From assembly GCA_016650045.1 (NCBI GenBank), contig JAENWK010000011.1, positions 1 through 38,189 on the forward strand: a stretch of 38,189 nt of DNA, written 5' to 3'. The position numbers and the translations under genes are program-made. Source of the stretch: Eubacteriaceae bacterium. GTDB taxonomy: Bacteria > Bacillota > Clostridia > Eubacteriales > Eubacteriaceae. The first letter of the stretch is position 1. Every line of letters begins with the position of its first letter. Under the pieces are notes generated by a model that worked only from the letters and a program-made list of their open reading frames with translations, was not told the origin of the DNA and ran no database searches. Of the stretch, positions 1 through 38,189 are shown piece after piece.

Positions 1-104
1 CTTTTGAACGATACGTAAATAAACAGTCCCATCGAAGTGATCTGCCTGGCATCATCTTCTGATGATTGCTTTGATCCCGTGAAACCGTTTTACTGCTTCT
101 TAAT

Positions 105-124
105 GCACTCTCTTTTATGAGTGC
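105..124 (+). terminator. weak hairpin, possible terminator
   Basis: Six-base arms GCACTC (105-110) and GAGTGC (119-124) enclose an 8-base loop and are followed on the + strand by a T-rich stretch (to about 142). It lies just past the stop codon of the thioredoxin gene on the - strand, but the T-rich side faces the + strand. It may end a gene entering from the left edge. The stem is short, so the call is tentative. Nothing else is recognised in bases 1-155. Confidence 0.3.
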
Positions 125-155
125 TTATGTTTTATCTTTTTAATGGTTGTATTCA

Positions 156-476
156 TCAGTGGGCAAAATAATCTAATCGATCCTTAATATAGTTTTTTGA
201 TTGCAGACCCACTATGCTCTCAACAACTTTGCCATTTTTAAAGATTTTCATATTCGGTACACTCATAACTTTAAATTCTTTGGCTAAAGCCTGGTTCTGA
301 TCAATATCAATCTTATAAACCTGAGCTTTATCTTTAATGGCTTCGGAAACTTCTGTTAATACAGGTGCCAGTGCTTTACAAGGCACACACCATGTTGCGA
401 AAAAATCCACCAATACAACACCCGTACTCTTTAATACAAGTTCACGAAATTCGCCTTCATCAATTATTTTCACCAT
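156..476 (-). CDS. trxA: thioredoxin with WCVPC active site
   Basis: Thioredoxin-fold dithiol oxidoreductase of 106 residues, the normal size for a single-domain cytosolic thioredoxin. The redox motif is WCVPC (Cys30 and Cys33) after the usual VDFFAT strand, and the cis-proline loop appears as SVPN near residue 72. Valine replaces the usual glycine of WCGPC, which in this family can shift redox potential or partner choice. The start has a good ribosome binding site (AAGGAG). It follows the iron-sulfur flavoprotein gene by 23 bases on the same strand, so the two are probably co-transcribed and may share electrons. Thioredoxin identity is secure; the partner is inferred. Confidence 0.93.
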   Translation of the reverse strand: MVKIIDEGEFRELVLKSTGVVLVDFFATWCVPCKALAPVLTEVSEAIKDKAQVYKIDIDQNQALAKEFKVMSVPNMKIFKNGKVVESIVGLQSKNYIKDRLDYFAH

Positions 477-499
477 AGTATTTTCTCCTTTTTTTATTT

Positions 500-1069
500 C
501 TATCTGCTTTTCGCAAATTCGTTGACTAATTGTCCAAGATCTTTCAATGCTTCCAATGATTTTTCATTTTCCATGGTTCCCACTTCATCGGTATGAGAAA
601 ACTGAACAAAACCAATTTCATGACAATTGAGAGACTTTTTATACCATTCCAGGGTATTATCGATGGCCTGGAACTGACGCGGATAATGGGGTGCGCCTCC
701 AACAGCAATCACTGCGATTTCCTTTTGTTTTATTATTGAACGATCCTTAAGATTATAAAGCATTTGGGTACGATCAATAATAGCTTTAATCTTTGATGGG
801 AATGCACTGAAATACACTGGACTTGCTATCACCAGTAAATCACAGGTTTCAAATTTCTGATAAATGTCTGTCATATCATCATCTTTAGTGATACATTCCC
901 CTTGATGCGGTATGCAATAATCACAAGCTTTGCATGGCTCCACTCGTATTTTATTAACGTTATAGATATGAACATCCTGAGACCCCTGGATTTGGTTTAA
1001 AAAAAAGTCCAAAGCTTTTTGTGTATTGTGTCCATTGCGATGACTTCCCATAATAGCAACAATTTCCAT
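500..1069 (-). CDS. iron-sulfur flavoprotein / NADPH-dependent FMN reductase family
   Basis: A 189-residue flavodoxin-fold protein. The N-terminal strand and phosphate loop (MGSHRNGHNT, residues 7-16) are typical of NADPH-dependent FMN reductases that bind FMN. The cysteine pattern Cys46-x2-Cys49-x2-Cys52-x6-Cys59 matches the compact CX2CX2CX4-7C cluster motif of archaeal and clostridial iron-sulfur flavoproteins (Isf), which hold one [4Fe-4S] cluster and one FMN. The motif SPVYFSAFPSKIKAIIDR (about residues 95-112) is the second flavin-contact region. Family knowledge suggests a soluble electron carrier or a reductase of oxidants such as O2 or H2O2. A downstream thioredoxin gene makes a redox pair plausible. 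The exact substrate is unknown. Confidence 0.82.
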   Translation of the reverse strand: MEIVAIMGSHRNGHNTQKALDFFLNQIQGSQDVHIYNVNKIRVEPCKACDYCIPHQGECITKDDDMTDIYQKFETCDLLVIASPVYFSAFPSKIKAIIDRTQMLYNLKDRSIIKQKEIAVIAVGGAPHYPRQFQAIDNTLEWYKKSLNCHEIGFVQFSHTDEVGTMENEKSLEALKDLGQLVNEFAKSR

Positions 1070-1103
1070 AGTGAATATCCTTTCCTGTTTAGTTAGTACT
1101 GAT

Positions 1104-1109
1104 ATTATA
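1104..1109 (-). promoter_or_regulatory. candidate -10 box of flavoprotein-thioredoxin unit
   Basis: Perfect TATAAT on the - strand, 35 bases upstream of the flavoprotein start codon. The matching -35 region (TGTTTT at 17-base spacing) is poor, so this is a moderate call. Confidence 0.4.
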
Positions 1110-1190
1110 CCCGAATTAATGGAAATAAAACAGGCCTATTACTTTTCCATACCAGAATTAACCAATCTCTTTTAATGGATTTTTAAATAC

Positions 1191-1236
1191 AAAAAAAGAA
1201 AAAACCGAGGCCGTGTGAAAAGCACTCGATTTTTTC
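1191..1236 (-). terminator. rho-independent terminator of the PH-like membrane protein gene
   Basis: Arms 1198-1209 and 1225-1236 pair over 11 of 12 positions. On the - strand the stem is followed by a long T-rich run (1197-1191). It lies 70 bases past the stop of the 1306-1800 gene and separates it from the flavoprotein unit. The rest of 1070-1305 holds only the flavoprotein promoter region. Confidence 0.7.
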
Positions 1237-1305
1237 TTAAAACTTTGAAAGAGGGTAACTTGTTATGCCTAAATAATACCCTAATATTCTTAAGTCCCGC
1301 TTAAG

Positions 1306-1800
1306 CTATTTTATTTCGACCTGTTTTTTTAACAAATCATAAAATTTTCCTGAACATTGGACTTTTATACAACAAATTTTTCCTTGTCTTTCAAAATAAA
1401 GGGCATATTTTCTCTTCCCTTCAATTTTTCCTAATGTTAAATTTTTTGTTGTTCCCTTAACTCTTTTAGCCTCTCCCAATGGCAGGAGGTCTTTCACCTC
1501 GGTCATTGCAATATTAGCCACTTCTTTTTTCCAAAAAAAGATTTTTCGAACAATTTTTAATCGGTCATGGGTTAATGTCATTTCAAACATCATGGTAATG
1601 AATCGCAATGACCATAAAAAAGCAATAAACATCACTGTCAAAGAGACAAGGCCAATGCCTGTTTTAATTTGATAATTACTTAATGTGTTAATCCATTGAT
1701 TATATAAAAAAGTATATCCAATGATAACAGCAAAAAGAATGACCATTGTTGGTAAGCTGATCTGTTTACTTTCCAGGGTTTCCCGTGCTTTAACTGCCAT
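1306..1800 (-). CDS. membrane protein with two helices and a PH-like C-terminal domain
   Basis: A 164-residue protein, not matched to a named family with certainty. Two hydrophobic segments (about residues 17-34 and 47-69) form a helical hairpin. They are followed by a roughly 90-residue cytosolic region of alternating beta-type strands beginning at FEMTLTHDRLKIVRK. This pattern of two helices then a THDRL...R start resembles bacterial PH-domain (bPH) membrane proteins. The ribosome binding site GGAGG lies 4 bases from the ATG. The gene sits alone between terminators on both sides, so it is a single-gene unit. Function unknown; the PH assignment is an inference from sequence style. Confidence 0.7.
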   Translation of the reverse strand: MAVKARETLESKQISLPTMVILFAVIIGYTFLYNQWINTLSNYQIKTGIGLVSLTVMFIAFLWSLRFITMMFEMTLTHDRLKIVRKIFFWKKEVANIAMTEVKDLLPLGEAKRVKGTTKNLTLGKIEGKRKYALYFERQGKICCIKVQCSGKFYDLLKKQVEIK

Positions 1801-1851
1801 AATGCCTCCAGAATCTTAAGATTGACTTTCATTATACCCTATTTTCACCAT

Positions 1852-1877
1852 AAAAAAAAGAGCCTCAGCTCTTTTTT
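1852..1877 (-). terminator. rho-independent terminator of rubredoxin gene
   Basis: Arms AAAAAAGAGC (1854-1863) and GCTCTTTTTT (1868-1877) enclose a 4-base loop. On the - strand the hairpin ends in eight T residues. It lies 23 bases past the rubredoxin stop codon. Confidence 0.85.
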
Positions 1878-1900
1878 CAAGATCATTGTTTTAAAGGGTT

Positions 1901-2062
1901 TTAGTCTACTGGAGAAAAGTCTTCTTTAGAAACGCCACATTCCGGACAAACCCAATCTTCAGGGATATCTTTAAACGCAGTTCCTGGTGCTACGCCATTA
2001 TCTGGATCTCCAACGGCTGGATCATACACATAACCACAAACATCACATTCATATTTTTGCAT
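1901..2062 (-). CDS. rubredoxin
   Basis: A 53-residue rubredoxin: a small one-electron carrier with one iron held by four cysteines, here Cys6-x2-Cys9 ([10 protein letters not shown]) and Cys39-x2-Cys42 (VCPECG). Size and both knuckles match typical clostridial rubredoxins. I place the start at 2062 because AGGAGG lies 7 bases upstream; a longer reading from 2098 would add 12 residues ahead of that ribosome binding site. In anaerobes rubredoxin commonly passes electrons to oxygen- and peroxide-reducing proteins, which fits the flavoprotein and ferredoxin genes nearby. It is a single-gene unit with its own terminator. Confidence 0.96.
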
Positions 2063-2194
2063 TTTCTTCCTCCTCATATAATTATAAAAAAATATCACAT
2101 TTTTTTATTTTACACTTCAGCTACTACTTACCCGACTTTTTCACATTTTATCACATTTAAGTAAATTTAAATAAATTCGTTCTTGGTTAATGTC

Positions 2195-2234
2195 AAAGAC
2201 ACCTCATAGTTTAATCTAAAAGGTGTCTTTTTTT
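2195..2234. terminator. hairpin downstream of ferredoxin, T-run on the + side
   Basis: Ten-base perfect arms AAAGACACCT (2195-2204) and AGGTGTCTTT (2221-2230) with a 16-base loop. It begins about 15 bases past the ferredoxin stop, where a terminator is expected, but the long T-run (2228-2234) follows the stem on the + strand. On the - strand the stem is preceded by A residues and followed only by TTTGACATT. It probably ends the ferredoxin mRNA, perhaps with modest efficiency. Confidence 0.6.
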
Positions 2235-2248
2235 GTAATTGAAGCTAA

Positions 2249-2416
2249 TTACTCAGCAGCAATTGCTTCTACTGGACATTCATCTGCACATGTACCACAG
2301 TCAGTACATTTTGCTGGATCAATAACATAGATATCGCCTTCAGAAATTGCTTCTGCTGGACATACGTCCGCACAAGATCCGCAAGCTATACATTCGTCTG
2401 AAATTTTATAAGCCAT
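2249..2416 (-). CDS. 2[4Fe-4S] ferredoxin, clostridial type
   Basis: A 55-residue bacterial ferredoxin that carries low-potential electrons between oxidoreductases such as hydrogenase, Rnf and pyruvate:ferredoxin oxidoreductase. Two cluster motifs are visible: CIACGSCADVCP (residues 9-20) and CTDCGTCADECP (residues 37-48), giving eight cysteines. The start MAYKISDECI is the standard clostridial N-terminus and the length is canonical. A GGAGGG ribosome binding site lies 8 bases upstream. The gene is flanked by its own promoter and a hairpin, so it is monocistronic, as is usual for this highly expressed protein. Confidence 0.97.
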   Translation of the reverse strand: MAYKISDECIACGSCADVCPAEAISEGDIYVIDPAKCTDCGTCADECPVEAIAAE

Positions 2417-2451
2417 TGAAAAACCCTCCTTTTAACATTAATAACATTCTT

Positions 2452-2479
2452 ATTATATACTTTTTTATCCTGAAATCAA
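2452..2479 (-). promoter_or_regulatory. ferredoxin promoter
   Basis: On the - strand TTGATT (2474-2479) and TATAAT (2452-2457) are separated by 16 bases, a near-consensus housekeeping promoter. The -35 box ends 6 bases from the ricT stop codon. The predicted start of transcription leaves a short leader with a strong ribosome binding site. Confidence 0.65.
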
Positions 2480-2484
2480 GATGA

Positions 2485-3324
2485 TTATTTGTCTTTTTTA
2501 ACTTTTTCAAACTTTTTCACTTCAAGTTCCTCTAACTTGTACTTCATAACCTCAGTTTCATCTTTGTTTATCTGTATTTTAACAAATACCGTTTCCTCAA
2601 GAATACTGAGCTTGAAGACCTCGCCCTCGCCATCGGCGGTAATAACTCGCTGTCCAACTTTTGGTAGTTTTTTAGAAACTTCTTCATAAAATTCCTGTTC
2701 ATAGGTCAGACAACATAAGAGCCGACCGCAAATTCCTGAAATCTTTGTAGAATTTAAGGAAAGGTTTTGTTCCTTTGCCATTTTAATGGAAACCGGTGTA
2801 AACTCACCTAACCATTGGGCGCAACAAGTGGTTCGGCCGCAAACCCCAAGACTCTTAAAAAGTTTTGCTTCATCCCGAACGCCGATTTGTCTTAACTCAA
2901 TACGCACTTTGAAAATTGATGCTAAGTCCTTTACCAACTCTCGAAAGTCTACCCGTCCTTCAGCAGTAAAATAAAAAATTGCTTTTTTATGATCAAAGGT
3001 ATACTCCACATCAATCAACTTCATTTCAAGCTTATGCTTCTGCGCTTTTGCAATGAAAAGTTCCTTTGCTTCAAATTCTCGTGATTTAAGCTTTTCAAAA
3101 TCTTTTGTATCTTTCTCGGTTGCCTTCCGAATCACAGGCTTTACCGGAGCCACAATCTCTTCTTCCCCGACTTCCCGGGCTTCCAGAGCAATCTCTCCAT
3201 ACTCAATTCCTCTGACGGTTTCAACGATCACTGGATCAAATTGTTTTAATTCAAATTCCATAGGATCGAAGTAATATATTTTTCCAACTTTTTTAAATCG
3301 TACCCCGACGACTGATTTTCCCAT
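2485..3324 (-). CDS. ricT: RicT / YaaT, PSP1-domain regulator of RNA maturation
   Basis: A 279-residue member of the YaaT/PSP1 family. In Bacillus RicT joins RicA and RicF in the Y-complex, which binds [4Fe-4S] clusters and aids RNase Y mRNA processing and sporulation signalling. The two cysteine signatures are intact: CGRTTCC (Cys162, 167, 168) and CGRLLCC (Cys199, 204, 205). The PSP1 core spans about residues 60-150 and the tail is lysine-rich. Its ATG overlaps the holB stop by one base (TAATG), indicating translational coupling. The holB-yaaT order is the one found near the B. subtilis origin. Genes for RicA and RicF are not in this window. Confidence 0.93.
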   Translation of the reverse strand: MGKSVVGVRFKKVGKIYYFDPMEFELKQFDPVIVETVRGIEYGEIALEAREVGEEEIVAPVKPVIRKATEKDTKDFEKLKSREFEAKELFIAKAQKHKLEMKLIDVEYTFDHKKAIFYFTAEGRVDFRELVKDLASIFKVRIELRQIGVRDEAKLFKSLGVCGRTTCCAQWLGEFTPVSIKMAKEQNLSLNSTKISGICGRLLCCLTYEQEFYEEVSKKLPKVGQRVITADGEGEVFKLSILEETVFVKIQINKDETEVMKYKLEELEVKKFEKVKKDK

Positions 3325-4316
3325 TAGTTATATCCTTTCTGAGTTTTCATAATTTTAATAAATGTCTTTTCCCATTGTAGCCTTAAATTAACATTATATT
3401 GTAAAGTCGCCATCATATCAAACAAAGTTTTCAAGATAGCCTGATTTTTTTCATAACTCAGTAATTTTAAGTAGGCGACATGGGCTTGATCTGGTATTTC
3501 TCCTCCGGGCAATTCCAGACCTTGGAGAAGGAGTCCAACCTCATAAAACCACTGAATAAAAAATCCCAGGATTTCTTCACTCATGGCTTTATCCTTTGAC
3601 AGGTTTTCCGCTAAAGAAAACACCTTAAGCTCATCCCCTTTTAACAGACTGTATAAATCTCTCAGATAATGTTTTCTTTCAACTTGAATCTCACTGTTCT
3701 CCAGAAGATAAATTCCCATTCCAGGAGAACCGCCGGATTGGTGCAGCACCTCTTCAATGGCTTCTTTATCATAGTCCGTTTCTTCTTTAAGAATTTCAGC
3801 CACCAGATCATTATCCAGAGGATGAAAATAATAGCTCTGGCAGCGGGAACGAATGGTGTTTAAAATGGTTTGAGGATGACTGGTTAATAAAACAAAGAGA
3901 TTGTAGCTTAAAGGTTCTTCAAGAGATTTGAGTAAGCTATTTTGGGCTTCCGGTGTCAGTCGATCGGCACCATCAATGATAATCATCCGCTGATTTCCAG
4001 TATAGGGTTTAATCGACAATCCACTGACCATTTCCCGAACCTGAATAATTTTAATGGTTGTTTCCCCTTGTTTAGGAGTAATCACCTGAACATCCGGATG
4101 ATTTCCATGGTCAATTTGACTGCAAACTGAACAGTGGCCACAAGGTCTATTCTCAGCACTCATGCAAAGCAGTGATTTGGCAAACTCCAAAGCGGTTTTC
4201 TTTTTCCCGACACCATCAATGCCTGAAAAAAGGTAGGCATGGCTTACCCCACCGGTGAGGATTTCTTTTTTTAGGTGTTCTGTAATGGTTTGATGTCCGT
4301 GAATTTTATCAAGCAT
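3324..4316 (-). CDS. holB: DNA polymerase III clamp loader subunit delta-prime
   Basis: A 330-residue AAA+ protein of the DnaX/HolB family that helps load the DnaN clamp. The N-terminal AHAYLF-like strand leads into a P-loop region GIDGVGKKKT (about residues 32-41), which lacks a standard GK[ST] after the lysine and so may bind nucleotide poorly, as is often true of delta-prime. A zinc-binding set Cys51, Cys59, Cys62, Cys65 follows. The Walker B-like IIIDGADRLT and the SRC motif (RSRCQ, about residue 159) are present. It lies between the DUF2007 gene (28-base gap) and ricT (1-base overlap). Confidence 0.93.
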   Translation of the reverse strand: MLDKIHGHQTITEHLKKEILTGGVSHAYLFSGIDGVGKKKTALEFAKSLLCMSAENRPCGHCSVCSQIDHGNHPDVQVITPKQGETTIKIIQVREMVSGLSIKPYTGNQRMIIIDGADRLTPEAQNSLLKSLEEPLSYNLFVLLTSHPQTILNTIRSRCQSYYFHPLDNDLVAEILKEETDYDKEAIEEVLHQSGGSPGMGIYLLENSEIQVERKHYLRDLYSLLKGDELKVFSLAENLSKDKAMSEEILGFFIQWFYEVGLLLQGLELPGGEIPDQAHVAYLKLLSYEKNQAILKTLFDMMATLQYNVNLRLQWEKTFIKIMKTQKGYN

Positions 4317-4344
4317 CCTTTTTCCCTTCCATTAAATCCCCTGA

Positions 4345-4638
4345 TTAATGGGATTTTTTTGGTTTGTCTTCTTCTTCCATCCATAATTCTTCATCCAGTT
4401 CAGCGCTGAATTCTTCGTAATCAATGAGCCTCGTGGCCTCATCGTAATCGCTTTCTTTGACAAAGACTTCAATATGGGCAGGAGTAAAGCTTCCCATGAA
4501 AATACTGCGAATGGGACCGCCAAAGCCTTTTTCCCGGGTAATCACGGGAATGCCATTGGCACTTAAATAATTCTTTAACAGGATCATATCGATATCTGAA
4601 TAGGCCATTGTTAAATAAGTAAATTGATCTTCAAGCAT
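4345..4638 (-). CDS. DUF2007-type putative signal transducing protein
   Basis: A 97-residue acidic protein that looks like the DUF2007 family: a small ferredoxin-like alpha-beta domain with the pattern YSDIDMILLKNYLSANGIPV (residues 14-33), then a basic loop and an IEVFV strand with a final helix, as in P-II-like folds. Its biochemical role is not established. It overlaps the end of tmk by 8 bases, so it is translationally coupled. In B. subtilis the same slot between tmk and holB holds darA (yaaQ, a c-di-AMP receptor) and yaaR; this protein does not resemble DarA in sequence. Confidence 0.75.
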   Translation of the reverse strand: MLEDQFTYLTMAYSDIDMILLKNYLSANGIPVITREKGFGGPIRSIFMGSFTPAHIEVFVKESDYDEATRLIDYEEFSAELDEELWMEEEDKPKKSH

Positions 4639-5326
4639 TTGTTTTACGCTCCTTAATATTTATTTCGTTCCAAATTTCTTCGTGTATATTGTCAATGCTT
4701 CTGAGTTCACCCTGCTTAATGCAGCGGATCTCTGTCCAGTCATATTCTTCAACTAATGCCAAAGCGCTTTCATAGGAATCTCTTAAATGCTCCGAGCTTT
4801 TTTCATGAATGTCTTTTCCGGCTTTTCCGGTGATTTTATTATCCCGATTTCTCATGAGTTTTTCATTGATTTCAGGTGGAATGTTGAGAAAAAAAACACG
4901 ATCCGGTATGGGCAAACCAAAAATATTAAATTCATAATCCCACAACCAAGCCAAGAATTCCTCGCGTTCAACCGAATCCTTTATTTTTCCTGCCTGATGA
5001 ACCATATTCGCAGTGGTATATCGATCGGCTAAAACAATCCCACCATCCATTAAAAATTTCTCATAATCTTCTTTATATGAAGCATATCGATCAGCGGTAT
5101 AAAAGGTGGATGCAATATAAGGGCTTACGTCCCCGGGATCCTCTCCAAAAGCACCACTGAGATATAATTTTACCATAGCCGAGGACGCCTTGTCATATCG
5201 GGGATAAGAAATCAGCATGACTTTTTGTCCATTCTCAATCAACCGCTTGTAAAGGAGTTCGGTTTGGGTTTGTTTTCCACTGCCATCAACTCCTTCGATG
5301 ACAATGAGCTTTCCTTTAGGCTTCAT
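4631..5326 (-). CDS. tmk: thymidylate kinase
   Basis: dTMP kinase of 231 residues, making dTDP for DNA synthesis. The P-loop is GVDGSGKQTQ (residues 12-21), followed by the DRY motif (DRYTTANMVHQ) and a lid region near RDNKITGK. The start at 5326 gives the standard MKPKGKLIVIEG opening and has a GGGAG ribosome binding site inside the end of the preceding gene; the reading frame stays open 23 codons further upstream but those codons have no such signal. It overlaps the decarboxylase gene by 11 bases and the next gene by 8, a tight operon. It is slightly longer than the approximately 210 residues of many TMKs, with the extra length in the lid and C-terminal part. Confidence 0.94.
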   Translation of the reverse strand: MKPKGKLIVIEGVDGSGKQTQTELLYKRLIENGQKVMLISYPRYDKASSAMVKLYLSGAFGEDPGDVSPYIASTFYTADRYASYKEDYEKFLMDGGIVLADRYTTANMVHQAGKIKDSVEREEFLAWLWDYEFNIFGLPIPDRVFFLNIPPEINEKLMRNRDNKITGKAGKDIHEKSSEHLRDSYESALALVEEYDWTEIRCIKQGELRSIDNIHEEIWNEINIKERKTNA

Positions 5327-6761
5327 GCAGATCTCCCTTTTCTTTAAATAATAATAATTCCCGCTTTTGATTAATGCCAACAATGCTAATCCCATGATCC
5401 ATAAGGTGGTTTAAACCGGCAATCATTTCTTGGTCGATTCGGCTCCCCGGAAGAAGAACCGGAATTCCCGGTGGATAAGGAATAATAAAATCCCCTGCTA
5501 ACCGCTCATTGGCTTCGGCCAAAGGACATTTTTCCTTATGCCTATAAAGCCCCTGCCATAAAGGAACTTCTGTTTTTACTGCTCCGGCAAACAAAAATTC
5601 TTGTGGTAAATCAGAACCTGGTCTAAGCGTTTCACCTTGTAATTCACCATGGATTATCTTTTCATTAAGATCTTTAATGGCCTTAGTTAAGGCCTTCAAA
5701 GCCTCTTGGGTTGTTCCAATGCCTGTCATGGCCAATACATGATTTTTGCCTGAAAGCTCACATCGAATACCATAGCTTTTTGAAAGGATTTCTTCTACCT
5801 GACTTCCGGCAATTCCCCGGGTATGAAATAGCCATTTGCTCTGATCGTAACCTGTGCCGGAGTCATCACCGTTGTAAAGGGTAATTGGGGCAGTGACGGG
5901 TTGATTTTTAAAAAACGTCTCGTGAGCTTCAATAATTTTTTTAAATATGTCTTCGCCGTGTTCAAACGCTGTGTCCACAGCCTCTTCCACTGAAATCATC
6001 AGAGGGTAACTGGGTGATGAGCTTTGGAGCAGGGAAAGAAATTGTTTGACCCGTTGTCGATTAATTCGACTTCCCTGGAAATGGATCAATGAGCTTTGGG
6101 TTAATGATCCTAAAATTTTATGGGTGCTTTGGATGCTCACATCCGCTCCGGCTGCAATGGCATCCAAAGGAAGTTCTTGATTAAAATGCAAATGAGCCCC
6201 GTGAGCCTCATCCACAATGAGAAATTTTCCCTGGCTGTGAAGATAATCCCCAATGGCTTGCACATCACTGGTTGTGCCATAATAAGTGGGATTGGTTAAT
6301 ACCATTCCACGGCTCTGCGGATATTTTATAAGGGCTTCCTTAACACTGTCCAAAGACACCTCTTTTGCAAAGCCCATGCGTGTGTTAAATTCAGGGGTGA
6401 TGAACACTCCTTCAATTCTTCCAAGGGCCAGGGCTCCAAAAACAGATCGATGGCAATTGGTTGGCACAAGAAGCTTTTCTCCTGGCGAACAGGCTCCTAA
6501 AATTGCACTGTGGATGCCGGTGGTAGTACCATTCACAAGAAGTGCGGCTTCTTCACTGCCATAGGCCTTTGCGCATTTCTCCTGAACCTCTTCAATAACC
6601 CCCTGGGGATCATGAAGATTGTCAGCACCAGGTATTTCTGTCATATCATAGGCGAATAGATCAAAGTCATTCCCCCGGCCTTTATGTCCCGGCATATGAA
6701 AACGAAAATGATTAATTTTATTCAAATCCTCTAATTGTTTTTTTAAAATACTTTTCTTCAT
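5316..6761 (-). CDS. Orn/Lys/Arg decarboxylase family PLP enzyme
   Basis: A 481-residue fold-type I PLP enzyme of the Orn/Lys/Arg decarboxylase family, the short form also known as YaaO in Bacillus, which lies next to tmk there too. The N-terminal MPGHKGRG (residues 23-30), the DEAHGAH aspartate region (184-190) and the PLP lysine in STHKILGSLTQSS (Lys215) are all present. The likely reaction is removal of CO2 from arginine, lysine or ornithine to give a polyamine precursor; substrate cannot be read from the sequence. The ATG at 6761 has only a weak ribosome binding site and an in-frame stop three codons upstream, so no longer start is possible. It heads the operon with tmk, DUF2007, holB and ricT. 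Confidence 0.88.
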   Translation of the reverse strand: MKKSILKKQLEDLNKINHFRFHMPGHKGRGNDFDLFAYDMTEIPGADNLHDPQGVIEEVQEKCAKAYGSEEAALLVNGTTTGIHSAILGACSPGEKLLVPTNCHRSVFGALALGRIEGVFITPEFNTRMGFAKEVSLDSVKEALIKYPQSRGMVLTNPTYYGTTSDVQAIGDYLHSQGKFLIVDEAHGAHLHFNQELPLDAIAAGADVSIQSTHKILGSLTQSSLIHFQGSRINRQRVKQFLSLLQSSSPSYPLMISVEEAVDTAFEHGEDIFKKIIEAHETFFKNQPVTAPITLYNGDDSGTGYDQSKWLFHTRGIAGSQVEEILSKSYGIRCELSGKNHVLAMTGIGTTQEALKALTKAIKDLNEKIIHGELQGETLRPGSDLPQEFLFAGAVKTEVPLWQGLYRHKEKCPLAEANERLAGDFIIPYPPGIPVLLPGSRIDQEMIAGLNHLMDHGISIVGINQKRELLLFKEKGDLHEA

Positions 6762-6792
6762 ACTTCTATTTTACCACAAAGGGTCTTCCTTA

Positions 6793-6837
6793 ATTATAGA
6801 AATTTATCTTTTATCTTGATCAAAGGTATTATATAAT
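6793..6837. promoter_or_regulatory. divergent promoter region between decarboxylase and thioredoxin genes
   Basis: The 111-base gap between divergent genes holds TATAAT on the + strand (6832-6837, 35 bases before the thioredoxin ATG) and TATAAT on the - strand (6793-6798). The palindrome TTGATCAA (6816-6823) lies between them and could supply a -35 half for the - strand (19-base spacing) or an operator. The -35 elements are weak for both. Confidence 0.4.
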
Positions 6838-6872
6838 GATGGAGCACTTTAGCAAAAGAAGGAGAAATAAAA

Positions 6873-7199
6873 ATGGCTAATGAAAAACTAATAACCCTGA
6901 ACAAGGAAAATTTTAATACCGAAGTACTATCTTTTGATGGGGCTGTGATGATAGATTTTTGGGCCGAATGGTGTGGTCCCTGTAAAGGTCTTGCTCCTAC
7001 CATTGATGCAATTGCTCTGGAGCTTCCAATCGGCATGAAAGTTTGCAAAATAAATGTGGATGAAAACCAAGCCCTTGCCCAGGAATTCCGAGTAATGAGC
7101 ATTCCAACCGTGGTTTTCTTTAAAAACGGAGAAGTTGTGAACCGTTTCGTCGGGGTTCGCGATAAAAAAGAATATATTGACACTATGAAGAATCTATAG
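6873..7199 (+). CDS. trxA: thioredoxin with classic WCGPC active site
   Basis: A second thioredoxin, 108 residues, with the canonical FWAEWCGPCKG active site (Cys34, Cys37) and the cis-proline loop MSIPTVVFF near residue 74. It reduces protein disulfides using electrons from a thioredoxin reductase, which is not in this window. An AAGGAG ribosome binding site lies 8 bases from the ATG. It is the only gene in the window transcribed toward the origin, so it faces the leftward fork. It is a single-gene unit ending at a bidirectional terminator shared with metG. Confidence 0.96.
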   Translation: MANEKLITLNKENFNTEVLSFDGAVMIDFWAEWCGPCKGLAPTIDAIALELPIGMKVCKINVDENQALAQEFRVMSIPTVVFFKNGEVVNRFVGVRDKKEYIDTMKNL

Positions 7200-7222
7200 A
7201 TTTACATAAATACCAAGACAAT

Positions 7223-7276
7223 AAAAAGCCTGAAAATCCAAGTCATTGATGACTTCGATAGTTTCAGGCTTTTTTT
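7223..7276. terminator. bidirectional terminator between trxA and metG
   Basis: Thirteen-base perfect arms AAAAAGCCTGAAA (7223-7235) and TTTCAGGCTTTTT (7262-7274). Within the loop is a second perfect hairpin, AAGTCAT (7240-7246) with ATGACTT (7249-7255). T-runs follow on both strands, so it can stop the + strand trxA and the - strand metG operon. Confidence 0.9.
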
Positions 7277-7307
7277 ATCTTTATTTTTCTATGGTTTTAT
7301 CATATTT

Positions 7308-9233
7308 CTAAGAAACTTTTCCTCCAGAGGCAATGCCATCCACAGTGACTAAAGAAAGCTTTTTTCCTTTAGTTGCAGCTAAAATCATACCATTGGATTC
7401 CAAGCCGCGAAGGTTCACCGGCTTTAAGTTTGCCACTAAAATCACGGTTTTCCCGACAAGTTCTTCAGGTTTATAATATTTCGCAATCCCTGAAACTACC
7501 TGGCGTTTTTCCTGTCCAACCATTAATTGGAGAACAAGCAACCGGTCAGCATCCGGATGGACTTCACAGGCAACCACTTCGGCAACACGGAGCTCAACCT
7601 TGGCAAAATCATCGATGGTGATGAGTCCTTCTGGAAGAACCTCATGCTTTTCTTTAACTTCAACTTCCTTTTTAGTTTCTGTCTTCATTTCTTTTTTCTC
7701 TATTTCAATTCTTGGGAACAAGGCCTCGCCACGTTCTACTTTGATTCCTTCAGGATATCCGCCAAAGGCTTGAATGCTATCCCAGGTTAAATAGTCAACT
7801 GAACATTTTAACTGCTCTGCTATTTTTTTTGAGGTTTCAGGCATGGCGGATGAAATGAGCACCGTCACAATTCTCAAACTTTCTGTCAGAATATACATGA
7901 CCTGGGCCAACCGTGATTTTTTAGACGGGTCTTTTCCCAGAACCCAGGGTTGTGTTTCGTCAATATATTTGTTTGAACGGGATATTAATTTCCAGATTTC
8001 TTCCAACGCCCGGCTGAAATCAAGCTTATCCATATAGTCACTGACAATACCTGAGGTTTTTTCGGCTAAGGCAATGATGTCCTCATCAAACTCACCTGTT
8101 TCACGGTCTTTGGGAATAACCCCGTCAAAATATTTTACGGTCATGGCCAGGGTACGACTTAATAAATTTCCTAAATCATTGGCAAGGTCCGAATTAATAT
8201 GACTGACTAACAGATCTTCATTATAAACCCCATCAGAACCATAGTTCATTTCCCGAAGCACATGGTAACGCAGCGCATCCACGCCATACTTATTCACCAA
8301 TACCACCGGATCCACAACATTTCCCACAGATTTTGACATTTTCCCGCCTTTTAGCAGAATCCAGCCATGACCGTATACCTTTTTAGGTAAAGGTAATTCT
8401 AAGGCCATGAGAATTATGGGCCAATAAATGGTATGAAACCTTATAATATCTTTTCCCACCAAATGCACATCAGCTGGCCAATATCGGTCCATAAGATCCG
8501 GCTTATCATTAAGGTAGCCCAGAGCAGAAATATAGTTGGGAAGGGCATCGATCCAGACATAAACCACATGACCAGGATCAAAATCTACTGGGACTCCCCA
8601 GGTGAAAGAAGTTCTGGATACGCAAAGATCTTGAAGTCCCGGCCGAATAAAATTATTGATCATTTCATTTTTTCGGGATTCCGGCTGAATAAATTCAGGA
8701 TGATCTTCAATGTGTTTTAAAAGACGATCTGCATATTTTGACATCTTAAAGAAATAAGCTTCTTCGGATGCTTTTTCCACAGGTCGTCCACAATCCGGGC
8801 AATTCCCATCAACGATTTGGCCTTCCGTCCAAAAGGATTCACAGGGGGTGCAATACCAGCCTTCGTAATTGGATTTGTAAATATCCCCCTGATCGTGAAG
8901 CTTTTTGAAAATGCGTTGGATGGTTTTTTCATGTTCAGGGTCAGTGGTTCGAATAAACTGATCATAATTGATGTTCATGGTATCCCAGAGTGTTTTAATG
9001 CCGGTGACAATGTCATCCACATAGGCTTGAGGTGTCATACCTGCCTCTGCTGCGGCTTTTTCAATCTTTTGGCCATGTTCATCAGTTCCTGTTAACAAGT
9101 AGGCATCATAGCCCTTCAGCTTTTTAAAACGGGTAATGGTATCGGCTGCAACCGTCGTATAGGTATGTCCAATATGGAGGCTCCCACTGGGATAATAAAT
9201 AGGGGTTGTAATATAAAATGTTTTTGGTGACAT
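7308..9233 (-). CDS. metG: methionyl-tRNA synthetase with C-terminal tRNA-binding domain
   Basis: A 641-residue class I synthetase that charges tRNA-Met. The HIGH motif is at residues 20-23 (LHIGHTY) and KMSKS at 298-302. The connective zinc knuckle is Cys128-x2-Cys131 and Cys145-x2-Cys148. The anticodon-binding helices follow to about 510, then a charged linker rich in Lys and Glu, then an EMAP-II-like tRNA-binding domain (about 540-641, starting IDDFAKVELRV) that gives a dimer in the two-domain bacterial form. It is the last gene of a long operon, 24 bases after rsmI. That gap is too short for a T-box leader. Confidence 0.97.
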   Translation of the reverse strand: MSPKTFYITTPIYYPSGSLHIGHTYTTVAADTITRFKKLKGYDAYLLTGTDEHGQKIEKAAAEAGMTPQAYVDDIVTGIKTLWDTMNINYDQFIRTTDPEHEKTIQRIFKKLHDQGDIYKSNYEGWYCTPCESFWTEGQIVDGNCPDCGRPVEKASEEAYFFKMSKYADRLLKHIEDHPEFIQPESRKNEMINNFIRPGLQDLCVSRTSFTWGVPVDFDPGHVVYVWIDALPNYISALGYLNDKPDLMDRYWPADVHLVGKDIIRFHTIYWPIILMALELPLPKKVYGHGWILLKGGKMSKSVGNVVDPVVLVNKYGVDALRYHVLREMNYGSDGVYNEDLLVSHINSDLANDLGNLLSRTLAMTVKYFDGVIPKDRETGEFDEDIIALAEKTSGIVSDYMDKLDFSRALEEIWKLISRSNKYIDETQPWVLGKDPSKKSRLAQVMYILTESLRIVTVLISSAMPETSKKIAEQLKCSVDYLTWDSIQAFGGYPEGIKVERGEALFPRIEIEKKEMKTETKKEVEVKEKHEVLPEGLITIDDFAKVELRVAEVVACEVHPDADRLLVLQLMVGQEKRQVVSGIAKYYKPEELVGKTVILVANLKPVNLRGLESNGMILAATKGKKLSLVTVDGIASGGKVS

Positions 9234-9257
9234 AGACTCTCCTTTTATTTTTCACTC

Positions 9258-10100
9258 TTATCTCTTTACGATGTTATATACATCCCGTTTAGAAAGCCCG
9301 CGATCCTTGGCCACTTGTTTCATGGCATCTTTTTCGAGCATTCCGTCGGTGATATAAATATCCAGGTGTTCTTTAATGGTCAAGGCATTCAGATCCAAGT
9401 TTTGCCCAGGGGTTCCCTCTTCCTCTGTTCGACCTTCAACACAAAGCACATATTCTCCCCTTGGGGTATGGTCCTTATAGTAAGCATGATGTTCTTCAAT
9501 GGTGCCATAAAGGGTTTCCTCAAAGCGCTTGGTAATTTCTCTGGAAATACTCATTTGGCGATGGCCCAATCCATTATTAACTAAAATTTCAATGGTTTTT
9601 GATAAACGATGGGGGGATTCATAAAGAACCGAGGTCACTAAGGATAATTTAATCCATTCCAAACCTTTTTTAATGGCTTTATTCTCTTTGCCCAGAAAGC
9701 CGAGAAATAAAAACTGCCGGGTATCCAAACCTGAAAGCACCAAACCGCAAAGCCCGGCATTAGGGCCTGGAACCACTTCCATGGCAATACCCTGGGCTAC
9801 ACAATTTTTTACCAACACCGAACCTGGATCCGAAATCAAGGGCATTCCGGCATCGGAAATCAGGGCAATGTTTTGTCCTTGTTTCAACAAATCAATGAGG
9901 CCTTCACTTGATCTTTGTTCATTATGCTGATGATAAGCCACCATCTTTTTTTGTATTTCAAAATGATTAAGCAGTTTAATGGAATGCCTTGTATCCTCGG
10001 CGGCTATCAAATCCACTTCTTTGAGGATTCTCAAACCGCGAATACTCATATCATCCAGATTGCCAATAGGAGTGCCGACAATATATAGTTTTCCTGACAT
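9258..10100 (-). CDS. rsmI: 16S rRNA (cytidine1402-2'-O)-methyltransferase
   Basis: A 280-residue RsmI, which adds a 2'-O-methyl group to C1402 of 16S rRNA in the decoding centre using SAM. The family landmarks are present: VGTPIGNLDDMSIRGL at the N-terminus, EDTRHS (about residue 38), LISDAGMPLISDPG, the PGPNA turn, and ESPHR. I place the start at 10100 (MSGKLYIVG), one base after the stop of the FAD oxidoreductase gene; a longer reading frame extends 45 codons upstream inside that gene but is not protein-like. It lies between the oxidoreductase and metG. The RsmI-metG link is unusual compared with Bacillus, where yabC is near the origin beside metS. Confidence 0.95.
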   Translation of the reverse strand: MSGKLYIVGTPIGNLDDMSIRGLRILKEVDLIAAEDTRHSIKLLNHFEIQKKMVAYHQHNEQRSSEGLIDLLKQGQNIALISDAGMPLISDPGSVLVKNCVAQGIAMEVVPGPNAGLCGLVLSGLDTRQFLFLGFLGKENKAIKKGLEWIKLSLVTSVLYESPHRLSKTIEILVNNGLGHRQMSISREITKRFEETLYGTIEEHHAYYKDHTPRGEYVLCVEGRTEEEGTPGQNLDLNALTIKEHLDIYITDGMLEKDAMKQVAKDRGLSKRDVYNIVKR

Positions 10101-10101
10101 C

Positions 10102-11490
10102 TTAGGCCTTATACAGATTACGGGCAACATACACACCATTGACCGAAGCCTGCATGAGCCCCCGGGTAACCCCGGCACCATCCCCAATGGCATAGAGATT
10201 TTTAATACTGGATTGAAAATTTTTGTCAACTTCAACCTTATTTGAATAAAACTTCACCTCTACTCCGTAAAGAAGGGTTTCATCACTGGCAAGACCAGGA
10301 GATACATGATCCAGGGCCTGGATCATTTCATCAATATCCTTCATAATACGGTAGGGCAGTACCAGGCATAAATCCCCGGGAACCGCATCCATTAGAGTCG
10401 GTCGAATATTATTTCGAAGCAGACGTTCTGCTGTGGTTCGGCGGCCACGGAGAAAATCACCATAACGTTGAACCATAATCTTATTTCCAGTCAGCATATT
10501 TCCTAATCCGGCAATGTGTTTACCATAGGCAATGGGCTCTTTAAATGGCTCCGTAAAGCATTTGGAAACCAATAGCGCAAAGTTTGTATTGTCTGTTTTT
10601 AAATGTTCCGATTTATAGCTATGTCCATTGACCACTGCTAACCCATTATCATAGTTTTCAGTAGACACAACCCCGCCGGGGTTTGAACAGAAGGTACGAA
10701 CACTGTCATCAAAGGTTGGGGTATAATAAACCAGCTTCCCTTCGTACAAGGCATCGTTGATTTCCTGCATGACTTCATTGCGCGTTTCAAGACGAATACC
10801 GATATCGACTTTTCCTGCCATAGTTTTTACCTTATAATCATCACACATGGCCTTAAACCACTCAGAGCCATCCCGGCCTACGGCAATAACCACTTTATCT
10901 GCATAGTAGGTTTCGTCCTTCGCAATCACGCCGGTGACTTCATTATTTTCAACTACAAGGCTTTGAACCGGGGTCCTGAATTTAATCTCGATTCCCAGAT
11001 CATTCAATAGGTGGTTCTGGATCCGTTGATAAATGGTGTACCCTACTTCGGTACCCATATGCCGTATGGGACACTCAATGAGTTTTAGATTGCTCTGAAT
11101 GGCCTTGGTTCGAATATCTCTGATTTTTTCAGGGTGATCAAGGCCGTGCACCCGTTCATCAGCACCAAAATGGAGATAAATATTGTCAGTATATTTGATT
11201 AAATCAACGGTTGTTTCATAACCAATGTATTCTGGAAGCTCTCCACCCACATCCGGTGACAAGGAAAGCTTTCCATCGGAATAGGCCCCTGCCCCTGCAA
11301 AACCTGTGGTTATATTGCAGGGCTTACACCCAATACATATTCCTGTTTTACGCTTGGGACAAATCCGTTTTTCAATGGAATTTCCTTTTTCCAGCATGAG
11401 TATTTTTAAGTTTGTATCATTTTTCGCAAGCTCCATGGCAGTGAAAATACCACCCGGTCCAGCGCCAATAATAATGACATCATATTTCAT
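10102..11490 (-). CDS. FAD-dependent oxidoreductase with cysteine cluster (COG2509-like)
   Basis: A 462-residue flavoprotein. The N-terminal Rossmann motif IIGAGPGG (residues 7-14) binds FAD, and the C-terminal ATGDGAG-like motif appears as AIGDGAGVTRGL near residue 435. Four cysteines close to the FAD, Cys44-x7-Cys52-x2-Cys55-x2-Cys58, precede the conserved GFAGAGAYSDGKL stretch, as in the uncharacterised FAD-dependent dehydrogenases of COG2509. The cysteines could bind Fe-S or zinc, or be redox active. The substrate is unknown. It lies 18 bases after dnaB and 1 base before rsmI, inside an operon of replication and translation genes. Family naming is from memory of motifs, not from a search. 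Confidence 0.8.
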   Translation of the reverse strand: MKYDVIIIGAGPGGIFTAMELAKNDTNLKILMLEKGNSIEKRICPKRKTGICIGCKPCNITTGFAGAGAYSDGKLSLSPDVGGELPEYIGYETTVDLIKYTDNIYLHFGADERVHGLDHPEKIRDIRTKAIQSNLKLIECPIRHMGTEVGYTIYQRIQNHLLNDLGIEIKFRTPVQSLVVENNEVTGVIAKDETYYADKVVIAVGRDGSEWFKAMCDDYKVKTMAGKVDIGIRLETRNEVMQEINDALYEGKLVYYTPTFDDSVRTFCSNPGGVVSTENYDNGLAVVNGHSYKSEHLKTDNTNFALLVSKCFTEPFKEPIAYGKHIAGLGNMLTGNKIMVQRYGDFLRGRRTTAERLLRNNIRPTLMDAVPGDLCLVLPYRIMKDIDEMIQALDHVSPGLASDETLLYGVEVKFYSNKVEVDKNFQSSIKNLYAIGDGAGVTRGLMQASVNGVYVARNLYKA

Positions 11491-11508
11491 TTCTGTTACT
11501 TCCTTTTA

Positions 11509-12867
11509 TTAAGCATATCCGTCTGGACCGTAGTCATCTTCACCAAATCCTACTGCCAAATCGTTAAATTTCGTATATTCAGGGATCCATGCCAGCTTAA
11601 TGGTTCCGGTGGGACCATTACGTTGTTTGGCAATGTTCACTTCTGCAATGTTTTTTAATTCCGGGTTTTTATCATAATAAAACTCTCTAAAAAGCAGCAT
11701 GACCACATCGGCATCCTGCTCAATGGAACCTGACTCACGTAAATCCGACATGACGGGATGATGATCAGCTCTGGCATCCGGTGCGCGACTGAGCTGGGAT
11801 AATGCAATAACAGGCGCTTTCATTTCTCGGGCCAGGGCTTTCAGCCCACGGGACATTTCAGAAATTTCATTTTGCCGGTTTTCGGATTTTCCACCGCCAC
11901 CCATAAGCTGGATATAGTCAATGACAATGAGATCCAGGGCCTTCTCTGTTTTTAAACGCCGACACTTGGATCGCACCTCAGAAATGGTAATTCCCGCTGT
12001 ATCATCAATGAAAATATCTGCGCCATAAAGTGTATTGTATCCCACTACCAGGCGTTCCCAGTCTTCTTTGGTTAAATTCCCGGTTCGAACATTGTTGCTG
12101 TCCACCAGGGACGTGGCACAAAGCATACGCTGAACCAACTGTTCCTTGGACATTTCCAAACTAAAAATGGCCACCGAACAATTGTCTTTAACCGCTGCAT
12201 TCTGAGCAATATTCAGGGCAAAGGCTGTTTTACCCATAGATGGTCGTGCAGCCACAATGATAAGATCTGAATCCTGCAAACCTGATGTAATATGGTTGAG
12301 CTCGGCAAATCCGGTTTCAACACCTGTAAGTTTTCCTTTATTGCTTTCAATGGCCTCGATTTGGGAAAGGGTGGTACCCAGAGTTTCCTGAATTCCTTCG
12401 AAATCCCCGGTACGACGACCTTGGGAGACTTTAAATATTTCCTGTTCGGCTCTTTCAATGACATCCCCAACCTTATCGTACTGGCCATAGCTTTCCTCTA
12501 AGATTTGGGTAGCGGTATGAATGAGGCTTCGAATCACTGCTTTTTCATGGACGATCTGACAATATTCAAGGTAGTTTCTGTGAATTGGCACCATTTCAAT
12601 AAGTTCACTGAGATAGCCAATCCCTCCAATTTTATCAAGCACACCATGATTTCTCAGAGAGTCCATGAGCGTCACTGTATCAATGGGTTTTCGCTCATTA
12701 TGAAGATCCAGCATACTTTTATAAATCTCACGATGTGCCCCTCGATAAAAATCATCCGGGGATAAAAACTCTTCTGCCCGACCAATATTGGACTCATCCA
12801 TGAGGATGGCACCTAAAACCGACTGCTCTGCCTCGATATTATGGGGGGGGACCTTTGGATTCATCAC
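11509..12867 (-). CDS. dnaB: replicative DNA helicase
   Basis: A 452-residue DnaB (called DnaC in Bacillus), the hexameric 5'-3' helicase at the fork. The N-terminal scaffold spans about 1-150, followed by the RecA-like motor with Walker A ARPSMGKT (207-214), Walker B LDLIVIDYIQLM, and the arginine finger region near RGLKALARE. Codons 1 and 2 are GTG and ATG; AGGAG in the end of rplI lies 8 bases from the GTG and 11 from the ATG, so either may start (ATG alternative at 12864). The ribosome binding site overlaps the rplI stop codon. The gdpP-rplI-dnaB order is the one found in Bacillus. Confidence 0.96.
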   Translation of the reverse strand: MMNPKVPPHNIEAEQSVLGAILMDESNIGRAEEFLSPDDFYRGAHREIYKSMLDLHNERKPIDTVTLMDSLRNHGVLDKIGGIGYLSELIEMVPIHRNYLEYCQIVHEKAVIRSLIHTATQILEESYGQYDKVGDVIERAEQEIFKVSQGRRTGDFEGIQETLGTTLSQIEAIESNKGKLTGVETGFAELNHITSGLQDSDLIIVAARPSMGKTAFALNIAQNAAVKDNCSVAIFSLEMSKEQLVQRMLCATSLVDSNNVRTGNLTKEDWERLVVGYNTLYGADIFIDDTAGITISEVRSKCRRLKTEKALDLIVIDYIQLMGGGGKSENRQNEISEMSRGLKALAREMKAPVIALSQLSRAPDARADHHPVMSDLRESGSIEQDADVVMLLFREFYYDKNPELKNIAEVNIAKQRNGPTGTIKLAWIPEYTKFNDLAVGFGEDDYGPDGYA

Positions 12868-12878
12868 GGCTTTCTCTC

Positions 12879-13328
12879 CTAGGCTTCGCCTTCAACCAGA
12901 ACCGTTAAGGTTCCCATCACTCCCTGGTAGGTTTTTACTTTGACTTCTATGCGACCAATATTTCGAATGGGCATTTCCAGCTCAACCTTACGCTTATCAA
13001 TCTTAATGCCCTTGGCTTTTTCCAAAGCCTCGGTAATGTCTTTACTGGTCACTGAGCCGAAAAGCTTACCATCTTCTCCGGCACGTTCGGTAATCTTAAT
13101 TTCTGTTTTGTCAATAACCATTGCCAAGGCAATGGCCTCTTCACGTTCTTCATCCAAGCGGGTAACTTCATCAGCTTTAGACTGTTCTGCTATTTTTATA
13201 TTCTCTCTGTTTCCAATAATTCCTTTTTTCATTTTAATGAGAAAATTTCTGCCGTAACCGTCTTTAACCTCGACAATATCCCCTTTGTTCCCAACATTCT
13301 TAACATTTTCTAATAATATAACTTTCAT
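12879..13328 (-). CDS. rplI: 50S ribosomal protein L9
   Basis: A 149-residue L9. The opening MKVILLENVKNVGNKGDIV and the motif GYGRNFLI at about residues 25-32 are the standard rRNA-binding N-domain, joined by a long helix (about 40-75) to the C-terminal domain. Its ATG overlaps the gdpP stop by four bases (ATGA), so translation is coupled. L9 bridges ribosomes and affects frame maintenance. Length and motif match the family fully. Confidence 0.97.
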   Translation of the reverse strand: MKVILLENVKNVGNKGDIVEVKDGYGRNFLIKMKKGIIGNRENIKIAEQSKADEVTRLDEEREEAIALAMVIDKTEIKITERAGEDGKLFGSVTSKDITEALEKAKGIKIDKRKVELEMPIRNIGRIEVKVKTYQGVMGTLTVLVEGEA

Positions 13329-15301
13329 TTTGTTTCATTCTCCTTTTTGTGTTTTTCAATGGCTTCCAGAACCAAGTCTTTACCTGTTTCCAGACTGTTT
13401 TCACCTGGGATCTGTGCCCCTGCAATGGCCAAATGTCCGCCGCCGCCTAGTTTTTCCAGGATAAGTTGAACATTGACCTCACCCATAGATCGTCCACTGA
13501 TGGTTAATCCGTCTTCATTTTTCAGAATAATAAATGATGCCACAATGCCCTTAATATTCAAAAGTTCATCCGCTGCCTGTGAGGCAATGAGTTTCCCGTA
13601 ATCAGTGTCATTTTCAAAGGTTGATATGGCAATATTGTCAAAATAAATTTTCGCATTTTTAACTGCATCTGATTTAGCGGTATAGGTGTTAAGATCATCC
13701 TGCAAAAGTATTTTGCTGATAATCGTATCCGCACCTTTTCGCTTTAAATAAGACGCCGCCTCAAAGGTTCGCACCCCAGTTTTCAAAGTGAACATTTTGG
13801 TATCCATACACATGCCTGCCATCAGGGCATTGGCTTCCACCTCACTCATCACATTTTTTTCCTCAAAGTATTGAAGAAGCTCGGTAACCAGTTCACAGGT
13901 TGACGAGGCATAGGCCTCGGTATAGCTCATCAAGGTGTTTTGAATGAATTTTCCCGACCGCCTGTGATGATCAATCACCACGATTTTCGACATTTCTTCA
14001 ATTAAATTTGGAGATTCCAGGTAATCCACGTTTTGGGTATCCAATATAATCAACAAGGTATTTTTTTTATTATAGGCTTCAGCTTCTTTTGGTGTAATAA
14101 AAGCATCTTTGTATTCTCCGTTTTCCATAAGATACTCAAATAAAGATTTAATGGAATAGTTGATTTCCTTAATAACAATTTTACCTTTTTTTTCCAGTCC
14201 TTTACAGACGCCAAGTAACCCGACTGCGGCTCCCAGACAATCCATGTCCGGGTTTTGATGCCCCATTAAAAGAACCTGGTCGGCTTCCTCTATGAGCTCT
14301 TTCAAACCATGGGCTTTAACCCGTGCTTTAACCTTGGTGCGTTTTTCAGTGGCTTCGGTTTTCCCCCCATAAAAAGACATTTTTTCATCCTGACGGACAA
14401 CTGCCTGATCGCCTCCTCGAGCCAAGGCAATTTCAAGGGCTGCATGGGAAATTTTCTGGGACTCTTTTATTCCCAAAATTTTCTCAGAAATCCCAATGCC
14501 GATACTTAGGGTAATGGGTATTTTTTCTTCATTTTCAATTTCTCGAACTAAATCTAAAATGTGAAAGTTTTCAGTTTGGAGAGCACAGATCTTTTCTCGT
14601 TCAAAAATCATTAAATAACGATCTTTTTCATATTCGATCATGACACTTTCCAAATTTTTAGCCCATTCATTCAGTTTTAAATCCACTTGCCCTAAAATCG
14701 CCGAACGCTTATGGCTTGGAATCTGTTCAATGATTTCGTCATAATTATCGATGACAATATAACAGAATAAAGGGGATGTTTTGCGATAAAGTTCTTTTTG
14801 CTTGCTTTGTTCAGTCACATCAAAAAAATGCAGGAGCTCAAAACTGTGGACTGTATCAGTAAAAGCATTGGTGACAACACCATAATCCCGTTCATTATAA
14901 TGAAATGTAAACTCATCCTGTTTAACCGCTTCTGCTAAATTAAAATCTAATTCTTCTACAATATTTTTTTTGAACAATGCTTCTTTTTCTTTTTTAAAGG
15001 CTTTTCCAAAGGCTTGATTGTACCAGTAAATAATCCCTTCATCGTCAACAATGGCCATGGAAATAGGCATTTCATACATGCGTTCCTGATTGATTTTATC
15101 TAAATCACTGTGGATTTCATTAATGGCTTTATTGATTTGGATTTCATCCCGATGATTTCTCTTTTTATAAAAAATAAAAAGTGTCACAAAAACAAATACA
15201 CCTAAAATACTAACATCGAGATTATAAAATCCCATGATCAAAGACAAAATAAGAACGGTTGCAATCGCAAAACGGATTAATTCTTTTTTATATTCCTTCA
15301 T
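13325..15301 (-). CDS. gdpP: GdpP-type c-di-AMP phosphodiesterase
   Basis: A 658-residue GdpP (YybT), which hydrolyses cyclic di-AMP to pApA. The order of domains is two membrane helices (about 10-27 and 29-46), a degenerate PAS domain (about 73-175), a degenerate GGDEF domain (about 180-305), and a DHH/DHHA1 module. Catalytic motifs are GHQNPDMDCLG, LDTQNVD, VIDHHRRSG (DHH) and the C-terminal GGGGHLAIAGAQ. The GGDEF signature is not intact, as usual for GdpP. The gene overlaps yybS and rplI by 4 bases each. This shows that the organism uses c-di-AMP, which in Firmicutes controls potassium and turgor. Confidence 0.95.
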   Translation of the reverse strand: MKEYKKELIRFAIATVLILSLIMGFYNLDVSILGVFVFVTLFIFYKKRNHRDEIQINKAINEIHSDLDKINQERMYEMPISMAIVDDEGIIYWYNQAFGKAFKKEKEALFKKNIVEELDFNLAEAVKQDEFTFHYNERDYGVVTNAFTDTVHSFELLHFFDVTEQSKQKELYRKTSPLFCYIVIDNYDEIIEQIPSHKRSAILGQVDLKLNEWAKNLESVMIEYEKDRYLMIFEREKICALQTENFHILDLVREIENEEKIPITLSIGIGISEKILGIKESQKISHAALEIALARGGDQAVVRQDEKMSFYGGKTEATEKRTKVKARVKAHGLKELIEEADQVLLMGHQNPDMDCLGAAVGLLGVCKGLEKKGKIVIKEINYSIKSLFEYLMENGEYKDAFITPKEAEAYNKKNTLLIILDTQNVDYLESPNLIEEMSKIVVIDHHRRSGKFIQNTLMSYTEAYASSTCELVTELLQYFEEKNVMSEVEANALMAGMCMDTKMFTLKTGVRTFEAASYLKRKGADTIISKILLQDDLNTYTAKSDAVKNAKIYFDNIAISTFENDTDYGKLIASQAADELLNIKGIVASFIILKNEDGLTISGRSMGEVNVQLILEKLGGGGHLAIAGAQIPGENSLETGKDLVLEAIEKHKKENETK

Positions 15302-16251
15302 TTGGCCTCGCTCTCTTTTCGAAAAATCTTACGAATCTCCATATAGGTGTCCGCCAATCCAATCATGGTCACAACGAACTGAAAAAGCAAAGCCAGGAAA
15401 ACAACCAGGACTTTAAGCCCTTTGTTTGTCAGCTTTTTATAGGCCATAATGTCAAAGATTAATGATAGTCCCATGACAAAGTAAGCCAGGTAGACAAAAC
15501 TCATAATATTAGTAATGTAAATCGCTGGAATCGCAGTCACTTGAAAAATACTAATGAGGAATGAACCCATCAAAAAAACAAACAAAAAATATTTTAGAGA
15601 TTTTGGCATTCGCCAGTCTTTAAGGGGTTTAATCCCTTTCACCGTATAGCCAAGACGTTTTAAAAAAGCGTCACAACTGATCACATTAACAACCCCAAAA
15701 ATCAGAGGCAGTAAAAGTATGGCTGAGGGGATGATCATTTTAATGGTGATGATTTGAGCATCCATGGATTCCTTCATCAGCAATAGCTGATTGGCATCCA
15801 TAACCCCGGTATTTTGGTACATGGCCAGGACGTCCTGGGTGATAGCTTCAAGTGTTTGAAACAAAAATGTCGTAAAACTGACTCCCATCAAAAACTGATA
15901 GCTGATAATAACGGCAATCACTACCAATGCAAAGCCCAGGTAGCCCACAATTATTTTTTGTATGGGTCCCACATTTCGGTGATAGGCATAACCCAGGCTG
16001 CAGCCGACAAAAAATAAAAGGATTCCAAATGAAATTGCATTAACCGGTCCTAAAAATAAATCGATAATAATGGTTGCCGCCAAACTGGCAATAATACTGA
16101 CCATAAGGCCGTGTCGTTTTCCAAGAACGACCATGGGAACGGGAATAAAAAATATTAATATCACAAGAAAAGGAACATAAAAGCTGGCCAGTGCAAGTAT
16201 TACTGCCAAGGCACAAAACATAGCTCCCTCTGTAATTCCTCGAGTTTTCAT
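15298..16251 (-). CDS. yybS: YybS-family (DUF2232) membrane protein
   Basis: A 317-residue polytopic membrane protein with roughly seven to eight hydrophobic segments, the first at about residues 11-33. Family position is given by the fixed order yybS-gdpP-rplI-dnaB, as in Bacillus. DUF2232 proteins are not biochemically characterised; some resemble ECF-transporter S-components. The start has a GGAGG ribosome binding site. It is the first gene of the cluster, downstream of an extended -10 promoter. Location next to the c-di-AMP phosphodiesterase suggests a linked role, but this is inference. Confidence 0.85.
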   Translation of the reverse strand: MKTRGITEGAMFCALAVILALASFYVPFLVILIFFIPVPMVVLGKRHGLMVSIIASLAATIIIDLFLGPVNAISFGILLFFVGCSLGYAYHRNVGPIQKIIVGYLGFALVVIAVIISYQFLMGVSFTTFLFQTLEAITQDVLAMYQNTGVMDANQLLLMKESMDAQIITIKMIIPSAILLLPLIFGVVNVISCDAFLKRLGYTVKGIKPLKDWRMPKSLKYFLFVFLMGSFLISIFQVTAIPAIYITNIMSFVYLAYFVMGLSLIFDIMAYKKLTNKGLKVLVVFLALLFQFVVTMIGLADTYMEIRKIFRKESEAK

Positions 16252-16326
16252 TGATCCTCCAAATAGGTTAAGTTCATATTTATTGTCTGGTACACCTGTT
16301 CAGGCAATTCCCAGATTAACGTATAT

Positions 16327-16335
16327 ATTATATCA
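16327..16335 (-). promoter_or_regulatory. extended -10 promoter of the yybS operon
   Basis: On the - strand TGATATAAT gives an extended -10 (TGnTATAAT), 76 bases before the yybS start. No good -35 box is visible. The leader between it and the start shows no clear riboswitch. Confidence 0.55.
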
Positions 16336-16393
16336 CAATAATGTAAAATACCCATCTTTTTTTCCCATTCTCATTCACCATAAATCCGAATAT

Positions 16394-16435
16394 TAAAAAA
16401 ACTGCCCATCCAGGTCTTTCCCTGAATGAACAGTT
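16394..16435 (-). terminator. rho-independent terminator of rpsF-ssb-rpsR
   Basis: Fifteen-base arms 16400-16414 and 16421-16435 with a 6-base loop pair fully on the - strand RNA if three G-U pairs are allowed. Six T residues (read from A 16395-16400) follow. It starts 13 bases past the rpsR stop. Confidence 0.9.
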
Positions 16436-16447
16436 CTTAATATTTTA

Positions 16448-16678
16448 TTAGATATTTGCTGAGTAGGGTAACAGTGCAACATTTCGTGCACGCTTAATGG
16501 CTTCTGTTACTTTTCTTTGGTGTTTGGCACAGGTGCCGGTAGCTCGTCTTGGCAAGATTTTTCCACGTTCAGAAATAAATTTCTTCAGTGTTAAAACATC
16601 TTTATAGTCAACTTCTGTTACTTTTCGTTCACAGAATTCACAAACTTTTCTTCTTTTTTTAAATGATGGTTTTGGCAT
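16448..16678 (-). CDS. rpsR: 30S ribosomal protein S18, zinc-binding form
   Basis: A 76-residue S18 that pairs with S6 on the platform of the small subunit. It keeps the zinc-ribbon ligands Cys13-x2-Cys16 and Cys50-x2-His53, so it is the C+ (zinc-containing) version. The start [16 protein letters not shown] is standard. It follows ssb by 17 bases and closes the rpsF operon. A zinc-free duplicate, as seen in zinc-starved lineages, is not present in this window. Confidence 0.97.
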
Positions 16679-16695
16679 TATTTTTTCCTCCTATC

Positions 16696-17136
16696 TTAAA
16701 AGGGTACATCATCATCATCAGCCATCAGATGGAAATCTTCATCCAATCCCATTGCTGACATATTGTTATCTGCTCGAGGTGCCGGAGCTTGTTGGTATCC
16801 ACCGGTGGATTCTTTCCGGTTCGCTGAAGACAAGAATGTAATTTCATCTGCAACAACTTCCGTCACATAGCGTTTTTGGCCATCTTGTGCATCGTAATTT
16901 CTAACCTGCAGTCGTCCTGAAGCGCCGATTTGGCTGCCTTTTGACAAATATTGACCTGCAAGTTCTGCCTGTTTTCCCCATACTACAATAGGTACAAAAT
17001 CAGTTTCTTTTTGACCATCTTTGTTTTTAAAACGACGGTCAACAGCCAGGGTAAAAGTAGCTACCGCTTTTCCTGTAGTGGTGTTTTTCACTTCAGGATC
17101 CCTGGTTAGTCTTCCTACTAAAATTACTTTATTCAC
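16696..17136 (-). CDS. ssb: single-stranded DNA-binding protein
   Basis: A 146-residue SSB with an N-terminal OB fold (about 1-105; MNKVILVGRLTRDPEV opening) and a disordered linker ending in the acidic tip DDDVPF, which docks partner proteins such as PriA and RecG. Translation begins at GTG (17136). A purine-rich AGGGGGT lies 6 bases upstream. It is encoded between rpsF and rpsR, the usual arrangement in Firmicutes. Confidence 0.97.
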   Translation of the reverse strand: MNKVILVGRLTRDPEVKNTTTGKAVATFTLAVDRRFKNKDGQKETDFVPIVVWGKQAELAGQYLSKGSQIGASGRLQVRNYDAQDGQKRYVTEVVADEITFLSSANRKESTGGYQQAPAPRADNNMSAMGLDEDFHLMADDDDVPF

Positions 17137-17147
17137 AAAAATACCCC

Positions 17148-17435
17148 CTATTTTTCTTTCTTAATAACAATACTACGAATAAATGGTTCGTTAATTTTGT
17201 ATAAATGATCAAGTGCATCTAATACTGAGTTTTCAGAACTAAATTCAACTAAAACATAGTATCCTTCTTGATACTTCTTTTCAATTTCATAGGCTAATTT
17301 TCTTTTGCCCCATTCATTAACATTTTCAACAGTACCATCTGCTTCTATGATGGTTTTAACTTTACCGATTAATTCTTCAATGACTTCTTTTTCAAGATCC
17401 GGTTTTAAAACAAATAATGTTTCATATTTTCTCAT
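17148..17435 (-). CDS. rpsF: 30S ribosomal protein S6
   Basis: A 95-residue S6, partner of S18. The opening MRKYETLFVLKPDL and the motif NEWGKRKLAYEI (about 40-51) are typical. The ribosome binding site GGAGGTG lies 10 bases upstream. I looked for the S6:S18 autoregulatory mRNA element in the leader (about 17436-17490) and did not see a clear CCG-containing bulged hairpin. Confidence 0.97.
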   Translation of the reverse strand: MRKYETLFVLKPDLEKEVIEELIGKVKTIIEADGTVENVNEWGKRKLAYEIEKKYQEGYYVLVEFSSENSVLDALDHLYKINEPFIRSIVIKKEK

Positions 17436-17496
17436 TCCATTTCACCTCCTCATGGACTATGGCTCACTTTTCCAGCAAGCAAGGATATCGTCTTTC

Positions 17497-17524
17497 ATTA
17501 TATCACATCTTTAAAACTACACAA
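17497..17524 (-). promoter_or_regulatory. rpsF operon promoter
   Basis: On the - strand TTGTGT (17519-17524) and TATAAT (17497-17502) are 16 bases apart, with TGA before the -10 giving an extended -10. The leader to the rpsF ATG is about 55 bases. The -35 box begins just 13 bases past the stop of the preceding small gene. Confidence 0.7.
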
Positions 17525-17536
17525 GGCTTTTATGAT

Positions 17537-17723
17537 TTATTTTAAAAACAACTTACTGATTTCCTGATAATAGGTATTTGCAATATCCGGCTTGCTTTGG
17601 AATAAAGCCACAATGAGTACCGCCAGTGCCACAAAAAGAAGCAGATAAAAAAAACAGTCGCCTAAGATTCTTCAAAAAATAATCAGCCGCACAAAACCAT
17701 TGCACATTAATAAAATTGATCAT
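17537..17723 (-). pseudogene. small one-helix membrane protein, frameshifted at an A8/T8 run
   Basis: An ATG at 17723 with an AAGGAG ribosome binding site, 8 bases after the DUF951 stop, opens a frame that reads MINFINVQWFCAADYFLKNL and then RRLFF. At eight consecutive A residues (17647-17654; T on the coding strand) the frame that encodes a hydrophobic helix (YLLLFVALAVLIVALF) and a polar tail ending at 17537 is one base away. Removing one T would join both into a 61-residue protein with one membrane segment (about residues 24-41). As written, the first frame runs to a different 55-codon end without a helix. This may be a sequencing error, a real mutation, phase variation or polymerase slippage. 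No family is recognised. Confidence 0.6.
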
Positions 17724-17731
17724 GATTCTCC

Positions 17732-17926
17732 TTATTTCTCTTCTTTGACAACTTTTTTAATTTGCTTATTAAACTTAGCGCGCTGCAACATCACAATATG
17801 CCCACAGCCGCAGCACTTAATTTTAATATCCGCCCCCAGCCGTATGATTTCCCACTCAAAAGAACCACAAGGGTGTTTCTTTTTCATTTCTACATGATCG
17901 CCCAGGACATACGCATTAATTTCCAT
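17732..17926 (-). CDS. DUF951 zinc-ribbon-like small protein
   Basis: A 64-residue protein with the conserved DUF951 core: KKKHPCGSFEWEIIRLGAD, then IKIKCCGCGHIVMLQR. The cysteines Cys19 and the CCGC group probably bind zinc. Function unknown; nucleic acid binding is a guess. The start at 17926 has AAGGAG upstream and overlaps the mscS end by 11 bases; the open frame extends 23 codons further but without family similarity. The mscS-DUF951 neighbour pair is common in Clostridia. Confidence 0.88.
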   Translation of the reverse strand: MEINAYVLGDHVEMKKKHPCGSFEWEIIRLGADIKIKCCGCGHIVMLQRAKFNKQIKKVVKEEK

Positions 17927-18785
17927 TATTCTCCTTTGAATTCTTATAATAAATAACCGATTTATTATAAGGAATCTCGATATTATTTCTATCAAACGCT
18001 TCTTTTATTTTTTGTCTGAGAATAATTTCTGCCTGAAATCTATTCGTCGCATCCTCATCAGCAAGAATGCGGATATTCATGCCTGATGGGTCTAATCGAG
18101 TTACCCCAAGGACTTCAGGAGTGGTATTAAAGAGCTCCTCATCACTTTCAAAAACCTCGTTGCAAACAGTTTTGAGTATGTCTATGACTTTTTCGATGTT
18201 TTCTTCATAGGCAATACTCACATCAACCGCAGCCTTAATATGACCTTTTGAAAAATTGATCAAACGATCAATTTTTCCATTGTGAATAATAAATAACCCA
18301 CCGGTGAATTCACGAACGGCAGATGTTCTAATTCCAATTGATTCAACAATACCATAGTGTGATTCATCAATAGTGACGTAATCACCGACGCTGAATTGAT
18401 TTTCAAAGACGATTACAAAACCGCTCATCACATCTTCCACAATTCCCTGGGCTCCAAAACCAATGGCCAATGTCCCAATACCAGCAACTGCCAATAAAGA
18501 TGCCACATCCATAAACTGACCGAGGATCATGATGCTGGCCACAATCCACACAGTCGCCCTGGCAAAGGTTTTAACGACCTTATTCAGCGTCACCAGTCGT
18601 CTTGCTTCTCTGGGCTCAATGCCTGGTTTAGCCTCATCGAAAATCCGATCGGCGCCCCCATATAAAACCCTTAGGCCAATGGCCACAGCTACTAAAATAA
18701 TAACAGCAATAATGATCTTTTCTAAAAAATGCGATCCATCTATTCCCAGGATCATCGCATCAAAGCTATTCCATAAATTTTCCAT
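17916..18785 (-). CDS. mscS: MscS-family small-conductance mechanosensitive channel
   Basis: A 289-residue MscS-type channel that opens under membrane tension to release solutes in hypo-osmotic shock. Three membrane helices (about 20-40, 67-87 and 90-115) end with the pore helix GIGTLAIGFGAQGIVEDVMSG, which is rich in Gly and Ala. It is followed by the beta domain (VGDYVTIDESHYGIVESI) and a C-terminal alpha-beta cytosolic vestibule. The length is close to E. coli MscS (286). The CvpA-family gene ends 9 bases upstream. Confidence 0.94.
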   Translation of the reverse strand: MENLWNSFDAMILGIDGSHFLEKIIIAVIILVAVAIGLRVLYGGADRIFDEAKPGIEPREARRLVTLNKVVKTFARATVWIVASIMILGQFMDVASLLAVAGIGTLAIGFGAQGIVEDVMSGFVIVFENQFSVGDYVTIDESHYGIVESIGIRTSAVREFTGGLFIIHNGKIDRLINFSKGHIKAAVDVSIAYEENIEKVIDILKTVCNEVFESDEELFNTTPEVLGVTRLDPSGMNIRILADEDATNRFQAEIILRQKIKEAFDRNNIEIPYNKSVIYYKNSKENNGN

Positions 18786-18794
18786 AAATACTCC

Positions 18795-19439
18795 CTAATT
18801 TAACACGATTAAATTCATCACCCAAGGGGTTACCACTTGAACAATGGCACTTCCTTCAAAGGTCGGAAGATTTGCAGCACCACCGGTAAAAGTGTTGAGT
18901 GCAGTTAAAAGCCAAATCACAATGATGCATAAACCGAGGCCCAGAATAAAGCCCAAAGCTCCACCCAAGAGTCGATTGATGCCACCAATAATTGGTATAT
19001 CAGATACGCCTCTAAAAATCATTTGCAGGATTCCAAAAGCAATGGCTGTCACTAATAATAAAATTCCAAAGCTGATAATATAGGCAATCCCCCAGGTCAG
19101 AGATTGGGTGATCATATCAACACTTTCGGTTGTAATATTCTGGCCCCCGGTGAGAATTGCTTCGCCCACTGAACCACTGGCGAAAATACCTTGTTGGCCC
19201 ACCCCATTCACAAGCGATTGGGCCACTGCTTCTATATTAATCATATTCACTAATCCGTTAAACACACCTAAGCTAATCAGCCACTCTGCCAGCATGGGAG
19301 AAAAAATCCATGCAATGGCAAAAGATGCAATAAATCCCCCAAAACTAATTAGGGTTTTTATCGCACCTCGCTGATATCCAATAAGTCCTGAAACAATACA
19401 GACCAGGATACAAATAAAGTCCACTGTTGTCAAACTCAT
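18795..19439 (-). CDS. CvpA-family membrane protein
   Basis: A 214-residue protein with four hydrophobic segments (about 7-24, 26-45, 100-125, 140-170). The opening TVDFICILVCIVSGLIGYQRGAIK-like region (start D-x-I near residue 7 and G-x-x-R-G at 21-25) is the CvpA/YshB signature. CvpA proteins are linked to colicin V production and membrane homeostasis; the mechanism is not known. Its ATG overlaps the end of the preceding gene by 4 bases, so translation is coupled. Confidence 0.82.
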   Translation of the reverse strand: MSLTTVDFICILVCIVSGLIGYQRGAIKTLISFGGFIASFAIAWIFSPMLAEWLISLGVFNGLVNMINIEAVAQSLVNGVGQQGIFASGSVGEAILTGGQNITTESVDMITQSLTWGIAYIISFGILLLVTAIAFGILQMIFRGVSDIPIIGGINRLLGGALGFILGLGLCIIVIWLLTALNTFTGGAANLPTFEGSAIVQVVTPWVMNLIVLN

Positions 19440-20557
19440 TTTTTATTCCTGTAATATTCTTCAATATCATCTTCATTGATAATTCGAATTTGACTGGTTT
19501 CTTTAAGGAAGGATTTATCCCCTGTTTCTTTAGGGCTGGGTTTTTCTTCCTCGATTTTTTCCTCATCATCAGGGTGGGTTAGTTTCCATTCCACAGAAAG
19601 GGTTTTTTCCAATATTGTGGTCTCTCCAGTTACTTCTTGATTAGCCGAATGCTCAACGGTTTCCGCAGTTGGCTGATTTTCAAATGCAACTTTCTGTGTT
19701 GAACTTAACTCAACACTCTGAGATTTATCTTCCTGATTAATTGTTTTTTTAATGGAAACAGATCCACTCTTATTTGCTTCCGGTTTTGCTATCTCTTCAT
19801 CGAAAATTTTTGATATTACCGAATCTTCTTGTTGAGGTGCATCCTTAATCATCACTTCGGTCATCATCATGCTATTCTGTTCTCCCGGTTTAAAGCCTTC
19901 ACTAACCATTTCTTCAGAAAGCCGTTCCATACCAATACTGACATTTTGAGGTTTTTTTCCTTTGCCATCCCATCGTCTCTTTGTTTTTTGAGATTTTGAA
20001 ACATTGAGTTTTTCTTCAGCTTCTTCCGCCCGTGTTTCTTCACGATATTTCTTACCCATACGCTGACCTGCCACTATTCCGATCATTTGAAATAAAACAG
20101 TGACACCCAGGGCGATTCCGAAAAAGACATAGATTGAAACATAATGTCCGATTAATTGATAAATAAGGCCATAGGGCAAATACCAAAAAATAGTTGGAGC
20201 AGCTAAAAAAGTAAATTGGTTCCAAATACTATTGGTGTCCTGTCCCGGCCAAAGCATTGAAACCAAGGTTAAGGCAACAGTTAGGATTATAATGGGTATC
20301 AGCGTGAAAAATATATATTTTATATAGCGTGGTTTCTCACCTGCGTAAATATTTTTAAAACTACGGGCAAATAATATTATCCAAAATAATCCGACAACAG
20401 CCAGTTCAATCCCATTAAATAGATAATTGAATCCACTGGTTCTGCCAACAATATTGAAAACACTTTTAAAAATTATAACAATGATTAGATACAGTATGTT
20501 ACCGAGAACCGCTGCTTCAATGGCAGTTAGTCGTCGTTTTCTTTTTATTTGATTCAT
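19436..20557 (-). CDS. uncharacterised four-helix membrane protein with long acidic tail
   Basis: A 373-residue protein that I do not recognise. The N-terminal 180 residues hold about four hydrophobic segments (around 14-35, 44-64, 81-104, 148-172), with two further weak ones near 120-140. The C-terminal 190 residues are hydrophilic, low-complexity and rich in Glu, Lys, Ser and Thr, with no cysteine. It has a basic patch RRWDGKGKKP (near 194) then acidic repeats. The gene lies 52 bases after parB and overlaps cvpA by 4. A role tying the chromosome segregation operon to the membrane is possible but unsupported. Confidence 0.8.
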   Translation of the reverse strand: MNQIKRKRRLTAIEAAVLGNILYLIIVIIFKSVFNIVGRTSGFNYLFNGIELAVVGLFWIILFARSFKNIYAGEKPRYIKYIFFTLIPIIILTVALTLVSMLWPGQDTNSIWNQFTFLAAPTIFWYLPYGLIYQLIGHYVSIYVFFGIALGVTVLFQMIGIVAGQRMGKKYREETRAEEAEEKLNVSKSQKTKRRWDGKGKKPQNVSIGMERLSEEMVSEGFKPGEQNSMMMTEVMIKDAPQQEDSVISKIFDEEIAKPEANKSGSVSIKKTINQEDKSQSVELSSTQKVAFENQPTAETVEHSANQEVTGETTILEKTLSVEWKLTHPDDEEKIEEEKPSPKETGDKSFLKETSQIRIINEDDIEEYYRNKK

Positions 20558-20609
20558 AAGTTATCTCCATTTCTTATTATTCATCGATCGAATGTTCCCC
20601 AAAGGGTTT

Positions 20610-21503
20610 CTATTCCTTTTTTTCATAGCCTAAAAGGGCTAAAATTCGATCTAATTCTTCAAGCGAAAAATAGGAAAGTTCTATTTTCCCACTTTTTCCA
20701 CGGCTGCTAAAATTGACCTTTGTGGCAAATATTTTTTCTAATGCATCTTTTATTTCCATGACATAAGCCGTTGTGTCAATTTTTTTCTTCTGTAAAGGTG
20801 CAACGATACCTTCAATTTGAAGTTTTTTAATGCGCTTTTCAGTTTCTCGGACACTTAAACCTTTTTCAATAATTTCTTTGGAAAAAGCCTCCATTTTTTC
20901 CGCCTCTTCCATAATAAGAATTGCTCTGGCATGACCTGAACTAATTCTACCCTGGGCAACATCATTTTGAACAGATTCCGGTAGTTTTAATAGTCTCAAT
21001 GTATTTGCCACTGCGGTGCGGCTTTTCCCAATGCGAATACCAATCTCGCCCTGGGTAAGATTAAAGTTACTCATTAAACCTTCATAGGCAAGGGCTTCTT
21101 CAATACTGTTGAGATTTTCTCTTTGAACATTTTCGATTAATGCAATTTCCAAAACCTCTTCAGCTGGAAGATCTCGTACAATGACCGGAACTTCTTTGAG
21201 TCCCACAATATTCGCAGCACGCCAGCGTCTTTCCCCAGCGATAATAGTATACCCTTTGCCATCAGGTTTCACAACTATGGGTTGAATAATCCCATGTTCC
21301 CTAATAGAAGCCCCCAGTTCTTCAAGCTTTCCACGATCAAAACTTTTACGGGGCTGCTCAGGATTAGGCCGAATATTGCTTGTTTTGACGTAAAAGACCA
21401 ATTTTTCCACATCCACCTTTAGATCCTCACCTTCGGCAGACAAAATCACCTCATCTGGGATCAAAGCTCTAAGGCCTTTTCCTAAACCTGTATTTTTCAC
21501 CAT
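20610..21503 (-). CDS. parB: chromosome partitioning protein ParB (Spo0J)
   Basis: A 297-residue ParB, a CTP-dependent clamp that loads on parS and spreads. The N-terminal CTPase region has the boxes EQPRKSF (about 50), GIIQPIVV, and GERRWRAANIVG (about 95-106). The helix-turn-helix (about 148-170, LTQGEIGIRIGKSRTAVANTLRLL) reads parS, and a C-terminal domain dimerises. It starts 2 bases past parA. A matching parS site lies at 22339-22354. Confidence 0.96.
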   Translation of the reverse strand: MVKNTGLGKGLRALIPDEVILSAEGEDLKVDVEKLVFYVKTSNIRPNPEQPRKSFDRGKLEELGASIREHGIIQPIVVKPDGKGYTIIAGERRWRAANIVGLKEVPVIVRDLPAEEVLEIALIENVQRENLNSIEEALAYEGLMSNFNLTQGEIGIRIGKSRTAVANTLRLLKLPESVQNDVAQGRISSGHARAILIMEEAEKMEAFSKEIIEKGLSVRETEKRIKKLQIEGIVAPLQKKKIDTTAYVMEIKDALEKIFATKVNFSSRGKSGKIELSYFSLEELDRILALLGYEKKE

Positions 21504-21505
21504 TT

Positions 21506-22270
21506 TTACTCCTGTCTTTGTATAAACTCTTTTGCCAAGGCAAGATACGCTTTTGATCCTTTTGATGCGTTTGCATATTCGAAAATGGTTTGCCCATAGC
21601 TTGGAGCTTCTGCCAATCTTATATTTCTTGGAATCATGGTCTCATACACCTTTTCTTTGAAAAAATCCACAACCTCATCAACGACTTGATTCGATAAATT
21701 GGTACGGCTGTCAAACATGGTCATAACCACGCCTTCAATTTCCAGATGAGGGTTAAGACCCTGTTTCACCAAGCTAATGGTATTCATTAGCTGCCCTACG
21801 CCTTCAAGGGCATAATACTCGCATTGAATAGGGATTAATACGGTGTCTGTTATGGCTAAGGCATTAATCGTTAATAACCCCAGAGAGGGTGGGCAGTCAA
21901 TAAAAATAAAATCATAATATTTTTCAACATCTTTTAAAACGTTTTTTAAACGAAGTTCTCTTTGGGGTAAATTTGTTAATTCAATTTCTGCCCCAGCCAA
22001 ATCCGGATTGGAAGGAAGGATATGGAGCTTTTCAAAGGTCGTTGTTAAGATAATCTCTTTTAAACTGTCTCCATGAATAATGCCGTCATAAACACTTTTT
22101 TCAAGATTATATTTATCAATGCCAAATCCGCTGCTGGTATTCCCCTGGGGATCAATATCTATTACAAGTACTCGGTATCCTTCCATGCTCAGGGCAGTGG
22201 TTAAGTTGATCGTTGTGGTTGTTTTACCAACCCCACCTTTTTGATTGAATACCGCCACAATTTTTGCCAT
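21506..22270 (-). CDS. parA: chromosome partitioning ATPase ParA (Soj)
   Basis: A 254-residue Soj-type ATPase that drives segregation with ParB and controls DnaA. The deviant Walker A KGGVGKTTTT is at residues 10-19, and the DNA-binding surface and dimer motifs follow (DIDPQGNTSSGFG). The start is unambiguous, with an AAGGAG site upstream. No strong promoter is visible in the 154-base gap before it, so it may be read with the mnm-rsmG genes. Confidence 0.96.
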   Translation of the reverse strand: MAKIVAVFNQKGGVGKTTTTINLTTALSMEGYRVLVIDIDPQGNTSSGFGIDKYNLEKSVYDGIIHGDSLKEIILTTTFEKLHILPSNPDLAGAEIELTNLPQRELRLKNVLKDVEKYYDFIFIDCPPSLGLLTINALAITDTVLIPIQCEYYALEGVGQLMNTISLVKQGLNPHLEIEGVVMTMFDSRTNLSNQVVDEVVDFFKEKVYETMIPRNIRLAEAPSYGQTIFEYANASKGSKAYLALAKEFIQRQE

Positions 22271-22338
22271 GTCGCAACTCCTTATTTCTTGATTTTATAT
22301 TAATCCCATTTCAACGAATCTGAGCATTTTTTCAGTGA

Positions 22339-22354
22339 TGTTTCACGTGAAACA
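22339..22354. other. parS: parS centromere-like site
   Basis: TGTTTCACGTGAAACA, a perfect 16-base palindrome that is the canonical ParB binding site of bacteria. It lies 69 bases upstream of parA and about 6.8 kb from the origin. No second copy was seen in the window. Confidence 0.97.
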
Positions 22355-22381
22355 TGTTGCATGTTGCATGTTGCATGTTGC
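22354..22381. repeat. tandem heptamer repeat abutting parS
   Basis: Four perfect copies of ATGTTGC (on the - strand GCAACAT) run from 22354 to 22381, sharing base 22354 with parS. It is short and perfect, so slippage is likely. Confidence 0.95.
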
Positions 22382-22424
22382 AAACCCGATAAAATTTTAT
22401 CACAAAATTCTTTAACTCTTCTTG

Positions 22425-23156
22425 TTACTTCAATAACAGCGGGAATTTTTCACTTTTTATTTTTCCGTTTGTTCTTGGCAAAATTCGAGGTGTTTTTTTT
22501 ATTTTTTCAATGACTATTATAACATGAACCCATTCGCTTTGCAGTATTAAACATTCCTCCATGGCTTTAATTTCGCCGCCAAGAACCGCTATCGGCTTCT
22601 CTGCTTCTGTGATCTCGCTTTTATATTCTCGTCCTTTCATGGGTAAAAACTTTCCACCTATTTTTGTCAGTGGTAAGCAATATTCTGAAAGCAGTGTTAA
22701 ATTGGCAACCGCCCTTGATGTAACAATGTCATAACTTTCACGATATTTTCGATCTTGACCTAATTCTTCGGCACGACCATGGAGGATCTTGATATTGCTG
22801 ATATTTAAAGCTTTTGCAATATTTTCCACAACGATCAATTTTTTCTTAGTGGAATCCAATAATGTTATGGTGGCACCTTCCATCATAATAGCCAAAGGGA
22901 TCCCAGGAAATCCTCCCCCAGTGCCAACATCCAAGATAGATGCCGATGGATTTTTTATATATTTTAATAAGGTTAACGAATCCAGAAGATGGCGTTTAAT
23001 AAATTCATCTTCTTCCGTAATTCGTGTCAGATTAATGTGTTTATTTATTTCTAATATCTCTTCCATATATTGAATCAATTTCTCACCTTGAGCTTCGCTA
23101 ATGCTAATCTCAAGTTCAGCCCCAAATTTTATGAGCTTTTCAACTTTATTATTCAT
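22425..23156 (-). CDS. rsmG: 16S rRNA (guanine527-N7)-methyltransferase
   Basis: A 243-residue RsmG (GidB) that methylates N7 of G527 in 16S rRNA. The SAM motif [15 protein letters not shown] (about 74-88) is intact, as is the earlier [19 protein letters not shown]. The start at 23156 has GGGAGA upstream and overlaps mnmG by 8 bases. Loss of rsmG commonly gives low-level streptomycin resistance, which is family knowledge. It is the end of the mnmE-mnmG-rsmG set. Confidence 0.95.
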
Positions 23157-25056
23157 TTCTATTTTCTCCCTTATGAGTTTCTGAGTTGCGCCTTCGTTGT
23201 TCAAGTGCAATTAATAGAACCGACAAATCTGCAGGTGATACCCCTGAAATACGCGAAGCCTGACCAATGGACTGGGGTTTAATTTCATGAAGCTTTTCAA
23301 TGGCTTCAATCCGAAGACCACTAATGGTTCTAAAATCAAGGCCCTGTGGAATATATTTATTTTCCAGTTTTTTAAACTGCTCTACCTGAAGTAACTGCTT
23401 TTTAATATATCCCTCATATTTGATCATTACCTCAACCTGTTCTACGACACTCCAATGAAGAAGAGGGCGTTCTGAATCAAAGGGTTTGGTTTGAAGGTAT
23501 TTTATTTCCGGCCGGCGAATTAATTCACTCAACGTCACCCCATGTCTTATCTTCGAACTGGCGAGGCTATCCAGAATGATATTATTTTCCTCAGTTGGTT
23601 TTACAATCACTTCGGCAATGCGCTTAATTTCATTCTCAATGGCTGCTTTTTTGTCTAAAAATTGATTGTAGCGCTCCTGGCTGATTAACCCAAGGGTATG
23701 TCCCATGGGTGTCAGCCTGAGATCTGCATTATCCTGGCGAAGCAATAGTCGGTATTCCGACCGGGATGTCATCATTCGGTAAGGCTCATCAACGCCTTTA
23801 GTAATAATATCATCTATGAGTACACCGATATAACCGTCGGAACGATCAATCACAAAAGGTTGTTCACTCCGTAAATATTGAGCCGCATTAATCCCTGCAA
23901 TCAAGCCTTGCGCAGCGGCTTCTTCATAGCCGGATGTTCCATTAATTTGGCCACCAAAGAAAAGTCCTTTAACATCCTTAGATTCCAGGGATGGTTTTAA
24001 TCGGGTTGGATGAATACAATCATATTCAATGGCATAGGCTGATCGCATAAACTCAACCTTCTCCATGCCGGGAACCGTTCGGTATAAAGCAATTTGAACA
24101 TCTTCCGGCAAGCTGGAAGACATGCCCTGGACATAAGCTTCATTGGTGTTTAATCCTTCAGGTTCAATAAATATTTGATGACGATCTTTATCTTTAAATC
24201 GCAGGACTTTTGTCTCAATGGAAGGACAATATCGCGGACCGACTCCCACAACATCTCCAGTATACAATGGCGAACGTTCCATGTTGTCATTAATCATTTG
24301 ATGAGTTTCGGGATTGGTATAGGTTAAATAGCAGGGAACTTGTTCCATATCAATGTGATCGGTTTCAAATGAAAATGGCACAATATGATCGTCACCCTTT
24401 TGAATGACCATTTTAGAATAGTCCAGGGTTTTGGCATCAACTCTTGCCGGGGTACCTGTTTTAAATCGCTGCAGCTCAATCCCGTTCTTTTCCAAACTAT
24501 CGGAAAGAGACATGGCTGGAAATAAGCCATTGGGGCCACTGTCGTATTGAATATCGCCAATAAAGATACGGCCTTTTAAATAGGTTCCGCTGCAAATAAC
24601 GGCTGCTTTACAGGTGTAAACTGCCCCGGTATGAACCTTAACCCCAATAATTTCGCCATTTTCCACAAGAATTTCAGTGGCTTCCTGCTGCTTTAAAAGT
24701 AAGTTTTCCTGGTTTTCGATAACTTCTTTCATTCGAAACTGATAGGCTTTTTTGTCTGCCTGGGCTCTTAAAGAGTGGACCGCTGGCCCTTTCCCTGTAT
24801 TAAGCATTTTAGATTGAATCATGGTGGCATCTATGTTCTTTCCCATTTCTCCGCCAAGAGCGTCAATTTCACGGACCAGATGTCCTTTTCCAGTGCCACC
24901 AATGGATGGATTACAAGGCATCATTGCCACTGAATCCAAACTCAGTGTTAAAAGAAGGGTTTTACATCCAAGCCGGGCTGAGGCGAGTGCGGCTTCTGAT
25001 CCAGCATGTCCGGCTCCGATTACGATAACATCGTATTCTCCTCCTAAATAGGTCAT
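23149..25056 (-). CDS. mnmG: tRNA uridine-5-carboxymethylaminomethyl modification enzyme MnmG
   Basis: A 635-residue MnmG (GidA) that with MnmE modifies the wobble uridine of several tRNAs, using FAD. The FAD loop [19 protein letters not shown] (residues 11-29) and the [17 protein letters not shown] segment are typical. The motif [11 protein letters not shown] (near 285) is the conserved region with the catalytic cysteines. Length is standard (about 630). It begins 11 bases after mnmE. Confidence 0.97.
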
Positions 25057-25067
25057 TTAATTTTCCT

Positions 25068-26447
25068 CTACTTTCCAATACAAAAATTTTTAAAAATCTG
25101 ATTAATAATGTCAATCCCAACTGCTTTTCCAGTAATCCCCCGCAGAAACTCCAGCGCATCCATAATATCAATGGAGACAACCTCTATTGGCATTTTTATT
25201 TTCATGGTCGTCATGGCATTTTCTAAACTGGCTTTTGTTTTCTCCAATAATTGAATATGGCGGGTGTTGGTTATTAGATAATCGGCATCCTGGTTAACCG
25301 TTCCGTCGTAAACCATTTCAACCATTTTATTTTTAAGGATGTCAATCCCTTGCTCCTTCATCAACGACATAGGAATCCAGGGTGTTGGTATTTTAATGCC
25401 TTCCCTTTCAAGCGAATCCGTTTTATTTGCAATATAAATGGTTTTTCTGTTTTTTAAAAGCTCTAACAGTTCTTTCTCACCCGGGGATAGTTCTTTAGAA
25501 ATATCCCTCATAAAAATAACCAGATTCGTTTGTTTTAAAAGCTTTCTTGATTTCTCAACACCCAGTTTTTCAACCAAATTATCGGTTTCTCGAATGCCTG
25601 CGGTGTCAATGATCTTAAATGGTATCCCCTGGATATTCATATACTCTTCAATGGTATCACGGGTTGTCCCTGGTATTTCTGTGACAATGGCTTTTTCTTC
25701 CATGAGGAGGGTGTTTAACAGGGAAGATTTCCCCACATTTGGTTCTCCCAGAATAGCGGTGGTAATGCCTTCTCGATATATTTTTCCAGTTTCCGCAACT
25801 AAAAGAAGCTCTTTAATGATGTTCAAGAGTTTAATAATCTCATTATTAACGAATGCATAGCTGATTTCTTCAATATCATATTCAGGGTAATCAATATTCA
25901 CTTCCATATGAGCCAGAATCCCAATAAGGGCACCATCCAACTCTTCAAGTTTTTGTGACAGCCGTCCCTCTAACTGACCAACCGAATATTCTAAACTTTT
26001 CTCAGTCTTTGCATTAATAATATCCATCACAGATTCGGCCTGGGTTAAATCGATACGCCCATTCAGAAAGGCACGCTTGGTGAATTCTCCCGGTTCGGCT
26101 AAGCGTGCACCGGCCTTTATCACTAGGCTTAATATTTTACGAAGAGAGACAATCCCTCCATGACAATTAATTTCCACCACATCTTCTGCGGTATAGGAGT
26201 GGGGAGCCTTCATTTTGGAAATCAGAACTTCATCAATATCCTTTTTTGTGATGGGATCCCTCACTCTTCCGTATAAAAGCTGATGACTCTCAGCATCTTT
26301 CAGCGTTTTTTCTTTGGGATTTACAAAAAGGGCATTCCCAATATCAACGGCATTTTTTCCGCTGATTCTTATGATGCCTATGCCTGCCCCACCTAAACCG
26401 GTGGCAACAGCAGCAATGGTATCGTCGTTAAGTAATAAGACTTCCAC
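25068..26447 (-). CDS. mnmE: tRNA modification GTPase MnmE
   Basis: A 459-residue MnmE (TrmE). The N-terminal tetrahydrofolate-binding domain (about 1-118) leads into a helical domain with an inserted G domain: P-loop GEPNVGKSS, DTAG (IIDTAGIRE) and NKTD. The C-terminal CIGK is the conserved motif for the methylene-THF pocket. Start is GTG with AGGAG 6 bases upstream. It is the first gene of the mnmE-mnmG-rsmG unit. Confidence 0.97.
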   Translation of the reverse strand: MEVLLLNDDTIAAVATGLGGAGIGIIRISGKNAVDIGNALFVNPKEKTLKDAESHQLLYGRVRDPITKKDIDEVLISKMKAPHSYTAEDVVEINCHGGIVSLRKILSLVIKAGARLAEPGEFTKRAFLNGRIDLTQAESVMDIINAKTEKSLEYSVGQLEGRLSQKLEELDGALIGILAHMEVNIDYPEYDIEEISYAFVNNEIIKLLNIIKELLLVAETGKIYREGITTAILGEPNVGKSSLLNTLLMEEKAIVTEIPGTTRDTIEEYMNIQGIPFKIIDTAGIRETDNLVEKLGVEKSRKLLKQTNLVIFMRDISKELSPGEKELLELLKNRKTIYIANKTDSLEREGIKIPTPWIPMSLMKEQGIDILKNKMVEMVYDGTVNQDADYLITNTRHIQLLEKTKASLENAMTTMKIKMPIEVVSIDIMDALEFLRGITGKAVGIDIINQIFKNFCIGK

Positions 26448-26485
26448 GTTTCTCTCCTGACTTATTAATTCTTTCCTAATCGTTA

Positions 26486-26514
26486 ATGATATAATAATTT
26501 AAGCCCTCTGACAA
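26486..26514 (-). promoter_or_regulatory. candidate mnmE promoter
   Basis: On the - strand TTGTCA (26509-26514) and TATCAT (26486-26491) with 17-base spacing, between the jag terminator and the mnmE start. The match is moderate. Confidence 0.45.
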
Positions 26515-26563
26515 GACTGCAAATTTTGATTTAAAAAAATGCCTAGGCTACCACAAGCCATTG

Positions 26564-26601
26564 GGTAAAAAAAAGCACTAACTATTCATCGTTAGTGCTT
26601 T
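26564..26601 (-). terminator. rho-independent terminator after jag
   Basis: Perfect 11-base arms AAAGCACTAAC (26572-26582) and GTTAGTGCTTT (26591-26601), followed on the - strand by eight T residues. It lies 11 bases past the jag stop, closing the rpmH-to-jag transcript. Confidence 0.95.
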
Positions 26602-26611
26602 AAATGGTAGT

Positions 26612-27241
26612 TTAGTTATTATCTTTACATTGAATGACCACACGACGATAGGGTTCTTCACCTTCACTAAATGTATATACCTTTTCGTGGTTCTGGAGCT
26701 TTGCATGAATAATCCGTCTTTCTGATGGATTCATGGGCTCAAGGATCATTTTCTTTTGGTAATAAACAGCTTTTCCTGCCATTTTTTCACCAAGATCTTC
26801 CAATGTTTTTTCTCTTTTTGCACGATAATCTTCTGTGTCAAGAACAACCCGAACATAATTTTCGCTGTGGCGATTGATTACAAGGCTCACAAGATATTGT
26901 ATGGAATCCAAGGTTTGTCCTCGGCGGCCAATGAGAATGCCCATGTCATTGCCTTCAATATTAATGAATAATACCTTATCTTCGAGACGGGTTTTGAGTT
27001 TACAGGGGATTTTCATGGCTTCAAACACTTCAGTTAAAAAATCGGTGGCTTGCTGTTCAGGATCATTAAGAAGCGTCACTTCAACAATGGCCTCTTTTTT
27101 TCCAAAAATTTTCATTAAACCACTATCTGGTACTTGAATGATATTTGTTTCAACCTGATCTTTGGTAACACCCAATTGTTGTAAGCCCTGATTAATGGCA
27201 TCTTCAACGGTTTTACCAGTACCTGTTACTGTATTATTCAT
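26612..27241 (-). CDS. khpB: KhpB / Jag RNA-binding protein
   Basis: A 209-residue Jag protein, also called KhpB, which binds RNA and affects cell elongation. It has the N-terminal Jag domain (about 1-52), a KH domain (GILIGRRGQTLDSIQYL, about 105-121), and a C-terminal R3H domain (MNPSERRIIHAKLQ with an RRVVIQ end). The yidC-jag neighbour pair is conserved. It begins 36 bases after yidC. Confidence 0.95.
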   Translation of the reverse strand: MNNTVTGTGKTVEDAINQGLQQLGVTKDQVETNIIQVPDSGLMKIFGKKEAIVEVTLLNDPEQQATDFLTEVFEAMKIPCKLKTRLEDKVLFINIEGNDMGILIGRRGQTLDSIQYLVSLVINRHSENYVRVVLDTEDYRAKREKTLEDLGEKMAGKAVYYQKKMILEPMNPSERRIIHAKLQNHEKVYTFSEGEEPYRRVVIQCKDNN

Positions 27242-27277
27242 ATCCCTCTCCTTAGCTTATAAGTATTCTGGGTTTAT

Positions 27278-28237
27278 TTACTTGTTTTCGTAACGTCTCT
27301 TGGCCTTTTGATAATCAGCTTCCTGAGTTGCATCTCGTTGGGGAATTTCGGTAGTTGGTGTCTTACGCGGTTCGACCGGTTGTTGACTATGTTTTTTATT
27401 TTGAACTTTTTTACCTGAAGCTGGTCGGGTTAATGGCTTTTTATTTTCACCACTCTGAACTTTTTTACTTGATTTTTGAGCGTTTGGATTGTGGGCAGCT
27501 CGTTTTTCGGCCAGGTCTGCTCGTTTTTCCTTTTCCGCTTCCGCCACACGTCGTTCTGCTTCGTCAATTGAGTAGTCAGGTTCTGGCATCCGCAGCATAA
27601 TTAATTGTTGGAAAAAGGTGAATACATTTTGAACAACCCAATATAGCGCAACACCGGCAGGCATGGATATGGAAATATAACCAATCATTATTGGCATCGC
27701 ATACAGCATGATTTTTTGGGTTTTTGCATTGGGATCATCCGGATTAGTCACCGTTGCAGACATTGTAAACTTTTGTGTAATAAAAGTAAATAACGCTGCT
27801 AATATTGGCAGTATATAAAGATGATCTGGAGTCCCAAGATTGGGAATCCATAAAAATGACATATCTATGGAATTAATGACACCATTAGGAAATACCCAAA
27901 GGTCAGGTGATCTTAATGTTCCATAAAGGCCGATTAAAATCGGGAATTGTAATAATAAAGGTAAACAACCACCGGCTGGATTAACCTTAAAGGTTTTATA
28001 TAGCTTTAGTGTTTCTTCGTTTAATTTTTCCTTATTATTTTTATACTTCTTGCTTAATTTTTGTATTTCTGGCTGAAGGCGTTGCATATCCTTCATGGAT
28101 TTGGTTTGTTTAATATTAAGTGGCAGCAGTATCACCTTGACCAACAATGTAAAGATAATGATTGACCAGCCATAATAACCAATAATATTATAGATCTGTA
28201 AAAGAACCCAGCCAAAAGTTTGGTATAGAAAATTCAT
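27278..28237 (-). CDS. yidC: YidC/Oxa1 membrane protein insertase
   Basis: A 319-residue YidC of the short Gram-positive type, with no lipoprotein signal cysteine. The first helix (about 22-40) carries Lys34 at the position where the family holds a conserved Arg/Lys in the hydrophilic groove (LLVKVILLPL). Further helices lie near 90-110, 145-165, 178-195 and 200-218. The last 95 residues are very basic and low-complexity, likely a ribosome-binding tail. It follows yidD by 41 bases and precedes jag. Confidence 0.95.
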   Translation of the reverse strand: MNFLYQTFGWVLLQIYNIIGYYGWSIIIFTLLVKVILLPLNIKQTKSMKDMQRLQPEIQKLSKKYKNNKEKLNEETLKLYKTFKVNPAGGCLPLLLQFPILIGLYGTLRSPDLWVFPNGVINSIDMSFLWIPNLGTPDHLYILPILAALFTFITQKFTMSATVTNPDDPNAKTQKIMLYAMPIMIGYISISMPAGVALYWVVQNVFTFFQQLIMLRMPEPDYSIDEAERRVAEAEKEKRADLAEKRAAHNPNAQKSSKKVQSGENKKPLTRPASGKKVQNKKHSQQPVEPRKTPTTEIPQRDATQEADYQKAKRRYENK

Positions 28238-28278
28238 TCAATAAACTCCTTAAAGTAGTTCTCCGCTAATGCCTGGCA

Positions 28279-28491
28279 TTAGGGAAGGGGATCATATCCC
28301 CCAGGATTAAAGGGATGGCATTTAATAATACGTTTTCCACCCAAGTAGATTCCCTTGAAAAAGCCGTATTTTTCGACGGCTAAAATAAAATATTCTGAGC
28401 AAGTAGGTCTAAAACGACAATTATTTCCTAACAAGGGAGATATGAATTTCTGATATCCCCGGATAATTATAATTAGGATTTTTTTTAACAT
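28279..28491 (-). CDS. yidD: membrane protein insertion efficiency factor YidD
   Basis: A 70-residue YidD with the family signature [10 protein letters not shown] (residues 27-36) and the C-terminal [13 protein letters not shown]. An amphipathic helix (about 1-20) anchors it to the membrane. It starts 1 base past the rnpA stop, so it is translationally coupled. Confidence 0.97.
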
Positions 28492-28492
28492 T

Positions 28493-28831
28493 TCATCGCC
28501 TCATGAGATTTTTCTTATAAAACAAATGTTTTAATGATTTTTCTAAATGACTGTATTTTTCTTCTTCACATGATCCTTTGGCAATAATAATAAAATCGTA
28601 CCCTAATAAAAAAGACTCTTCATTAAGGCGAAATGCCTCTTTTACTCTTCTTTTGATTTTGTTTCTGACAACAGCCTTTTTAGAAACCTTTTTACTGACG
28701 ACAATCCCCAGTCGGTTGGTTTCCATCATATTTTTGAGATAGTACATCACAAAGGTTTTATTTCCAAATACTTCCCCTGTTTTAAAAACCCGGTTAAAAT
28801 CATTTTGTGTCTTTAGGGAATTTATTTTCAC
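28493..28831 (-). CDS. rnpA: ribonuclease P protein component
   Basis: The protein subunit of RNase P, which trims tRNA 5' ends. The basic RNR-like motif [20 protein letters not shown] is near the middle and the fold is about 110 residues. The start is uncertain: GTG at 28831 (112 residues, [12 protein letters not shown]) lies 10 bases past GGAG, while TTG at 28834 lies 7 bases past it. A longer frame from TTG at 28861 would contain that ribosome binding site, so I reject it. Confidence 0.93.
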
Positions 28832-28859
28832 CAAAGGAATTCTCCTTTTTTCTTTAAAC

Positions 28860-28886
28860 AAAAGACCGCTTATTAAAAAACGGTCT
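28860..28886 (-). terminator. attenuator-like hairpin between rpmH and rnpA
   Basis: Six-base arms AGACCG (28863-28868) and CGGTCT (28881-28886) with a 12-base loop, then a T-rich run on the - strand (TTTTGTTT). It lies 8 bases past the rpmH stop and could reduce transcription of rnpA relative to rpmH. Confidence 0.6.
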
Positions 28887-28894
28887 GGAAAGGA

Positions 28895-29029
28895 CTATGC
28901 TGATAATTTTTCTCTTCCTTTTTGTCTTCTTTTCTTTAAAATAAGCCGACCGCTTTTAGTAAACATTCTTTTTCTAAAACCATGCTCTCTTTTACGTTGT
29001 CTTACTTTTGGTTGATAAGTTCTTTTCAA
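28895..29029 (-). CDS. rpmH: 50S ribosomal protein L34
   Basis: A 44-residue L34, very basic, reading [18 protein letters not shown] at the start and ending [13 protein letters not shown], the universal pattern. Translation begins at TTG (29029), with a strong AGGGGGTG ribosome binding site 6-7 bases upstream. It is the first gene of the leftward origin-flanking transcript. Confidence 0.97.
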
Positions 29030-29095
29030 TTCGACACCCCCTGACTTACATTTTATCTTCATTCGTTTATAAGTTTATAATACTTTTACCCTAGG

Positions 29096-29124
29096 ATTAT
29101 ATAATCTTGGCTATTTTCTGTCAA
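29096..29124 (-). promoter_or_regulatory. rpmH promoter, perfect consensus
   Basis: TTGACA (29119-29124) and TATAAT (29096-29101) on the - strand with exactly 17 bases between. It is the only promoter in the window that fully matches consensus, consistent with strong ribosomal protein expression. Confidence 0.92.
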
Positions 29125-29190
29125 GATATATTATTATTCTCTTAAACAATGATCCAGAATTCCCATTTTTTAGGTTTATTCTATTTTTGA

Positions 29191-29219
29191 TTGAATGCTT
29201 GTCCACAATTTGTTATACT
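29191..29219 (+). promoter_or_regulatory. dnaA promoter P1 overlapped by a DnaA box
   Basis: TTGAAT (29191-29196) and TATACT (29214-29219) with 17-base spacing and TGT before the -10 (extended). A DnaA box TTGTCCACA (29199-29207) lies between -35 and -10, so DnaA binding should repress its own gene. A candidate second promoter, TTGATT (29393-29398) and TAAAAT (29416-29421) at 17 bases, lies nearer the gene. Confidence 0.65.
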
Positions 29220-29456
29220 GGTATCACCGGATTGTGGACAAATGTTGATATTTAATCAATTAATCCACAAAATATCTTAATTTGTGGATTAATTGGGGAT
29301 AACCTGTATGCATTTTTTAATACTCGCATCTTTGTTGGGTTTTTTCTATGGATAACTTTTTTTAATTATCAACAGATATTCCAATTATTCCCTTGATTTA
29401 TTTACCTATTCACATTAAAATAGATATTCTGTGTATAAATCTCGGATTTATCCACA
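29199..29456. other. oriC: oriC upstream DnaA-box cluster
   Basis: The rpmH-dnaA gap (29030-29495) holds about ten DnaA boxes. Perfect matches to TTATNCACA are at 29448-29456 (+) and 29430-29438 (-). One-mismatch boxes are at 29199-29207, 29233-29241 (-), 29261-29269, 29283-29291 (-), 29294-29302 (-), 29347-29355 (-), 29366-29374 and 29406-29414. The boxes are arranged partly as inverted pairs. This is the incA/incB-like half of a bipartite origin. The remaining sequence is AT-rich with no gene. Confidence 0.9.
29257..29295. repeat. 15-base perfect inverted repeat carrying two DnaA boxes
   Basis: Arms CAATTAATCCACAAA (29257-29271) and TTTGTGGATTAATTG (29281-29295), with a 9-base spacer. Each arm contains a DnaA box, TAATCCACA and its reverse. 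If transcription starts near 29226 it would lie in the dnaA mRNA leader as a hairpin. No T-run follows, so it is not a terminator. Confidence 0.9.
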
Positions 29457-29495
29457 GCGACATTCTTAAATTTAGGAAACTGGAGGTTCAATTTA

Positions 29496-30851
29496 ATGGA
29501 CACTTCTTTTAAAAAAACATGGGATGCAGCCCTGGAAATTATTAAACCTGACATTAGCTCTACCAGCTTCAATACTTGGTTTTTAAAAATCAAACCCATT
29601 AACTACGTCAATAACACCTATTATTTTTTAACGGAAAATGAATTTGAAAAAGGCATTTTAGAAAGTCGCCACATTCCACTCATTACCAATGCCCTGGCAG
29701 AAGTCACCGGCAAGATAGGACAAGTTAAAATTGTATTGAAAGAAAAAGATGCGCTGATTGCTGAAACCAATTTAACACCCCAGGCAAGAGTCACATCCAA
29801 AGAAGATGATACCTCAATGAATCGCAGTACTTCCATGAACCCGAAGTATACGTTTGATAGTTTTGTCATTGGAGAAAATAACCGTTTTGCTCACGCAGCC
29901 TGTGTGGCCGTTTCTGAAGCTCCTTCAGAAAGATATAACCCATTATTTATATATGGTGGTGTTGGTTTAGGCAAAACCCATTTAATGCAGGCCATTGGAC
30001 ATTACATTTTGTCCTATGCACCTCAAAAAAAAGTCATTTATGTTTCTTGCGAAAAATTCACCAATGAATTCATTGATGCGATTCAAAACAAGACGAATAT
30101 TGCCTTTAGAAATAAATATCGGAATGCCGATATACTTTTGATTGATGATATCCAATTCTTAGCTAAAAAAGAAGGAACTCAGGAAGAATTCTTTCATACC
30201 TTTAATACTCTTCATCAGGAAAATAAACAAATTGTCATTAGTAGCGATCGGCCTCCCAGAGAAATACAAACCCTGGAGGAACGTCTCAGGTCACGCTTTG
30301 AGAGTGGCCTTATTACTGATATTTACGCTCCTAATTTCGAAACCCGTATTGCCATAATCCGAAAAAAAGCTGAATCTTTCAGTGATGAAATACCTAATGA
30401 GGTTTTAAGTTTTATAGCAGATAGTATTCATTCAAATATTCGCGAGCTCGAAGGGGCATTAACAACGGTTTTTGCCTATTCAAAACTTCATAATGCTCCT
30501 ATTAATATAGAATCTGCTAAAAATGCCCTGAAGGATATTTTTAGAAAAAAAGAAGACATTGTTATTACCAGTGAATATATTAAGGAAGTCACTGCAAAAT
30601 ATTTTAATATTACTGTGGAAGACATAAATTCAAAAAAAAGAACCCGGGCAATTTCACTTCCAAGGCAAGTTGCCATGTATATAACCCGGGATATTACTGA
30701 TCTTTCACTTCCTCGTATTGGTGATGAATTTGGTGGCAGAGATCACTCTACGGTAATTCATGGCTGCCAAAAAATTGCTGAGGAAATGGAAAATAGTACA
30801 GATTTTAAAAACCTCATTCTTAGGATACAACGCGAAATCCATGGCGAATGA
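29496..30851 (+). CDS. dnaA: chromosomal replication initiator DnaA
   Basis: A 451-residue DnaA. Domain I (about 1-80) is the helicase-binding part and domain II (about 90-115) a flexible linker. Domain III is an AAA+ motor with Walker A GGVGLGKT (154-161) and Walker B LLIDDIQFL (214-222). Domain IV ends with the DNA-binding signature GGRDHSTVIHGCQ (about 410-422). A TGGAGG ribosome binding site lies 9 bases upstream. It faces away from rpmH and is the first gene of the rightward arm. Confidence 0.98.
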   Translation: MDTSFKKTWDAALEIIKPDISSTSFNTWFLKIKPINYVNNTYYFLTENEFEKGILESRHIPLITNALAEVTGKIGQVKIVLKEKDALIAETNLTPQARVTSKEDDTSMNRSTSMNPKYTFDSFVIGENNRFAHAACVAVSEAPSERYNPLFIYGGVGLGKTHLMQAIGHYILSYAPQKKVIYVSCEKFTNEFIDAIQNKTNIAFRNKYRNADILLIDDIQFLAKKEGTQEEFFHTFNTLHQENKQIVISSDRPPREIQTLEERLRSRFESGLITDIYAPNFETRIAIIRKKAESFSDEIPNEVLSFIADSIHSNIRELEGALTTVFAYSKLHNAPINIESAKNALKDIFRKKEDIVITSEYIKEVTAKYFNITVEDINSKKRTRAISLPRQVAMYITRDITDLSLPRIGDEFGGRDHSTVIHGCQKIAEEMENSTDFKNLILRIQREIHGE

Positions 30852-30896
30852 TTCATCAACAATCAATCAACAATCCATACCCTTTTTATAGCCTAT

Positions 30897-31020
30897 TTAT
30901 CCACAGCTTATCCTCTTGTGAAAATCAAGTTTTTTGATTGCATGAACAGCTTTGAGGAGTTATCCACACTGTCCACACCCCCTACTACTAATACTACTAT
31001 TAATTATATATAGTATTATA
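30897..31020 (+). other. oriC: DNA unwinding element: DnaA boxes, GC patch and DnaA-trios
   Basis: In the 210-base dnaA-dnaN gap, perfect DnaA boxes TTATCCACA lie at 30897-30905 and 30960-30968. A C-rich spacer (30977-30982) and then seven triplets (30982-31002: CTA, CTA, CTA, ATA, CTA, CTA, TTA) follow, then AT-only DNA (31003-31020). Read on the other strand the triplets are 3'-GAT/AAT-5', the DnaA-trio motif known from B. subtilis, where DnaA opens the duplex. This matches the basal unwinding system layout. Confidence 0.85.
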
Positions 31021-31061
31021 ACTAAAGGGGTGTTCCCAAATTTAAAAGTTGAGGTATTTTT

Positions 31062-32174
31062 ATGAAATTTAATTGTTCAAAAGAAAGTTTAATGGGGGCT
31101 TTAAATATAGCCCAAAAAGCAGTATCTTCAAAAACAACACTCCCGATTCTTGAAGGAATCTTTTTTAGTGTTAAAAACAACAACTTATTATTAAGAAGTA
31201 CCGATTTAGAAATTGGTGTTGAGATTAATATTCCCGCCACTGTGGAAAACGAAGGAGAAATCGTCCTTTCTTCTGCCATTACTGGTGAACTCATTCGAAA
31301 GATGTCAGGTTCTGATGTTTTTTTTGAAAGTGATGACCATAATCAAATGAAGATTGAATGTCTGTTGTCAAACTTTACATTAAAAGGTTTGGCCACCGAT
31401 GAATTTCCAGCTTTTCCTGAAATCATTGAGGATCATATCTTTTCCATAGAATCCTCGGTTCTGAGAGAATTGATCAAAGGAACCTTATTTTCAGTGGCAA
31501 CCAATGAAAATATTCCGGTCCTCACCGGGGTTAAAATTGAGCTCCAGGGTAATGATATCAATCTTATTGCTCTAGATGGTTATCGTCTCGCCCTTCGCTC
31601 AGGAAAAATAAAAGAAAGTCTTGAAGAAGATCTCAGTGTGATTATTCCTTCAAAATCCTTATTTGAAATTAATAAGGTTTTAGCAAACTATTCGGGAGAA
31701 GTCATTGTCAAGTTTTCGAAAAACCAAATATTTTTTCAAATGGAAAATACTCAATTTACTTCTAGGCTTCTTGAAGGGGATTTTATTAATTACAAACAAA
31801 TTATACCTGTTGAAAAAACAACCCAAGTTCGTATCAATCGTCGTTTGCTGTTGGAAAGCAGCGAACGGGCGGCGCTGTTAGCCAGGGAAGGAAAAAATAA
31901 CCTGATTAAAATGGATTTCAATCAGGATCAATTGATTTTAACTTCAAATGCAGATATTGGTGATGTTTTTGAAATAATCCCCATTGTTAATTGTGGAGAG
32001 TCACTAAAAATTGCGTTTAACTCAAAATTTTTAATTGATGCCCTGCGTGTTATTGATGGTGAAGATTTTGTTATGGATATGACCACATCCGTTGGCCCGG
32101 GGGTACTTCTTCCTGCCGAAGGAAATGATTTTATCTACCTTATTTTACCTGTTCGAGTTGCCGAAGAAAATTAA
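31062..32174 (+). CDS. dnaN: DNA polymerase III sliding clamp (beta subunit)
   Basis: A 370-residue beta clamp, the ring that tethers polymerase to DNA, made of three repeated folds of about 120 residues. The opening MKFNCSKESLMGALNIAQKAV and the final LPVRV motif are standard. A GAGGT ribosome binding site is upstream. It follows dnaA and the unwinding element and ends at a strong hairpin. Confidence 0.97.
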   Translation: MKFNCSKESLMGALNIAQKAVSSKTTLPILEGIFFSVKNNNLLLRSTDLEIGVEINIPATVENEGEIVLSSAITGELIRKMSGSDVFFESDDHNQMKIECLLSNFTLKGLATDEFPAFPEIIEDHIFSIESSVLRELIKGTLFSVATNENIPVLTGVKIELQGNDINLIALDGYRLALRSGKIKESLEEDLSVIIPSKSLFEINKVLANYSGEVIVKFSKNQIFFQMENTQFTSRLLEGDFINYKQIIPVEKTTQVRINRRLLLESSERAALLAREGKNNLIKMDFNQDQLILTSNADIGDVFEIIPIVNCGESLKIAFNSKFLIDALRVIDGEDFVMDMTTSVGPGVLLPAEGNDFIYLILPVRVAEEN

Positions 32175-32185
32175 AAGTTAAAAAT

Positions 32186-32248
32186 AAAATAGTCTGAAAA
32201 ATCAGGGTTTTATTTAAGATAAATAACTGATTTTCCAGACTATTTTTT
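32186..32248 (+). terminator. rho-independent terminator after dnaN
   Basis: Twenty-base arms 32186-32205 and 32227-32246 pair at 19 of 20 positions, with a 21-base loop and a T-run within and after the right arm. It lies 12 bases past the dnaN stop. The reverse strand also ends T-rich. Confidence 0.92.
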
Positions 32249-32255
32249 AATTTTA

Positions 32256-32264
32256 TGTTATAAT
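32256..32264 (+). promoter_or_regulatory. extended -10 promoter for yaaA-recF-gyrB-gyrA
   Basis: TGTTATAAT (32256-32264) is an extended -10 box 111 bases before the yaaA start, directly after the dnaN terminator. No clear -35 is visible, which is common for extended -10 promoters. Confidence 0.6.
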
Positions 32265-32374
32265 GTTTTAGCTAAATCTTTATATAGGGGAATTTAATAA
32301 ATTTTGACAGAAATAAAGGGGATTTATGCAATACTCTTTATTTTTTGTGAAAAATATTATGAGTGGGGGAAAAC

Positions 32375-32595
32375 ATGCAAATTATTGAAATTACAACAGA
32401 GTATATAAAAATGGATCAGCTTATTAAATTTGCCGGAATTGTTGCTAATGGCAGTGATGCGAAATTGATGATTGCCGATGGCTTAGTTCGTATAAATGGT
32501 GATTTATGCACACAAAGAGGTAAAAAAATCAGAAATGGTGATATTATTGAAGTTAAAGATTTTGAAACTCTGGAGGTAAAAGGGCCAATTTCCTA

Positions 32596-32596
<1 letters not shown>
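32375..32596 (+). CDS. yaaA: S4-domain RNA-binding protein YaaA/RlbA
   Basis: A 73-residue S4-domain protein reading MQIIEITTEYIKMDQLIKFA, with the conserved ADGLVRINGDLCTQRGKKIRNGD stretch split across the middle (lysine and arginine for RNA). It lies between dnaN and recF, as in B. subtilis, and acts on ribosome assembly or RNA there. The start at 32375 (ATG) follows a GGGGG ribosome binding site; a GTG at 32363 would add four residues but has no such signal. Its stop shares one base with the recF ATG (TAATG). Confidence 0.93.
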
Positions 32597-35650
<3,054 letters not shown>

Positions 35651-35672
35651 TCATAAGGGAGTAAAAAAATAA

Positions 35673-38177
35673 ATGGAAGAATTAATTGAATTTGATCGAA
35701 TAAAACACGTTAACATAGAAGAAGAAATGAAAAATTCCTATATTGACTATGCTATGAGCGTTATTATCGGACGTGCTTTACCGGATGTCAGAGATGGTTT
35801 AAAACCTGTGCATCGCCGGATATTGTATGCCATGAGTGAATTAGGATTGTCACCGGAAAAATCCTTTCGTAAATCGGCTCGTATTGTCGGGGATGTTTTA
35901 GGTAAGTACCATCCTCATGGTGACACCGCTGTTTACGAAGCCATGGTACGTATGGCCCAACCCTGGTCAACCCGATATCTCACAGTCAATGGTCAGGGAA
36001 ACTTTGGTTCGATTGATGGAGACAGTCCTGCAGCCATGCGTTATACCGAAGCAAAAATGGGTAAAATTGCGATGGAATTACTTCGGGATATTAATAAAGA
36101 AACCGTTGATTTTATACCAAATTTTGATGAGTCAGAAATGGAACCAACGGTATTACCCGCAAAATACCCCAACCTTTTAGTCAATGGTTCTTCAGGAATT
36201 GCGGTCGGAATGGCAACGAATATTCCGCCCCATAACCTGGGAGAAATTATTGATGGAACCGTGGCTTTTATCGATGATCCGGAGATTACCATTGACGAGC
36301 TCATGAAGCATGTCAAAGGCCCTGATTTTCCAACGTCAGGGATTATTCTGGGTAAATCAGGCATTAAAAGTGCTTATCGCACCGGCCGTGGCCGGGTGAA
36401 GGTTCGGGGAAAAGTTGAATTTACAACAACCAAAAAAGGAAAAAAACAAATCATTATTACCGAAATTCCTTATATGGTCAATAAAGCCAAATTGGTCGAA
36501 AAAATTGCAGATCTTGTTAAGGAAAAAAAGGTTGAGGGTATTTCAGATTTAAGGGATGAAACCGATCTTAAAAAAGGGATTTCCATTGTCATTGATTTAA
36601 AGCGAGATGCCAATGAAACCATTATCATTAATCAGCTGTACAAGCATACCCAACTACAGGACACCTTTGGGATTATTATGCTGGCATTGGTTAAGAATGA
36701 GCCCAAGGTTCTTAATTTAAAAGAAATGTTATTCTACTACATTGAGCATCAAAAAGAAATTATTACCAGAAGAACCATTTTCGATTTAAAAAAGGCGGAA
36801 GCCAGAGCTCATATTTTAGAAGGCCTGAAAATTGCCCTAGATCATATCGATGAGGTTATTAAAATCATCCGAGCGGCAGCCGATGGAAAAATAGCAAAAG
36901 TAAAACTAATTGAACGGTTTATGCTATCCGATATCCAGGCCCAGGCCATTTTGGATATGCGTCTCCAACGCTTAACCGGACTTGAACGGGAAAAAATCGA
37001 AGAAGAATATCGAGAACTGCTGGTGACCATTGGCAAATTAAAAGCCATTCTAGCAGATGAACAGTTAGTTTTAAATATAATCAAAGAAGAATTATTGGAA
37101 ATTAAAGAGAAATTTGCTGATAAACGACGAACTGCTTTTGATATTGATGTGGAAGACTTTGAAATTGAAGATCTTATTGAAGAAGAAGAAGTCGTCATTA
37201 CCATGACTCATATCGGTTATGTGAAACGGATCACCGCAGATAATTATCGGTCACAAAAACGCGGAGGCAAGGGAATTACAGCCCTGAGCACCCGGGAAAA
37301 TGATTTTGTGGAACATCTCTTTACCACCACTACCCATCACTATCTCATGTTCTTTACCAATCTTGGTAAAGTCTATCGGTTAAAAGCCTTTGAGATACCG
37401 GAAGGCGGACGTACCGCCCGTGGCACGGCCATTGTTAACCTCCTTCCCTTGGAAGCTGGAGAACAAATTGCAACCATGATTCCCGTCAAAGAATTTACTG
37501 AAGATAAATATCTGATTATGGCAACCAAACAGGGAATCATTAAAAAAACAAATTTAACAGAGTATGATACATCACGAAAAAATGGCATTATTGCCATTAA
37601 TCTCCGGGACGACGACGAGCTCATTAATGTTCGCCTGGTTGTTGAGGATGAAGAAATTGTGATGGGAACAAAAAGCGGCTATGCCATTCGTTTTAATTCG
37701 GAAGAAGTGAGATCCATTAGCCGTACATCCATTGGCGTTCGCGGCATTGATCTTCGAAAAGACGATGTGGTTGTGGGAATGGACATTGTTGAAAAAGAGC
37801 TTTTTGTTCTTTGTGTCAGTGAAAATGGCTACGGAAAACTCAGTGCTTCAGATTTATATCGTCCACAAAAACGCGGGGGTAAAGGGGTTCAAACCTATAA
37901 AGTTACCCAAAAAACCGGAGAGCTGGTTGGTTTCTGTGTAATTAGCCGTGATGGTGAAATTATGATGATTAACAACCAGGGGGTTGTTATTAAACTCGAA
38001 GGCAATGATATTACGGCAGTCGGCCGAAATACCCAGGGCGTTCGACTCATGAAGCTTAAACCGGAAGAATCCATTAAAACAATCTCTAAAGTTTATAAGG
38101 AGGCTCCAGTGGATGATTTTGAGGAAGAAGAAGACAACAAACAGATAAGCCTCAAGGTTGACACTGAACAAAAATAA
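35673..38177 (+). CDS. gyrA: DNA gyrase subunit A
   Basis: A 834-residue GyrA. The catalytic tyrosine is Tyr124 in [10 protein letters not shown]. The quinolone-resistance region [11 protein letters not shown] carries Thr85 and Glu89 at the positions of E. coli Ser83 and Asp87; both occur naturally in Clostridia. The C-terminal beta-pinwheel has the GyrA-box QKRGGKG twice, near residues 528 and 731, so the second blade copy is intact too. The tail is acidic. It lies 22 bases after gyrB; the stop is 12 bases before the window edge, where a terminator cannot be assessed. Confidence 0.98.
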
Positions 38178-38189
38178 TGGAATCATTAA

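Follow-up and report, generated by a model that had tools for sequence, protein, structure and literature searches.

The window, that is the whole stretch of 38,189 nucleotides analysed, stems from a member of a genus which may be Acetobacterium. The gene order rpmH-dnaA-dnaN is kept, dnaA and dnaN being identified by Pfam and rpmH by eye from its translation. Clusters of DnaA boxes flank dnaA on both sides, the layout of a bipartite origin, and the gap separating dnaA from dnaN hosts the two box pairs, spacer and trios listed in Table 1, followed by AT-rich DNA up to about 31025. Across the trios the plus strand reads CTA CTA CTA ATA CTA CTA TTA. Perfect DnaA boxes are found three times in the window (at 29448, 30897 and 30960), and boxes with at most one mismatch are in excess of the number found in shuffled sequences (28 versus 13.2, sd 3.4). 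The contig carrying the origin also encodes the DnaB replicative helicase, SSB and ParB/ParA (11509-12867, 16696-17136 and 20610-22270, all on the minus strand), genes usually met in the neighbourhood of origins; their transcription is directed away from the origin.

Table 1. Features of the dnaA region in the window (positions from the first letter of the window)
Feature	Position	Strand	Remarks
Distal DnaA box TTATCCACA	30897-30905	+	0 mismatches; 63 bp (6.0 helical turns) 5' of the proximal box
Distal pair, second box TTATCCTCT	30908-30916	+	7/9 matches; 11-bp period; 52 bp (5.0 turns) 5' of the proximal box
Proximal DnaA box TTATCCACA	30960-30968	+	0 mismatches; place of B. subtilis box #6
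Proximal DnaA box CTGTCCACA	30969-30977	+	7/9 matches; 9-bp period; place of B. subtilis box #7
GC spacer CCCC	30978-30981	+	Direct reading and genus comparison
Seven DnaA-trios	30982-31002	-	Trio strand is minus, 3'-GAT GAT GAT TAT GAT GAT AAT-5'
Predicted unwinding element, least stable 40-mer of the window	30986-31025		Nearest-neighbour energy
dnaA, 451 aa	29496-30851	+	Pfam domains DnaA_N, Bac_DnaA, Bac_DnaA_C
dnaN, 370 aa, beta clamp	31062-32174	+	Pfam
Upstream DnaA-box cluster (oriC1)	29199-29456	both	Nine boxes with at most one mismatch

A BUS is recognized by a DnaA box, most often in a tandem pair, placed at most 16 bp (PMC8287927) from at least three consecutive 3'-NAN-5' trios. In the window the tandem boxes at 30960-30977 have 0 and 2 mismatches, the better of the two is 13 bp away from the trios, and the latter are seven in frame, nine under the loosest rule. 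The fourth trio, ATA (3'-TAT-5'), fits the motif at the middle and last bases, and deviates at the first. The run made of A and T only covers 30998-31012, being interrupted by a G at 31013 and a C at 31022. A preliminary description of the locus had listed boxes, C-rich spacer, seven trios and AT-only DNA in this succession; order and coordinates were right, but the fourth trio is irregular and the AT-only DNA is limited to the 15 residues just mentioned. The heptamer ACACCCC (30975-30981) and its inverted copy GGGGTGT (31027-31033) flank trios and AT-rich DNA. The CCCC...GGGG core of this inverted repeat recurs in many members of the genus, and is absent from L118, L126 and L127; the repeat was rejected as an essential border element, as these three loci have no right arm.

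The window was scanned with a hand-made trio matrix modelled on the published motif. A score of 26.5 was obtained at exactly 30982-31002, the runners-up in the window had 11.2 (plus strand) and 10.7 (minus strand), and the top score among 100 windows simulated by an order-2 Markov model was 14.5. Two boxes with a period of 8 or 9, a 4-bp spacer and trios were found in combination once on the plus strand of the window, never on the minus strand, and never in the 100 Markov windows (one strand each). By nearest-neighbour energy, the lowest-stability 25-mer of the window (30995-31019) and the lowest 40-mer (30986-31025) fall at the same place. Direct reading, tract score and low stability all bear out the earlier claim that a complete DnaA-trio unwinding element is located between dnaA and dnaN.

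Conservation of the tract was monitored in 39 relatives from the family, in addition to the window's own genome. A full-length, or nearly full-length, dnaA locus was obtained from 16 of 18 relatives in the genus (the exceptions, G007 and G008, are 83% and 81% complete) and from 20 of 21 other family members, G020 providing fragments only. With a threshold of 10.8, corresponding to the 95th percentile of a reversed-sequence control, trio tracts were detected in the window, in all the other genus loci (16/16), in 18/20 of the other family loci, L140 and L145 being under the threshold, and in L148 (1/1), an additional distant locus of G010; trio conservation in relatives, one of the checks initially proposed, thus turned out favourably. 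Overall, the tract is above threshold in 188 of 227 loci and below it in 39. By sample, the figures are 58/80 for the named loci, many of which are metagenome assemblies, several from other phyla; 56/69 for a phylum sample chosen from 297 genomes with a match (best scorers, then mostly one per family); and 38/40 for a selection of loci from the class and order searches, the family loci and the window making up the rest. A dnaN gene was not found in 9 of 226 fetched loci, and 500 bases 3' of dnaA were scanned in these.

Within the 17 genus loci the middle T and the last A of trios 1-6 are invariant. Trio 4 is ATA in four of them, the window included, so that the irregularity seen in the window is a first-base change which recurs and is tolerated. 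The spacer is CCCC in 14 loci, GCCC in two and TCCC in one. Most genus members (the window at 30908-30916, L112-L117 and L119-L125) have a weak TTATCCCCT/C-like site, retained though off consensus, as the near box of their distal pair. A second, distant dnaA gene, 44% identical and followed by dnaN and by its own trio tract CTACTACTACTGCTA, was found in one relative (L148, G010:C184:398-1663); it may be either a contaminant contig or a true second dnaA copy of G010.

The structure nearest by sequence to the DnaA protein of the window is 8btg, the B. subtilis DnaA-BUS complex. Residues reported to hold the trio bases in B. subtilis are N187, I190, I193, R202 and E228 (PMC10721633), and R264 is the arginine finger (PMC8287927). 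Equivalents of these residues, which count among the marks of a BUS, are conserved in the window DnaA in 6/6 cases in the alignment to 8btg. Elsewhere in the genome, on contig C164, a DnaD-type gene (PF07261) adjoins a DnaI-like AAA+ gene.

Cumulative GC skew in the window is lowest at 30997, within the trios, but the minimum is flat, as positions at most 10 units from it span 30912-31601. The genome to which the window belongs is assembled as a 217-contig draft, and chromosome-wide skew was taken from G009, a complete genome of the same genus, in which 20 stretches of 20 kb were sampled. Skew is negative in 10/10 stretches from 450 kb to 2.27 Mb, positive in 9/9 on the other arm, and mixed (0.013) in the stretch with dnaA. 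In 1-kb steps, bins below 2366.7 kb are negative (9/9), those above are positive (10/11), and the dnaA/dnaN junction lies just above this point (dnaA 2367064-2368413, minus strand). The skew minimum is accordingly found in the gap 3' of dnaA, as in a bipartite origin, in the window and in one complete relative, at a resolution of about 1 kb, and the switch-point check suggested at the outset gave the predicted answer. At third positions dnaA has a negative GC skew in the window, in 16/16 genus loci and in 19/20 other family loci, which is expected if dnaA and dnaN lie on opposite sides of the start point. The value is higher in dnaN than in dnaA in the window (1/1), in 16/16 genus loci and in 16/20 other family loci; it is positive in dnaN in 0/1, 7/16 and 1/20, respectively, and dnaN skew was discarded as an independent marker because equivocal. 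On balance, the skew evidence fits a start point 3' of dnaA.

B. subtilis itself has boxes with an 8-bp period, and 12 bp from the proximal box to the trios. The sampled Bacillus-type loci share both values; in the window, the boxes abut at a 9-bp period and the distance is 13 bp. In the rest the window resembles the B. subtilis incC/BUS region, similarly located 3' of dnaA and made of two co-oriented boxes, a short GC spacer, trios and AT-rich DNA (PMC6669920, PMC8287927, PMC10721633), the same DnaA residues being in place. The capture of bases by DnaA (PMC10721633) and a DnaD recognition element, DRE (PMC10201434), have been described for this type of system. TnnT repeats like those of the DRE are present on the plus strand opposite the window trios, and are created by the trio periodicity itself; the DnaD-like protein encoded in the genome would be a candidate binder. 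Potential BUS have been predicted in 1755 of 2070 origins (85%), with a spacer most often of 13 bp (PMC8287927).

The distal boxes are differently placed in the two systems, at 52 and 63 bp in the window, and at 44 bp (box #3) in B. subtilis (PMC6669920). A distal box at 44 bp or more from box #6 is needed in B. subtilis, and function is reported to track helical phase for three turns (PMC6669920). Reverse-oriented boxes such as TGTGGATAG were noticed 5' of the proximal box in 25 loci (L006, L008, L009 and L014, among others), at 34-35 bp in 24 and at 36 bp in one. Eighteen of these loci belong to named Bacilli, none to the genus of the window; a reverse box at 34-35 bp, present in the 18 Bacilli loci, is missing in the window.

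In C. difficile the origin is bipartite and opens in the dnaA-dnaN gap (PMC7561715). Its oriC2 shares with the window the bipartite layout, the rpmH-dnaA-dnaN order and the trios, the sequence CTACTACTATTACTACTATGA being found ahead of the opening site (PMC7561715). Opening has been measured for the C. difficile oriC2, whereas the window site is known from sequence, and the named loci sampled do not include C. difficile. According to the same source, the clostridia examined keep this layout, which besides C. difficile covers six more predicted clostridial origins, one of them from another C. difficile strain (PMC7561715). The site is therefore of a standard, already described kind. In presenting it as an extension of the pattern to a likely acetogen, the preliminary description overstated its novelty; the nature of the host is plausible, because genes for a CdhC-type acetyl-CoA synthase and a formyl-THF synthetase are present in the genome.

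The site can be regarded, with a probability of about 0.94, as the predicted BUS of the chromosome origin, situated in oriC2, the downstream part of an origin with a bipartite layout. The reading is based on sequence, position, conservation, skew, calculated stability and DnaA residues. Support for the opening site initially predicted 3' of dnaA comes from the skew minimum, the skew switch in G009, the lowest duplex stability, conservation and DnaA residues; the bipartite origin holds as far as layout is concerned, with nine boxes 5' of dnaA and the gene order kept. By analogy with B. subtilis and C. difficile, DnaA-ATP would bind the two proximal boxes (30960-30977) through domain IV, and the oligomer would extend from there past CCCC and along the minus strand, each trio receiving one subunit. 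Trio bases held in pockets between DnaA subunits would cause the AT-rich DNA to open at about 30982-31025 and give access for helicase loading, which may proceed through the DnaD-like and DnaI-like proteins. The distal pair (30897-30916), lying on the same helical face, probably loops over, bringing more DnaA, and the box cluster 5' of dnaA may assist.

Opening in the upstream region (oriC1, 29040-29495), with the downstream tract as an accessory, is very improbable. The nine boxes with at most one mismatch, and the inclusion of 29066-29105 among the least stable 40-mers of the window, would suit it, but none of the best eight trio tracts listed per strand (lowest listed score 9.2) lies there, the least stable DNA is downstream, dnaA itself has a lagging-side skew, and opening in C. 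difficile was mapped to the downstream region (PMC7561715). A dnaN promoter or leader that resembles a BUS in appearance only is hardly credible, for the tract, although AT-rich and ending about 60 bp 5' of dnaN, retains in distant genomes a triplet periodicity at fixed distance from the tandem boxes, while the gap to dnaN is variable.

The spacing of the BUS elements was compared among genomes. One clear proximal box is found in 185 of the 188 tracts, and its distance from the first trio defines the register; in nine loci first classed as register 11 the trio start was extended upstream on re-reading. The register is 12 bp in 112 tracts, 13 bp in 62, 9 bp in 8 and other in 3. Register 13 prevails in the family of the window (34/35), while in other families of the same order 11/14 loci have register 12, two have register 9 and one is unscored; nine further order-mates have register 12 (seven) or 9 (two). 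In the order-mates L253, L255, L359 and L360 the two boxes appear to abut the trios without the 4-bp GC spacer (register 9), which may represent a naturally occurring form of the module. A 96-row DnaA tree, obtained by a quick method, requires no fewer than 14 changes of the register label, and well supported branches force at least nine of them. An indel in the DnaA linker as the origin of the 13-bp register was rejected, no gap being found between domains III and IV in the alignment to B. subtilis DnaA.

At register 13 the second box is clear of the first, and can be full consensus. Of the 17 genus loci, 6 have the better match in the second proximal box and 8 in the first, the two boxes being level in 3; L113, L115, L116 and L118 combine a perfect second box with a weak first one. 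The register proved of no use as a predictor of the stronger box, as the second is better in 2/30 representatives with register 13 and in 6/65 with register 12.

Upstream tandem pairs (score of at least 14 out of 18) were sought in 174 loci with register 12 or 13. They were found in 117 of these, in 30/55 representatives (less than 65% DnaA identity), and in 4/1100 loci with shuffled upstream DNA. Among these 117 loci the distance between near box and proximal box is 41-44 bp in 74, 51-55 in 26, 62-67 in 7, 73-75 in 4 and 84-87 in 4, with single cases at 34 and 248; most pairs are thus separated from the BUS by about 4, 5, 6, 7 or 8 turns of the helix. In the genus of the window the pair is at 52 bp rather than about 43, and the family has the 13-bp rather than the 12-bp register. 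Among the papers listed for comparative work on helical phase or box spacing, or for an Acetobacterium oriC, none describes this pattern in its title or abstract opening.

All p-values on phase treat loci as independent, though these are related. The nearest strong forward box, present in 38/55 representatives, is phased to the proximal box with a resultant of 0.69 at 10.5 bp (p about 1e-8). The corresponding phase score, 19.29, was reached by none of 20,000 uniform placements and by none of 315 permuted motifs at 7/9 matches, the best of which scored 19.06; at 8/9 only two permuted motifs had enough matches. Phasing of reverse-oriented boxes is weaker, with another best period, and is not claimed. 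Pairs outside the 4-turn class are in phase as well (18 of 57 representatives with a pair, V-test p = 2e-4; 11 distinct distances under 120 bp, p = 8e-4), L141, which has two equal pairs at 75 and 87, being entered with the latter. Related loci were also contrasted in 48 pairs, and the cosine of the shift averages 0.49, most shifts being near whole turns and a minority out of phase.

A phase test fixed beforehand was applied to new data. The first set comprised 73 loci, some from genomes already used: 52 have a usable module, 15 are less than 75% identical to used loci, and 9 of the 15 have a pair. All nine pairs are at 42-45 bp, none being shifted, and the nearest box is in phase (n = 10, p = 4e-4). 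The second set of 20 loci was picked afterwards from the order and class where shifted pairs occur, hence from groups already sampled and with the identity filter left off. It yielded 14 loci with a tract, 12 of them usable and 10 with a pair; four pairs are shifted (62, 63, 64 and 75 bp), all in phase (p = 0.016).

These data suggest that evolution may keep the neighbouring DnaA-box pair on one helical face. The distances (mostly about 43, 52-55, 62-67, 73-75 and 84-87 bp) are in line with the lower limit of 44 bp and with the phasing of engineered B. subtilis origins (PMC6669920), and the pattern fits the phasing measured in that species, though shared ancestry weakens it. The simplest account would be the B. 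subtilis one: proximal DnaA seeds the oligomer on the trios, and distal DnaA, looped over, needs the right face of the helix. A rule for the phylum can be put forward at even odds. The pair would move by about whole turns, about 4 to 8 and rarely fewer than 4; registers 12 and 13 would be the main states of the module, with nine or more switches between them; the lineage of the window would have taken both steps, the better proximal box passing from first to second in part of the genus.

Inheritance of the helical spacing from an ancestral tandem array of boxes, with no DNA loop keeping it, is a serious possibility, held at somewhat below even odds. Sites at 43/54 bp are widely shared and pairs have an 11-12 bp period, so that loss of one array box would mimic a one-turn shift. 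Shifts within the family of the window (52 to 64 to 75) are of 11-12 bp, like array steps, which counts against the phase rule and in favour of an array. L141 has two equally good pairs, at 75 and 87, and L364 has an array at 53, 64, 75, 86 and 106. The close score of the best permuted motif (19.06 versus 19.29), the first held-out set without shifted pairs, the mean cosine of 0.49 with its minority of out-of-phase shifts, and a weak phasing of the proximal box to the dnaA stop (p 0.036) and the dnaN start (p 0.02) all point the same way. Against an array, the shift from order-mate families (pair at 42-43) to the genus of the window is 9 bp relative to the proximal box, 10 relative to the trios, not 11; the quick DnaA tree carries at least 11 changes of turn class; shifted pairs are in phase both in the main data and in the second set (4/4); and upstream boxes have no such phase to the dnaA stop or the dnaN start (p 0.14 and 0.09).

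The predicted BUS narrows the likely start of replication in an acetogen-type genus to within about a hundred bp, which is of use for replicating plasmids and marker-frequency work. Through the comparison, one engineered B. subtilis result, the phased distal box, becomes a pattern that many natural origins can put to the test. Structural studies of the DnaA-BUS complex could draw on natural variants with register 12 or 13, and with the stronger box in first or second place. If the phase rule is true, natural origins would record a DNA loop so far resting on engineered B. subtilis origins.
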